In this document: positions 1-56,515 of the stretch, in pieces
Position numbering within the stretch: the stretch's first letter is position 1
How the letters are laid out: every line of letters begins with the position of its first letter
NCBI GenBank assembly: GCA_024275575.1
Contig: JAJRYV010000120.1
Span: forward strand, 1 to 56,515
Length of the DNA stretch: 56,515 nucleotides
Direction: 5' to 3'
DNA from: a bacterium
GTDB taxonomy: Bacteria > Zhuqueibacterota > Zhuqueibacteria > Zhuqueibacterales > Geothermadaptataceae
Made by a program: the position numbers and the translations under genes
The notes under the pieces: generated by a model
What the model saw: only the letters and a program-made list of their open reading frames with translations
Told to the model about the DNA's origin: nothing
Database searches by the model: none

Positions 1-540
1 CGGCAGGAGAACAACGGCGGGAATTCCTGCCGCTGCACAGTAGGCAGCCAGCGCCGCCGAGGTATCCCCGGTGCTGGCGCAAGCCACTGCCCGAATTTTT
101 TGCCCCGCTGTGATCATCTGCCTGACCTGCGAAACGAGCACAGTCATACCCAGATCTTTGAAAGAACCCGTATGGCTATTGCCGCAGAGTTTGACGTATA
201 AATTATCGATGCCCATCATTTTTCCCAGGCGAAACGCGGCAAAAAGATGGGTGCCGCCTTCCTGGAGCGAGACGATATTCCCGTTGTCCATCGCCGGGTT
301 GATCCACTCTTTCTTGCCCCAGATACCGGAAGCAAAGGGGTGCTGTGGTTGCATAAAACGCTCGGTAAAAAGTTCGCGCCATCGCCGGCCGGAGATCGTT
401 TTTAATGCATCGAGATCATGCTGTACGTAAAGCAATCCCCGGCAGCGAGGGCAATGGTAGATAATTTCATCGAGGGTATATGTCCCCTCACAGCCGGCAA
501 AACATCGATAAACAGCATGGAATTTATTATTTTCCAGCAT
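1..540 (-). CDS. thrC: Threonine synthase, N-terminal part (runs off left edge)
   Basis: PLP-dependent enzyme that converts O-phosphohomoserine to threonine in the cytoplasm, the last step of threonine synthesis. Only the first 180 codons lie in the window; the rest is beyond the left edge. Visible: two N-terminal cysteine pairs (Cys13/17 and Cys30/33) as in the zinc-ribbon-like head of many bacterial homologues; [13 protein letters not shown] with Lys128 placed to form the PLP Schiff base; and [16 protein letters not shown], the phosphate-binding region typical of fold type II enzymes. The ATG at 540 has GGAG 6 nt upstream, supporting this start. It diverges from uvrA with about 120 bp between them. 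The identity is firm; whether the missing C-terminal part is intact cannot be seen. Confidence 0.9.
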
Positions 541-571
541 TGTTTGCTCCAAACATAGATTGCATCATGTG

Positions 572-595
572 TTTAAAAAAGGCAGAACAGCCTTT
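572..595 (-). terminator. Possible attenuator hairpin in the thrC leader
   Basis: On the minus strand AAAGGC and GCCTTT (578-595) form a 6-bp stem with a 6-nt loop, followed by a short T run, about 35 nt before the thrC start. No minus-strand gene lies upstream, so a terminator here would act in the thrC leader itself. The stem is short and the T run is only about five Ts, so this is weak. Confidence 0.25.
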
Positions 596-662
596 CATTT
601 TGTATTTAATTTTATAAATTGGCAGTCTGGATTTTTGCGAATGGAAATATAAGAAAAATAAT

Positions 663-3530
663 ATGTCTGAAAAAGATAAAATAATCATCAAAGGGGCGCG
701 GGAGCATAATCTCAAAAACCTCGATCTGGAAATTCCCCGCAACAATCTGATCGTCATCACCGGTTTATCGGGTTCGGGAAAATCGAGTCTGGCCTTCGAT
801 ACGATTTACGCTGAAGGTCAACGGCGTTATGTAGAATCGCTCTCAGCTTATGCACGGCAGTTTCTCGGGCTGATGGAAAAACCCGATCTCGATTATATCG
901 AAGGCCTGTCGCCGGCGATTTCCATCGAACAGAAAACTTCCAGCCGCAATCCACGCTCGACCGTGGGCACGGTCACCGAGATTTACGATTATTTGCGCCT
1001 GTTTTTTGCGCGTATTGGCAAACCCCACTGCCCGACTTGCGGCAAAACCATCGAGCGGCAAACGGTTCAGCAAATCGTCGATGCTATTCTTGAGCTGCCG
1101 GAGAAAACCCGCTTTCAGGTTTTAGCGCCGGTGGTGCGCGGTCGCAAAGGTGAATACAAGGATTTATTTCAAAAAGCACGTAAAGATGGTTTCGTGCGGG
1201 TGCGTGTCGACGGCACTGTGTACGACCTATCTTCCGAGATAAAACCCGATAAAAAATTCAAACATAACATCGAAATCGTTATCGACAGGCTTGTTGTTGG
1301 CGACACGATGAAAAACCGGCTGACGGATTCCATTGAAACAGCTTTGCACCTCGCTGAAGGCCTGGTGCTCGTCGATATCATCGAGGGAGAAGAGCTGCTT
1401 TTCAGCGAACATTTCGCCTGCAACGATTGCAATTTTTCCATGGAAGAATTGGCACCGCGTATGTTTTCTTTCAACAGCCCTTATGGCGCCTGTTCCGCTT
1501 GCAATGGCCTGGGTACGAAGATGGAAATCGACCCGGAACTCGTCGTCAGCAATCCACAGCTTTCGTTAGCGGGCGGCGCTCTCGACGTCTGGGGAGAAAA
1601 ACGTGATGGCTGGTATTTTACGCAACTCAAAAGCGTGGCCGCCGAATACGGTTTTTCCATCGACCAAGCCTGGTGTGAATTGACTGCCGAACAGAAAGAA
1701 GCGGTGCTCTATGGCTCCGGTGGCAAAGAATTGCGTTTCAATTATGAACGCGGCGATGGCAAAGTCAATGCACAGTTTACGGGCAAATATGAGGGTGTGA
1801 TCAACAATCTCGAGCGCCGTTATAAACAGACGGACAGCAATTATATCCGCAACTGGATCGAAGGTTTCATGAATATTCATGCCTGTCCCAAATGTGAAGG
1901 CGCCCGGTTACGCCAGGAAAGCCTTGCTGTACGTTTACATGGTTATAGCATCCGTGACGTCACTTCGATGTCGATCCGCCAGGCGGATTTATTTTTTCGT
2001 AAACTCGACCTGAGCGATCGCGAGCGCCATATCGTGCATCAGATTATGAAGGAAATTCAGGAACGGCTGTCATTTCTCGTCGGCGTCGGGCTGGAGTATA
2101 TTACCCTCGACCGCACTGCCGGCACGCTCTCCGGTGGCGAAGCGCAGCGCATCCGTCTGGCAACCCAAATCGGTAGTCAACTGGTGGGGGTGCTCTATAT
2201 ATTAGATGAACCCTCGATCGGTTTGCACCAGCGCGACAACTCCCGTCTCATCAAAACCTTGTCGCATTTACGTGATTTAGGCAACACGGTGATCGTTGTG
2301 GAGCATGACGCTGATACGATGGAGGCAGCCGACTGGCTCATCGATCTGGGCCCACGCGCCGGCATTCATGGTGGGGAAATCGTTGCCCAGGGGCCGCCGG
2401 GAAAAGTTAAAAAGAACCGGAAATCACTCACCGGCGCTTATCTTGCCGGTAAAATTTTCATCCCGGCGCCACAAAAAAGACGGCCGGGTAATTCGCGGTT
2501 TTTAAGGCTCATCGGCGCAACAGGCAATAATTTGAAAAATATCACCGCAGAATTTCCTTTGGCGACGTTCATCGCCATCACCGGTGTTTCCGGCTCCGGC
2601 AAAAGTACGCTCGTCAACGAAACGCTTTACCCGGCGCTTGCACGGCGAATTATGCATTCCAAAAAATCTCCACTGCCGCACAAAAAACTCACCGGACTGG
2701 AATTTATCGACAAGGTGATCGACATCGATCAATCGCCGATCGGGCGCACGCCGCGCTCAAATCCGGCGACCTACACCAATGTTTTCACCCCGATTCGCGA
2801 TCTCTTTTGCCAGACAATGGAAGCGAAAATCCGCGGTTATAAACCCGGCCGTTTCAGTTTTAATGTCAAAGGCGGGCGCTGCGAAAGCTGCCAGGGCGAT
2901 GGGTTGATCAAAATCGAAATGCATTTCCTGCCGGATGTTTATATCACCTGCGATACCTGCAAGGGCAAACGCTATAACCGCGAAACGCTGGAAATTAAAT
3001 ACCGCGGCAAAACGATCGCCGATGTGCTCGACATGACCGTGGAAGAGGCCCTGTCGTTCTTTGAAAATATCCCCACTTTACACCGCCGCCTGCAAACGCT
3101 GTACGACGTCGGTCTGGGTTATATTCACCTCGGTCAGCAGGCGACGACCCTTTCCGGCGGTGAAGCACAGCGGGTCAAGCTGGCGACAGAACTTTCAAAA
3201 ATAGCCACCGGGCGAACGGTGTACATTCTCGATGAACCGACCACCGGCCTGCATTTTGATGATATCAAAATGCTGCTCGAGGTGCTCAACCGGCTCGTCG
3301 ACAAGGGCAATACGGTCATCGTCATCGAACATAATCTCGACGTGATCAAAACTGCGGACTGGGTCATCGATCTCGGCCCCGAAGGCGGGGATGGCGGTGG
3401 GCGCATCATCGCTGGCGGCACACCGGAGCAAATCGCCGAGACAGCCGGTTCATACACCGGTAAATATTTGAAACGGGAATTGGCCCGCACGGCAGTTTTA
3501 CAAAATAGCAATGGCGTGGCAAAGGACTGA
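663..3530 (+). CDS. uvrA: Excinuclease ABC subunit A
   Basis: DNA-damage sensor of nucleotide excision repair; it dimerises, scans DNA and loads UvrB. The 955-residue length is normal. Two ABC ATPase halves are visible: Walker [10 protein letters not shown] near residue 36 and GVSGSGKST near residue 640, with signature motifs [12 protein letters not shown] and [12 protein letters not shown] and Walker B ILDEPS/ILDEPT. Zinc-binding cysteine groups CPTC, CNDC...CSAC, CESC and CDTC are in the expected places. The start ATG at 663 gives the usual N-terminus ([12 protein letters not shown]); the Shine-Dalgarno is weak. modA starts 2 bp after its stop, an unusual linkage. Its partner uvrB is at 16341-18389 and is interrupted. 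Confidence 0.98.
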
Positions 3531-3532
3531 CG

Positions 3533-4339
3533 ATGGCTGGTCGCTGGTGCAGGCAGGCTTTATTTTGTCTGTTTATTTTAACAAATTTAATCACTACGCA
3601 AGCCTGCCAATCCCGCCATGAAAAAAATAAAATCATCATTTTTGCTGCAGCCAGCCTCACAGATGTTCTCCCCCAGGCGATTTCCGCATTGAAGGATTCT
3701 TTTCCCAGCACACGATTTATCTATAATTTTGCCGCTTCTTCCGTTTTGGCGCGGCAAATCATCGCCGGGGCAGCGCCGGATATCTTCATTTCAGCCAATC
3801 GTGACTGGACTGATGAACTCATCGCACAGAATTTGATCGATTCATCAGCGGTTCATAAATTTCTGCAGAATAAACTGGTCATCATTTTGCCACCACAAAC
3901 GGCCCAATCATGTTCGCAGCCGGCCGATTTGCGAAAAACCGGTTTCAAGCGAATCGCCATGGGTGATCCAACACATGTGCCTGCTGGGAAATATGCAAAA
4001 GCAGTATTGCAGCGCGCCGGTTTGTGGAATGAACTTGAGAAAAAAATCGTATCAGCAATGGACACCCGGGCTGCACTATTATTCGTTGAAACCAGCGAAG
4101 TGGACGCTGGTTTCGTCTATTTGACCGATGCAATGACAAGCAAAAAAGTAAACACTGCATTCATCCTGCCGGATTCGTTACAGCCTGAGATCACTTACCA
4201 GATCGCTGAAATTAAAAGACAAAACAGCTTGAATAGAAAACTGTTGCGCCTGCTTTTGCACGCTGATGCGGTGCGGCAGATCTTTTTAAAAGCAGGCTTT
4301 TGCCTGCCGGTGGGAAAACAGAAATTTCACAAGTTTTGA
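3533..4339 (+). CDS. modA: Molybdate ABC transporter substrate-binding protein
   Basis: Periplasmic or lipid-anchored protein that captures molybdate (or tungstate) and delivers it to ModBC. The 268-residue protein has an N-terminal hydrophobic signal (about residues 8-24) ending in TQAC, a possible but imperfect lipobox. Next come IIIFAAASLTDVLPQA, the characteristic ModA start of the mature protein with the oxyanion-binding Ala/Ser, and NFAASSVLARQI and GAAPDIFISAN, also typical of the family. The ATG lies 2 bp after the uvrA stop. modB begins 28 bp downstream, so this is the first gene of a modABC unit that probably shares the uvrA transcript. No molybdenum-cofactor riboswitch or ModE-like site is evident. 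Confidence 0.93.
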   Translation: MAGRWCRQALFCLFILTNLITTQACQSRHEKNKIIIFAAASLTDVLPQAISALKDSFPSTRFIYNFAASSVLARQIIAGAAPDIFISANRDWTDELIAQNLIDSSAVHKFLQNKLVIILPPQTAQSCSQPADLRKTGFKRIAMGDPTHVPAGKYAKAVLQRAGLWNELEKKIVSAMDTRAALLFVETSEVDAGFVYLTDAMTSKKVNTAFILPDSLQPEITYQIAEIKRQNSLNRKLLRLLLHADAVRQIFLKAGFCLPVGKQKFHKF

Positions 4340-4367
4340 CCGGCCGGCTTTAACTGGAGCGCCAAAA

Positions 4368-5057
4368 TTGAGTAATATCAGCGAAATCGTTCAGCTCTCA
4401 CTGCAAATTTCCACTGCGGCGACGTTAATCGATCTGCCTTTTGCCATTTTAATCGGCTGGCTTTTGGCGCGCAAATCTTTTCCCGGAAAACTTCTCCTCG
4501 ACACACTGACCAATCTGCCCCTGGTTTTGCCGCCGGTGGTCACAGGTTATTTTTTACTCGTTCTATTCGGCCGCAGAGGTTTTCTCGGCAGCTTGCTGTT
4601 GCAGCATTTTGGTATTTCACTCAGCTTTACCTGGCAGGCCGCCGCCATTGCTGCAGCAGTCGTTTCATTTCCGCTTTGTGTGCGCGCAATTCGTGTGGCC
4701 ATCGAAAATGTTGATCCCCGGCTTGAAGAAGCAGCGCGAACTCTCGGTTGCGGGCGCTGGCGAACTTTTTACCGCATCACCCTACCGTTATCAGCAAACG
4801 GCGTCATCGCCGGTGTTTTGCTGGCTTTTGCCCGCTGTCTTGGCGAATTCGGTGCAACGATCATGTTTGCCGGCAATATCCCCGGTGAAACACAAACCAT
4901 GCCGTTGGCCGTATTTTCGCTGGCAAATCAGAGCGGTCGTGAATCTGAAATCGCTGTTTTGCTGGTAATTGCCGTTTTATTTGCCTGCGGCAGTCTGATT
5001 CTCTCTGAAATATTACTGCGTCGCTGGCGAAAAACGGGAGAATTCGGTCATGCCTGA
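4368..5057 (+). CDS. modB: Molybdate ABC transporter permease
   Basis: Inner-membrane channel subunit of the molybdate importer. The 229-residue protein has about five to six hydrophobic segments, the family motif LPLVLPPVVTGYFLL near residues 45-60, and the EAA cytoplasmic loop EEAARTLGCGRWRTFYRITLP (about residues 120-140) that docks to ModC. LGEFGATIMFAGNIPGETQT is the usual C-terminal ModB signature. The start is a TTG at 4368. The stop TGA (5055-5057) overlaps the modC start by 8 nt, implying translational coupling. Assignment is firm; TTG is chosen because the first transmembrane segment follows immediately. Confidence 0.95.
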   Translation: MSNISEIVQLSLQISTAATLIDLPFAILIGWLLARKSFPGKLLLDTLTNLPLVLPPVVTGYFLLVLFGRRGFLGSLLLQHFGISLSFTWQAAAIAAAVVSFPLCVRAIRVAIENVDPRLEEAARTLGCGRWRTFYRITLPLSANGVIAGVLLAFARCLGEFGATIMFAGNIPGETQTMPLAVFSLANQSGRESEIAVLLVIAVLFACGSLILSEILLRRWRKTGEFGHA

Positions 5058-6132
5058 AAAAAAACTGCAAGCTGATTTTTCGCTGCGCCGTAATGCTTTT
5101 CAGTTGCATATTTCCACCAGTGTGACACCGGAATTTACCGCCCTATTCGGCCCTTCCGGCTGCGGCAAAACGATGACGTTAAAATGCCTTTCCGGAATAC
5201 TCAAGCCAAACTCGGGATTTATCCGGTTTGCAGATCAAATTCTATTCTCTCGTGAGACCGGTATTTTTATCAAACCGGAAAACAGGGAAATCGGTCATGT
5301 ATTTCAGGATAGCCGCCTATTCCCCCACCTGAACATCGAAGAAAATTTACGCTTCGGGATCAACTCACGTCGACCGGAAAGGCAGCGGTTTGATTTCGCA
5401 CAAGTTGTGCAAATCCTGGGACTTGAACGATTTTTAAAGCGGCGCCCCGACTCTCTTTCCGGCGGGGAAAGCCAGCGCGTCGCTATCGGTCGTGCATTGT
5501 TGGCATCACCACGGTTGCTATTGATGGATGAACCCCTCGCCGCCCTCGACCTGCCGGCGAAAATCAGCATACTTAATATTTTAAGGCAAATTCACCAGGA
5601 ATTCTCGCTGCCCATCATTTATGTTTCGCACGACATTGCCACCGTGCTCAATTTTGCAACCGATGTTTTATTGATGCAGGCGGGAAAAATCATCGCCGCA
5701 GGTAAACCATTTGAGGTTTTATCTGGCTTTTTTTCTTCGAGTTTATACGCAGGGGATGTTCTACAGAATATCGTGCAGGTCAGGCTGGTCTCCGGGGATC
5801 GGGCAGCCGGGCTCTGCCTTGTCGCGACAAAAAATGTGGAGTTGGTGCTGCCGTTTTTTGAAGGCAGTCCGGGCGAAATTTTTTATCTCGATATTCCTGC
5901 CTCTGAGATCATTTTAGCGATGCAAAAACCACAGGGTCTGTCAGCGAGAAATATTTTGCCTGGCCGGGTATCAAAAATTCAGCATATCGGCGAACGAGTA
6001 TTCATCGAAGTGAACGCAGGTTTCGATCTGCGCGTGGAAGTGATGGAAAAAACCCTCGAAATGATGAATTTACAGCCTGCATCCCGGGTGTTTCTCATCA
6101 TCAAAGCGACGGCATTTCGCAAAGTAACATAG
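5050..6132 (+). CDS. modC: Molybdate ABC transporter ATP-binding protein with TOBE/Mop domain
   Basis: ATPase of the molybdate importer. Residues 1-230 are the ABC domain: Walker A GPSGCGKT near residue 35, signature LSGGESQRVAIGRAL, Walker B LLLMDEP and the H-loop YVSHD. About residues 290-355 form a single TOBE/Mop-like domain (ARNILPGRVSKIQ...), which in ModC proteins can bind molybdate for feedback. The 360-residue length is typical. It overlaps modB by 8 nt and ends 6 bp from the convergent lspA. ModABC rather than TupABC or WtpABC follows from the ModA/ModB signatures and the TOBE domain; tungstate specificity cannot be excluded. Confidence 0.95.
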   Translation: MPEKKLQADFSLRRNAFQLHISTSVTPEFTALFGPSGCGKTMTLKCLSGILKPNSGFIRFADQILFSRETGIFIKPENREIGHVFQDSRLFPHLNIEENLRFGINSRRPERQRFDFAQVVQILGLERFLKRRPDSLSGGESQRVAIGRALLASPRLLLMDEPLAALDLPAKISILNILRQIHQEFSLPIIYVSHDIATVLNFATDVLLMQAGKIIAAGKPFEVLSGFFSSSLYAGDVLQNIVQVRLVSGDRAAGLCLVATKNVELVLPFFEGSPGEIFYLDIPASEIILAMQKPQGLSARNILPGRVSKIQHIGERVFIEVNAGFDLRVEVMEKTLEMMNLQPASRVFLIIKATAFRKVT

Positions 6133-6138
6133 CCATTA

Positions 6139-6717
6139 TTAAAAAGTTTGCGGGTCTTCCCCTCTGAGATTGACCGGCAACTCATTGTCGATATCATCGA
6201 GATTTTCTTTTTGTGCATCACCTTTGCCCGATTGCTGAAACACGTTCCAGATTAACATAGCCAGCCCGAGGGTTATGGCCATGTCGGCGACGTTAAAAAT
6301 CGCCGTACGAATATTGCCGAGGCCGATATTGAGAAAGTCAACCACTATACCTTTGCGATAGAGACGGTCGAGAAAATTCCCCAATCCACCGCCAAGAATA
6401 AACACAAATCCATAAAACTGCACTCTCGCCTGATCTCTGTTTTTGATTAAATAACCGGCGAGCACCAGCAAAAAAATTCCCTGGCCAATGCCGAAGATAG
6501 CCCAGCGTATGGATTTGGGCAAATTGGCGCCCAGACTAAAAGCCGCACCGGCGTTTTCTGCATATTGCAGACGGATTGTATCCTGTGCATATGAAAATCT
6601 TTGAAAACGGGGAAGATTTTCGTGAGCGATCATTTTCGTCGTCTGATCGACAACCAAACAAACAATGACGATGAGAAGTGAATAATACAAGCGTTTGAGA
6701 TAAAATTTATCAGGCAC
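6139..6717 (-). CDS. lspA: Lipoprotein signal peptidase (signal peptidase II)
   Basis: Inner-membrane aspartyl protease that cleaves prolipoprotein signal peptides after lipidation. Four hydrophobic segments are visible. Conserved family motifs are VDQTTK near residue 24, NAGAAFSLG near residue 55, GGGLGNFLDRL near residue 108 and FNVADMAITLG near residue 139; the Asp residues in the last two are the catalytic pair. The 192-residue length is slightly long because of a charged C-terminal tail (GKGDAQKENLDDIDNE). The start is a GTG at 6717 with GGGAG upstream, and a good sigma-70 promoter lies at 6775-6803. It matters here because several neighbours (LptE, Wza, the M14 peptidase, possibly ModA) look like lipoproteins. 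Confidence 0.95.
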   Translation of the reverse strand: MPDKFYLKRLYYSLLIVIVCLVVDQTTKMIAHENLPRFQRFSYAQDTIRLQYAENAGAAFSLGANLPKSIRWAIFGIGQGIFLLVLAGYLIKNRDQARVQFYGFVFILGGGLGNFLDRLYRKGIVVDFLNIGLGNIRTAIFNVADMAITLGLAMLIWNVFQQSGKGDAQKENLDDIDNELPVNLRGEDPQTF

Positions 6718-6774
6718 GCAGTGACTCCCACTTTGAGGGGTTTAAACAATCGGACAGGTGAATAAAGAGTGTCA

Positions 6775-6803
6775 AATATAAAAATTAATCATCAGCGAGT
6801 CAA
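6775..6803 (-). promoter_or_regulatory. Sigma-70-type promoter of lspA
   Basis: On the minus strand TTGACT (6798-6803), a 17-nt spacer and TATATT (6775-6780) match the -35/-10 consensus 5/6 and 5/6. The position is about 58 nt upstream of the lspA GTG. It implies that lspA is transcribed separately from the PEGA gene. Confidence 0.6.
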
Positions 6804-6869
6804 CCGAATTTGCAGCACGCTTTAAATATACGATGATAGCAAGCAGAGTAGATGACACATTCTAATGTA

Positions 6870-7898
6870 TTATCGGCTCGATTTGCTAAATTCAAATTTA
6901 TGCTGAATCGTCCGGTTCGCCACAATCGTAATCATCTTTTCCTGGTTCGGGAATCCGTTGAGGCGGGCAACAATTTTATGTGTTCCGGCCGGCAGGGTAA
7001 ATGTTGAAGGCGCTTGCCCCTGCAATTCCCCATCGATAATTATTGCGGGAAACGTCGTTCTCTCACGATCATTTTCCGTCACAATGGCTGCCCTGAGTAA
7101 TATTTTTCCAAATCCCGTCTTGCTTTTCTTCGCGGCTAAATTAAAATTGACAGCAACCGTTTTACCACTGCGAACGTGCACTGTCTTGCGCAGTTTTTTA
7201 AAGCCATTTTTTGCTGTCTCAATCGTATAATCGCCGCTATTGATTTCACTGATCCGGTGTGGTGTTTTTGCGCTCAGCAACCGGCCATCTAACCAGATGC
7301 TTGCCTGTGCGGGAATAGAGTTTATCGTTAAATCGCCCCGCAGGTGTTCCAGCATGAAAGTGAGATTTTCTTCCCGGGGCAATAGAAAAACAACCGTATC
7401 GATATCAGCAAATCCCGGCATTGAGATGTGTAGATTTCTGTTGCCCGGCTCTAAATTCCGAACAAACATCGGGGTAGAGCTTGCCTGCACAGCGCTGTCG
7501 ATGCGCACCATCGCACCTGCAGGTTCTGTCGTTAGATGAAGCGATGTAACAGCATCATTTTTGATGAGCAATTCAGGGGTAATCCACAAAGTATCACGGC
7601 GTGGCACTTTAATTTCACTATCCCAGGTTTGGTATTGCTCATGTTTTAAAATGACACTGTATTTGCCGGGGCGCAGCGGCCCGATCAGAGCAGGGGTCAG
7701 TTGGGGTATCTGTTTTCCATTAACGAGGATTTCAGCACCGACCGGTGCTGATTCGACAAATAAAAATCCTGATTTCGTAAAATAAAGCTGATAGGCCATG
7801 AAGCAGGAAAAACAAACGACAACCGTCACGGCACCCTTTTTTACCCATCCCCTGTTCAATTCCGGTGCGGCGTTATACATTTTATTTGGGTTTTGCAT
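6870..7898 (-). CDS. PEGA-domain membrane-anchored protein
   Basis: A protein of about 342 residues with a cytoplasmic head, one transmembrane segment (about residues 20-40, GAVTVVVCFSCFMAY) and an extracytoplasmic part made of four consecutive PEGA-type beta repeats. Repeat cores are visible as ESAPVGAEILVNGK, TTEPAGAMVRID, NSIPAQASIWLDGR and a last unit with IIIDGELQGQAPSTFTLPAG. PEGA repeats are surface or envelope beta modules; no enzyme function is implied. The start at 7898 (ATG) is preferred over an upstream GTG because GGAG lies 8 nt upstream of it. It sits alone between GT2 and lspA. The role is unknown; binding or scaffolding in the envelope is a guess. Confidence 0.75.
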   Translation of the reverse strand: MQNPNKMYNAAPELNRGWVKKGAVTVVVCFSCFMAYQLYFTKSGFLFVESAPVGAEILVNGKQIPQLTPALIGPLRPGKYSVILKHEQYQTWDSEIKVPRRDTLWITPELLIKNDAVTSLHLTTEPAGAMVRIDSAVQASSTPMFVRNLEPGNRNLHISMPGFADIDTVVFLLPREENLTFMLEHLRGDLTINSIPAQASIWLDGRLLSAKTPHRISEINSGDYTIETAKNGFKKLRKTVHVRSGKTVAVNFNLAAKKSKTGFGKILLRAAIVTENDRERTTFPAIIIDGELQGQAPSTFTLPAGTHKIVARLNGFPNQEKMITIVANRTIQHKFEFSKSSR

Positions 7899-8201
7899 GA
7901 CCACTTCTCCAGAAAAGCATTACCCGGGAACTCATGGCAATGCTGTTTTCTGAAAATATACAATTGATTTGCTCAATAATGTGCCCAACATCTTTTTACA
8001 TCTATAATTGATTTTACAAAAAATGATGCCTGATGTTACCTTTCGTATCGATGATTTCGCATCAATAAATAGCTGTCATTCAAGCAGTTTGAAGAAAATA
8101 CAGCAGGCCTTCTGAACGAATCGGTTCTTTTTTTCGAAAAATTCGTAAATTTACTGTGAATGGGAAAATAACAAACATCTGCAATCGTCAATAACGCATC
8201 A
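7899..8201. other. Intergenic stretch between PEGA gene and GT2
   Basis: An AT-rich spacer of about 300 bp upstream of the PEGA gene. I see the PEGA Shine-Dalgarno (CTGGAGAAG) and a TATATT at 7955-7960 without a convincing -35 partner. No repeat, RNA gene or further ORF is supported. Confidence 0.4.
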
Positions 8202-9098
8202 TCAACAGCGTTTACCGATCAATGAATGAACAGCCGCTGCGAAGCAGCGGAAAATTCCCAGAATGATCAGCAAAAGAGTAACGGCACTGTTGGGTATGAA
8301 CCACTGTATGCCGGTTTCATATTTCCAGAAATAGCGAATAAAAGATTTGTGTGAGCTAAAAATGCTGCTCGTGCGGTGTGTATTCACCGCCTGCCCCTGG
8401 TGGTGAAAAACGGCCACCTCAGGCGAAAAACGAATTCTATAACCAGCTTGAAGAACTCGCCGGCACCAGTCCACATCACTGAAAAACAGAGGAAATTGTT
8501 CATCAAATTTGCCGACGTCTTGCAAGACAGCGCGTTTTGTCAACAAAAACGCACCCTGCGGTTGCGCGACAAAACATGGTATTCGATGATCGAAGTCACC
8601 CATTTTCCAGCCATTATAAATCCGGCTTTGTGCGAAGACGAGATTGAACCCCAGTGCGTGAAACAGCACATCCCGGCGTTGCGGCAGGCGCCGGCAAGAA
8701 GATTGGATGCCACCGTTGCGGTTGCGAAGCTGCGGGGCAACCACGCCTGTCTTTTCGTCTTCTTGCAATATCTCGATTAAGCGCTGCAAGCCGGTTTCCG
8801 GCAGCACAGTGTCGGGGTTGAGAAAGAGCACAAATTCTGCATCACTCTGCACGACGCCCTGGTTAATCCCGCGGGTAAATTTCTCGTTTCCGGCATTTTC
8901 GAGAAAGACAGTTTCGATGTTTTCCAAATTAGCTTGGCTGAATGATCTGATTTTTTCGTTTGTTGCATCGCACGAATTATTGTCGATGATGATAATTTTT
9001 ATCGAGCGATGAGGTAGCGAGGGCGGTAGTGAACTCAGACAGGGCAAGATGACGTCTTCACTGTTATAGGTCACGATAACAACATCGAGGAATGCCAT
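8202..9098 (-). CDS. GT2 family glycosyltransferase
   Basis: A 298-residue family 2 glycosyltransferase of the rhamnosyltransferase-like subgroup, transferring a sugar from a nucleotide donor at the cytoplasmic face of the membrane. Visible: VVIVTYNSEDVILPCL at the N-terminus, IIIDNNSCD (nucleotide-binding Asp), FLFLNPDTVL-like segment LFLNPDTVLPE (metal-binding DxD equivalent NPD), FLLTKRAVLQDVGKFDEQFP and DVDWCRRVLQAGYRI (catalytic ED/DVD region). A hydrophobic stretch near residues 270-290 suggests membrane attachment. It starts 3 bp after the M24 peptidase gene, so it is the last gene of that unit. The acceptor is unknown; LPS or glycolipid synthesis is plausible given lptE upstream. Confidence 0.88.
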   Translation of the reverse strand: MAFLDVVIVTYNSEDVILPCLSSLPPSLPHRSIKIIIIDNNSCDATNEKIRSFSQANLENIETVFLENAGNEKFTRGINQGVVQSDAEFVLFLNPDTVLPETGLQRLIEILQEDEKTGVVAPQLRNRNGGIQSSCRRLPQRRDVLFHALGFNLVFAQSRIYNGWKMGDFDHRIPCFVAQPQGAFLLTKRAVLQDVGKFDEQFPLFFSDVDWCRRVLQAGYRIRFSPEVAVFHHQGQAVNTHRTSSIFSSHKSFIRYFWKYETGIQWFIPNSAVTLLLIILGIFRCFAAAVHSLIGKRC

Positions 9099-9101
9099 GC
9101 G

Positions 9102-10172
9102 TTAATCCAGAATGAGCAATTCGCGGTCGAGCGGGGTTAAAACCTCAACTTTATTTTGGCCGATATAGAGATCGTCTTCGATGCGAACGCCGCCCAGTCC
9201 GGGTTTGTAAAGGCCTGGTTCAATTGTGATGATGCATTCAGTGGGTATATTATCTTTCGATTTCGGTCCGATGCGCGGCATGCTGTGCACCTCGATGCCC
9301 AGGCCGTGGCCCAGGCTGTGGCTGAATTCGCTGGTGAATCCTTCTTTGCGTAAAAAATCACGTGCAAAGCCATCGAGTTCGATGGCCGAAATACCATGGG
9401 TTGCCCCGTTTCTCGCCAGTATGTTGGCATTTTTTACGGCCTCGTACATACGGCGCAGTTCCTCACCAGGCTCGCTTACGGCCACTGTTCGTGTAATATC
9501 TGAGTTGAACCCCTGCCATTTGCAACCAAAATCGATGACGACCAATTCCCCCGCCTTTATCATCTTTTGTGAGGCGATACCATGGGGCAAAGCACCGCGC
9601 CAGCCGCTGGCGACGATCGGTTCAAATGCATCGCCATCGGCGCCAGCACGGCGACAACGATAGGAAATTTCCGCGGCGATATCACATTCACGCACGCCGG
9701 GTTTGATATAAGTCAGGACCTCAGGAAAAACCGAACAAGCTATTTTGCAAGCCTGGCGGGTTTTTTCAATTTCCACCGGTTCTTTTTGCACCACAATATT
9801 TTCGATGAGATTTTCGCTGTCGAGAAGGGCATTTTTCGGGAAGGCCTTGTGTAACTGGGAAAATCTGTCGAAAGTCAAATGGGCGGCTTCAAAGCCGATT
9901 TTCATTTCAGGAAGGATAAAGCCGGCCTGCTGTACAGGAACGAAAAGTCCCTGTGCTGCAATCAGGATTTGTGCATTCTCAACTTCTTTGCCCGCCTGCT
10001 CCCGGTAGCGATTATCTATGATCAGAATACAAGATTCCCGGGTGATAAAAGCGATGCCGGCTGAGCCGGTAAAACTAAAAAGATAGCGCAGATGCGGCAA
10101 TGAACTCACAAGAAATGCATCCATGCCCAGGCTTTTCATCGTCGTCCGTAGCCGGCTTAATCTGTCAGGCAT
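9102..10172 (-). CDS. M24 family metallopeptidase (Xaa-Pro aminopeptidase/dipeptidase)
   Basis: Cytoplasmic dimetal peptidase of the pita-bread fold that cleaves Xaa-Pro bonds. About residues 1-125 are the creatinase-like N-terminal domain (FTGSAGIAFI, IIDNRYREQA). The catalytic domain shows all ligands: Asp in VVIDFGCKW and SDITRT, His in HSLGHGLGIEVHS, Glu in TIEPGLY and GVRIEDD. The ATG at 10172 overlaps the TPR stop by 8 nt; a GTG at 10184 is the alternative. About 356 residues fits PepQ/YqhT-type enzymes rather than the longer PepP. Naming as Xaa-Pro aminopeptidase versus dipeptidase cannot be decided from the sequence alone. Confidence 0.9.
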   Translation of the reverse strand: MPDRLSRLRTTMKSLGMDAFLVSSLPHLRYLFSFTGSAGIAFITRESCILIIDNRYREQAGKEVENAQILIAAQGLFVPVQQAGFILPEMKIGFEAAHLTFDRFSQLHKAFPKNALLDSENLIENIVVQKEPVEIEKTRQACKIACSVFPEVLTYIKPGVRECDIAAEISYRCRRAGADGDAFEPIVASGWRGALPHGIASQKMIKAGELVVIDFGCKWQGFNSDITRTVAVSEPGEELRRMYEAVKNANILARNGATHGISAIELDGFARDFLRKEGFTSEFSHSLGHGLGIEVHSMPRIGPKSKDNIPTECIITIEPGLYKPGLGGVRIEDDLYIGQNKVEVLTPLDRELLILD

Positions 10173-11934
10173 CTGAACTCTCACTCAAGCGCTGTTTCAA
10201 AAAAGTGACTTTCTCCTGATACATTTTATTTTCCGGATCTTTTTTTGACAAGATTTCGAACACATTCATCGCTTTGGCATACTGCCCCTGGGCAGCGTAG
10301 ATTTCACCCAGCGTTGGTGTGACAATGCGTTCTTTATCGATTTCCGCTGCGGATGAATCATGCGATTCCGCTGCGGGCATTGGGGCAGATGGTTCCGCTT
10401 TCTTTAATTCCTGTGGTTTTTTCTCACTGGCCTCGTCAACCGCGGCGATCATTGAATCGATTTGATCCTGCTCATCCTTTGCAACAGCTCTTGACTGCTC
10501 ATCGTCCTCTTTGATCGGGATGTCTTCGAGAGCCGGAATATCGGCATCGGCTTCATTTATTTCCGGCAAGTCAAGGGATTCTTCACCGGCGAGAATATCG
10601 TCAATTTCAGCATCGCTGATTTCAGTATTGTCCATTTCAGCAGGAGCCGTTTCCTCCTGCTGGGTTTTTAGTGCAGGTTGCTCGCTAAAGACCTCATCAA
10701 AAATCTGTTCAGCAGAGGCTTCGCTGGGTTTGGGGATTTCGGGTTCGGCAGCGTTTTTTTCGTCTTTAAACTGTTCAATTTCGAACGGTGTTTCCTCTTT
10801 ATTCGCTGCTTCTTCTGCAGGTTTTGACTCCGGATCAACCGGTGCAGTAGTCGATTTGTTGAATTCAGCATCCAGCGCATCAAAAAAATCATCACCTTCG
10901 GTATTTTTATCGCCGGCGACAAATTCGATTTCACCTTCCTCGACGGGTTTCAGATTTTCGAGTGCTGCATCTTCGAGAGATTCAATTTTGTTGAATTCGA
11001 TCGTCTCTTCAGATAAATTTGGTGTCTCTTCAGCATCAATTTCAGATTTATCGGGTGTTATTTCCGGCCCGACAGTGGGGGCATCAGGATCGTAGGGCTT
11101 GACGTGGATGCCCTGCAAAATGTCATCATCGAGAGTCTCGACAGGTCCGGTTTCCGGTAATGCTTCCATCGTTTCACTTTCAGCATCATCCTGCCGCTGC
11201 CCCGGTTCAGTTGATGAACTGTCTTCAAAAATATCATCGAGGATGGAAGTTACTCCTTCAGTGGCTATGGGAGCAGATTTACCTTTATCTGCTTTCTGTG
11301 TAATTTGTGGTGGATCATCGGCAAACAGGTCGTCGTCGATATTAATCGCAGTGGTTTCGATAGGCTGCACATCAATTGGTGCAGTGGTGATTGTTTTTGG
11401 CTCATCTGATTCACCAAACGGTGTAATATCCGGAGCGATGATCGTTTTTTCATCTTTCGGCTTTTCGGGCACGGGTTTGGGGATGGAACCCTCGGCAGGG
11501 GAAACCACGCGTTGATCGCTGACCACTTCTCGTTTGATGTTTTCCAGTGCACTGCTGATTTTGCTGTCCAACGGGTCGATTTTGAGGATTTCAGCATAGC
11601 TTTTCTGACAGGCCTCGGCCCAGCCTGCTTCTTTCATCAGATCGCCGGTGAATTTATGAGCGGCGATGTGTTTCGGTTCGAACAGCAGGACGCGTTTGAA
11701 TTCTTTCTCAGCGAGATCGAACATTTTCTTCTGCAAATAACATTTGCCGAGGACCATGTGTCCGGTCACATAATAGGGATGTTTGCGGATGCCCTCTTCG
11801 CAAATTCGAATGGCTTCATCAACTTTGCCGCGCACGAGCAGGGCTTCCGCGACCCGGGCGAAAATGAGGGAGTCCGGATTTTGTTGAAGATTGCTTTTCA
11901 GTTGGTCAAACTTAATATTATTATTCTCGATCAT
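10165..11934 (-). CDS. TPR-repeat protein with long acidic middle region
   Basis: A protein of 589 residues without a signal peptide. The N-terminal part (about residues 1-135) holds three to four TPR units (NPDSLIFARVAEALLVRGK, KHPYYVTGHMVLGKCYLQKK, EPKHIAAHKFTGDLMKEAG). Residues of about 150-510 are a very acidic, low-complexity Glu/Asp/Pro/Ala-rich linker. A last TPR-like unit (PTLGEIYAAQGQYAKAMNVFE) closes the protein. The start is at 11934, where AGGAGG lies 7 nt upstream; an ATG at 11967 has no such site. It lies between lptE and the M24 gene. TPR genes occur in this position beside sigma-54/lptE in FCB bacteria, but the function is unknown; scaffolding of envelope assembly is a guess. 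Confidence 0.8.
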   Translation of the reverse strand: MIENNNIKFDQLKSNLQQNPDSLIFARVAEALLVRGKVDEAIRICEEGIRKHPYYVTGHMVLGKCYLQKKMFDLAEKEFKRVLLFEPKHIAAHKFTGDLMKEAGWAEACQKSYAEILKIDPLDSKISSALENIKREVVSDQRVVSPAEGSIPKPVPEKPKDEKTIIAPDITPFGESDEPKTITTAPIDVQPIETTAINIDDDLFADDPPQITQKADKGKSAPIATEGVTSILDDIFEDSSSTEPGQRQDDAESETMEALPETGPVETLDDDILQGIHVKPYDPDAPTVGPEITPDKSEIDAEETPNLSEETIEFNKIESLEDAALENLKPVEEGEIEFVAGDKNTEGDDFFDALDAEFNKSTTAPVDPESKPAEEAANKEETPFEIEQFKDEKNAAEPEIPKPSEASAEQIFDEVFSEQPALKTQQEETAPAEMDNTEISDAEIDDILAGEESLDLPEINEADADIPALEDIPIKEDDEQSRAVAKDEQDQIDSMIAAVDEASEKKPQELKKAEPSAPMPAAESHDSSAAEIDKERIVTPTLGEIYAAQGQYAKAMNVFEILSKKDPENKMYQEKVTFLKQRLSESSDA

Positions 11935-12278
11935 CAGTGCGCCTCCTGCTGCGAATATGTGCAACACCGGGAATTAGAAATTTATCCGATAGACGAAACT
12001 CTTTCTATTCACCAGTATTGCGTACCGCAAAAAATATATGCGAATTACAGTTTGAAATTTTGTGACTCTTCAGCCGGCCTTTCCGGCAGGATGGACCTCC
12101 TGTTTGCCTTTCCGTCGGAAATTTTGGGATAAGTGAGTTCGTGAGTTTAAATCCCCGACGGGCAAAACATACTGAACGAGATACGGAGTTTTTTTCAAAC
12201 TGATTTGTATTTATCTAGTTTAATGCATTTTTTATAAAAATCGTGTTTTAAAATAGCTGAATAAATCCTGATTCTGAT
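11935..12278 (-). other. 344-bp leader of the TPR gene with clustered hairpins
   Basis: This gap follows lptE and precedes the TPR gene on the minus strand. It contains three adjacent perfect hairpins: TTTCCG/CGGAAA-type at 12109-12121, CAGGA...TCCTG at 12087-12102 and GCCGG...CCGGC at 12073-12087. They sit about 140-190 nt before the TPR start. No U-tract follows, so this is not a standard terminator. No known riboswitch class fits on inspection. No ORF is supported. Confidence 0.4.
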
Positions 12279-12788
12279 TTACCAGCCTGAAATGGAACGG
12301 CTCAAAACTTCATCGGTAATTTTCGTTATCGCCTCGGCAATGGCATCTTCACGGGTTGTATTGCTGGTACCGCCGCCGGGTGCGTAGGTGCCGACTTCGC
12401 TGAGCCGGTCGTCCCACACGACTTTCCGCTTGAGCAGGTCTTCGAATTTTATCTGAACCAGCACGGTAACTCTAATTTCATCAACGGTTTCTGACCGGTT
12501 AAAGGCGCCAGCGCCATCTTTGATGGAAAGAATACGTCCGCTGATAATTGAATCGGCGTTTCGCCGTTCGGTAATTTTTAAAGTGTTGTCGCGTGTAAAA
12601 GCATCGATTAGGCTGTTGGTCAGATCATCGTTTACACCAAACTCGGCAGTATCATCTTGAAAAGTGGGAATGGCAACCGTTTGTAAATGGGGCAAAGTTG
12701 AACCGGAAAAACTATAATATCCACAGGCAGTACAGAATATCAGCGCCAGCCCGGAAAGAAATGAACGAAATTTAAAATGGCAGATCAT
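12279..12788 (-). CDS. lptE: LptE-like LPS-assembly lipoprotein
   Basis: Outer-membrane lipoprotein that, in the Lpt pathway, plugs LptD and helps place LPS at the cell surface. The 169-residue protein has a signal peptide ending in FCTACGYYSFSG; the GCGY/ACGYY start after the lipid cysteine is typical of the family. TVAIPTFQDDTAEFGVND, GRILSIKDGAG and YAPGGGTSNTTREDAIAEA match the FCB-type LptE pattern. The first 17 nt overlap the sigma-54 regulator gene, so the two are translationally coupled. That order, followed by a TPR gene, recalls Bacteroidota and supports FCB affiliation. It depends on LspA (6139-6717) for processing. Confidence 0.85.
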   Translation of the reverse strand: MICHFKFRSFLSGLALIFCTACGYYSFSGSTLPHLQTVAIPTFQDDTAEFGVNDDLTNSLIDAFTRDNTLKITERRNADSIISGRILSIKDGAGAFNRSETVDEIRVTVLVQIKFEDLLKRKVVWDDRLSEVGTYAPGGGTSNTTREDAIAEAITKITDEVLSRSISGW

Positions 12789-13950
12789 ATTCTTTTATTT
12801 TACGATATAAAGTACGTTCGCTAATCGCGAGCAAAACCGCGGCTTTACGCTTGTTGCCGCCGGTTTTTTCCAGTGCCCGGTAAATTAATTCATGCTCCAT
12901 TTGTTCCATAGTCGGGAAAATTTCTTCAGTTTCATCCTCAATTCTATGAATACTGTCCCCTGTCAGATTGACCAGATCGCGCTCAAAAGACGGGCCCGCA
13001 GTCAACCGCCTGCCCGGCATGATATATTTTCCCAGGACGGCCTCGCGCAACTGGGCGATTTCATTTTTTATTTCGAAAAGAGCGCGATAGAGAAATTCAC
13101 GCTCCAGTTCCTCATTGGAACGGTTGATGTGTACCGGTAAATGGGCATCCATTCGTACGTGTGGAACGGGCAACCGCGCCTGCACAGCACTACCGCTGAT
13201 GCTCATGCCGCGCTCCATCACGATGATGCTTTCAACAAAATTTTTCAATTCGCGAATATTGCCCGGCCAATTGTAATCGACTAATAAATTCATGGCCTCA
13301 CTGGTAAAACCGCCGTATTCGATGCGGTTGAGATTGCAAAAAGTCGTGGCGAAATGTTCCACCAGTAGTGGGATATCTTCTCTGCGCTCACGTAATGCGG
13401 GAACAACCAAATTTACCGCATTAAGGCGGTAGTACAGATCTTCACGAAATTGATTTTTATGCACGGCTTCCAGCAAATCGCGGTTGGTTGCGGTGATGAT
13501 ACGCACGTCGATGCTTTTGGCTACGCTGCCGCCAACTCGCAATATTTCACGATTTTCCAGTACGCGCAACAGGCGCACCTGTGTTTCGAGCGGCATTTCG
13601 CCAATTTCATCAAGAAAAATCGTGCCGCCATCAGCGAGCTCAAAGTATCCTTTGCGCTGGCCGATGGCACCGGTAAATGAACCTTTCTCATGGCCAAAGA
13701 GTTCCGATTCCATGATGCCTTCCGGGATGGCGCCGGCATTGACAATAATAAACGGTCCGCTATTGCGGTGACTCAGCGCATGAATCGCTTTGGCAACAAG
13801 CTCTTTGCCGGTGCCGCTCTCGCCGTTGATGAGCACGATAATATCGGTCGCCGCAACCTGCTCGATGGTGCGCAAAATCTGATCAAGTGCATGCGAACGG
13901 CCGATAAAACCGAGATTTTGTCTTATTTTGGCTAATTGGCTATTGTTCAT
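12772..13950 (-). CDS. Sigma-54-dependent activator without receiver domain
   Basis: AAA+ enhancer-binding protein that remodels sigma-54 RNA polymerase. The 392-residue protein begins almost directly with the AAA+ domain: Walker A GESGTGKE near residue 43, sigma-54 contact loop ESELFGHEKGSFTGA near residues 79-93, Walker B GGTIFLDEIGEM, and the sensor/arginine-finger region REDLYYRLN. A Fis-type helix-turn-helix ends it (GNKRKAAVLLAISERTLYRKI). There is no REC, GAF or PAS input domain, so control must come from expression level or a partner (PspF-like arrangement). The coupling to lptE suggests a role in envelope homeostasis. No sigma-54 promoter (TGGCAC-N5-TTGC) was recognised in the window. 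Confidence 0.93.
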   Translation of the reverse strand: MNNSQLAKIRQNLGFIGRSHALDQILRTIEQVAATDIIVLINGESGTGKELVAKAIHALSHRNSGPFIIVNAGAIPEGIMESELFGHEKGSFTGAIGQRKGYFELADGGTIFLDEIGEMPLETQVRLLRVLENREILRVGGSVAKSIDVRIITATNRDLLEAVHKNQFREDLYYRLNAVNLVVPALRERREDIPLLVEHFATTFCNLNRIEYGGFTSEAMNLLVDYNWPGNIRELKNFVESIIVMERGMSISGSAVQARLPVPHVRMDAHLPVHINRSNEELEREFLYRALFEIKNEIAQLREAVLGKYIMPGRRLTAGPSFERDLVNLTGDSIHRIEDETEEIFPTMEQMEHELIYRALEKTGGNKRKAAVLLAISERTLYRKIKEYDLPF

Positions 13951-13971
13951 AGTAGGCTGAAAATAATCATT

Positions 13972-14913
13972 TTATTCAATATGTTCCGCTATTTTTTGAT
14001 CTTTCATAAAAAACTTTATCGTTTCCGCCAAACCGGGTTTTAAACCGACCTGTGGCTGCCAACCTAATTCAGCCCTGATTTTTGCAATCGATAAAACGCT
14101 GCGCTGTTGTTCGCCGGCTTTTACCGGCGCATGCTTTTCCGCTTTATTTGCTCCGGTGCCGCTATTGAGCTCATTAAAAATCTCGTTGATATCAGTTTCG
14201 ATGCCGGTGCCGACGTTGAGATAAAGATTGTCACTTCGCTCAAGCGCCAGCAGATTGGCGCTGACTACATCACTGACATAAACAAAATCTCGCGTCTGTT
14301 TACCGTCTCCGTTGATAAACGGTTGTTCACCGGAGAGCAGAAGTTTGCAAAAAATGGCGACGACGCCGGCTTCTCCGTGTGGGTTTTGTCGCGGCCCGTA
14401 GACATTGGCGTAACGCAGCAGTGCATAGGACATGCCGAAGCTTTCAGCAAAATAGTGAATATAGCGTTCACAAGCCAGTTTGGTGATGCCATAGGGTGAA
14501 TCCGGCCATTGCGGATGCTCTTCGGTGGCCGGAAACTCCCTTTGCTCGCCGTAACTGGCGCCTCCGGAGCTGGCGAAAAGAAATCTTTTCACACCGGATT
14601 CTGCACCGGCTCGCAGCAGGTTTATCGTGCCCATGATGTTGGTGTCCGCATCGAATCGCGGGTCCTCAACCGATTTTCGTACATCCATTTGCGCAGCCTG
14701 GTGAATCACGGCGTTGAATTTTTCTTTTTTCAGCACCTCAGCCAGGTTGTCATCGCGAATATCAATTTCATAAAACCGGGCAGCCGCATTCAGGTTTTCC
14801 CTTTGCCCGGTGATCATATTATCGACGATGGCGACCTCATGTCCTTTTTCGAGCAGCGCATCAACGATGTGCGATCCGATGAATCCGGCTCCGCCGGTTA
14901 CCAAAATTTTCAT
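13972..14913 (-). CDS. NAD-dependent epimerase/dehydratase (UDP-glucose 4-epimerase-like)
   Basis: Extended short-chain dehydrogenase that acts on a nucleotide sugar, most like GalE-type UDP-glucose 4-epimerases. The 313-residue protein has the Rossmann motif TGGAGFIGSHIVDALL at the N-terminus, substrate/catalytic region ASSGGASYGE, and the active-site YxxxK in YGITKLACERY. VYGPRQNPHGEAGVVAIFC and TRDFVYVSDV are typical of the GalE-like branch. GAGGAG lies 8 nt upstream of the ATG at 14913. It sits between purD and the sigma-54 gene. It may feed the LPS or EPS pathways; substrate is not determinable here. Confidence 0.88.
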   Translation of the reverse strand: MKILVTGGAGFIGSHIVDALLEKGHEVAIVDNMITGQRENLNAAARFYEIDIRDDNLAEVLKKEKFNAVIHQAAQMDVRKSVEDPRFDADTNIMGTINLLRAGAESGVKRFLFASSGGASYGEQREFPATEEHPQWPDSPYGITKLACERYIHYFAESFGMSYALLRYANVYGPRQNPHGEAGVVAIFCKLLLSGEQPFINGDGKQTRDFVYVSDVVSANLLALERSDNLYLNVGTGIETDINEIFNELNSGTGANKAEKHAPVKAGEQQRSVLSIAKIRAELGWQPQVGLKPGLAETIKFFMKDQKIAEHIE

Positions 14914-15006
14914 TGTAAAAGCTCCTCATGATAAGCAGGGTGCAGTCTCTTACGGCATTTTTCCCTTGATGCCGGGTGATCCGGCGCAGCTTTGCAGGGA
15001 AAGGAA

Positions 15007-16281
15007 TTATAAATATTTCAACGCTTTTGCTCCGATATCCGTACGAAAATAAACGCCTTCGAAGTTTATATTATCGACAGCTTTATAGGCCATTTCCCGG
15101 CTCTTTTGAAAATCGTCACTTATAGCCACGATGGAAAGAACCCGCCCGCCCGCGGTGACCAGATCTCCGGCGCCGTTTCTCGCTGTGCCGCCGTGAAAAA
15201 CGAGGATACCCTCATCAAAGTCTGAATCTGTTCCGCTGATTTTTTTTTCCTGTTCATATTGACCGGGATAACCGCCGGAAGCTAAAACAACACAGACAGT
15301 GGATTGATCTGCTGTTCCGGCCCGGCATTCATCCAGCCTTCCGGTCGCTGCCAAATGCATCATTTCGGGCAGGTCGCCATCGAGCAAGGGCAGGATCACC
15401 TGCGTTTCAGGGTCGCCAAAGCGGCAGTTGTATTCGAGAACCCGGACCTCGCCACCATCGATCATCAGGCCGATGAAGAGTGCCCCCTTGTAGGGAATGC
15501 CTTGCCCGGCCATGCCGGCGAGGGTGGGCACGATAATTTCTTTTTTAATCCTTTCGAGTAGCGCCGGGGTAACGATTGGCGCCGGGGCATAGGTTCCCAT
15601 GCCGCCGGTGTTCGGCCCTTTGTCGCCGTCAAAGATGGCTTTGTGATCCTGTGCCGGTTGCAGCAAAATATAATCTTTGCCGTCGCACAGAGCAAAAATC
15701 GAGACTTCTTCGCCGTGGAGAAATTCTTCGATCAGCACCTTCGCACCGGCTGCGCCGAATTCGCGCTCTAACATGCAGCGTCGCAAAGCGCTTTGCGCTT
15801 CGCTGAAATTTTCGACGATGATGACGCCTTTTCCGGCTGCCAGTCCATCTGCTTTAACTACGCAGGGGTATTCTGTTGTTTCTGCAAAGTCAAGCGCTGC
15901 CTGATAATCCGTGAAAATCTCGCTGTATGCTGTGGGAATTTTATATTTTCCCATAAAATATTTTGAATAAGCTTTTGAGCCTTCGAGTGCGGCTGCTTTT
16001 TGCGACGGCCCAAAAATAGTCAAGTTTTTTGCCTCGAATGCATCGACGATGCCGGCAACCAATGGTGCTTCAGGGCCTGGAACAGTTAAATCAATCTCAT
16101 TTTCACGTGCGAACGCGACAAGTTTCTCGATTGCATCAACCGGGATTGGAACACAGGTGGCAATTTCGGCAATGCCGGGATTGCCCGGAGCACAATATAT
16201 TTTCCCGGCAATTTTACTTTGGCGTATTTTCCATGCGATAGCATGTTCGCGGGCGCCGCTACCAACGATTAGAATATTCAT
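15007..16281 (-). CDS. purD: Phosphoribosylamine-glycine ligase (GAR synthetase)
   Basis: ATP-grasp enzyme for the second step of purine synthesis, joining glycine to 5-phosphoribosylamine. The 424-residue length is standard. The PurD N-terminus MNILIVGSGAREHAIAWK, FGPSQKAAALEGSKAYSK, the ATP-grasp lid VVKADGLAAGKGVII and the metal-binding EYNCRFGDPETQV are all present. It starts 59 bp downstream of uvrB and ends 93 bp before the epimerase gene, so it may share the uvrB transcript. No other purine gene is in the window. Confidence 0.97.
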   Translation of the reverse strand: MNILIVGSGAREHAIAWKIRQSKIAGKIYCAPGNPGIAEIATCVPIPVDAIEKLVAFARENEIDLTVPGPEAPLVAGIVDAFEAKNLTIFGPSQKAAALEGSKAYSKYFMGKYKIPTAYSEIFTDYQAALDFAETTEYPCVVKADGLAAGKGVIIVENFSEAQSALRRCMLEREFGAAGAKVLIEEFLHGEEVSIFALCDGKDYILLQPAQDHKAIFDGDKGPNTGGMGTYAPAPIVTPALLERIKKEIIVPTLAGMAGQGIPYKGALFIGLMIDGGEVRVLEYNCRFGDPETQVILPLLDGDLPEMMHLAATGRLDECRAGTADQSTVCVVLASGGYPGQYEQEKKISGTDSDFDEGILVFHGGTARNGAGDLVTAGGRVLSIVAISDDFQKSREMAYKAVDNINFEGVYFRTDIGAKALKYL

Positions 16282-16340
16282 GTTTTCAAGAGAGTCTTAC
16301 TGTTTGAATTTAAATGAACTGATTTGTGATTCAACCTGAA

Positions 16341-17036
16341 TTATTGTTGATATTTTGCATAGCCGGATTTCCCGCCGCGTTTTTTATTGCCGCGCAATCT
16401 TTTAACTTCGTCACGAAGACGTGCAGCGGTTTCAAATTCCGTGTTTTCAGCGGCGGCTAACATTTGCCGTTCGAGCATATCGAGTTTTTCTTCGCGTTCA
16501 AATGGCGTCATTTTAAACCATTGTGCATCGCTGATTTCTCCCGACTCATCTGCGGTTTTGTTGCTGTAACTTTCCGCGCGTACATCGGCAACACGGGTTG
16601 CCTGCATCACCTCCTCGGCCGATTTGTAGATCGTTTTCGGCGTCAAACCTTTTTCCTGATTATATTGCTTTTGAATCTTCCGGCGCCGGCTGGTTTCATC
16701 GATAACCGCCTGCATTGATCGCGTAATTTTGTCTGCGTAAAAAACAACCTTGCCTTCGGCGTTGCGTGCCGCCCGCCCGGCGATTTGCAGCAGGCTTCTC
16801 TCACTGCGTAAAAATCCCTCTTTATCGGCATCGAGAATGGCGACAAGCCCGACTTCGGGCAAATCGAGCCCTTCGCGCAATAAATTGATGCCTACCAGAA
16901 CATCAAACTCACCGAGACGTAAATCGCGCAGAATTTCAACCCGGTCGAGAGCATCGATTTCCGAATGCAGATAGCGCACACGGATATCCATCTCCGCAAG
17001 ATAATCCGTCAGATCTTCGGACATGCGTTTGGTCAA
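16341..17036 (-). CDS. uvrB: UvrB C-terminal fragment (possible restart at TTG)
   Basis: The same frame downstream of the TAA, with the first possible start a TTG at 17036 (residue 32 after the stop). It contains helicase motifs V-VI ([33 protein letters not shown]) and the UVR domain. There is no clear Shine-Dalgarno before the TTG, so independent translation is doubtful. Confidence 0.45.
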
Positions 17037-17129
17037 TGTAGTGATGAGAATACGTTGCTTGCGGATTACGCGCCGGCTGATTTCGCCAATCAGGTCATCG
17101 ATTTGTGTTTTTACCGGCCGGACATCAAT

Positions 17130-18389
17130 TTAAGGATCAAGCAATCCGGTCGGCCGGATCACCTGTTCGACAACTACGCCCTGACAATTTTCCAGCTCTG
17201 TTTCCGCCGGGGTGGCTGAAATATAAATGGTTTGCGGAATCAACGTATCGAACTCTTCATAGCGTAGCGGCCGATTATCGAGAGCACAGGGCAGGCGGAA
17301 GCCGTGCTCCACCAAAGATTCCTTGCGCGCCCGATCACCACGATACATGCCGCGAATTTGCGGCACCGTCACGTGAGATTCATCGATAAAACATAAATAA
17401 TCATCAGGGAAATAGTCGAGCAACGTTAATGGGCGTTCTCCGGGTTTACGGCCGGTGAGCATGCGGGAATAGTTTTCGACACCACTGCAATAGCCCAGTT
17501 CTTCCAGCATTTCGATATCATAACGTGCCCGCATTTCGAGACGCTGGGCTTCCAGCAGTTTGCCCTTTTGTTGAAAAACCTCAAGCCTCTCTGCAAGTTC
17601 GGTTTTTATTTCTTCAATGGCTGACTTTAATTTCAATTCGCTGGTGACAAAGTGTTTGGCCGGAAAGATCGCCGCGATCGGCAGGTCCTCGATGACTTCT
17701 GCGCTAACGGGATTGATCCGGCAGATATTTTCGATTTCATTGCCGAACATTTCGATGCGGATGGCCTCACGCTCATAAGCCGGCATCACTTCGATGACAT
17801 CGCCGCGGACGCGAAAAGTACCGCGGTCGAATTCATAATCATTGCGGGTGTAATGGATATTCACGAGATGTTCGAGAATGACATTGCGATCGATAAACTG
17901 GCCTTTTTCGAGCGTATAGAGCTGATTTTTATACTCCTGCGGATCACCCAATCCGTAAATGCAGGATACCGATGCGACGATGATAACATCTTTTCGTGTC
18001 AGCAGGGCGCTGGTTGCTTTCAGTCGCAGCCGGTCGATTTCATCATTAATCGAGGTGTCCTTCTCGATATAGGTATCCGTCGAAGCGATGTAAGCCTCGG
18101 GTTGATAGTAATCATAATAACTGATGAAATATTCGACTGCATTGTGGGGGAAAAAACTTTTAAACTCGCTGTAAAGCTGGGCGGCCAGCGTTTTGTTGTG
18201 AGAAAATACTAGCGTCGGTTTGTTGATTTTTTCGATCAAATTCGCCGCCGTGAACGTCTTGCCGCTTCCGGTTACGCCGAGCAAGGTCTGATATTTATCG
18301 CCGCGCAGCAAACCCTCGTAGAGTTGCCCGATGGCTCGTGGTTGGTCGCCGGTTGGTTTAAAATCGGAAACGAGTTTGAAGTCTTGCAT
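17130..18389 (-). CDS. uvrB: UvrB N-terminal fragment (helicase motifs I to III, up to the internal stop)
   Basis: The first 419 codons of the interrupted uvrB, starting at the ATG 18389 ([17 protein letters not shown]). It carries the ATP-binding domain, the damage-probing beta-hairpin and the UvrA-interaction region but lacks motifs V and VI (second RecA domain) and the UVR/UvrC-binding tail. Alone it should not complete incision by analogy with characterised UvrB. Confidence 0.7.
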
Positions 18390-18426
18390 AATTCTTTATT
18401 TCTCTATCAGTTTAAGTTGAATCTTA

Positions 18427-18455
18427 AATATAGACTTCACCTATTAAAATGTCAA
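18427..18455 (-). promoter_or_regulatory. Sigma-70-type promoter of uvrB
   Basis: Minus strand TTGACA (18450-18455), exactly 17 nt, then TATATT (18427-18432), a near-perfect match. The start site would lie near 18420, about 30 nt before the uvrB ATG. No LexA-like palindrome was recognised over it. It is back-to-back with the ppiD promoter. Confidence 0.7.
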
Positions 18456-18477
18456 GCCTCAAATTGCTAAAAAGCAC

Positions 18478-18506
18478 TTGCATTTTAGGCTGACTGACGG
18501 TATATT
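18478..18506 (+). promoter_or_regulatory. Sigma-70-type promoter of the PpiD-like gene
   Basis: Plus strand TTGCAT (18478-18483), 17-nt spacer, TATATT (18501-18506). The predicted start is near 18513, about 74 nt before the ATG at 18587. The two divergent -35 boxes are only 22 bp apart. Confidence 0.6.
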
Positions 18507-18586
18507 TCTCAGCTATTGTTAAAAATTATTTCATAAATATAAATCATGAAGTTTTTTCAATCATCTGCGATTTGGGAGCTTAGCCC

Positions 18587-20401
18587 ATGGCTTTAATGGA
18601 ACGAATGCGCGGTTTTACAAAAGTCGTGCTCTATGTACTTGTTTTTGCCTTTGTCGGCACAATTATTTTCGACTGGGGCATGAACATCACCGGTCTTAAA
18701 ACTAATCCGCGCGTTATCGGCGTCGTCAACGGTGAAGAAATCGACACCAATTATTTTAATAATGCACTGCAGCAGGAGCTCACGCGATATTCGCAACAGA
18801 CCGGTTCATCGGTGCCTGAGTCGCAGCAGGAGTATATCATCGAACAGGTTTGGAAGCAGATCATTCGCGAGGTTCTTTTAAATCAAGAGATTAAAAAACG
18901 CAACCTGACGACGAATGCGAAAGAAATCGCCTTCAATATGCGCAATCACCCGCCGCAATTTATTCTCGACGATACGAGTTTTGCGACAAACGGTAAATTT
19001 GACCAGGCCAAGTACGATATGGCCTTGCAACGTGATAATTATCAAGCAAATATTCGTTATTGGACTCAGGTGGAGGAATATGTTCGCTACACGATTCCAC
19101 GACAGAAGTTGCAGGATTATCTCGCTGCCGGCATCTATGTCACCGATAGCGAAGTTAAAGAGGAGTATTTGCGCCGCAATCAGGAAGCGACCGTTGAATA
19201 TATCAGTATTCCGCCGTCACGTTTCAAAGATGCGGAAATCAAGCTCACTGACGAGGAAATTTCCGACTACTATAATACCCATACGGATGATTTTCAGGAA
19301 AAATTAAAACGCAAAATCGAATTTGTGCTTTACTCGAGCAAAGCGACAAAGGCGGATTCGGCTAATGTGGTTGCAGATGTTCAATCTCTGCTTGAGCAGG
19401 CACGAAGTGGTGCTGATTTTGCTGAACTTGCGATTTCAAACAGTGATGATAACTCTGCTGAACAGGGTGGAGATTTGGGTTATTTCAAACGGGAATCGAT
19501 GGTTAAGCCATTTTCAGATGCGGCATTTGGCGCCAAAGCAGGTGAGATCGTCGGGCCGGTAAAAACGCAGTTCGGTTTGCACATCATCAAGGTCGTCGAC
19601 AAGAAAAATGTCGACGGTGTGCAGCAAGTTCGCGCCAGCCATATTTTGCGTAAATTTGAGCCCTCCACTGCAACCGTAGAAGCGGCTCGAGACAGCGCAG
19701 CCTATCTCGCCTCTGTCGCCCAGGAAGACGGTTGGGAAAAAGCTTTAAAAAGTGAAAAAATTCAATCCCAAACCAGCACTTTTTTTAGCGAAGGCAGTGG
19801 TTTTATCCCCGGGCTCGGCATTGAACGTGCGATCTCCAAATTTGTTTTCCGGCATGATGTGGGCGACATCAGCGAATTTTTCAAAACCAGGCAGGGTTTT
19901 GCAGTAGTAAAAATTATCGATGAGCAGGAACCACGCACGAAATCTCAAGATGAAGTTAAAGGTCTGATCGAAAACGCCCTGAAGCAGGAAAGACAATGGG
20001 TGCTGGCGAAAGAGTTTTCCGAAAACCTGAAAAAGGAGCTGGATAGCGGCGTCACATTTGAAGCACTGGCAGCGGCGGAGAATCTGAACCACGAAAAACC
20101 GGCAAAATTTAGTCGATCGGGTTATGTGGAAAAGATTGGCCGCGATCCGGTTTTTATCGGCACGGCTTTCAAGTTGCAAACCGGCAAAACCGGCAATCCG
20201 GTACGCGGTGACCGGGCTTATTACATCATCAAGTTAATCTCGGTGACCGACTTCGATGCGAGTGATTTTGAGAGTAAAAAGAAAATAATTCGCAAGGACT
20301 TACTGCAACGCAAGCAACAGGATTCTTTTAACCAGTGGTTTGCGGCATTGAAAGAAAGTGCGGAAATCGTCGATAACCGGAAAGATTTTTTAAGTTTTTA
20401 A
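18587..20401 (+). CDS. PpiD/SurA-like membrane-anchored peptidyl-prolyl isomerase
   Basis: Periplasmic foldase anchored by one N-terminal transmembrane helix (about residues 12-32, VVLYVLVFAFVGTIIFDWG). A SurA_N/PpiD-like chaperone domain follows (residues of about 40-235), beginning with VIGVVNGEEIDTNYFNNAL. A parvulin domain spans about residues 245-345 (GADFAELAISNSDDNSAEQGG, FGLHIIKVVDKK), and a second diverged parvulin-like unit starts at VRASHILRKF and ends near residue 450. The 604-residue length and domain order match PpiD. GGGAG lies 9 nt before the ATG. It likely helps fold newly secreted and outer-membrane proteins. It is transcribed alone: own promoter, and a perfect terminator after the stop. 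Confidence 0.9.
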   Translation: MALMERMRGFTKVVLYVLVFAFVGTIIFDWGMNITGLKTNPRVIGVVNGEEIDTNYFNNALQQELTRYSQQTGSSVPESQQEYIIEQVWKQIIREVLLNQEIKKRNLTTNAKEIAFNMRNHPPQFILDDTSFATNGKFDQAKYDMALQRDNYQANIRYWTQVEEYVRYTIPRQKLQDYLAAGIYVTDSEVKEEYLRRNQEATVEYISIPPSRFKDAEIKLTDEEISDYYNTHTDDFQEKLKRKIEFVLYSSKATKADSANVVADVQSLLEQARSGADFAELAISNSDDNSAEQGGDLGYFKRESMVKPFSDAAFGAKAGEIVGPVKTQFGLHIIKVVDKKNVDGVQQVRASHILRKFEPSTATVEAARDSAAYLASVAQEDGWEKALKSEKIQSQTSTFFSEGSGFIPGLGIERAISKFVFRHDVGDISEFFKTRQGFAVVKIIDEQEPRTKSQDEVKGLIENALKQERQWVLAKEFSENLKKELDSGVTFEALAAAENLNHEKPAKFSRSGYVEKIGRDPVFIGTAFKLQTGKTGNPVRGDRAYYIIKLISVTDFDASDFESKKKIIRKDLLQRKQQDSFNQWFAALKESAEIVDNRKDFLSF

Positions 20402-20420
20402 TAATACATGATCCGGTTTT

Positions 20421-20453
20421 AAAGCCCTGTTCATTGTGAACAGGGCTTTTTTT
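20421..20453 (+). terminator. Rho-independent terminator after the PpiD-like gene
   Basis: A perfect 13-bp stem (20421-20433 with 20437-20449) and 3-nt loop, followed by seven Ts (20447-20453). It starts 20 bp after the stop codon. The A-rich 5' arm also makes it a plausible bidirectional terminator for the opposing HD-GYP gene. Confidence 0.92.
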
Positions 20454-20565
20454 ATTTCAACAAAATCTGGGAATCTGGCCGGATAGTACCTGATGCTTCA
20501 AATGAGATAGAATGAAGCCGCGCATCAATCCGCATCTGAAAAATACAGGCAGAGCGTTCAGTTTT

Positions 20566-21936
20566 TTAGGAGATACCTGCAAGCTGAGACAGGGGATGGG
20601 ATAAAACCACTTTGACAACTTCCGGGTGAAATTGTTTTTTATTGTTGGCAGATAAAATCTCATACGCCACCTGTATTTCACGTTTTTTGGCATAGGGTCG
20701 GTCTGTCGTAATAGAGTCGAGAGCATCGGCGGCGCAGACGATGGCGCCGAGTAGTGGAATATCATCACCCTTCAACCCAAGTGGGTAACCTTTTCCGTCA
20801 TAGCGCTCATGATGTGATTTGACAGCGTCGATTACAGGTTGCATTCGCTGAATCGGCGCCAGAATTTTCGCCCCTTTTTCGGGGTGCATTTGCAGGATGC
20901 GAAACTCTGCGGCTGTCAATTTTCCCGGCTTTTGCAATAGTTTATCCGGGATACCAATTTTGCCGATATCATGTAAATTTCCGGCGATTTCCAGTTGCGA
21001 GAGCTGGACTTTATCGAGCCCGAGACGTTGCCCGATTTCCCGGGAGATGCGTGAAACGCGCTGCGAATGGCCGCAGGTTTTCGGGTCTTTTTCTTCAATG
21101 GTAAATGCCAGTGTCTTGATCGTATTAATGAATAATTTTTCAATCTCAACTATTAAATCGGAATTATCAAGTGCGACGGCAAACTGCGAGGCGAGAATTG
21201 CAGCCATGTCAATATCGGCCTGGGAAAAACCCGAACCCGAATCGGTGAGTAATTCAAGATGGCGTTTTTCGTCGCTATTTGAAACAAGCGGCACACAGAT
21301 TTGTGAAGTGATTTTATTCTCATCGCCAGGCGCCGGTTTTGCTGGTTGAAACTGCGCTTGACGCGTATGCGCTTCCATGAATAAAACCGGCTCACAGGTA
21401 TCGGGATCGACGTGGTAAATTTTACCGGTGGATGCTCCGGTTTCACGAATTGCAGCTTGTAATACCACCTCATGCAATTTTAATGGATCGTTAATTGTAG
21501 CGATTTTTTGTGACGCCTGCATTAAATTTACGATCGACTGCAGACGCAGATTTTCTTTTCGCAGCCGTTCCTTGTCGAGCAGATTTTGTACGGCGAGTTT
21601 GAATTCCTGAATGTGAAATGGTTTGTGAATGAAATTTCCCGCCCCCTCACGCACGGCCTGAACAGCAGCTTCGACGCTCGTATAAGCGGTCATGATGATA
21701 ACCTGAATTTCAGCTGTGATTTTCCGGGCTTTATGCATCAATTCAAGGCCGGTCATCGAGGGCATTTTGATATCTGTGATGAGCAGATTAAAGTCTTCTG
21801 CAGCAATCAGCTCAAGGCAGGTATGGGGATCAGTGGTCCAATGGACGAGGGGATAATCTGCAGCAAGAATTGAATGACAGAGGCGGCAAATGGCTTCCTC
21901 GTCATCAACTATCAGGATCGTGTTGTTATTGTTCAC
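20566..21936 (-). CDS. Response regulator with GAF-like and HD-GYP domains (c-di-GMP phosphodiesterase type)
   Basis: A 456-residue RpfG-like regulator. The REC domain (residues 1-120) has the acidic pair DDEE and phospho-acceptor Asp55 in LLITDIKMPSMTG. A GAF-like middle region (about 130-265) includes FSQADIDMAAILASQFAVAL. The HD-GYP domain is complete: HSQRVSRISREIG, NLHDIGKIGIPD (metal-binding HD) and HHERYDGKGYPLGLKGDDIP (GYP loop). HD-GYP enzymes hydrolyse cyclic di-GMP. The start is a GTG at 21936. It lies 35 bp downstream of the REC-histidine kinase gene, so the two are probably a cognate pair. It may control EPS or motility, but no target is shown. Confidence 0.92.
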   Translation of the reverse strand: MNNNNTILIVDDEEAICRLCHSILAADYPLVHWTTDPHTCLELIAAEDFNLLITDIKMPSMTGLELMHKARKITAEIQVIIMTAYTSVEAAVQAVREGAGNFIHKPFHIQEFKLAVQNLLDKERLRKENLRLQSIVNLMQASQKIATINDPLKLHEVVLQAAIRETGASTGKIYHVDPDTCEPVLFMEAHTRQAQFQPAKPAPGDENKITSQICVPLVSNSDEKRHLELLTDSGSGFSQADIDMAAILASQFAVALDNSDLIVEIEKLFINTIKTLAFTIEEKDPKTCGHSQRVSRISREIGQRLGLDKVQLSQLEIAGNLHDIGKIGIPDKLLQKPGKLTAAEFRILQMHPEKGAKILAPIQRMQPVIDAVKSHHERYDGKGYPLGLKGDDIPLLGAIVCAADALDSITTDRPYAKKREIQVAYEILSANNKKQFHPEVVKVVLSHPLSQLAGIS

Positions 21937-21971
21937 CGCAAGCTTCCGGCCATTTAGTTCGACTAACCTGT

Positions 21972-23150
21972 TTACATTTCATCCCCCTTTTGCTCATGTG
22001 GCAGCGAGACGGCAAAAACAGACCCTTCTCCAACATGACTTTCGACTTTTATTTCACCCTGATGCGCCAGTACGATTTCTTTGACCAGTGTCAGGCCTAT
22101 TCCCAGTCCGCCACCCTTGAAGTTAGTATCGTGAGAACTGTGGTAATCCGAGTGCTGAACTTCGTAAAAGGGGTCAAAAATTTTACCCTGTTCCGCATGG
22201 GGAATGCCAATCCCCGTGTCCTTGACATGGATGTGGCAGTAGCGCTTATCGGTCGCTACCCGGACGCTGATGTGGCCTTCATTTTCTGTAAATTTAATGG
22301 CATTTTTAATAAGTTCGGTTAACATTGCTTTCAGTTTTAGTCTATCGGCGATTATGACAATGCCGTTAGAAACATTATCAATTTCGAGGGTTAGTTGGCG
22401 CTCGTGCAACGCCAGTTTGAAACCGGATTGAACCTGCTGCAGTAGTGCAGCGAGGTTGACCTCTTCGACCTGCAGAACGATACGGTTCTGTCTGAAGCGT
22501 ACAACGTCAAACATGCTGGTCAATAACTCTTCGAGATCCTGAATTGCGTTTCTGATGATATTTTTACATTCAGCAATTTCGGCATCGCTCATTTCATCGA
22601 CAAAATCATCGTTCAAAATATTGAAATATCCCTTGATATGACCGACCGGTGTGCGCAGTTCGTGTGAGGTAATCGCCAGGAACTTTTCCTTGATTTCCTT
22701 TAGCTCGACCAATTTTTTATTGGCAAGACGCAATGTGGAGATTTCTTTATTGAGTTCAATCCGTTCGATACATTTTTTAATCGCCACGCGAATTTGATCC
22801 GTTGAAAGCGGTTTTAAAATGAAATCGGCTGCCCCGGCTTTCATCGCGTCGATCGCATATTCAACGGTGGCATATCCGGTCATCATGATCACTTCGACAT
22901 GCGGCCAGTCCCTTTTGACCTGCTGCAGCACACTCTGGCCATCCATATTAGGCATTTTCAGGTCGGTTACCACGATATCAATATTTTCCGTGGTCCGCAA
23001 AATTTCCAATCCCTGAAAACCGCTCTCCGCGGTATAGACGACATGCCCAGCCTTCACCAATACATAGTCGCAAATTTTACGCACCGTATCCTCATCATCG
23101 ATAATGAGAATTGCATAGCTCGTTTTTGAGTTTCCTTCTACTGAATTCAT
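21972..23150 (-). CDS. REC-domain histidine kinase (receiver at N-terminus)
   Basis: A 392-residue cytoplasmic hybrid with unusual order: REC first (residues 10-130, phospho-acceptor Asp63 in VVTDLKMPNMDG), then a short coiled linker, a HisKA domain with His163 in TSHELRTPVGH, and a HATPase domain (NAIKFTENEG N-box, DTGIGIP, GGGLGIGLTLVKEIV). There is no transmembrane segment or PAS sensor. Such REC-HK proteins are themselves controlled by an upstream phosphodonor. It is 35 bp upstream of the HD-GYP regulator and probably phosphorylates it. Confidence 0.92.
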   Translation of the reverse strand: MNSVEGNSKTSYAILIIDDEDTVRKICDYVLVKAGHVVYTAESGFQGLEILRTTENIDIVVTDLKMPNMDGQSVLQQVKRDWPHVEVIMMTGYATVEYAIDAMKAGAADFILKPLSTDQIRVAIKKCIERIELNKEISTLRLANKKLVELKEIKEKFLAITSHELRTPVGHIKGYFNILNDDFVDEMSDAEIAECKNIIRNAIQDLEELLTSMFDVVRFRQNRIVLQVEEVNLAALLQQVQSGFKLALHERQLTLEIDNVSNGIVIIADRLKLKAMLTELIKNAIKFTENEGHISVRVATDKRYCHIHVKDTGIGIPHAEQGKIFDPFYEVQHSDYHSSHDTNFKGGGLGIGLTLVKEIVLAHQGEIKVESHVGEGSVFAVSLPHEQKGDEM

Positions 23151-23282
23151 TGGTTTATCAGGTTTAGTGATATAAAATTTATTTGTAAAAAACTTGCTAT
23201 TCTAAGAATATCCAGTCTTAAATAAAAAAACTTTTATCCGGTTTATGTTAAATAATAATAATTTTTTACCAGCAAAACAACT

Positions 23283-23391
23283 GTATCTGTTTAGCATACG
23301 CCAGAGAAGCGTTCCCTGAGCTTGGAAGGGGGGATAAGAGATGCTCCCACTTCAGCAGGTTCAGCGTCCGCATGGTACATTTAACAGATAC
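23283..23391. repeat. Small intergenic repeat, MITE-like, copy A
   Basis: A 109-bp element bounded by perfect 9-bp inverted ends GTATCTGTT and AACAGATAC. Its left 50 bp align with the intergenic element at 31771 (shared core CCCTGAGCTTG, AGCRTACG, GTATCTRTT) at roughly 80% identity with short gaps. It encodes no protein. A non-autonomous mobile element or REP-like family is likely. Confidence 0.6.
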
Positions 23392-23627
23392 CAAACAATT
23401 ATTAGATTTGTCACTGATAATCTAAAAAGGGCAAAACGTTAAAAAAATTACCCGGCCACAAGAAAGCCTGTGAATTATTATCGGTGTCCTTGGGCGGAAA
23501 GTTGTACACTTTTTAGCGTGAAAATAAAATAGCATTGCCGCACCGGACCCGAAACATGAAGGAAGAAGCACACCATCCAGGGAAGATGATATTTAGCCAA
23601 TTTTTAAGTTGTCATTATTATAAATGC

Positions 23628-23661
23628 AATTTGTGATCTTGCACAAGAAAAATCACAAATT
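23628..23661. promoter_or_regulatory. Operator-like inverted repeat upstream of the POT gene
   Basis: Perfect 10-bp arms AATTTGTGAT (23628-23637) and ATCACAAATT (23652-23661), 14 nt apart. Nested inside is TTGTG-N6-CACAA (23631-23646), which resembles CRP/FNR-family half sites. It is centred about 85-92 bp upstream of the predicted transcription start. The binding protein is unknown. Confidence 0.45.
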
Positions 23662-23696
23662 TTAACATTTTCAAACGTTTATGTGAAAATTGAACT

Positions 23697-23724
23697 TTGC
23701 ATTCAAAACTCTGATCGCTATATT
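23697..23724 (+). promoter_or_regulatory. Promoter of the POT transporter gene
   Basis: TTGCAT (23697-23702), 16-nt spacer, TATATT (23719-23724). Transcription would start near 23731. This supports the ATG at 23783 and excludes a TTG at 23690 that lies upstream of the promoter. Confidence 0.55.
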
Positions 23725-23782
23725 GTGTCACAATTTATTAACCGGGCAATTGCCTGATTTTAAACGTTTGTTGGAGGTGGAA

Positions 23783-25231
23783 ATGTTTAAAGATCATCCT
23801 CGTGGGCTGCAAGTTCTTTTCATGACGGAGATGTGGGAACGGTTTAGTTATTATGGCATGCGTGCTATTCTGGTGTTGTTTATGACAGCGGCTGTCGCTA
23901 CCGGCGGTCTGGAGTTTGACCGTGCAAACGCAACGGCAATTTACGGGTTATATACATTCGGCGTATATGCGATGGCGTTGCCGGGTGGTTGGGTGGCCGA
24001 TCGTATTATGGGAAAGAAACGCTCCGTACTGATCGGCGGGATTTTAATCGCACTGGGTAATTTTTCACTCGCCGTCCCGGGCATGATGACGTTTTACCTC
24101 GGCCTGCTGCTGGTCATTTTCGGCACCGGATTGCTCAAGCCGAATGTCAGTGCAATTGTCGGGGAACTTTATCCCGAAGGTGGCGCCCGCCGCGATGCCG
24201 GCTTCTCAATCTTTTACATGGGCATCAATGTCGGTGCGGTGCTCGGTCAATTTATCTGTGCCTGGGTTGGCGAAAAAATCGACTGGCACCTGGGCTTTCT
24301 CGCAGCCGGCATCGGCATGACCCTTGGTGTTCTGCAATTTGCTACACGCAGCAGTCATCTTGGTGAGGTCGGTAATATCAATGGTGACTCGGCTGCACCT
24401 GATATGATTCAAAAAGCTCGCCGCCAATTTCTCATGGGTATTGGCCTGACACTGCTGATCGTCGTTTGCCTGATCATGTATTATCAGTTTCTCGGAAATT
24501 TTGACATCATCCGTTTTGCCAGCAGTACCGGGTTCATTTTGCTGGCGGTAGCGATTCTCTATTTTATCGCCATCATCATTTTTGTCTGCAAGGATACCGA
24601 CGAGAGAAAACGTGTGGGCATGATCACCGTTCTTTTTCTCGGCGCTATCGTGTTTTTTGGCGGTTTTGAACAAGCGGGTTCTTCGATGAACCTTTTTGCG
24701 CGTGATTTTACCAACCGTGTCGTCTTCGGCTGGGAAGTGCCGACAGGTTGGTTGCAAAATATCAATCCGATTTTTATCGTCACCCTGGCGCCGGTCATTG
24801 GTGCGCTATGGGTCAAACTGGGCGATAAAAACCCCTCGATTCCGATAAAATTCGGCCTCGGCCTGATTTTGCTCGGCGCCGGATTTTTCGTTCTCGCCTG
24901 GGGCTCCATGTTTGTCGGCGGCGGTAAAGTCAGCCCGATGTGGCTCATCGTAACCTATTTTTTCCACACCGTTGGTGAGCTTTGTCTGAGTCCGGTTGGT
25001 TTGAGCAGCATCACAAAACTCTCACCGCAACGCCTCGTCGGTCAGATGATGGGCACTTGGTTTATGGGCGCGGCGCTGGGCAATCTCATCGCCGGATTGG
25101 TGGCCGGTTATATCGAAAGCTTCCAGCAGTACATGTTGTTCGCCGTTGTCGGTGGATTTGTGGCGGTAACCGGCTTGATATTCGTCGTTTTTTACAAACC
25201 GATCAAATCCCTCGGGGGCGGTATCAATTAA
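23783..25231 (+). CDS. POT/PTR family proton-dependent oligopeptide transporter
   Basis: An inner-membrane symporter that takes up di- and tripeptides with protons. The 482-residue protein has about 12-14 hydrophobic segments. Diagnostic motifs are EMWERFSYYGMRAIL (the ExxERFxYY proton/peptide motif) near residue 17, GGWVADRIMGKKRSV (MFS loop) and FYMGINVGAVLGQF (PTR2 signature), with GELCLSPVGLSSITKL in the C-terminal half. The ATG at 23783 has GGAGG 6 nt upstream. The M14 carboxypeptidase lipoprotein gene follows 92 bp later, suggesting extracellular peptide trimming followed by uptake. Confidence 0.93.
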   Translation: MFKDHPRGLQVLFMTEMWERFSYYGMRAILVLFMTAAVATGGLEFDRANATAIYGLYTFGVYAMALPGGWVADRIMGKKRSVLIGGILIALGNFSLAVPGMMTFYLGLLLVIFGTGLLKPNVSAIVGELYPEGGARRDAGFSIFYMGINVGAVLGQFICAWVGEKIDWHLGFLAAGIGMTLGVLQFATRSSHLGEVGNINGDSAAPDMIQKARRQFLMGIGLTLLIVVCLIMYYQFLGNFDIIRFASSTGFILLAVAILYFIAIIIFVCKDTDERKRVGMITVLFLGAIVFFGGFEQAGSSMNLFARDFTNRVVFGWEVPTGWLQNINPIFIVTLAPVIGALWVKLGDKNPSIPIKFGLGLILLGAGFFVLAWGSMFVGGGKVSPMWLIVTYFFHTVGELCLSPVGLSSITKLSPQRLVGQMMGTWFMGAALGNLIAGLVAGYIESFQQYMLFAVVGGFVAVTGLIFVVFYKPIKSLGGGIN

Positions 25232-25323
25232 TTCGAATTTGCTGAAAACGCTCTGCTTGCCGGACAAGCCGTGCATCTAAAATCCATATGCCCTGAAACT
25301 TTAAATTGTCAGTGGGGTACGCC

Positions 25324-26553
25324 ATGCGTTCATTTACAAAAATTCTGTTTTTCCTGCTCTTCTTTTCCTGCTCTTCTCCTGATCAAAATCAACCGGTTTC
25401 CTATGATCCGCCAGGCTCCACCGACACCCGCGACAAAGCGATCCACTATCAGAATCGGAAGACATATACTTTTGCGGAAGAGCGTATTTCCTTTAGCAAT
25501 CAATTCACCGGAGCACGGGTAAACAACGTGATTCGCACTGGAGCAGGGCAATTCACCATTGAAATCGAACCGGAAAATGCACCGATAAACAACAGTGCGT
25601 GGTACGCTTTCCAAGTCTGGGCGGCAGAAGAGCAACCCGTGCAAATAACCTTGAAATATCGTGACGGCAGCCATCGTTACGTTCCCAAACTGAGCCGTGA
25701 TGGTGAAAATTGGCAGCTGATTGATGCGGCAAAAATGATTGCCGACAGCTCCAGCGGCATTGCGACTCTTTTTTTGCAAATTGGCCCGGAAAAACGCTGG
25801 GTCTGCGCGCAGGAATTGCTCACCAGTGATAAATTTCAGGTGTGGATGCAGAAGATGGCGATACATGAGTTTGTCGAGAAAAAAGCGATCGGTGCTTCGG
25901 TGAATGGTCGCGAATTGACGGCATTAGTGATCACGGAAAATCCACAATCAAAAAAGCATGTTTTGGTTGTTGGGCGGCAACACCCGCCGGAAATAACCGG
26001 CTCTTGCGCGTTGCAGGCGTTCCTGGAACGATTTGCTGCCGACGATACCCTGAGCCGGAAATTTCGTCAAAACTTTGTGCTTTCCGCCGTACCGCTGGTC
26101 AATCCGGATGGCGTTGATGAGGGCCACTGGCGCCACAATGTGCACGGTGTCGATTTAAACCGCGACTGGGTCTATTTTAATCAGATCGAAACGCAAACAG
26201 TGCGCGATTTTTTTCTCAAACAGTCCAATAACGGGGTTGAGCCGGTCTATTTCTCCATCGATTTTCATTCAACGCAAAAAGATCTTTTTTACACCCTCGA
26301 TCAGGATCACCCGACAAGACCACCCGGACTTACCGAGAAATGGCTGGCGCGTATCGCTGCAAAATTACCGCAGGAAAAGCTTGATATCCGGCCCTTTGGG
26401 ACGGAATCCCCGGTCTCAAAAACATGGTTCTATTCCACTTTCAAATGCCCCAGCGTGACTTATGAGGTCGGTGATGAAGTAGATCGGAAATTTATCCAAA
26501 CCAAAGCACAAATCGCAGCCGAAGAACTCATGAAACAACTTGCTGATTATTAA
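25324..26553 (+). CDS. M14 family zinc carboxypeptidase, putative lipoprotein
   Basis: A 409-residue exported zinc peptidase. The N-terminal signal (ILFFLLFFSC) ends in a lipobox-like Cys. About residues 50-175 form a beta-rich domain as in cytosolic-carboxypeptidase-like M14 members. The catalytic part has RQHPPEITG (zinc His and Glu), VNPDGVDEGHWRHNVHGVDLNRDW (substrate-binding Asn/Arg; here cited in parts PDGVDEGHWRHN and GVDLNRDW), SIDFHST (third zinc His) and a C-terminal VTYEVGDE with the catalytic Glu. The ATG at 25324 is preferred because the signal peptide follows at once. Likely removes C-terminal residues from peptides or peptidoglycan stems; the true substrate is unknown. Confidence 0.87.
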   Translation: MRSFTKILFFLLFFSCSSPDQNQPVSYDPPGSTDTRDKAIHYQNRKTYTFAEERISFSNQFTGARVNNVIRTGAGQFTIEIEPENAPINNSAWYAFQVWAAEEQPVQITLKYRDGSHRYVPKLSRDGENWQLIDAAKMIADSSSGIATLFLQIGPEKRWVCAQELLTSDKFQVWMQKMAIHEFVEKKAIGASVNGRELTALVITENPQSKKHVLVVGRQHPPEITGSCALQAFLERFAADDTLSRKFRQNFVLSAVPLVNPDGVDEGHWRHNVHGVDLNRDWVYFNQIETQTVRDFFLKQSNNGVEPVYFSIDFHSTQKDLFYTLDQDHPTRPPGLTEKWLARIAAKLPQEKLDIRPFGTESPVSKTWFYSTFKCPSVTYEVGDEVDRKFIQTKAQIAAEELMKQLADY

Positions 26554-26961
26554 AATTGTGGTATCGACGGATGGCAGCCCGATAAATTGAATCAGCGGGA
26601 ATTCTACTTTCAACTTTGTTTTTTACGACAATCTCGAAATCAAACAGGCCTGCCGGTGCACCGGTTTTGCTTCGAACTGAGCTTCTGAACCGGCTGGCCC
26701 TGAATTTGCTCATTTCAGCAAAATATTTATTTCTGCTACACAACAGCAGAAGTTTTTCTCATGCAAAGCATCCTGCTGAGCGTACCTGGCTTCAGCGAAG
26801 ACGCTTTCGGTCTATAAACCGGGATTCCGGTCAGGTTTCTATTTGACTTGGACTCACCGGATGGTCTGAACCGGCGTTTCCGCAAGTCAAGGAACACCGC
26901 GTGAGGTCGAAATAAATAAGACCGGCTGTCATTCCACCTTCCTTTGTCGATTGGGTTATAA
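26554..26961. other. 408-bp spacer before the heparinase-like gene
   Basis: No supported ORF. A stretch near 26769-26804 (TCCTGCTGAGC, CTGGCTTCAG) weakly resembles the right half of the repeat at 31771, suggesting a decayed copy. No clear promoter was recognised for the lyase gene. Confidence 0.4.
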
Positions 26962-29358
26962 ATGAAGTTTAGTCAATTAACAATTTTGCTCTTCCGCACC
27001 GTTCCGGCGCTTGTTCCCGCTTATTTTTTCATAAGTTTCAATTCCGCTGCGGCTTCTCCTTTCGAACCGTACGAGACAAATGAATCGACGGCTTTACACC
27101 CCAAATTATTTTTCCAGGCGAATAAGGTAGAAGAATTACGCCGGAAAGCTCAATCGACCCACAGCGAAATCTGGCAACCGATCATCGATTATGTAACCTG
27201 GCGCTTTGGTGATTCGGCGCCGCCGGCCGGCGCGCCTGATGAAGGGCAGTCGGCTTACCGTAATTATGCCAACCGTCTGCTCCCTTTTGCTTTTTGTGCG
27301 GCGATGACCGGGCTGGATTCGCTGAAAAATTTTGCCAAATCCTATTTATTGAGGCTGGCTTCCTGGCAGCAGTGGGGCAATAACGGCTATCGCGACCTCG
27401 CACTGGCGCACATGCTTCTCGCCAATTCATTGGCCTATGACTGGTTGTATAACGAGCTAAACGAAAGTGAACGCCAGCTTGTGCGCAGCAGTCTCACTGC
27501 CCGGGCTGAACAAATGTACGAAGCCAGCGCCGGGGCGCGGCAAAAAGATTGGGGCAATTGGTGGCGCAAATCCTACGTGCAAAATCATCACTGGATTAAC
27601 AATTCTGCACTGGGTTTGGCCGGTCTGACTTTGCTCGGAGAGGATAGTCGGGCACAAAAATGGATTGATCAGGCGGTCGATCAAATGAAGCGGGTACAGT
27701 TCCTTCTCGATGGCGTCGGAGACGGCAGTTGGCATGAAGGCATGCATTACCAGAGTTACGGGTTGACGCTGTCGTTGCCCTTTCTCCGTTGTTTGAAAGA
27801 TATTCAGCAAATTGATTTATTGCCGGCGACCTATCTGCAAAACTATGTCGACTGGCGAATTTATAATGATTTGCCGGGGTCGACCTCTCCCTTATTTTCC
27901 CACGGTGATTATGAACGGGACTGGGGCAATGCTTATCCGCCACAAAATATTTTACGCTTTATTGCTGCAGAATTCAAGGATGGCTCCGCCGAATGGATGA
28001 CACAACAAATAATCGCTAAAGATGGCCGCTACGCCAATCAGTGGCGGGCGCCTTGGTATGTTTTTGAATTCTTATACTACGATCCGCAAATCGCAGCAAT
28101 GCCGCCAAACGATAAAAAATTAGAACGGGAATTTCCCGATTTTTCCGGGATTATCTGGCGCACAGGCTGGCATGAGGAAGCGATGGTTTTCGGCCTGAAA
28201 TGTGGCGGATATGCAGGCCGTTTTGCAATACAATCTTTTATTTCCGGAACCTGGCCCTGGCAACAGCCCTATTCTGAAAGCGGCGGCCAGCTCAATATCG
28301 GCCACGACCACGATGATACCAACACTTTTTATTTATTCAACCGGGGTAATTGGCTGGCCGGCGAAAGCGAGAGCAACGGCGGTTATGCCACCAGTCTGCA
28401 CAATAGCATCCTCATCGATGGGCAGGGGCAGTACCGCCCGGGAAGTAATTGGAAAGAACCTGCCGCTTTTGTCGAAAGTGCAGGTATGCTGCAGAAACAT
28501 TTTACCAGTGTAAATTTTAATTTTGTTGCAACTGACGCTACTGCACGCTATAAAAACACCGCCGGAATAACCGGGGTCAATCGTGAGGTGTTGTTCGTCA
28601 AACCGGGCTATTTTTTGATTTTTGATCGCCTGACTGCTGAAACGAATCACCAATATACCTGGATCACCCATTTCGAAAAAAATGTTTCAGTCGAGGACAA
28701 CTGGATTCGCGGCGGCGGGGAAAATGGACAAGCCCTGGCTGTAGGAGTCTTGAGACCCCGGGATTTCTCGATCACCACTGGTGATGATGGCAAGCCTTTT
28801 GTCCGGATTAGCTCTGCTCAGCCGATACGAAATGAAAGTTTTGTCACCTTTCTCCAACCGCTCGGCGAGAATAACTGGCTCTCACGACCGGCGATCTCCC
28901 TGATGGCTGAAACGGAAAATGCACGCCTGTTCAAAGTGATCAACAACCTGGGACCGTCATTTGTCGATGAAGTGATCATGGAGAAAAGGAATGCCGGCAT
29001 CAAACCCGTCGCTCACTACCAAACCGATACACATCTCGCAATCGTTCGGCGCGACGGCAGTGGAAATTTATCAAAATTGCTGTTTTATAACGGTAGCTAT
29101 TTAAAAGATGATTCGCGTCAACTGGAACTGATCGCAAGCGAGCGGAACAGTGTTTTTATCGATGTCGATTATGCGCAAAAGACGGTTTATATCCATGGTG
29201 CCGGAAACGGGCAAATCAGAATTTACGGGGCTGATTTAAATGCCGTATATGCCAACGATTCGCCCATCCCCTTTCGCAAGGCAGGACCATTTCTGATTAT
29301 TAATGCCGACAAAGTGGCGCCGGCCGTACCGACCGGGGTTCAAATCGAGGTGCAATAA
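26962..29358 (+). CDS. Heparinase II/III-like polysaccharide lyase family protein
   Basis: A 798-residue secreted protein with a signal peptide (about residues 1-32, ending near AAAS). The N-terminal half is an alpha/alpha toroid with repeated aromatic-rich helices (LALAHMLLANSLAYDWLYNE, VQNHHWINNSALGLAGL, GSWHEGMHYQSYG). The C-terminal half is the beta-sandwich of the heparinase II/III fold, with the metal/active-site region NIGHDHDDTNTFYLF and SLHNSILIDGQGQ. These enzymes cleave uronic-acid-containing polysaccharides by beta-elimination. It precedes the opposing EPS locus, so it could degrade or remodel that polymer or act in scavenging. Catalytic activity and substrate are inferred only. 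Confidence 0.82.
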   Translation: MKFSQLTILLFRTVPALVPAYFFISFNSAAASPFEPYETNESTALHPKLFFQANKVEELRRKAQSTHSEIWQPIIDYVTWRFGDSAPPAGAPDEGQSAYRNYANRLLPFAFCAAMTGLDSLKNFAKSYLLRLASWQQWGNNGYRDLALAHMLLANSLAYDWLYNELNESERQLVRSSLTARAEQMYEASAGARQKDWGNWWRKSYVQNHHWINNSALGLAGLTLLGEDSRAQKWIDQAVDQMKRVQFLLDGVGDGSWHEGMHYQSYGLTLSLPFLRCLKDIQQIDLLPATYLQNYVDWRIYNDLPGSTSPLFSHGDYERDWGNAYPPQNILRFIAAEFKDGSAEWMTQQIIAKDGRYANQWRAPWYVFEFLYYDPQIAAMPPNDKKLEREFPDFSGIIWRTGWHEEAMVFGLKCGGYAGRFAIQSFISGTWPWQQPYSESGGQLNIGHDHDDTNTFYLFNRGNWLAGESESNGGYATSLHNSILIDGQGQYRPGSNWKEPAAFVESAGMLQKHFTSVNFNFVATDATARYKNTAGITGVNREVLFVKPGYFLIFDRLTAETNHQYTWITHFEKNVSVEDNWIRGGGENGQALAVGVLRPRDFSITTGDDGKPFVRISSAQPIRNESFVTFLQPLGENNWLSRPAISLMAETENARLFKVINNLGPSFVDEVIMEKRNAGIKPVAHYQTDTHLAIVRRDGSGNLSKLLFYNGSYLKDDSRQLELIASERNSVFIDVDYAQKTVYIHGAGNGQIRIYGADLNAVYANDSPIPFRKAGPFLIINADKVAPAVPTGVQIEVQ

Positions 29359-29391
29359 ATTGCCGCTCAAAGTCGAGTCGATATCGTCCCG

Positions 29392-29433
29392 ACGAAAGGT
29401 TGGGTGCGGTTGCCGCACACCGGCATCTTTCGT
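29392..29433. terminator. Possible bidirectional terminator between convergent genes
   Basis: Nested inverted repeats: ACGAAAG (29392-29398) with CTTTCGT (29427-29433), and an inner GTGCGG/CCGCAC hairpin around a TTG loop. It lies between the convergent lyase and FemAB genes. There is no strong T run, so the terminator role is tentative. Confidence 0.4.
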
Positions 29434-29441
29434 TTACCGGC

Positions 29442-30578
29442 TCATCGTATCCTGAAAATATTGAGTATTTTTTTCAGTGGTACCGTATTTAAAACGCGGA
29501 TCAGCACGGCATAATAAAAAAAGCGAATGACCCGGTTGGGAATGTATTCAAACGGCCCGGGGTTAGCGACGATATCACCGCCGAAACCGAGTTTAAATCG
29601 GTGAATGGAATTTTGCAGATAATCCGGCAGTGGTTTCCCGGCCAAGGCCAGCTTTGCAGCCAGCGGTGTAATTCCCTCAAAGTCATAATATCGAAACCCC
29701 TGTGATTTTGCCCATTGGATCGCATGCCAGTGCATGTATTCATTCGGTTTGAGGTTTTTTTGGGTTGCAAACCAACCACCGCGTTTGTAAATGATCGTCT
29801 CACCAAAAGTGATGAGCAAAATACCGGACAAGTCCTGGTTTTCGTACTGTGTGATGAATAGCTTGATCTCTTCGTCCGGTTTGAAGTTTTCCCATAATTT
29901 AAGAAAAAATGTCTGTGATTCAGCGGGGAACCCCTGCCTTTGAGCCGTTGAAACGAGCAATTTGTGAAACGTTTTCAAATCCTCGACATCCCCTTCTCTG
30001 ACAGTGATCTTCTGGCGTTCGGCCTTACGCAAATTATAGCGCGTTTTGGGTTTCATACGGGCCAGAATTTCATCATAATCCTGTTGCAGATCGATTAAAA
30101 CTGTAGCTGTTGGTGAAAATGACATAGCGGAAGCGTGGAAACCGGCGTCCAGCAATTGCGTTGTGTAGTCTCTTTCGCAGCGTGGCGGTTGCAGGATCAG
30201 GTGGCGGATTCGCAACTTTTTGAGCTGTGCTTTGAGCTCGCATATAAACATTTCAAATTGTACCGCAGAAAATTCGATGAAGACCGGACCTTTAGGAATA
30301 TAAGCGATGGAACCGGCGAGTTTTAGCGGCAGTGCGCGAAAAAGCATTTGCGCGCCGCCGATGATACGCTCCCTTTTTTTCAAAATGATATGCATTGATT
30401 CCCAGTTCTGCACAGTTTTCACCGCCGCCCAGCGACTTGTCTGTACGTGATTTCCTGCGTCATTTTCCCGAATGAACTGATCCCAGGCGTCCTCTCTGTG
30501 GTTTCGTGAAATATAGATGGAAAACGCATTTGCAACGACAGAATCAAGTGTTGGCGATTGCAGAGCAGAGCTGTTCAT
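29442..30578 (-). CDS. FemAB-family peptidyl/aminoacyl transferase
   Basis: A 378-residue member of the FemABX/GNAT fold, whose classic members transfer amino acids from aminoacyl-tRNA to the lipid II stem peptide. Two tandem GNAT-like halves are visible. Motifs include QTSRWAAVK, MKPKTRYNLRKAERQKI (typical FemX helix), NEYMHWHAIQWAKSQGFRYY and FKLGFGGDIVANPGPFEY. It is the last gene of the EPS operon, 98 bp after the second FemAB/GNAT gene. In XrtA-type EPS loci FemAB relatives are common, but their substrate is not established. Here it may put an amino acid on peptidoglycan or on the EPS amino sugar. No signal peptide, so it acts in the cytoplasm. Confidence 0.85.
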   Translation of the reverse strand: MNSSALQSPTLDSVVANAFSIYISRNHREDAWDQFIRENDAGNHVQTSRWAAVKTVQNWESMHIILKKRERIIGGAQMLFRALPLKLAGSIAYIPKGPVFIEFSAVQFEMFICELKAQLKKLRIRHLILQPPRCERDYTTQLLDAGFHASAMSFSPTATVLIDLQQDYDEILARMKPKTRYNLRKAERQKITVREGDVEDLKTFHKLLVSTAQRQGFPAESQTFFLKLWENFKPDEEIKLFITQYENQDLSGILLITFGETIIYKRGGWFATQKNLKPNEYMHWHAIQWAKSQGFRYYDFEGITPLAAKLALAGKPLPDYLQNSIHRFKLGFGGDIVANPGPFEYIPNRVIRFFYYAVLIRVLNTVPLKKILNIFRIR

Positions 30579-30676
30579 CGATTATCTTTCAAACTGAGTT
30601 GCTGGTTTTGTAGGTTAGATGAAAATTAAATCATGTACACTCGAAAAGATCGCGACATGTTTCCGGTGGGCCAATT

Positions 30677-31735
30677 TTATGTAAAAAAGCGGTAAAGCAA
30701 GTCCCCGGCTTTCTCCGTAATTGCATTGGGAACATCGGCATCGGTCAACAGATCGGTCAACTGCGGTAACAGGCTATGTATTTGCATATCTTTGGCATTG
30801 CCGGCGCCATCAGGCTGATAGCGCAAAAAAGTAATCATTTTTTCTTCTGTGGCATATTTTTTTTTATAGCGCACCAATCCATCCTGTCCCCAGTCGCTTA
30901 AACCCAGGTCGAGGAACTTTGCACCGCATTTTTTGCCATATTGAATACCGTGCCACATCAGTAAATCGTTCGGGCGAACATTTTGCTGCTCTGCGGCAGA
31001 AGCATTGAATTTATAATACAGGCGGTCACGCCATTTAAGAAAAAACACTCCGCCGATAATTTTACCCTTCCATTCTGCCAGTATCAGATCACCCTGTCCC
31101 TTTTCCACAAAGTTCTGCCAGATGTTTTGCAAAAAGCGAAAGGATTGCGCCAGCAAACGATATTTGTTTTTTCTGATTTTCAAGTGCATGTCGAAAAAAG
31201 CTCGCAGATCGTTTTCATTCTCTGCCAGGCGGATGCTGACACCGGCTTTCTCCGCTTTGCGAATGGCACGACGGCTTGAGCTGTGGATTCGGCTATAAAT
31301 GCTATCGAGTGAGTCATCGAGGTCACAGCCATGCCAGTTGGCGCGATTGACCCGCTCAAATCGCGGGTCGGCTTGTGGAATCCGGCAATGCAGGCTGCGC
31401 ACCGAGAAAGCTATTTTTTCGGCAAATAATAAAGCCGTTAATTTTTCCCATTCCACCGGTTCGCGGACGAGGGGGTCGCAAAAATCTGAAAAAGGAACGG
31501 AGACGATGCGGGGGGAGAATATGTCATCAATTTTAACAAACGCCATACCGGCAATGGGTTTTTCATCATCATCGAGCAACAACTTGGCCCGAACGGAAAA
31601 ATCATAGGTTTTTGCCAACACTTCAAGCCACGCCGGTGAATGGAAAACATCAGTCTCATATTGCGTTAGCAAGATATTCCATCTGTCTGATTGCAACGGA
31701 TCAACTTCAATTGCTTTCAATTTTTTTCCTGACAA
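30677..31735 (-). CDS. GNAT/FemAB-related acyltransferase of the EPS locus
   Basis: A 352-residue cytoplasmic protein of the FemAB-like GNAT group (Acetyltransf_6 type), similar in layout to the FemAB proteins of XrtA/PEP-CTERM EPS clusters. Visible: DVFHSPAWLEVLAKTY near the N-terminus, SSSRRAIRKAEKAGVSI mid-protein, LILAEWKGKIIGGVFFLKW, NDLLMWHGIQYGKKCGAKF and a C-terminal DGLVRYKKKYATEE. It is distinct in sequence from the next FemAB gene (29442-30578), so the locus has two non-identical transferases. The donor could be acyl-CoA or aminoacyl-tRNA. It is separated from the ATP-grasp gene by 201 bp carrying a repeat, so it might start a secondary transcript. Confidence 0.75.
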   Translation of the reverse strand: MSGKKLKAIEVDPLQSDRWNILLTQYETDVFHSPAWLEVLAKTYDFSVRAKLLLDDDEKPIAGMAFVKIDDIFSPRIVSVPFSDFCDPLVREPVEWEKLTALLFAEKIAFSVRSLHCRIPQADPRFERVNRANWHGCDLDDSLDSIYSRIHSSSRRAIRKAEKAGVSIRLAENENDLRAFFDMHLKIRKNKYRLLAQSFRFLQNIWQNFVEKGQGDLILAEWKGKIIGGVFFLKWRDRLYYKFNASAAEQQNVRPNDLLMWHGIQYGKKCGAKFLDLGLSDWGQDGLVRYKKKYATEEKMITFLRYQPDGAGNAKDMQIHSLLPQLTDLLTDADVPNAITEKAGDLLYRFFT

Positions 31736-31770
31736 CTTATGGTTTTTAAAAGGATTAACGGTGTTTTCAG

Positions 31771-31880
31771 GTATCTATTCAGCGTACGTTAGAGAGCGCT
31801 CCCTGAGCTTGCCGAAGCGGGACACAACCTCCTGCGGAGCCTGGCTTCTTCAAGTCCAGCCACCGTTGGATATAGAATCT
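31771..31880. repeat. Small intergenic repeat, copy B
   Basis: Starts GTATCTATTCAGCGTACG and carries CCCTGAGCTTGCCGAAG. Its left 50 bp align with copy A at 23283 (about 80% identity with two small gaps); the right half has diverged. It lies in the only long gap inside the distal EPS operon. No coding capacity. Confidence 0.55.
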
Positions 31881-31936
31881 TTTTCAAGCTACGAAAAGTC
31901 GGCTAAAACAGACTCTATTTTTTTTCGCAATCAAAA

Positions 31937-33211
31937 TCAGCGAAAGTCATTGCTGCCCCGTTCTTTTTTCGAAAAAAAGACCGGCATGGCATTTTTAATC
32001 GCAGCAAAAAATGGCGCGGGATCGTCTTTCGAAAAAATAGCATAGATTTTGGGGCCGCTAACCGAGTGCCACCATTGGCGCAAGGATAAGTCCCCGCGTT
32101 TCCAGTGATACAATGCGGCCTGTAAATCACGCAATTCATGTATCCATTTCCGCCCCACCAGCGACCCGGCAGCGCCGGCTGGCAGCGGTAATTTCAAAGC
32201 ATGACAATACATGCTGTAAATGAGTTCTACCCCGGCGGCTTCAGCCATGCAGGAACGGCCGGTGGGCCGCCCGACGTTGGTTTCGATGATCAGATATCGA
32301 CCGCTGTTTTCATCACGTTTCATCTCCAGGTAGCCCAACCCGGTAAACTGAAATTTTTTAAACAATGCGTGAGTGATCTCGACGACTCTCTCGTCAGTGC
32401 ATTCCTCAGCGAGGCAGGCTTGCCCGGTCTGTGGCAGCCATTGCCGCAATTTACGCGAAGTGAATGTGACCAGCGCTTCAGATTGTTCATCAAAATAACA
32501 GTTGCAGGTGAAATGATTTTCATCCGGCCCGACGATCCATTGTTGGGCGATCAAAATATCTGTCCATTGATGATAATGGTCGAATAACGACAGTAAAGCC
32601 CGGGCGTCATCAGCTCTGACCGCTTTCACTTTTGTATGGCTCGTCCAGCTTTCCGGGCGCCAGGGCGGCTTGAGCAAGCATGGATAAATCATTTTCCGTG
32701 CTGCCTGTTCTGCGTCTTTACGGTTTCTGAGCACCATCGTCTGCGGCACCGGCAATCCCAGTTCTGCAGCGCACTGATAAAAAACGACTTTATCGACCAG
32801 CGATTCGATCACCGCATGCGCCGGCATGACGATGTAATACCAGTTTTCTAACCTGTGTCGCTGCCGGGAAATATGCAGCACGTTTTTATCCTGACAGGGG
32901 AAAAGCACAGCTTTTTTCCCCAACAGCGGGCCCAGTTCCACAAGCAGTTCGATCAAAGCTTCACTTGTAGTATCAGCAAAAAAAATCTCCCGGCAACTGT
33001 TGGTTTTACAGCAGTGATAATCGGCATCTTTGGCGATGCCGATAACCGAAACACCGTGTCCGGCGAGAATTCGGGCGGTACTCAATCCTTGCAGGCAGTC
33101 CAGACCGATGACGACGGCAACAGCCTTCTCCTCGCTGGAAAAATCGATTCGTTTCTCATTTGAAAACTTTGTGGATAAGTTTTTTGAAAAGGGTGCCATT
33201 TTCAATTTCAC
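31937..33211 (-). CDS. ATP-grasp carboxylate-amine ligase-like protein
   Basis: A 424-residue ATP-grasp protein that should join a carboxylate to an amine using ATP. The N-terminal part is Rossmann-like (AVVIGLDCLQGLSTARIL). The ATP-grasp core follows: SLVDKVVFYQCAAELGLPVPQ, YPCLLKPPWRP (ATP-binding Lys) and GYLEMKRDENSGRYLIIETN with the metal-binding Glu/Asn. The start is a GTG at 33211; an ATG at 33199 is an alternative, and neither has a clear Shine-Dalgarno. It sits between a GT4 gene and the two FemAB-like genes. This suggests it activates or couples an amino acid for decoration of the polysaccharide. The exact substrate is unknown. Confidence 0.8.
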   Translation of the reverse strand: MKLKMAPFSKNLSTKFSNEKRIDFSSEEKAVAVVIGLDCLQGLSTARILAGHGVSVIGIAKDADYHCCKTNSCREIFFADTTSEALIELLVELGPLLGKKAVLFPCQDKNVLHISRQRHRLENWYYIVMPAHAVIESLVDKVVFYQCAAELGLPVPQTMVLRNRKDAEQAARKMIYPCLLKPPWRPESWTSHTKVKAVRADDARALLSLFDHYHQWTDILIAQQWIVGPDENHFTCNCYFDEQSEALVTFTSRKLRQWLPQTGQACLAEECTDERVVEITHALFKKFQFTGLGYLEMKRDENSGRYLIIETNVGRPTGRSCMAEAAGVELIYSMYCHALKLPLPAGAAGSLVGRKWIHELRDLQAALYHWKRGDLSLRQWWHSVSGPKIYAIFSKDDPAPFFAAIKNAMPVFFSKKERGSNDFR

Positions 33212-33219
33212 TGCTTAGT

Positions 33220-34446
33220 TCAGGTGTCTGCGCTTGAAAACCGGGGTTTGCCGTTGCATAACCTCGCATAAGCGTCAGTCAGATTACCTTCCTGAAATTG
33301 CCATGCAAGTTTCGTTTCAATGCGCTGCCGGCCGATTTTGCCCATTATTTCCCGCTTGCCGGGATCATCCATCAAGGCCGCGATACAACGCGCCATCGCT
33401 GCCGGATCGTTGGGTTCGGCATAAATTGCCGCCTCTGCGGCGGTGAATTGATGCTCTTTCAGCCGGAAAGCAACGATGGGTTTGGCCAGTGCCATGTATT
33501 CCATCATTTTGATCATTGTCGAACGATTGGTAAAATCGTTTTTCGGGTCCGGGTCGATGCAAATATTGGTGGTGGAAAGATAGCGCAGCATATCGGTGTC
33601 GGGAATGAAACCTGTAAACCGGATGTAGTTGTCAAGTCGCAAGCCTTGTGCAAGTTTTTTAAGCCCCGGCCAGGCGTCTCCCTCGCCGATGATAACGCAA
33701 TAAAAATCGCTTCTTTTCAGATCATTGGCCAGACAGTGCACAGCATGGATCAAATTATCGACGCCATCGTGATGGCCCATTTCGCCGACGAATCCGAGAA
33801 TGATTTTGCCGCTCGCTTTGAGTTCGGCATCCGGTTCTGCGAGACGCAGGCGTTTGAGCTCAGGGCCATTGCGCACGATGGAAATATTCTCCGCAGCAAC
33901 ACCGCCACGATCAATGGCGATTTGCCGGTACGATTCGTTCGTCGAAATGACGTGATCTGCCAGCCGGAAAGTCAACTTTTCCAGCGCGAGCAAAGCTTTA
34001 TAGATCTGTTTATTGCCCTCTCCGGAAAAACGGGCATAATACATCTCCGGTGATAAATCGTGGTGATCGAAAATAAAACGCACACCGAAAAGCTTGTAAA
34101 ATGCTGCAATAAAAACAAATGTATCGGGCGGATTGTGGGCGTGGAGGTAATCAAAACCATTTTTATAGCACACATAAATGGAAAGGACAACCGCTGCCAG
34201 CATAGAATAACCATATTCCCAAATATATCCGAACAAACCATCCGCCTGCAGCGGTTCGGGATAGCGAAAGGCCTGCACGCCATCGATGGTTTCCCGCCAC
34301 GGCTGTGTTTTGCGTCCGGGGCTGATAATCGAAACCTGATAACCGGCTGCGATCAGTGTTTGGGCCTCCCGGCGAACGCGCCCGTCATGTGGATAGGGGT
34401 TGTTTTCCAGCAGCATTAATATTCTTTTCCCAGTCCTTTTTTTCAT
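33220..34446 (-). CDS. GT4 family glycosyltransferase
   Basis: A 408-residue GT-B fold glycosyltransferase of family 4. N-terminal domain: MLLENNPYPHDGRVRREAQTL and YDYLHAHNPPDTF-like NGFDYLHAHNPPDTFVF. C-terminal donor domain: IILGFVGEMGHHDGVDNLI, YCVIIGEGDAWPGLKKLA and the EX7E region MEYMALAKPIVAF. The start is the ATG at 34446, with GAGGA 5 nt upstream; a TTG one codon earlier is less likely. It adds one sugar of the EPS repeat on the cytoplasmic side. Donor and acceptor cannot be told from sequence. Confidence 0.9.
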   Translation of the reverse strand: MKKRTGKRILMLLENNPYPHDGRVRREAQTLIAAGYQVSIISPGRKTQPWRETIDGVQAFRYPEPLQADGLFGYIWEYGYSMLAAVVLSIYVCYKNGFDYLHAHNPPDTFVFIAAFYKLFGVRFIFDHHDLSPEMYYARFSGEGNKQIYKALLALEKLTFRLADHVISTNESYRQIAIDRGGVAAENISIVRNGPELKRLRLAEPDAELKASGKIILGFVGEMGHHDGVDNLIHAVHCLANDLKRSDFYCVIIGEGDAWPGLKKLAQGLRLDNYIRFTGFIPDTDMLRYLSTTNICIDPDPKNDFTNRSTMIKMMEYMALAKPIVAFRLKEHQFTAAEAAIYAEPNDPAAMARCIAALMDDPGKREIMGKIGRQRIETKLAWQFQEGNLTDAYARLCNGKPRFSSADT

Positions 34447-34516
34447 CAATTCCTCACCGGGGTTCCGGGGATTATAGCCCGGTATATTTTCGTAAAATTT
34501 GGTTTGTGGCGCGTTT

Positions 34517-35422
34517 TCAGCATCGCGGTTTCCGGTACACGATGGTCAAAATTGTGCATTCAAGGTCCTCCTGCGAATAATGCTGATATCGCGGCCGAAT
34601 TTTAATGTGCCCGATATCGTGGCTCTCGCACAGTTTTTCGAGAAATTCAAAACCGTTTTTTTCAAATAGCGCAAGCCAGTCCGACATCTGCAACCGGTTG
34701 ATGTATTGCACCTCGTTTTCATAAAACAATTTCCAGGTGAATTCGGAAAACTGCATATATTTCTTTTTCGATTCTTTTTTGTCGTAATGCGTGTGGTGGT
34801 CATCGATGCCGATCTGATGAATGGAAATTCCACCCGGTTTTAAAATGCGGTAAATCTCCTGCACACTGTTTTCAAAATTTTTAACATGCTCCATCACGTG
34901 AAAGCTGTAGACACAATCGAATGAACTGTCGGCAAAACCTGCGAGGGAGCCTTCTTTTTCGATGATGTACTGCATTTGCAGCAATGTATACAGTTCGGTG
35001 AAATTCTTCGTCGCAAGCATATTTTCGATCTTTGCCTGCTCCGGCTCGTAATTGCCGGTTTCGCTGCGAAGCTTTTGCTGCAGTTTGCGCAAATAAACCT
35101 GCAATACACCGAACTGGCGGTTATCCCAAATATCGAATAGTGTCGTTTGCACCGGATAAAAAAGGCTGAAATAGATGGCATACCAGTGAAACCAGCCGGT
35201 GCCGATTTCGAGAAAGCGGCTGTCCGGTGAAAAATCGAGATGTTTTTTGCAGAGGGTTATGAACAAATTACCGCGTTCGATATAACCGTTAAAGCGGTGG
35301 GTTTTAACGCGCATACGCTTTTTTTTGCCCAGCGTATTGCCCAGCTTGCGGTATATTTTTTTCGTCGTTTCGTTTATCGAGAACACTTTTAATGCCAGAG
35401 CGGCAGATACATATCGCAGCAT
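34517..35422 (-). CDS. Class I SAM-dependent methyltransferase
   Basis: A 301-residue protein with a Rossmann methyltransferase core. The SAM-binding motif I is FLEIGTGWFHWYAIYFS near residue 70, and the later motif is FDCVYSFHVMEHVKNFENSV followed by IYRILKPGGISIHQIG, as in Methyltransf_11 proteins. It starts 13 bp after the toroid protein gene, within the EPS operon. It probably methylates a sugar hydroxyl or carboxyl of the repeat unit or caps the chain. A catalytic assignment beyond SAM dependence is not supported. Confidence 0.85.
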   Translation of the reverse strand: MLRYVSAALALKVFSINETTKKIYRKLGNTLGKKKRMRVKTHRFNGYIERGNLFITLCKKHLDFSPDSRFLEIGTGWFHWYAIYFSLFYPVQTTLFDIWDNRQFGVLQVYLRKLQQKLRSETGNYEPEQAKIENMLATKNFTELYTLLQMQYIIEKEGSLAGFADSSFDCVYSFHVMEHVKNFENSVQEIYRILKPGGISIHQIGIDDHHTHYDKKESKKKYMQFSEFTWKLFYENEVQYINRLQMSDWLALFEKNGFEFLEKLCESHDIGHIKIRPRYQHYSQEDLECTILTIVYRKPRC

Positions 35423-35435
35423 ATTTTTTTAAATC

Positions 35436-36596
35436 TTATTGGTTTTCCAGAATGAGTATTGATTGATTGCGAATCAGTGCCAGCTCCAGCAGGAGATGAT
35501 ATAAAATCATCGCCAAGTAGCGGGCATAAGACCGTTTGTCGCTGAGAAAGCCGTAGTTTTTGCGCGAATAGAAAGCAAAGTTGCCATCCCTTTTTTGCTG
35601 CGAGAGCAGGCGCGAATAGGCTTTGTCAGCCAGGGTGGAATAATTACCGAAATCCATACATGTGGCCCGCCGTAAAGCGGCGCCAAGCGCCGTGGTATAA
35701 TAGGCGACTTCGGGGAATTCTTTCCCGCAGGTATAACGGCAGGCGCCGGTCGCAGTGATGCCGATCGCGAGATATTTTGCTAATTTTTGTAATACAGGCA
35801 AGATTTCCCGGTCGCCGGAAATATCGTAATAATCGGCCAGGTTTAAAAACTCGAACGCATTGTATTGGTGGCAAAGAAAATGAATACGGTCGGCTTTGCC
35901 TTCTTCCTGCGGCGGCCGTACGTAATAGGGCAGTTCACCGGATGCAAGCTGAACATGATTAAGCCAGCGTACCATCGGTCTACATTTTTCGAGATAGCGA
36001 TCATCATGCGCTGCTTTTGCGAGCATGGCAAAAACACGCACTGCCGAGGCCGAGTTGTTGGGTACCATCGCCGTGCCGTAATTGCCGAAATAATTGATTG
36101 CGAGAAACTCGCCGTCTTCTTGAAAACCGATATGTTCGATAGCGTAATCAACCCATTTTTTGGCGCCTTGTAATAATTTCACGTCCTGGGTGCGGTTAAA
36201 AGTTTCCAGCAGACCGATGCTTGCATAATTGCCTTCAACGGTGGCGATACGGCCGCGCCATTCCGGATTGGGATATTCCCAATAACCCTGCGGCCGTTGA
36301 ATGCGGCATAAAAAATCTGTGCAATTAATGGCAAATTCCCGGTTTTCGCTGGCGCCGGTGAATTCGAGATCATGCATGAACCAGTTAGCGACAATCCAGT
36401 ATTTTTGCGCCTGTGCGTAAATCAGATTGTCACGCCAGGGCAGGAAGTTTAAATACCCTTTAACAAACCGGCCGATGCGGGCATTAAAACGGATGCCGGG
36501 ATCAGGCCCGGTGATAGCCTCACCGGTCCAATGCATTTTTTGGAGATGTTTGTGCAGGCGAAAAATTGCGTCGGCAATTCGAGTTTCAGAAATCAT
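35436..36596 (-). CDS. Alpha/alpha-toroid protein of the EPS locus
   Basis: A 386-residue cytoplasmic-looking protein with no signal peptide. Repeated helix pairs and the pattern NLIYAQAQKYWIVANWFM, RPQGYWEYPNPEWRGRIA, EGNYASIGLLETFNRT and QYNAFEFLNLADYYDISGD indicate an (alpha/alpha)6 barrel as in GH88/GH105 hydrolases, glucuronyl C5-epimerases or prenyltransferase-like toroids. No family-specific catalytic motif is recognisable, so I give no function. It lies between a GT4 and the methyltransferase gene with gaps of 8-13 bp. A sugar-modifying role (hydrolase, lyase or epimerase) in EPS maturation is plausible. Confidence 0.7.
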   Translation of the reverse strand: MISETRIADAIFRLHKHLQKMHWTGEAITGPDPGIRFNARIGRFVKGYLNFLPWRDNLIYAQAQKYWIVANWFMHDLEFTGASENREFAINCTDFLCRIQRPQGYWEYPNPEWRGRIATVEGNYASIGLLETFNRTQDVKLLQGAKKWVDYAIEHIGFQEDGEFLAINYFGNYGTAMVPNNSASAVRVFAMLAKAAHDDRYLEKCRPMVRWLNHVQLASGELPYYVRPPQEEGKADRIHFLCHQYNAFEFLNLADYYDISGDREILPVLQKLAKYLAIGITATGACRYTCGKEFPEVAYYTTALGAALRRATCMDFGNYSTLADKAYSRLLSQQKRDGNFAFYSRKNYGFLSDKRSYARYLAMILYHLLLELALIRNQSILILENQ

Positions 36597-36604
36597 TTTA
36601 ATGA

Positions 36605-37774
36605 CTAATTTAAAGTTGTTTTTTTGTTGTGATTTACCGTATTTCGGGCGTATTTGAATAAAATTTTTTCAAGTTTTGTGCTGTTTTTTTCTGAAAACAT
36701 CTGCTCGGCGCGCCGGCGGTTCTCGCATCCGACTTGCTGCCGCAGGGCAGCGTTATCACAGGCTGTTGCCAGGGCCTGCGCCAGCGCTTCAACATTGTTT
36801 TCTTCGACGAGAAAATCGGAGACAGCTTCCGGAATACCGGCGTGGCGGGTGCTGACAACCGTTTTGCCGCTGGCCATAGCTTCGGCAATGACATTGGGAA
36901 ACCCCTCGTGGTCGCCGTGGCGATCCGGCCGCGAAGGCAGGCAGAAAATATCACATTCGCGATACAGCGCCCGCAGTGCATTGCCGCTCTGTTCTCCGAA
37001 AAATGCGATCTGTCCGGCGATGCCGGTTTGCGCAGCGATTTTACGCCCGTCAATTTTCTGAATCGAGCGGTTGATATCGCCGACGACCCACAATTCGATA
37101 TCGCTGCGTTTGAGTAACTTAATGGCGCGAAATAAAACCTCATGCCCTTTCTTTTCAGAAAAAAAACCGACGATGAGAATCTTGATTTTGGGTTTATCGC
37201 AGAATTTATCCAACTCGACGATTTGCCGTACGATTTCGATTTTCCCTGCGTGCACACCAAACTTTTCAACGAGTTTCTTTTTATTAAACTGTGTAATGGT
37301 GACGATGCGATCGCAGTGCGCCAGCGCCTGCACAAACATTTTTTCGTTGGGATTACGATAGAGCTCGTAAGCGCGAATCGTGACCACCAGCGGGATGCCG
37401 GTGAATTTTTTGCAAAAATAACCGGTAAAAAGTTTATGATCGCCAAAATAGGCATAAATGATTTGCGCATCCTGAATTGGCCTCAGGAAAGTTACTGCAA
37501 TCAAAAATTCGCGCACGGCACGAAAGGTAAACGCCTCCCGCAGCAGGCGCAAATAGCGCCTCGGGTTGCTGCTAAAAATGATGAGTTGGCTGGATATAAT
37601 TTTTAATCTGGAAAGCGGAAAAACCCGCCAACGCTCAGTTGGTTCGTACAACCCCGGGTTTTGCAGCAGGGTGAAAATTTTTATATCGTGCCCCCGGTCG
37701 AGCAAGGCTTCGATATCGCGGTGTAAAAATTTTGTCGGGCCGTATTTCATGCTCACAATCATGCCGATTTTCAC
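36605..37774 (-). CDS. GT4 family glycosyltransferase
   Basis: A 389-residue GT-B enzyme. Visible: MIVSMKYGPTKFLHRDIEAL at the N-terminus, CDRIVTITQFNKKKLVEKFG, ILIVGFFSEKKGHEVLFRAI, and the donor-site EX7E in FPNVIAEAMASGKTVV preceded by FCLPSRPDRHGDHEG. The last segment is typical of WcaL/colanic-acid-like and AmsK-like transferases. The start is a GTG at 37774, which overlaps the GT2 stop by 4 nt (GTGA), so the two are translationally coupled. It adds one sugar to the lipid-linked repeat. Confidence 0.9.
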   Translation of the reverse strand: MKIGMIVSMKYGPTKFLHRDIEALLDRGHDIKIFTLLQNPGLYEPTERWRVFPLSRLKIISSQLIIFSSNPRRYLRLLREAFTFRAVREFLIAVTFLRPIQDAQIIYAYFGDHKLFTGYFCKKFTGIPLVVTIRAYELYRNPNEKMFVQALAHCDRIVTITQFNKKKLVEKFGVHAGKIEIVRQIVELDKFCDKPKIKILIVGFFSEKKGHEVLFRAIKLLKRSDIELWVVGDINRSIQKIDGRKIAAQTGIAGQIAFFGEQSGNALRALYRECDIFCLPSRPDRHGDHEGFPNVIAEAMASGKTVVSTRHAGIPEAVSDFLVEENNVEALAQALATACDNAALRQQVGCENRRRAEQMFSEKNSTKLEKILFKYARNTVNHNKKTTLN

Positions 37775-38799
37775 GATACCGCCTCTTCGACTGGAATGCG
37801 CTGGATGATGTTGAAATTCTCAGGATAGGTCGCCGGGTCCTCAGTCTTTTTAAAAAATCCGCGCACCGTCCCCTCGATGATAAAAGCACGATGCAGCAAG
37901 CTGCCAAAAGCGAGATAAAAACTGTGTTTGCGCAGCGAATCTACGAACAGGAATGCGAAAAATACAAACCACCAGAGGATGAGTGCATTACCACCGCCGG
38001 TATGCAGAAAATGGAAAAATGCGGCGAACCCTGCGAGCAAAACGAGCATTGGGGCTGTGGCAAAATCGCGTTCTTTTACATAGGGCCAGAAATACTTTGT
38101 GCGCCAATGCGTGCGCAAATTCTGGCCACCGCCGAGGTAAAGATTTCGTTTGCGGCGGGCGATTTTTGTCGCCAGCCTGTCACCGGGATCAGAATAGTGA
38201 AAGACGATCGCCTGCGCAAATTCGATAATATTGTAGCCGTTGTGACGAAGACGCAGGCAAAGTTCCGGCTCTTCATCCGAACAGAGAAAAGGATTGAACT
38301 GGCCGATTTGCTCGAGAACTTTCCGGCGATAAAGCGCTGCCCCGCCACCTTTTCGCACCGCCACACCCGGGTCGGTGTCGATTTTTTGTAACGCCGGTTT
38401 ATTCTGTTGCCGCGTCGCAACCGGTAAATCGATGCGCGCACCGGTCACCGCCGCAGTCGCCGGTCGTTTTTTGATCCGGGCGAGCGCTTTGTCTATCCAA
38501 AAGGGGCAAAGCTCCATATCGCCATCGAGGAAGAGTACGAATTCACCGCTGGTGTGTTTAAAACCGGTGTAGCGGCCGGCGGCCGGCGTCAGCGTTTGCA
38601 TTTGCGTTGCCTGCAATTGAATTATGCCGATGGGATATTTTTGCGCCAGTTCCACTGTGCGGTCATCAGAGGCGGAATCGACCAGCAGAATTTCCCTGTT
38701 TTCAAGGTGCTGTGTTTCACTGATGACTGATTCGATCAGACGACCGATGTTCCAGTCCTGATTTTTACTGATCAGAACGATGGATAGTTCGATGCTCAT
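37771..38799 (-). CDS. GT2 family glycosyltransferase with C-terminal membrane segments
   Basis: A 342-residue GT-A enzyme. Motifs: IVLISKNQDWNIGRLIESV, ILLVDSASDDRTVELA (nucleotide-binding Asp), GEFVLFLDGDMELCP (metal-binding DGD) and LCSDEEPELCLRLRHNGYNI (catalytic ED region). Residues of about 255-300 contain hydrophobic segments (APMLVLLAGFAAFFHFL, ALILWWFVFFAFLFVD), so it is membrane bound. It lies between wzx and the GT4 gene and overlaps the latter by 4 nt. Probably builds the EPS repeat. Confidence 0.9.
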   Translation of the reverse strand: MSIELSIVLISKNQDWNIGRLIESVISETQHLENREILLVDSASDDRTVELAQKYPIGIIQLQATQMQTLTPAAGRYTGFKHTSGEFVLFLDGDMELCPFWIDKALARIKKRPATAAVTGARIDLPVATRQQNKPALQKIDTDPGVAVRKGGGAALYRRKVLEQIGQFNPFLCSDEEPELCLRLRHNGYNIIEFAQAIVFHYSDPGDRLATKIARRKRNLYLGGGQNLRTHWRTKYFWPYVKERDFATAPMLVLLAGFAAFFHFLHTGGGNALILWWFVFFAFLFVDSLRKHSFYLAFGSLLHRAFIIEGTVRGFFKKTEDPATYPENFNIIQRIPVEEAVS

Positions 38800-38867
38800 G
38801 TCGCGCCGTTTCCCCCGCTTGTTTTAATAAAACCCATTAAAATTATTTTCATTTTACCCAGTTTGGA

Positions 38868-40322
38868 TTAACTGCTCCGGTTGAATGTCAAATATCGCAA
38901 TTTGATTTGCTGTAGATTGCCGGTTGAAAAAAATACGATTGCTGCCAGGACGGCAAGATAAACGAGATTGGCAGCGATCGCCGCTCCGATCAGGTTTATC
39001 TGCTGCAGATAAATCAACGATAATGCCATCGCCACGACCGCGCAGCATGGTTTCCAGATAAACGTGTGGATTTCGAGTTTTTCAAACATCCGCGAAACAG
39101 GAAAATAATGCTGCAGAAAATCGACGATTCGCACGCATAAAAGCGTCACTGCGCTGCCGATGACCCCGAACCGGCTGATGAGCATAAAGCCCAGGATGAC
39201 CATGGCGATGAGGTCAATCGTTAATATTTGCAGGGTTTTTTTCTCACGGAAACTGGCGATGAGCGCAACGCCCAGCACTTTTGATGAAGCGCGTAAAATG
39301 AGAATCCACACGATGATTTTTAAAATCTGAGCTGATTGTGAAAAATCTTCGTTGCCGTAAATAGTCACGAAAAGCGCATCAGATAAAAAGAAGAGTGTAA
39401 TCGCTGCCGGCATCACGATGGCGAGCAGAATTTCCCAGACGCGTCGGGTCATTCGTTTTAATTTTTCCATGCCGGATTCGAAACTGCGACACATGACGGG
39501 ATAAACACCGACGACGATGCTTTCAAACAGCAAGCTGATGGGCGTGAGCAGCTGATTGGCTGCGCTGAAGATACCGACCTGAATCTCATCGGTAAATTTC
39601 GACAGGAGAATGACATTAAAACTGCCCATCGCCGCATTGACGCCGTTGATCCCGAGAAATGTTGTTGATGATTTGACCATCGTCAGACACCTGCAGCGGT
39701 TAAAACGGGTGCCGACCCGTTTCATTTTGGGCAAAAGAAAGGCCAGTTTGAGCAAAAAATTGACAACGTATGTGAGAATAAAAAATGCGATCAAAAGCAG
39801 CAGATTTTTCTGCCAATAGAGTAGGAAAAATATCCCGCTGATACGAAATACATTGACGATAAAATTAGCGTACGTGATATATTTCATCTGTTCCCGCGCC
39901 TGAAAAAGGGCGTCGCACACAGCGGCGAGGGAGAAGGGCAGTAGCCCCAGTGATAGCAGCATAATCGCAGCACGGGTGCCGGCAGTATATTGCATGATAT
40001 TGACGAAAATGCACAGCAGTGCGACGGAAAGCGCTGAAGTCACGGTCACAACGAGACCGCCGTTGAGCAGAAAGCCCTGCGTTTTGTCGTGATCTTTCGC
40101 AACCTCCCGCGTAATGTAGGATTGCAATCCGGCCACGGCCAGCATTTGAAATGTCTGAAAGAATGTGAACGCGAGAGCAAGCCGGCCGAAGGGCAAAGTC
40201 CCTAAAAACCGCGCTACCAGCGCATAAGTAATAAAAGTCGACAGACGGTTCATGACATCGCTGGCGAGAATCGAAATCGAATTTGTGAAAATGCGGGTGG
40301 CGCTGCTAAATGATTTCTGCAT
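38868..40322 (-). CDS. wzx: Wzx-type polysaccharide flippase
   Basis: A 484-residue MOP-superfamily membrane protein with about 12-14 predicted transmembrane segments. It has the N-terminal pattern MNRLSTFITYALVARFLG and GRLALAFTFFQTFQMLAVAG typical of RfbX/Wzx proteins. It moves the lipid-linked repeat across the inner membrane. It lies directly before wzy in the genome (after it in transcription, 6 bp gap) as in many Wzx/Wzy loci. Sequence in these flippases is poorly conserved; the call rests on length, topology and context. Confidence 0.88.
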   Translation of the reverse strand: MQKSFSSATRIFTNSISILASDVMNRLSTFITYALVARFLGTLPFGRLALAFTFFQTFQMLAVAGLQSYITREVAKDHDKTQGFLLNGGLVVTVTSALSVALLCIFVNIMQYTAGTRAAIMLLSLGLLPFSLAAVCDALFQAREQMKYITYANFIVNVFRISGIFFLLYWQKNLLLLIAFFILTYVVNFLLKLAFLLPKMKRVGTRFNRCRCLTMVKSSTTFLGINGVNAAMGSFNVILLSKFTDEIQVGIFSAANQLLTPISLLFESIVVGVYPVMCRSFESGMEKLKRMTRRVWEILLAIVMPAAITLFFLSDALFVTIYGNEDFSQSAQILKIIVWILILRASSKVLGVALIASFREKKTLQILTIDLIAMVILGFMLISRFGVIGSAVTLLCVRIVDFLQHYFPVSRMFEKLEIHTFIWKPCCAVVAMALSLIYLQQINLIGAAIAANLVYLAVLAAIVFFSTGNLQQIKLRYLTFNRSS

Positions 40323-40328
40323 TACAAT

Positions 40329-41792
40329 TTAATTTAAACTGAGTTTATCTTTGTTTTGAAGTGTCTGTTCAGCCTGCAAAATATTGGCAATCGTTGCTGT
40401 TAGGGCGCAACAAATCCATAAAATCTGCACCAGGGCGCGGTTTTGAAAAGTATCAAAATTCATGTGCGCCATGTGCCCGATAATCACCGCCGAAAGCGCC
40501 AGGCCCACCGGGGCGAAAAAGGCATCCTGTGATTTCCAGCAACGCCAGCCATTGCGAATACTGAAAGCGAGATAGACCAGAAACGACAGCAAGCCCGCCG
40601 GACCGGTTTCCGCCCAGACAAGCAAATATTTGTTATGTACTGCGTACAACCATAACCCGCTAATATCATAGGAAATATAATCCTGCATGATGAGGGAGAA
40701 ATTATTGATTCCCACACCGGTTAGGGGGTTGGCGTTGATGATGCGAAAAGCCAGCTTCATCAACGGCAGCCGGGCCTGTGCCGCGCCGTCATCATCGCCG
40801 AACAGGCGTTGCAGCAAAACCTCATGATAAAAAAGCGCCAGAATCAGCGCGACGATGAACAGCAGCATGGGCAGCCGGATTGACACCCAGCCGCGCAACC
40901 AACTGATGCTGATGAAAATGATACTTGAAAGTACAAATGCCAGCCAGCCGCCGCGAGACATGGTCAATACAATAGCCATAGCGCCGATGCCGAATGCCAG
41001 AGCACCGCTCCATTTCAATTTATCTCTGGCATTTGCAACCAGCGTGCTCAACGCCGGTACGAGCAGCAAACTGAAATAACCACCTGCAGTGTTCGGCCCG
41101 CCGACGGTGCCGCCGATGCGCATCCCCTTGTCAACACGCGCGGTCAAACCGGCGATTTTGATGGTGTGCCCGATACCGCGCAACAGGATGACGATCGTGC
41201 CCTGCAGGATGAGACCGATGAAGAGGATCAGCAAAATATACTTGACTTCTTCGCGGCTTTTGACCGTGGCAACGATGTAAATAAAGAGTAATAATTGCTG
41301 CAACAGCATGAAATTTTCAAAGGCTGCCAGTTGCATATCTTTGGCTGCAAAAATCGATAGCAGGCAGAAAAACAGGTACAAAGCCAGCGGCCAAAGATTT
41401 TTTACCAGTCGCCGTGGTTGCAATTCGTGGCGCATGTAACCGTAGTTTTCGAGAAACCACAACAGATAAAGCACAACCAACGCAATGGAGGTGATGGAAA
41501 GGCTCCAGCCACCGATGGCGCCGTATGCCGGAATGTCGTGCCGAAAACCGAGATGAATATCCAGTTGAAATGGAATATCCAACAAAATCAATGTCAGCAA
41601 GACCCGGCGCACATCGTTGACGATGAGCAAAACGATGGCAAAAAGACAGGCAGCGACCACCAACAGCAGCCATTTGGGGGGCAATGCAAGCATTTTCAGC
41701 GTGGCAAACCCGATGATCAAGCCGACCCCGGCAACAAGCAGCCATTGCATCGCTATGTTGCTTGTTTTCTGATTTAATTTAAATGACTGCAT
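40329..41792 (-). CDS. O-antigen ligase/polymerase (Wzy/WaaL) family protein
   Basis: A 487-residue multi-spanning membrane protein with about 12 hydrophobic segments. The Wzy_C family region is visible: RIGGTVGGPNTAGGYFSLL, IVLTMSRGGWLAFVLSS (the SRG motif), and a large periplasmic loop with PLTGVGINNFSLIM and YAVHNKYLLVWAETGPAGLL (conserved His and Glu). Polymerases and ligases share this domain, but next to wzx, wzz and wza a repeat-unit polymerase is the better reading. Gap to wzx 6 bp, to the aminotransferase gene 17 bp. Confidence 0.88.
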   Translation of the reverse strand: MQSFKLNQKTSNIAMQWLLVAGVGLIIGFATLKMLALPPKWLLLVVAACLFAIVLLIVNDVRRVLLTLILLDIPFQLDIHLGFRHDIPAYGAIGGWSLSITSIALVVLYLLWFLENYGYMRHELQPRRLVKNLWPLALYLFFCLLSIFAAKDMQLAAFENFMLLQQLLLFIYIVATVKSREEVKYILLILFIGLILQGTIVILLRGIGHTIKIAGLTARVDKGMRIGGTVGGPNTAGGYFSLLLVPALSTLVANARDKLKWSGALAFGIGAMAIVLTMSRGGWLAFVLSSIIFISISWLRGWVSIRLPMLLFIVALILALFYHEVLLQRLFGDDDGAAQARLPLMKLAFRIINANPLTGVGINNFSLIMQDYISYDISGLWLYAVHNKYLLVWAETGPAGLLSFLVYLAFSIRNGWRCWKSQDAFFAPVGLALSAVIIGHMAHMNFDTFQNRALVQILWICCALTATIANILQAEQTLQNKDKLSLN

Positions 41793-41809
41793 GTTTAATG
41801 GTGCCGGAT

Positions 41810-42910
41810 TTAAGCTGAAAATTCCTCGATGGCTTCGACAACGGCTTGCATTTGCGCAGAGTTGAGCTCGGGAAACATCGGCAAGGAGATGATTTCACCG
41901 GCATATTTTTCAGTGACCGGAAAGTCGCCTATTTGATAACCAAGCGCTTTGTATGCGGGCTGCAAATGGATCGGAACAGGATAATGAATTCCGGCGCCGA
42001 TGCCTTTTTGCCCGAGAAAGGTCAGCATTGCATCACGCTTCGGTACACGAATCACGTAGAGGTGGTACACTGATTCGGCAAAATCAGCATCTACGGGAAG
42101 GGTTACCGGGCTATTTTGCAACAATTTATTATATGTCGCAGCATTGTTTCTACGAGCGCTGTTCCAGGCGTCAAGGCGACCGAGCTTTGCCCGCAGCACC
42201 GCTGCCTGCAAGGTGTCGAGGCGGTGATTGAATCCCTGTATAGTATGGTGATATTTTTCTTTTTGACCGTAATCACGCAGCAGCCGTACTCTTTCAGCAA
42301 TTTTTGCATTGGAGGTGACCACGGCGCCGCCATCGCCATAGGCGCCGAGGTTTTTACCCGGGTAAAAACTGAAGGCGGCAGCGTCTGCGAGCGAACCGAC
42401 ACGGCGGTTTTTATAGCACGCCCCGTGTGCCTGACAGGCATCTTCGATGACAATCAGATCGTGTTTTTTGGCGATTTCGTTGATGGCCTGCATATCTGCC
42501 GGCTGGCCATACAGATGCACAGGCAAAATCGCTCTGGTTTTGGGTGAAATCACCGATTCAATTTTTAACACATCGATATTGTATGTTTCGTGGTGAAGAT
42601 CGACGAGCACAGGTTTGGCACCGGCGCTGGAAATTGCCAGCGCCGTGGCGATAAATGTATTGGCTGCAGTGATCACTTCATCACCATCTCCAATGCCGAA
42701 TGCACGCAATACCAGTTCCAACGCCGAAGTACCGGAATCGACGGCGATGCAATGCTCTGTCGTGCAATAGGTCGCAAATTCTTCTTCGAACAAGTGCATA
42801 TCCGGCCCCATGATGAATTGCGCCTTGCCCATGATATTTTCCATCGCCGGAAGAATTTGTTCTTTCAGCCCGTGATACTGAGTCACGAGATCGACAAACG
42901 GGACTTTCAC
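41810..42910 (-). CDS. DegT/DnrJ/EryC1/StrS family sugar aminotransferase
   Basis: A PLP-dependent 366-residue enzyme that aminates a keto-sugar nucleotide. Motifs: VDSGTSALELVLRAFGIGDG near residue 55, VIEDACQAHGACYKNRRVGS near residues 150-170 and FSFYPGKNLGAYGDGG with the Schiff-base Lys near residue 185; the C-terminal part has VYHLYVIRV and GIGAGIHYPVPIHLQPAY. The GTG start (42910) overlaps the stop of the oxidoreductase gene by 4 nt (GTGA). The pair recalls WlbA/WlbC-like 3-amino sugar pathways, but the sugar position cannot be set from the sequence. Confidence 0.92.
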   Translation of the reverse strand: MKVPFVDLVTQYHGLKEQILPAMENIMGKAQFIMGPDMHLFEEEFATYCTTEHCIAVDSGTSALELVLRAFGIGDGDEVITAANTFIATALAISSAGAKPVLVDLHHETYNIDVLKIESVISPKTRAILPVHLYGQPADMQAINEIAKKHDLIVIEDACQAHGACYKNRRVGSLADAAAFSFYPGKNLGAYGDGGAVVTSNAKIAERVRLLRDYGQKEKYHHTIQGFNHRLDTLQAAVLRAKLGRLDAWNSARRNNAATYNKLLQNSPVTLPVDADFAESVYHLYVIRVPKRDAMLTFLGQKGIGAGIHYPVPIHLQPAYKALGYQIGDFPVTEKYAGEIISLPMFPELNSAQMQAVVEAIEEFSA

Positions 42911-43995
42911 TTCATTTTCCTTTCCGATGAATTACAATCTTTCAGCGATCCATTTGTCGCATCTATTGCTGCGAATTGTTTGATGTCCGCAATCTTGACC
43001 ATCTGCCCATGATTGTTCAGTGAAATATCAGCGGCTTCCAGCACCCGCACAACCTCAAGGCCGTTGTGACCGTCGGTCAGCGGATGTTTATTTTCTTCGA
43101 TACATTCGAGGAAATGACGGCATTCAGCTTTTAAAGGTTCGACCTGATTTAACCAGGGCGAACAGGTATCGCCGTATTGAAAGCTGAACTGAAATTCACC
43201 GAAGGAGTCGGAGTAGCCCGGCGCTTCTACGCGTTTATTGAATACCCTGATTTTTTCCAGCGGCTCCATATCGTTGAAAGTTGCCATCTGCTTTTCTCCA
43301 ACGACGGTCATCAGGCGCGTTTTGCTGGGATCAAGCCAACTAACATTGATGATCGCCATGCATTTTTTTTCAAAATGCATCGTTAGTGTGCAAACGTCGT
43401 GGACATTTTTATTGAGATAGGCCAGCCCCTGACAATTAACTGAAACCGGAGAACGGTCAAGCAAATCGAGTATTATTGAAATGTCGTGCGGCGCCAGGTC
43501 CCAAAGTGCGTTCACATCCTGGCGAATGGGGCCGAGATTCAAACGCTGGGAGCTGATATAACAAATATTGCCGAGGGCGCCATTGCCGACCAGTTCTTTC
43601 ATTTTTTTCACTGCAGTATTGTATAAAAATAAATGGCCGACAAACAGTTTAAGTCCATATTTTTCTGCGAGATCGATTAATGTTTGGCATTCCATTGCCG
43701 AGGTGGCCAATGGTTTTTCAACAAAGACATGTAAGCCTGCTTCGAGGGCTTTTTTCGTCAGTTCAAAATGCGTTTTTGTCGGTGTGGAAATAACCACGGC
43801 ATCGACCAGTTCCCGATTTAAAATTTCATCAAAATTATGGCTGGCAAAAACACCGGTCAATTTTTTCTCGGCATATTGTAAACGTTCTTCGTTGAGATCA
43901 CAGATTGCCGTAATCTCCGATTGCGGCAAATTATCGAATGTCCTTTCAAAGTTCGGCCCCCAATATCCCAGGCCGACAATCCCAATCCTAACCAT
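42907..43995 (-). CDS. Gfo/Idh/MocA family sugar oxidoreductase
   Basis: A 362-residue NAD(P)-dependent oxidoreductase. It has the Rossmann start RIGIVGLGYWGPNFERTF, VDAVVISTPTKTHFELTKKA, the EKP signature in HVFVEKPLATS (catalytic Lys), and WDLAPHDISIILDLL with the conserved His. The start is the ATG at 43995, where AAAGGA lies 7 nt upstream; a GTG at 44022 overlapping the transferase gene is less likely. With the aminotransferase it should oxidise then aminate a UDP-sugar for the EPS repeat. An acyltransferase would normally complete the route and may be one of the distal transferase genes. Confidence 0.92.
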   Translation of the reverse strand: MVRIGIVGLGYWGPNFERTFDNLPQSEITAICDLNEERLQYAEKKLTGVFASHNFDEILNRELVDAVVISTPTKTHFELTKKALEAGLHVFVEKPLATSAMECQTLIDLAEKYGLKLFVGHLFLYNTAVKKMKELVGNGALGNICYISSQRLNLGPIRQDVNALWDLAPHDISIILDLLDRSPVSVNCQGLAYLNKNVHDVCTLTMHFEKKCMAIINVSWLDPSKTRLMTVVGEKQMATFNDMEPLEKIRVFNKRVEAPGYSDSFGEFQFSFQYGDTCSPWLNQVEPLKAECRHFLECIEENKHPLTDGHNGLEVVRVLEAADISLNNHGQMVKIADIKQFAAIDATNGSLKDCNSSERKMK

Positions 43996-44014
43996 CAAAT
44001 TTCCTTTCGTCTGT

Positions 44015-44755
44015 TTATTCACCGCGCTGATTGCGCACGCTTTCCCGAGCCTGTTTTAAAATTGCCGGGATCGTTAAAAGTAGTATTTTTAATTCAGTTG
44101 TAAATGAAAGCTGTTTGCCGTATTCAATATCATAGCGGATCATCTCGGTAAAAGTGGTACTGTTTTTACCATTGATTTGCCACAATCCGGTCATTCCCGG
44201 CGGCACATCGAAGCGCGCACAATGCCAGCGCTGGAATGCATCGACCGCATAAGGCAGCTCGGGCCGGGGGCCGACGAGACTCATTTCACCTTTTAAAACA
44301 TTGATTAACTGCGGCAGTTCATCGATGCAGGTCGAACGTAAAAATCTGCCGAATGGAAAAATACGCGGATCTTGTTCTACTTTTTTAAGTATGAGATCAT
44401 TTTTAACTTCGTCGATGATCTGTTGTGAATGCAGCCGTGAATCGGCATTATGATGCATGCTGCGGAATTTCCAGATGAGGAAAGGTGTACCGAGATAACC
44501 GGTACGCCATTGCTTAAAAAATACCGGCCCAGGCGATAGTTTTTTAATAAGACAAACAGATAAAATGAAAAGGGGAGAAAACAGGACCAGGCCAAGCAGC
44601 GCACCGATGATATCCATCACGCGTTTCCACGGCGGCAGGGCAACGGCTAAAATCGGTTCCAGGCTGAGGGGGGCGTCGCTTGCAGTATCGCCTGAATCCG
44701 GTTTTTCAACAGGAAACGTCGTTATCGACTCGTCCTTACAAAGATTATCCATCAC
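44015..44755 (-). CDS. Undecaprenyl-phosphate sugar phosphotransferase (initiating transferase)
   Basis: A 246-residue polyisoprenyl-phosphate hexose-1-phosphate transferase, the first enzyme of EPS repeat synthesis. One hydrophobic hairpin (DIIGALLGLVLFSPLFILSV) is followed by the catalytic domain: KRVMDIIGA, GPVFFKQWRTG, FLIWKFRSMHHNAD, ELPQLINVLKGEMSLVGPRP and VPPGMTGLWQINGK. It lacks the large N-terminal WbaP domains, so it is the short EpsL/WbaP C-domain type. The start is GTG 44755 or ATG 44752. It sits 6 bp after the GGDEF-like gene. Confidence 0.93.
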   Translation of the reverse strand: MMDNLCKDESITTFPVEKPDSGDTASDAPLSLEPILAVALPPWKRVMDIIGALLGLVLFSPLFILSVCLIKKLSPGPVFFKQWRTGYLGTPFLIWKFRSMHHNADSRLHSQQIIDEVKNDLILKKVEQDPRIFPFGRFLRSTCIDELPQLINVLKGEMSLVGPRPELPYAVDAFQRWHCARFDVPPGMTGLWQINGKNSTTFTEMIRYDIEYGKQLSFTTELKILLLTIPAILKQARESVRNQRGE

Positions 44756-44761
44756 GATGAT

Positions 44762-45199
44762 TTACCTTTCCCGGCGTTGACCCATTTTGCTCAAATCGTG
44801 TGTTGTCTTTTTAAATGGCCATACAGTTGGATAGGCAAATATCTGAATTTTTAGAATAAAATTGCGATACTGCAGTTGTGCATGAATATCATTCGCCAGT
44901 GCGGAAGCATCGGCTGCCGCGGTATACGGCAAAACAACACCGATCTGGTTTTGTGCAAACCAGCCTATTTCATCAGTGGAACGCAGTCTTGATGCTAAAA
45001 AACGGCAAAAATCCGTCACCAGCATTTTCTGTAGCTTTATCGATTCGAGTTGAAAAACGATCATCGAAAATTCATGGTTATTGCGATCGGATCTGGCGCG
45101 TTCCCGCGAAAGTATCTTGCGCAAATCATCGATGGAATAAAGTTTGACTGTATGAGTAGAATGAAAAAGGGAGCTGATTATTCTGTTTCGCATTGTCAT
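44762..45199 (-). CDS. Degenerate GGDEF-fold protein of the EPS locus
   Basis: A 145-residue cytoplasmic protein. The layout matches a small GGDEF domain: LRKILSRERARSDRNNHEFS, TDFCRFLASRLRSTDEIGWF, then an aligned loop and VVLPYTAAADASALANDI. In place of the RxGGDEF active-site loop it reads WFAQNQIGVVLP, so no metal-binding GGDEF motif and no cyclase activity is expected. Such domains can serve as c-di-GMP- or GTP-binding or structural modules. It sits immediately before the initiating transferase gene (6 bp). The function is unknown; regulation of EPS initiation is a reasonable guess. Confidence 0.72.
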   Translation of the reverse strand: MTMRNRIISSLFHSTHTVKLYSIDDLRKILSRERARSDRNNHEFSMIVFQLESIKLQKMLVTDFCRFLASRLRSTDEIGWFAQNQIGVVLPYTAAADASALANDIHAQLQYRNFILKIQIFAYPTVWPFKKTTHDLSKMGQRRER

Positions 45200-45312
45200 A
45201 TCTCAGTCGGCAAGCGCTGCAGCTACTCAGGCGTTGGTCGCATGAAAATTAAGCAGCGGCGCTCCTTTTTAAACAATGGAAATCCCTTTCAAACGAGTTT
45301 TTAGCTTTCATC

Positions 45313-46128
45313 CTATAAAAGCTTGAGCAATGATTTGGGAATTGTCGTTCCCTGCCTGTTCAAAATACTGCCCAGGATTGTAATATCAGCTTGCAGCACC
45401 CGTGATTTTGCTTCTTCGATTTCTGCAAGCGTCGTTTTGCCGGCGCGCACAACGAAAACGATGCCGTCACACAGCATGCTGCATGATATTCCCTCCGAAT
45501 AAGTGAGCAGGGATGGCAAATCGATTATAATATAATCGAAGTATTGCCGCGCACCGGCGAGAATTTTTTTAAATTTTGCCGTATAAACCTGCGGCCACTT
45601 GTCGCCATGCACAGAACCGAGGGGAAGAACACTCAGGTTCGTATTTTCAACCTTGCGCAAGGTTTTTTCGAAAGCGACTTTGCCCGCGAGAACATCCAGC
45701 AGACTGTGCGGATGCGTATCTCGATAAAATGTGTGGATCGCCGGATTCCTGACTTGCGCATCGATGAGCAGGATACCACTGTGAAATCTGTTGATCCGTG
45801 TTCCGGCTGCCGACAGTTTGTCGGCCATCAGTGTTGCAGAGGCCAAAGCCAGGGTCGTCGTCCCTTCCTGCGGCAGCGCACTGGTAAATCCAATAAGTTT
45901 CGCCTGGATGTTCAAGGCTGCTGCGTGGATATTTTCGACGATTTTTTGCACCTCATCCGTAATGTGCGCAGTCATGTCGATACGCTGAAGAAACAACCCT
46001 GCCGTATTTTCGAGCTGTTTCGATTCCGGCCTGATTTTTCCTGGCTTTTGCTGCGTACGCTGTGCGGAACGGGCTGCAACTCTGCCCTCAGCCTGCGCTT
46101 TTTTTAAAGCCTCATGGATTAAATCCAT
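45313..46128 (-). CDS. BY-kinase/CpsD-like ATPase with altered Walker A
   Basis: A 271-residue P-loop protein of the polysaccharide tyrosine-kinase (CpsD/CapB, XrtA-associated) type. From the ATG at 46128 the N-terminus reads MDLIHEALKKAQAEG, typical of this group; an upstream GTG (46260) would add a hydrophobic extension and is less likely. The Walker A region is GFTSALPQEGTTTLALASA: the expected Lys of GK[ST]T is a Thr. Walker A' LLIDAQVRNPAIH and Walker B YIIIDLPSLL are kept, and there is no C-terminal tyrosine cluster. So it probably cannot autophosphorylate. It lies between the ExeA-like ATPase and GGDEF-like genes and may act as an allosteric partner of Wzz. Confidence 0.8.
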   Translation of the reverse strand: MDLIHEALKKAQAEGRVAARSAQRTQQKPGKIRPESKQLENTAGLFLQRIDMTAHITDEVQKIVENIHAAALNIQAKLIGFTSALPQEGTTTLALASATLMADKLSAAGTRINRFHSGILLIDAQVRNPAIHTFYRDTHPHSLLDVLAGKVAFEKTLRKVENTNLSVLPLGSVHGDKWPQVYTAKFKKILAGARQYFDYIIIDLPSLLTYSEGISCSMLCDGIVFVVRAGKTTLAEIEEAKSRVLQADITILGSILNRQGTTIPKSLLKLL

Positions 46129-46269
46129 TTTTCGGGTTTCTCCACCTTCCAATGCTGCACGTTTTGCAATTGATTCGCTGATCGTGTGCACAGCGAAGCC
46201 AAAGCCAATAGTGACGGCGATAATAACGATATCTCTTGAGCTCTGCATTCCTCCGTGCACCCGTGCTGT

Positions 46270-47433
46270 TTATCTCACAAGAATCAGAGCGAGCAGGTGC
46301 GCAAAAAATGCAAGTGAAAAAATCGACAGCGCAATGACTAAAATATACCGACGGCCGAATTTCTGCGGTGATTGACCGCGGGATTCAAGTTTTTCGATCC
46401 GGTGGAGCACCTGTTTACATAAATCGAATAATTCGCTATAGCTCACCGTTTCCTGCTCCGGCACGCGATTGTTTTGCATCAAAAGCGGATCGGTGTGCAC
46501 GGCATTATTGCGAATGGATTCAGGCTCTGCCGCTATTACATTATCCGCTTCAATAGGCGGCGGTTCAGCCGGCAGAGGTATTGCCGCGGCGAATTGAGCT
46601 TTTTCAACAACCTGTTTATTGTTTTTATAAACACCATCCTGCCGCACCTGTCCAATGACTGAAGCATCAATTCGCCTTTTATCGGTCACATAACCCGTCA
46701 ATAATGCTTTTTCTGCGATGATATTGATTTTACGCGGAATGCCGTTTGTGTACCGGTAAATCTCATCGATTGCCTCATCTGTAAATATTTCAGGATCGGT
46801 GTTTTCTAATGCCGCTATTTGAAGTCTGTGTGATAAATACGCTTTTGTTTCTTCTCTGTTCAACGGCCGCAGGTGATATTGTTGTGTTACCCGGTCTTTC
46901 AATTGCCGCAAATCATAACTGTCGAGTTTCGTCTGCAATTCCGGTTGTCCCAACATAAAAATGTTGAGATATTTCTCATTGATTGCTTCGATATTTGATA
47001 GAATACGAATATCTTCGAGCAAATTTCGGCTCAGACTTTGCGCCTCATCGAGAATCAGCACCGATTGTTTTCCGTTGTCATGCTGTTTCTTTAAAAATTG
47101 ATGTAACTTGATCAGTAATTCGGAAGTCGTCTCGCGCGAAAAAGGTATACCGAATTGCGAAAAAATACTCTGGATAAGCCCTTTTGTGCTAAAGAGCTTA
47201 TGGTTTATACTGGCAACGTCGCAATTTCGGGGAATACTGGCGATGAATTTATTGATCAACGTCGTTTTCCCGGTGCCAACTTCGCCGGTGATGACGATGA
47301 AACCCGCCTTTTCGTTTACCGAATAGACGAATTGAGACATCGCTTCCTGGTGACTCATACTTTCATAAAGATACCGGGGATCTGGAGACAATGTAAACGG
47401 CTTTTCCCTAAGCCCATAGAACTCCTGATACAT
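46270..47433 (-). CDS. ExeA/GspA-like AAA ATPase with C-terminal membrane anchor
   Basis: A 387-residue AAA ATPase of the type found in XrtA/PEP-CTERM EPS loci. The N-terminus YQEFYGLREKPFTLSPDPRY is diagnostic. Walker A is GEVGTGKTTL near residue 50, Walker B is SVLILDEAQSL, and sensor motif NIFMLGQPEL. After the ATPase (about residues 1-270) comes a linker and one C-terminal transmembrane helix (YILVIALSIFSLAFFAHLL). It starts 3 bp after wzz. It may energise or organise the polysaccharide export machine. The exact task in EPS systems is not established. Confidence 0.88.
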   Translation of the reverse strand: MYQEFYGLREKPFTLSPDPRYLYESMSHQEAMSQFVYSVNEKAGFIVITGEVGTGKTTLINKFIASIPRNCDVASINHKLFSTKGLIQSIFSQFGIPFSRETTSELLIKLHQFLKKQHDNGKQSVLILDEAQSLSRNLLEDIRILSNIEAINEKYLNIFMLGQPELQTKLDSYDLRQLKDRVTQQYHLRPLNREETKAYLSHRLQIAALENTDPEIFTDEAIDEIYRYTNGIPRKINIIAEKALLTGYVTDKRRIDASVIGQVRQDGVYKNNKQVVEKAQFAAAIPLPAEPPPIEADNVIAAEPESIRNNAVHTDPLLMQNNRVPEQETVSYSELFDLCKQVLHRIEKLESRGQSPQKFGRRYILVIALSIFSLAFFAHLLALILVR

Positions 47434-47435
47434 AG

Positions 47436-48872
47436 CTAACCACCAACGCCTTGCCTGGGAAAATCTTTCACCGAACCAAGAACCGTCATTCCGGTCGCTT
47501 GTTTCAGCTCGCTGTCGGTATGAACCGATGGATCGAGATAATCGAAGACAAAGGCCAAACCCAGCCCGCCAAGCAATCCCAGCGTCGCAGCCAAAATCAG
47601 ATTTAATCCCTTCTGTGGCCTCACCGGCTTATGCGGTGGAACAGCCGGATTGATGACTTTCAGGTTGACGCCACTGTTCAGTTTTGCCGATGACAAACGC
47701 GCATCTTCGCGCTGTTTTAATAAAATAGAATAAAGCTCGCGGTTATCTTCGATGCCGCGATTGAGCTGTTTTATATGAAAATCTTTTTTTACAAATGCCT
47801 GCACTTCCCGGTTCAATACTGCTATCATTTTTTCCAGCGATTGCTTTTCCGCCTGCAAAGCCCGGATCGAAGCGCCTTCCTGTTCGATTATTTCTTCGAT
47901 CTCATTTCGAATAATTGTTTTCGTCGCAGCGATATTGGTTTCCAGTTCCATCACTTTAACGTAGCCCGGTTTGAAGCGTTGCAGCAACTGATCCCGGTCT
48001 ATTTCCATCGATAGGAGCCGGCTTTTTAGTGTCGCGATGTGTTTTTCGCGGCTGGGGCTATCGCTCACTTCCGTTGAGGGAATATTGATATCAGAGCCTT
48101 TTTTTAGCTGCTCCTGAATAATTTTCAGCTTTGCTTTTTTCCCGATGAGCGTCATGCTCACCTGGGTCAGGTTTTTTTCGTAATCTGTTAATTTGGCCAA
48201 CAAAACCGCGGCGTATTCCTCTGCCGAGATGATGCTCTCATCACTTTTATAAATCGCCTCATTGTCTTCGAGTTGGCGTAGTTTGTCACCGACAATTTTT
48301 AGTTGTTCTTCATAAAATTTCACATTGTCGGTTTCATCATAAATCTCTGAGCGGTATTTCAAATACTGTTCGATGAGGCCATTAACCACCGCAGCGGCCA
48401 GTTCTGGATCAGAATGTTCGTAACTGATTTTGATCACATTGCTGTTTTGCCCGCTTTCGAGCAGCAAGTTTTTCTGAAATCTTTCAACCGCGATATTGAG
48501 CCGAATGTTTTTTTCTTTCGCTGTAAGTTCTGCGTTTTTAACATTTGATTTTTGCAGACCAAATGTTAAAACCGTTTTTTCTGCAACCGGTCTGGTTTGC
48601 AGAAGATCGATTTCCGAATTAAGCCACGTCTGTGGGTTCAGTTTTAAGGGTGAATTTAAGCGGAAAAATATCATGCTTTCGGACAGTTTTTCCGGCTTCA
48701 CCAGTATTTTTGCGCTGGCTCTGTAAACCGGCGTCGTCGTGAAGGTCGCTGTGGCAACAAGTGCAAGTGTCGTACAGAAAACACCGATAATGATGTATTT
48801 TCGTTTCAGGATCACCAGCAGCAACTTCTGCAGCGGGAGAAGCTGCCTGTTCGTCAATTGCGCCTTTTCCAT
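47436..48872 (-). CDS. Polysaccharide chain-length determinant (Wzz/GumC-like)
   Basis: A 478-residue inner-membrane co-polymerase controlling chain length and linking polymerisation to export. It has a first transmembrane helix (IIIGVFCTTLALVATATF), the Wzz domain start PVYRASAKILVKPE, a long periplasmic coiled-coil part (about residues 170-380) and a second helix LNLILAATLGLLGGLGLAF followed by FDYLDPSVHTDSELKQATG. The pre-helix Pro-rich sequence VNPAVPPHKPVRPQKG is characteristic. The C-terminal tail is short and has no kinase domain, matching the separate kinase-like gene. It lies 2 bp after wza. Confidence 0.92.
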   Translation of the reverse strand: MEKAQLTNRQLLPLQKLLLVILKRKYIIIGVFCTTLALVATATFTTTPVYRASAKILVKPEKLSESMIFFRLNSPLKLNPQTWLNSEIDLLQTRPVAEKTVLTFGLQKSNVKNAELTAKEKNIRLNIAVERFQKNLLLESGQNSNVIKISYEHSDPELAAAVVNGLIEQYLKYRSEIYDETDNVKFYEEQLKIVGDKLRQLEDNEAIYKSDESIISAEEYAAVLLAKLTDYEKNLTQVSMTLIGKKAKLKIIQEQLKKGSDINIPSTEVSDSPSREKHIATLKSRLLSMEIDRDQLLQRFKPGYVKVMELETNIAATKTIIRNEIEEIIEQEGASIRALQAEKQSLEKMIAVLNREVQAFVKKDFHIKQLNRGIEDNRELYSILLKQREDARLSSAKLNSGVNLKVINPAVPPHKPVRPQKGLNLILAATLGLLGGLGLAFVFDYLDPSVHTDSELKQATGMTVLGSVKDFPRQGVGG

Positions 48873-48873
48873 A

Positions 48874-49644
48874 TCAATTGCGATCGTAATAAAGCGTTGC
48901 GCGCAAATATAAATCGAGCGGCGGCAAAAATCCTGAATACACCATTCTCATAAACTCCGCCGCACTGGCAATAGCTGTTTTCGGGACATAAATAATATCC
49001 TGCGGTTGCACGTAATAATTCTCTGCTGCGAGCTTTTCACCTTTGCTGATTCGTACCGGACTTAGTAAATCTATTTTTGTCGCAACCAGTTTTGCATGTT
49101 CATTTTTTCGCAACACCATGACACTGTTTAATTTGGCAAAATCCAGTGCGCCGCCGGCCAACGCCACTGTTTGTAACACAGTCATATCTTTTATCAGAGC
49201 AAATCCGCCGGGATTGCGCACCTCTCCCAGGACGTACACCTGATTGCCGCTGAACTGACGGACGATCACAGTGATGTCAGGGTTGACAACGAATTCATCA
49301 TAGGTTTTAGTGATAACGCTATCAAGCTGCAGCGGCGTCATGCCGGTTACCTGAATTTCACCGACCCGCGGCAAACTGATTCTGCCGTCCGGACGCACAG
49401 TCACGGTCTCGTTGAATTCCACATTGCGAAAAAATTTGATATCGATTACGTCGCCGAATCCCAGCCGGTATTGCGGAATCGGTGCAGGGACGGATCGCTC
49501 CTGCATCTGTGATAAATATGTCGTTTGTTGCACTTGCTTTTCAGGGCCGGCGCAATTTGGTGCCAGCACGATAAAAAGCAGGCATGGCAACCCTGATTTT
49601 ATAAATCTTGTCAAAAGCTTCTTCCCGAAGGCCAGATTATTCAT
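48874..49644 (-). CDS. wza: Wza-like polysaccharide export outer-membrane lipoprotein
   Basis: A 256-residue exported protein that forms or contributes to the outer-membrane exit channel. The signal peptide ends in LAPNC, a lipobox. The polysaccharide-export domain YRLGFGDVIDIKFFRNVEFN and VRPDGRISLPRVGEIQVTG follows, then one SLBB-like domain (VYVLGEVRNPGGFALIKDMT). It is shorter than E. coli Wza (about 380), having only one SLBB unit, as in many non-enteric loci. It is the first gene of the operon. No convincing -35/-10 pair was found upstream, so the promoter remains open. Confidence 0.9.
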   Translation of the reverse strand: MNNLAFGKKLLTRFIKSGLPCLLFIVLAPNCAGPEKQVQQTTYLSQMQERSVPAPIPQYRLGFGDVIDIKFFRNVEFNETVTVRPDGRISLPRVGEIQVTGMTPLQLDSVITKTYDEFVVNPDITVIVRQFSGNQVYVLGEVRNPGGFALIKDMTVLQTVALAGGALDFAKLNSVMVLRKNEHAKLVATKIDLLSPVRISKGEKLAAENYYVQPQDIIYVPKTAIASAAEFMRMVYSGFLPPLDLYLRATLYYDRN

Positions 49645-50090
49645 CCATAAACTATTCCGGTTTTGCGCAGGAACGGTCTATAATTTATTGCAAAGTATCG
49701 AAGTAAAAGAATTATTAATGGAATTAAGGGTGAAATATGTTATTCAGCACCTTTTAATCGCATTGAGTTGTCCTATAATTTTACTTTCGATTGGCAGTTC
49801 TGCGGAGAAGAATCTTTATGAAAAACGTGGCCGATGTTTGAATCTGGAGCTGCCTGGACGCTGAATAATTATTAAGCTGATATCATATTAATTCACTTCA
49901 GATAATAGACTGGATATAAAAAGGACTAAACAGGCAGAAATAAGAAGGGGTTGAATTTAATTTCTCGTGATTATTAATGTTTTGATAAATATTTTTAATA
50001 TAAATTATAGATAAATCAATTTATTTGGAATTGAAAGCCTCATTTTTTGACAAAAAAAAAGCCTGAATTACGATTCAGGCTTTTCAAAAG
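49645..50090. other. 446-bp region upstream of wza
   Basis: AT-rich leader that must carry the EPS operon promoter on the minus strand. It also contains the tRNA-Asn terminator (50052-50084). TATAAT-like boxes occur (50004-50009) but without a good -35 partner. A 48-codon plus-strand ORF (49718-49864) is unsupported. No repeat recognised. Confidence 0.4.
50052..50084 (-). terminator. Rho-independent terminator after tRNA-Asn
   Basis: A 10-bp stem AAGCCTGAAT/ATTCAGGCTT (50059-50068 with 50073-50082) with a 4-nt loop, followed on the minus strand by a run of Ts. It begins about 8 nt after the tRNA 3' end. Confidence 0.9.
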
Positions 50091-50163
50091 CTCCCGAGGT
50101 AGGACTTGAACCTACGACCCAGTGGTTAACAGCCACTTGCTCTGCCAGCTGAGCTACTCGGGA
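50091..50163 (-). tRNA. tRNA-Asn (anticodon GTT)
   Basis: A 73-nt cloverleaf on the minus strand. Acceptor arms TCCCGAG/CTCGGGA pair fully; the D arm is GCTC...GAGC, the anticodon arm AGTGG-CTGTTAA-CCACT with GTT at positions 34-36, and the T arm GTAGG-TTCAAGT-CCTAC. The discriminator base is G. CCA is not encoded and must be added by CCA transferase. A promoter lies 35 nt upstream and a terminator just downstream, so this is a single-tRNA transcription unit. Confidence 0.97.
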
Positions 50164-50197
50164 TTATCAGACAGTTATTTTTCTCGAAAGAAAGACT

Positions 50198-50225
50198 AAT
50201 ATAAAAATTACTATCTCATTGTCAA
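50198..50225 (-). promoter_or_regulatory. Sigma-70-type promoter of tRNA-Asn
   Basis: TTGACA (50220-50225), 16-nt spacer, TATATT (50198-50203) on the minus strand. The start is expected near 50190, with a leader of about 27 nt before the tRNA. Confidence 0.7.
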
Positions 50226-50449
50226 TAAGAATTTTAAATCATAACACGACTGGATGGAAAAAAAATGTTTACTCGATTTGCAGAGCGTAGGCCGTAAATT
50301 TTATGGCGGAAAAATAAAGTCTTTAACAATATTACAGACAGAATAGGCTGATACACCGTGATCTTTAATAAAAACAGCAAGCTCAGATCGATAACAAAGG
50401 ATCACTGAAATAAACACACATTATCGTTTTGCAAAGAGCGCTAATTTGC

Positions 50450-50477
50450 TTGTTTCTTTGCCGGATTATGCTAAAAT
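50450..50477 (+). promoter_or_regulatory. Extended -10 promoter of the response regulator
   Basis: TTGTTT (50450-50455), 16-nt spacer, TAAAAT (50472-50477) preceded by TGC, an extended -10. Transcription near 50484 supports the internal ATG at 50531 rather than 50429. Confidence 0.45.
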
Positions 50478-50530
50478 ACGCTGACTCGATTACCCGGTTT
50501 CACCAACAGAATTTGATTTTTTTAAAATGG

Positions 50531-50932
50531 ATGATGACAACTTTGGACATGGCAACACCGATAAAAAAAATGATGATCGTCGACGACGAGCCGCTTTTTC
50601 AGGATTTAATGCAAGACATCTTTTGCAATATGGGTATCGGGGTTACCTCCGCCTACAGCGGCCATGAAGCCCTGCAAGAAGCGGAGCATGATTTATACCT
50701 GCTCGATATCGGCATGCCCGGACTGGATGGCATCTCGACTCTTTTTGAATTGCGAAAAAAATTCGGGCATGACGTTCCCGCCATTTTGATCACCGGTTAT
50801 GATATCGCCGGTATTGAAAATATTAAATCAGAATATAATATCAGCGCCATTTTGCAAAAGCCCTTCAATCTCGACCTGTTGAAACAATTGATTAATCAAC
50901 ATTTTGCAGCAGACGCCCCGATGAATGTTTAA
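50531..50932 (+). CDS. Single-domain response regulator
   Basis: A stand-alone REC protein of about 133 residues. Acidic pocket IVDDEP, phospho-acceptor Asp in YLLDIGMPGLDG, the Thr switch region ILITGYD and the conserved Lys in AILQKPF are present. No output domain. The start is uncertain (ATG 50531 or 50534, perhaps 50549); none has a good Shine-Dalgarno, and the region upstream of 50484 is probably not transcribed. No kinase is adjacent, so it is an orphan. It could be a CheY- or Spo0F-like phosphate relay. Confidence 0.85.
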   Translation: MMTTLDMATPIKKMMIVDDEPLFQDLMQDIFCNMGIGVTSAYSGHEALQEAEHDLYLLDIGMPGLDGISTLFELRKKFGHDVPAILITGYDIAGIENIKSEYNISAILQKPFNLDLLKQLINQHFAADAPMNV

Positions 50933-50976
50933 TGGATTTCCTCATCGGCAGCGGCTAAATCCACCACGATACAACA

Positions 50977-53097
50977 TTAATTTTGTGCATGCTTTTCCAC
51001 CCGGCCCAAAGCCTGCACCAGGATGGACTCGGTGATAATTTCCGGTAAAATATAGGGCTGCGAATTCTTCCCGTCATACAAAACATACAACGGCACGCTA
51101 TTGCGGCCAAATTTTTCCAGCGCTTTTGAAATGACCGGATCGCGCTTTGTCCAGTCAGCTTTGACTGTAACAATGCCCAATTCCTGAAATTTTTTTCCTG
51201 CTGTTTCGGTAAATGCAACCCGTTCGTTAACTTTGCAGCTCAAACACCAGGAGGCGGTAAAATCGATAAAATAGGGTTGCCCGCTTTGTTGGAGCTCGGC
51301 GACCAGCGCTTCGGAATAAGGCTGCCAGTCGATGGTACCGCTGTTTTGCTCAGAACTGGTCACTGCGGTAAGATTTTGCGTATTTACTACACCGAAATAA
51401 ATGCCGGCAAAAGTAATAAGTACAGCGAATCCCGTGGCCAAACGACGCGTTCTCACCGTTGCCACGGGTGTCGCCCAGCGGCCGTATATCCAGGCCGCAA
51501 TGCTAACGAAAAGCAATGCGAATAGCAGAATCGCGATGCCGTCAACGCCTTTCTGATTCCCCAGAACCCAGACGAGCCAGACCACGGTCGCCATCATTAA
51601 AAAACCCATGAATTGTTTGAATGATTCCATCCAGCGGCCTGGTTTGGGCACGAATTTTAGCAGTCGGGGCGAGGAAGCTAACAACAGGTATGGCGCCGAC
51701 ATGCCGAACCCGAGAAAGGTGAATATCAGCATAGCAGTCCAGACCGGTTGTGTCAGTGCATAACCGAGCGCCGAACCCATAAACGGCGCAGTGCATGGCG
51801 TTGCAACAACCGTCGCTGCGACACCGCTCCAAAAAGACCCGGCGAATCCGCTACCCTGGTCCATTTTTCCTCCGACACTCATCAACGAGGTGCCAATTTC
51901 AAATACACCAAACAGGCTGAGCCCGAAGAGAAAAATGATCGCTGATAGAATGACGATAAAAACCGATGATTGCAATTGAAATCCCCACCCCAACTGTTCA
52001 CCGCCGGCACGCAAGGCGATCAAAATCCCCGCGAGCAACCAGAAAGTAATCAGCACACCGATGGTAAAAACCACACCATGTTTCCAGGGCTGGCTGTCCT
52101 TCTCTCCAGCCTGTTTGACAAAACTCAGTACTTTTATTGAAAGTACAGGCAATACACACGGCATTAAATTGAGGATCATGCCGCCGAGAAAAGAGAAGAG
52201 CAGAGCATAAAACAATCCCGGATTGGCGCTGCCGCCCGCTTGTTGGCTGAGGGCACTCGTAACCGGAACATCGATTTCTATTGATTGTTCGGAATCGGCC
52301 CCGCGCCAGCCATCAGGCGTCGTTAAAACACCGCTGATCTTCGTCAAAGGTTCTTCACGATATTTGAAAACGCGAAAGATTAAACGGTAGGTTTCGCCGT
52401 GTCTTTTGAATTCCGGCATAACCGAATTTTCGATTATGCCTTCTTCAAATGGACAAAACTCAATCTCGTGCAAATTTACCGTCATCCCCGGTGGCGGTGT
52501 GGCCTGGATTGTTAGCAAAGTATCGCGAACAGCTGCTTCGATTTGCCAGCCGCTGTTTTTTATCGGCAGTTTTGCCCGCGTTTTGGTAAATGCCGTGATC
52601 CATTTTTTATTGACGGCAGTATTTTCATTCTTCACCGGCAGGCTGATTTGCAGATCGGCATTTCCCGGCAGGCAAACATTTTTGCAAACGAGCCAGTCTG
52701 CCCGGGCTTTCAGCGTTACTGTAGTTCCCACCTGCAAGTCTTGCGGCGCCTGCAAATCAAACAAAAGATAGACCTCGCCGGAGTAGCCATAGGCGATGAG
52801 CGGTGGCGTAACCACGCGTTCAGGATAGGGCCATTGAAATTCAGATACGCTGAAACCGGCAGGCAAATCCCATGTTAATCTCGTGGGTAATCCGGCGTCA
52901 CCGGGATTGGACCAATAGACATGCCATGCAGGCTCCATTTTGAGACGCAGCGCCATCGTCTGTATACTTCCTGGTTTTAAAGCCATTTTTTCTGAGATAA
53001 GCTCGGCTTCGACGTATTCCGTTTTTACGGCCTGCGCCTGGCTGATACTAAAGGTCGAACTCAGGATGAACAAAATCGATATGATGAATTTTTTCAT
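50977..53097 (-). CDS. dsbD: Thiol:disulfide interchange protein DsbD
   Basis: An inner-membrane reductant conduit that passes electrons from thioredoxin to periplasmic thiols. The 706-residue protein has a signal peptide (MKKFIISILFILSS), a DsbD-alpha/DsbC-like periplasmic domain (residues of about 25-290, with the pair Cys-Lys-Asn-Val-Cys), eight predicted membrane helices with the redox Cys in LNLMPCVLPVLSIK and VATPCTAPFMG, and a C-terminal thioredoxin domain with FTASWCLSCKVNE (CxxC). The ATG at 53097 is chosen because the signal peptide starts there. It diverges from osmC. DsbC/CcmG partners are not in the window. Confidence 0.93.
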   Translation of the reverse strand: MKKFIISILFILSSTFSISQAQAVKTEYVEAELISEKMALKPGSIQTMALRLKMEPAWHVYWSNPGDAGLPTRLTWDLPAGFSVSEFQWPYPERVVTPPLIAYGYSGEVYLLFDLQAPQDLQVGTTVTLKARADWLVCKNVCLPGNADLQISLPVKNENTAVNKKWITAFTKTRAKLPIKNSGWQIEAAVRDTLLTIQATPPPGMTVNLHEIEFCPFEEGIIENSVMPEFKRHGETYRLIFRVFKYREEPLTKISGVLTTPDGWRGADSEQSIEIDVPVTSALSQQAGGSANPGLFYALLFSFLGGMILNLMPCVLPVLSIKVLSFVKQAGEKDSQPWKHGVVFTIGVLITFWLLAGILIALRAGGEQLGWGFQLQSSVFIVILSAIIFLFGLSLFGVFEIGTSLMSVGGKMDQGSGFAGSFWSGVAATVVATPCTAPFMGSALGYALTQPVWTAMLIFTFLGFGMSAPYLLLASSPRLLKFVPKPGRWMESFKQFMGFLMMATVVWLVWVLGNQKGVDGIAILLFALLFVSIAAWIYGRWATPVATVRTRRLATGFAVLITFAGIYFGVVNTQNLTAVTSSEQNSGTIDWQPYSEALVAELQQSGQPYFIDFTASWCLSCKVNERVAFTETAGKKFQELGIVTVKADWTKRDPVISKALEKFGRNSVPLYVLYDGKNSQPYILPEIITESILVQALGRVEKHAQN

Positions 53098-53330
53098 AAA
53101 TAACTTCTTTCTGATGATACGGGTTTTTGCATATATTGAAATCTTAAAGAAGAACACAATTCACGTTGACTCTATTTCCAATAGCTTCAAGGATTGATCG
53201 CGTGCAATATTAAAAAAGCGCAAGTAAAAATCAAGCCGGAAACAAGCCTTGCAAAAATGATAGTGAAAATGTTGAAAATAATAATTATCATATCGACAAT
53301 ACATGTGAATTATTGCAAAAGGATTCGGTT

Positions 53331-53768
53331 ATGAAGAAAACAGCAGAAGTGAACTGGACCACAGGCATGCAATTTGTTGGCAAATCCGATTCAAATATCC
53401 CTTTTATCCTTGGCCAGCCTGAAGCCGCTGAGGGGCAGACCAACAGCCCGATGGAACTCATTCTCGTCGGATTATGTGGCTGTACCGCTCTCGACGTCAT
53501 TCATATTTTAAAACGCCGGCGCCAGCATGTGACCGGATTGCAGGTTCGCGTTGAAGCGGAACGCGCCGAGACCCATCCGAAAGTTTTCACTTCTTATCAT
53601 TTAACCTATGTTGTCCGGGGTCGAAACCTTTCTGAGAAGGCGGTTTTCGCTGCCGTAAAACTCACTCGGGAAACCTATTGTTCAGTCTCGGCAATGCTGG
53701 AAAAATCAGCGATGATCACCCATGAAATCGAAATGGTCGAGGATAATGCTAACCAGGATTTGAACTGA
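53331..53768 (+). CDS. OsmC family protein
   Basis: A 145-residue thiol peroxidase-fold protein of the OsmC/YhfA group. Conserved Cys in GLCGCTALDV and TYCSVSAMLE; the N-terminal beta motif KTAEVNWTTGMQFVG and SPMELILVGLCG fit the YhfA-like subgroup. It reduces organic hydroperoxides or acts on other thiol substrates. The ATG at 53331 has AAAGGA 7 nt upstream. It diverges from dsbD, which may reflect a shared thiol-stress theme, and is 10 bp before the DUF2868 gene. Confidence 0.9.
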   Translation: MKKTAEVNWTTGMQFVGKSDSNIPFILGQPEAAEGQTNSPMELILVGLCGCTALDVIHILKRRRQHVTGLQVRVEAERAETHPKVFTSYHLTYVVRGRNLSEKAVFAAVKLTRETYCSVSAMLEKSAMITHEIEMVEDNANQDLN

Positions 53769-53778
53769 AGGTTCGGAA

Positions 53779-55173
53779 TTGAAAAGATTAAAATTTTCCC
53801 AGTTAATCAATCTGGAAATTCAGCTGCTTAAGGACGCCGAAGCCGATCCGCTCGAAATTCGCCTGCGTGACCGTGAAATCGGCAGGAAGTTGCACGATTC
53901 AGGCAGCTCGATTACCGGCCTTTTTTTGCATTGGCTGAAATTGGCGGGTGGCGAAAATGCCAGAAAACCTGGCGATATGTATAATACCGGCATGCATTTA
54001 CTGGCTTATATTTTATTTTTTTCCGGGCTGGCCACCGGCCTGTCGGCAGGTTCAGCAGTGCTGCATTTCGATGGTACTCAGCCCGTCAATATCGTCAATT
54101 TTCTGGCGCTGTTTCTCGGCGTACAATTTTTAACTTATCTATTGTTCCTGCTGAACTGCCTGCCGGAAAGAATAAAAAAAACACTACCGTTCCTTGGTGA
54201 TTTTTATGATTTTTTACGCCAGATCGCTCTGCTCATAAGTCAAAGCAGCAGCCGTATTTTGGATAGAATCGGTGCGGAGCAGACACATCTTTTCTTCGAG
54301 CGGCTGCAGCGAATCCGGCTGCGGCACAAGCTCTATCTGAATATTGAAAAATGGCTTCTCATCCGCCTTAGCCAAACCTTCAGTCTGGCATTCAACCTTG
54401 GCGCATTACTGATTTGCCTGTACCTCATCGTGTTTTCCGACCTTGCTTTTGCATGGAACACGACGCTGGACTTACCGGACAAAAGCTTTCACCGACTAAC
54501 GACGATGGTCAGCCAACCCTGGCATAAAATCATGCCGGAGGCGGTTCCCGATTTGGCGCTGGTTGAAAAAACCCGTTTTTCCCGTCTCGAAGGCACTTAT
54601 CTAAACGCACCAAAAAACAAACGCGCCGCAGATTTAAACAGCCCGGGAGACTGGTGGCCATTCCTGATCCTTGCACTTTTTTTTTATGGATTCCTGCCCC
54701 GGTTGATAATCTACTGCTTTTCTTTATGGCGGTTCCATGCGAATTTGCAAAAAGTCTCTCTGAAAACAGTGCATTTTGCCGCCTTGTATGAACGTCTGAT
54801 AATGCCGCTTGTGCAAACACGCGCCGGCTCTTCCGAAAATATTGATTCACAAAGCCGAAAACTGAAAGATGATTCAACTGTCGCAAACAAAGCTGCAGCC
54901 GAGGTATGCAAAATCATCCTGTGGGGAGAACCGCAACTCCCTGTAGATCAAATTCAGGCGCTTGTTTATAAAAGGTTTGGTTGTGAAAACTATACCACAC
55001 TTGAAGCGGGTACATTCGAGAGTCGCAAGGACGACTTGACGCTGCAACAGCTGGCAAAAGTGACCGGTAAAAACGAACTTGTTCTCATCCTCGTCGAATC
55101 CTGGGAAACACCGGGCAAAGCGATTTACCATTTTGTGCAGCGATTGCGTGAACAATTGCCCGAAAAACAGTAA
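53779..55173 (+). CDS. DUF2868 family membrane protein, ended early by an in-frame TAA
   Basis: A 464-residue membrane protein with four hydrophobic regions (around residues 72-95, 105-128, 210-230 and 295-320) and a cytoplasmic tail. The pattern LIRLSQTFSLAFNLGALL and the downstream GTPase identify the DUF2868/DUF3482 pair known from gammaproteobacteria. The TAA at 55171 falls inside the conserved C-terminus: the same frame continues 45 codons with DWLAWQNAMAQIGDPYCRVV, as expected for the family, to a TGA at 55309. That end forms ATGA with the GTPase start. The start is a TTG at 53779, 10 bp after osmC. The function of the family is unknown. Confidence 0.8.
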   Translation: MKRLKFSQLINLEIQLLKDAEADPLEIRLRDREIGRKLHDSGSSITGLFLHWLKLAGGENARKPGDMYNTGMHLLAYILFFSGLATGLSAGSAVLHFDGTQPVNIVNFLALFLGVQFLTYLLFLLNCLPERIKKTLPFLGDFYDFLRQIALLISQSSSRILDRIGAEQTHLFFERLQRIRLRHKLYLNIEKWLLIRLSQTFSLAFNLGALLICLYLIVFSDLAFAWNTTLDLPDKSFHRLTTMVSQPWHKIMPEAVPDLALVEKTRFSRLEGTYLNAPKNKRAADLNSPGDWWPFLILALFFYGFLPRLIIYCFSLWRFHANLQKVSLKTVHFAALYERLIMPLVQTRAGSSENIDSQSRKLKDDSTVANKAAAEVCKIILWGEPQLPVDQIQALVYKRFGCENYTTLEAGTFESRKDDLTLQQLAKVTGKNELVLILVESWETPGKAIYHFVQRLREQLPEKQ

Positions 55174-55311
55174 ATTATCGTTGGTATAGTCAATACGGCT
55201 AGTAAAAACGCAGCCCCGAAAAATGAAGATTGGCTAGCATGGCAAAATGCGATGGCTCAAATCGGCGATCCCTATTGCCGGGTCGTTGCAATGGTGGAGG
55301 AATTGGTATGA
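55174..55311 (+). pseudogene. C-terminal remainder of the DUF2868 frame
   Basis: 45 codons in the same frame beyond the TAA, ending in TGA 55309-55311, overlapping the GTPase ATG (55308) as ATGA. It keeps the family C-terminal motif (WQNAMAQIGDPYCRVV). No start codon with a Shine-Dalgarno precedes it, so it is expressed only if the TAA is read through. Confidence 0.7.
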
Positions 55312-56515
55312 CTTCCTCACCGGTTTTTGCCGTCATCGGGCGCGTCAACAAGGGGAAATCCAGCATCGTTTCGACGCTGGCAGAGGACGATTCGGTGCGC
55401 ATTGAACTCTCGGCCGGCACGACGAAATATTGCCGGGAATTTCCCATAAAAATCGATGGCCGCATCGTCATGACACTCATCGATACACCCGGATTTCAGC
55501 AAGCGCCGCGGGCGCTCACATGGCTCAATGACCACGAAGTTTCCGCTGCCAATCGCCGTGAAGTGGTTGAAAAATTTGTCGCGACGTTTGCGCAAAGCGA
55601 CGATTTTACCGATGAATGCCGCTTGCTGCAACCCATTCTGGCCGGCGCCGGTATTTTATACGTCGTCGATGGGGCGAAGCCGTTTCGCCGAAATTATGAG
55701 GCGGAAATGGAAATTCTGCGCTGGACTGGACAACCACGCATGGCGCTGATCAATCGTATCGGTGATCAAAATTTTTTCAGCGAATGGCAGCAGGCTCTCG
55801 ACCAGTATTTTTCTGTTGTACGCCATTTTGATGCCCAGCATGAAGGTTTCGATGGCCGTATCAAATTATTGCAGGTTTTTCGTGAACTCAAAGACGACTG
55901 GCGTGCGGCGGTCGATCAATCCATTGAATATCTGACACAAGAATGGCAGCACCGGCAACAACTGGCTGCACGAAATATCACTGAAATGCTGATTGACGAG
56001 CTGATCTACTTTCGTCAAATCGTCCTTGCAGCCAATGAACGTATCGATGACCACCGGGAGAAACTGCAATCGAAATTTCATGATTATTTGCGCAAAAGAG
56101 AAGAAAAATCACGCTCCGATATTGAAAGAATTTATCAGCATCTGCGCATAAAAAAAGAAGCGGATGAGCTTGATAAACCCCTGTTCGATCAGGACCTGTT
56201 TGCTGAGAGCACCTGGGATTTTCTCGGCCTGTCACCGCGGCAACTTCTGGGGTTTGGGGCTGTCGGCGGTGCAACCGTCGGTGGCGCGCTCGATGCCGTC
56301 GTTGGCGGCGCCTCGTTTATGACCGGCGCTATAACCGGTGCGCTGCTCGGAGCGGGTTCGGTCTTTTATTTTTCGACAAATCGCTTTGCCTCGCTGGAAT
56401 ATCTCGGCAATTATCTCCGTGGTGACAGAATACTGCGTATTGGCCCGCACAGAAATAAAAACTTTCCCTGGATTCTGCTCGATCGCGCATTGCTGCATTA
56501 TTTCAGCGTGCGCGA
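55308..56515 (+). CDS. DUF3482-type GTPase (runs off right edge)
   Basis: 402 codons are visible; the C-terminus is outside the window. A TrmE/Era-like GTPase domain spans about residues 1-170: G1 GRVNKGKSSI, G3 DTPGF, G4-like NRIGD (NKxD variant). A helical region follows, then a glycine-rich hydrophobic hairpin (GAVGGATVGGALDAVVGGA, residues of about 320-350), typical of DUF3482 and suggesting membrane insertion. GGAGG lies 8 nt upstream of ATG 55308. It overlaps the DUF2868 frame by ATGA. The pair's role is unknown. Confidence 0.9.
   Translation, partial: MTSSPVFAVIGRVNKGKSSIVSTLAEDDSVRIELSAGTTKYCREFPIKIDGRIVMTLIDTPGFQQAPRALTWLNDHEVSAANRREVVEKFVATFAQSDDFTDECRLLQPILAGAGILYVVDGAKPFRRNYEAEMEILRWTGQPRMALINRIGDQNFFSEWQQALDQYFSVVRHFDAQHEGFDGRIKLLQVFRELKDDWRAAVDQSIEYLTQEWQHRQQLAARNITEMLIDELIYFRQIVLAANERIDDHREKLQSKFHDYLRKREEKSRSDIERIYQHLRIKKEADELDKPLFDQDLFAESTWDFLGLSPRQLLGFGAVGGATVGGALDAVVGGASFMTGAITGALLGAGSVFYFSTNRFASLEYLGNYLRGDRILRIGPHRNKNFPWILLDRALLHYFSVR

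Follow-up and report, generated by a model that had tools for sequence, protein, structure and literature searches.

An in-frame TAA in a DUF2868 gene is private to one bacterial genome assembly and is one of about 20 such stops

The DUF2868 gene and its neighbours

The window analysed here is one contig, 56,515 bp in length, from the genome assembly of an uncultured Calditrichota-type bacterium, which comprises 4.96 Mb in 144 contigs and is 97.7% complete. Towards the 3' end of the window there is a gene of the DUF2868 family, with an OsmC-like protein encoded by its upstream neighbour and a GTPase encoded immediately downstream (Table 1). The product of the DUF2868 gene is a membrane protein with no assigned function. 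As the first-pass annotation had it, a TAA is in frame with the open reading frame that starts at 53779 and is followed by 45 sense codons and then a TGA, this TGA forming an ATGA overlap with the ATG of the GTPase (55308-55310).

When the TAA is read through, the protein is matched by PF11067 (DUF2868) across residues 187-497, which is positions 21-315 of the 315 in the profile, with an E-value of 9e-56 and a score of 190 bits, where the curated cut-off is 26.8. This match reaches past the stop at residue 465, while the annotated open reading frame, ending at residue 464, is without the full-length family C-terminus. A GGAGG sequence is located 7 bases 5' of the GTPase start, in codons for a conserved MVEE motif, and from its position these codons may double as the Shine-Dalgarno sequence of the GTPase. 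Since the GGAGG probably serves the GTPase start, the last few codons of the tail have a second reason to persist. Several of the relatives show similar sequence ahead of their own DUF2868/GTPase overlaps.

Table 1. Features of the window, and in-frame stop codons elsewhere in the assembly (L numbers are loci)
Feature	Position	Strand	Remarks
DUF2868 gene shortened by TAA	53779..55173	+	464 aa, TTG start, residues 1-464 of 510
In-frame TAA, codon 465	55171..55173	+	Sense codon in 39/39 relatives
DUF2868 family C-terminus, 45 codons	55174..55308	+	Codon score, profile score, alignment, AlphaFold2 model
TGA ending the full frame, in ATGA overlap	55309..55311	+	ATGA/GTGA overlaps in most relatives
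GGAGG, probable GTPase Shine-Dalgarno inside conserved MVEE codons	55296..55300	+	Inferred from sequence reading
GTPase, MMR_HSR1 and DUF3482	55308..56513	+	Domain match; continues beyond contig end
uvrB, split by TAA 17132-17130 (codon 420)	16344..18389	-	Full-length UvrB equivalog when read through
TAA, aminotransferase	L094:4733
TAA, PBP1A	L095:10523
TAA, ECF sigma factor	L110:11781
TAA, SurA-like	L112:948
TAA, alaS	L113:467
TAA, sigma-54 regulator	L113:7550
TAA	L121:2467
TAA, pyrG	L123:18013
TAA, S9 peptidase	L146:14598
TAA, KaiC-like	L146:17865		Less certain
TAA, LD-carboxypeptidase	L175:305
TAA, PMT	L177:5228
TAA, MCP	L188:13842		Less certain
TAA, MacB/FtsX	L191:4066		Less certain
TAA	L193:18021		Less certain
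TAA, ADP-forming CoA ligase	L193:8097
TAA, M14 peptidase	L199:7114
TAA, Cas3 (HD, DEAD, Cas3_C)	L207:3825	-	Stop after helicase domains; less certain
TAG	L138:3477
TAG	L195:4951
TGA	L120:2977
TGA	L136:2496
TGA	L145:8647

The sequence 3' of the stop codon

It had been proposed from a reading of the sequence that the 45 codons match the C-terminus of the family and would not be there by chance, and both proposals are borne out. By codon score the tail, at +8.4, is close to the median of real 45-codon gene windows in the window (+8.8) and above out-of-frame stop-free windows, whose 99th percentile is -0.4. Against a profile of 39 DUF2868 relatives, drawn from Calditrichota/KSB1, Desulfobacterota-type, Gammaproteobacteria, Anaeromyxobacter, Planctomycetota, and Verrucomicrobiota records, the tail scores +52 bits; the relatives themselves, in leave-one-out scoring, give 15-82 and shuffled tails give -58 +/- 12. 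The proteins of all 39 relatives run 35-58 residues beyond the TAA column, where the residue is mostly Pro, His, Gln, or Glu, with Pro in G001, the sister genome. The stop is private to this assembly and, judged by its sequence, the tail is the DUF2868 family C-terminus.

It is extremely improbable that 55171 is a natural end of the protein, with the tail a leftover or of service to the GTPase only. The presence of the GTPase GGAGG within the tail would fit with this, but it is contradicted by the alignment, in which none of the 39 relatives stops at this position, as well as by the invariance of W488 and D497 of the tail (28 sequences) and by a coding score equal to that of real genes.

A comparison with the sister genome over 55174-55308, which had been put forward as a check, gives a pS of 0.62, a pN of 0.27, and 58% amino acid identity for the tail, with 0.80, 0.31, and 52% for the body of the gene, so that no decay is visible and the substitution rates in the tail resemble those of the rest of the gene. 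Because the tail is conserved like the remainder of the gene, the stop is either young or not real. In an AlphaFold2 model of the read-through protein (mean pLDDT 83, pTM 0.80) the tail contributes strands at 466-471 and 500-504 and a helix at 482-493 to a C-terminal alpha/beta domain, and by this model truncation would leave the core of the domain incomplete. No relative was found among viral contigs or PDB sequences, and a search of PDB folds gave just weak alpha/beta and Ras-like matches, none with an E-value below 0.001. A TAA flagged by protein search at the DUF2868 gene of a further genome (G035) lies just upstream of the start codon, outside the gene.

Other in-frame stop codons in the assembly

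A TAA is also present within uvrB in the same window, and this is probably what the first-pass annotation had counted as the first, the stop in the DUF2868 gene having been described as the second. The uvrB stop separates the N-terminal domains from the C-terminal domains. When 30 UvrB sequences are aligned, this column holds a sense codon in all 29 of the others, for Glu in 25 of them, and the UvrB of this assembly deviates at 0 of the 270 otherwise invariant columns. The other complete copies of uvrB found when 58 relatives were searched likewise have a sense codon at the site. In one relative (G049, C2:812307-814236) uvrB is in pieces, with five TGA and one TAG within the alignment, which looks like a pseudogene or else an assembly (5 contigs, 5.3 Mb) with many frameshifts.

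Stop codons flanked on either side by coding signal in the same frame were sought in 1.86 Mb (38%) of the genome, at loci L091-L150 and L171-L210, and the candidates were then inspected. Most of the sites identified are backed by homology or by Pfam/NCBIfam matches across the stop, and full-length equivalog matches span it in pyrG, uvrB, PBP1A, and others. A tblastn count of stops was filtered against shadow open reading frames, which swamped the unfiltered count. There are about 20 private in-frame TAA codons in the 1.86 Mb, together with 2 TAG and 3 TGA that are not for selenocysteine, which means that besides the DUF2868 stop there are some 19 similar private TAA stops in conserved genes of this assembly. 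Those at L146:17865, L188, L191, L193:18021, and L207 are less certain because a close sister orthologue is absent or weak. Three of the stops other than TAA are on small contigs, of 4-11 kb, that carry accessory genes, so the non-TAA stops may have arisen differently from the TAA codons.

In 0.4 Mb (7%) of the sister genome there is no case of an in-frame TAA, where 4 would be expected at the rate seen here, and one possible case of an in-frame TGA. A search of ABC-transporter domains in six genomes, which provides too little sequence to be informative, found no stop within the matches listed. Within the 1.86 Mb the TAA sites are not enriched near the ends of genes, and clustering by contig, which would suggest contigs of low coverage, is not significant (P 0.23). 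Only one frameshift-like alignment was seen in approximately 60,000 codons covered.

An in-frame TGA of a different kind is present in a DUF3179 gene (L125:9080, + strand), at VAY[U]PL. It is conserved as TGA in the homologues in G001 and G003, and a tRNA-Sec is present, making this a probable selenoprotein with TGA as its selenocysteine codon. The DUF3179 family is already on a list of selenoprotein families (PMC9312934).

A young stop might be a real one. A nonsense mutation newly arisen in the strain that was sampled would make the DUF2868 gene a new pseudogene, or leave its product 45 residues shorter, with the other TAA codons having arisen likewise, and this is the second likeliest explanation, though less likely than not. 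The DUF2868 gene is dispensable in this class, being present in 6 of the 59 relatives listed (this genome excluded), and the undecayed tail suits a young stop. By the structural model, truncation would cost the C-terminal domain one helix and two strands, and despite the truncation the GTPase retains its own start and Shine-Dalgarno sequence. What does not suit real mutation is the genome-wide picture, since about 20 stops in 38% of a genome, in pyrG, alaS, PBP1A, surA, and uvrB among others, with almost no frameshifts and no concentration at gene ends, are unlike natural decay.

Base changes and the decoding of TAA

At 11 of the 17 TAA columns that can be compared, the residue in the closest sister is Glu, encoded by GAA in all 11 (P 0.001 against all one-step neighbours of TAA). 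Lys is the sister residue at just one TAA column, though AAA is as common as GAA. The prevalence of Glu at these columns would therefore suggest either G>T changes or something that reads UAA as Glu. A symmetric G:C>T:A substitution predicts TAA, TAG, and TGA at 59, 26, and 15%, where 20, 2, and 3 were observed, so that the 20 TAA in 25 are mildly away from expectation (P 0.02). In genes with close sister orthologues, a split made post hoc, the stop is TAA in 16 out of 16 cases (P 2e-4). Missense changes of the G>T and C>A kinds show no excess between this genome and the sister, in a comparison of low power with too few orthologous codons, and radical changes number 14 in this genome and 21 in the reverse direction, against a predicted excess of about 7, which is also a weak test. 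Both mutY and mutM are intact, and a mutator lineage deficient in the repair of oxidative damage (GO system) is thus not indicated. The bias towards TAA among the private stops is not fully explained.

Were UAA, while still the main stop, sometimes decoded as an amino acid, which would probably be Glu, the DUF2868 protein would be made whole and, extrapolating from about 20 cases in 38% of the genome, some 50 genes would have an in-frame UAA. The Glu residues of the sister are in keeping with this, as are the excess of TAA far above TAG and TGA, the presence of the stops in essential genes, and the lack of a missense excess, weak as that test is. However, TAA is the commonest ordinary stop, ending 681 of 1365 gene-like open reading frames, RF1 and RF2 are both intact, and there is about one in-frame TAA to every 1000 GAA codons. 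No UUA anticodon is present among 41 tRNAs (from 219 first-look candidates, of which 69 were unscored, in a genome that is 97.7% complete), and no variant of tRNA-Glu with UUA was found genome-wide within 3 mismatches. Nothing points to a suppressor derived from tRNA-Glu, tRNA-Glu being present as two ordinary copies only. G>T errors at GAA would equally produce Glu columns, the column in DUF2868 is itself not one of Glu in the sister, and the base at +4 does not provide a readthrough context, with no C in 20 sites. Decoding of UAA as Glu is accordingly very unlikely, and keeps a small probability because the TAA bias exceeds that of a simple G:C>T:A error model.

Of the three origins suggested in the first-pass annotation, which were a recent mutation, an error, or a codon that is read through, the last has gained no support of its own, while the general proposal stands. 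Low-level or regulated readthrough of the DUF2868 TAA alone, yielding a short and a long form of the protein, would account for an intact tail in frame, but there is no stimulating RNA structure downstream (z 0.14), TAA is the tightest stop, none of the 39 relatives has a stop at this position, and the assembly has about 20 sites of this kind. It is most improbable that this is the explanation.

Error in the assembly as the likeliest cause

The best explanation, put at about an even chance, is that the DUF2868 TAA is a single-base consensus error in this one assembly. It is the likeliest because some 20 such codons in 1.86 Mb are scattered through core genes, which could hardly all be dead in one living population. 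On this reading a private single-base substitution in one metagenome-type assembly interrupts an otherwise intact DUF2868 gene, and the TAA is not a programmed signal. Low-level sequencing or DNA-damage substitutions, of a G:C to T:A flavour, may have become fixed in the assembly. In support of error, frameshifts are few, unlike in natural gene decay, the TAA, TAG, and TGA codons together roughly fit G:C>T:A substitution, and the same kind of substitution is seen in other genes, essential ones included. Against it, 4.96 Mb in 144 contigs is unlike an assembly of very low coverage, and the share of TAA is high even under G:C>T:A errors; the missense excess that such errors predict did not show up in the weak test described above, and the DUF2868 site, with Pro in the sister, is also without the Glu pattern. 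We infer that an error, not a mutation, lies behind the TAA.

The case is most likely of use as a warning. When the coding sequence 3' of a stop is still preserved, there is good reason to regard that stop as young or false, and a single private stop should be weighed against the whole of the assembly in which it is found. That the DUF2868 stop is one of about 20 shifts the weight from the gene to the quality of the genome sequence and, less likely, to its code. If the TAA codons were true, this genome would be a bacterial candidate for UAA with a sense meaning, and we know of no earlier one.

Comparison with known systems

In the nuclear code of Blastocrithidia, UAA is both Glu and stop, and there is a dedicated tRNA-Glu(UUA) (PMC12153298). 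The situation here is similar in that in-frame UAA falls mostly on Glu columns of the relatives and UAA also serves as a terminator, and differs in that in-frame UAA is very rare and a tRNA-Glu(UUA) was not found. Selenocysteine UGA, as in the DUF3179 gene of this same genome, is likewise an in-frame stop within a conserved gene, but is conserved in relatives, whereas the stop in DUF2868 is a TAA and is private.

DUF2868 (PF11067) followed by a DUF3482 GTPase (PF11981) forms a two-gene unit without an assigned function, and the gene order, the ATGA-type overlap, and the tail are shared here with the rest of the family. The difference is the TAA 45 codons ahead of the family end, which no relative has. 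In this the gene resembles those with spurious stops in draft or metagenome-assembled genomes, where the stops are private, scattered, clean substitutions in intact genes, including essential ones. Unlike typical consensus errors of draft genomes, the stops in this assembly have a strong bias towards TAA and towards Glu codons, and they occur with few frameshifts and on fairly long contigs.
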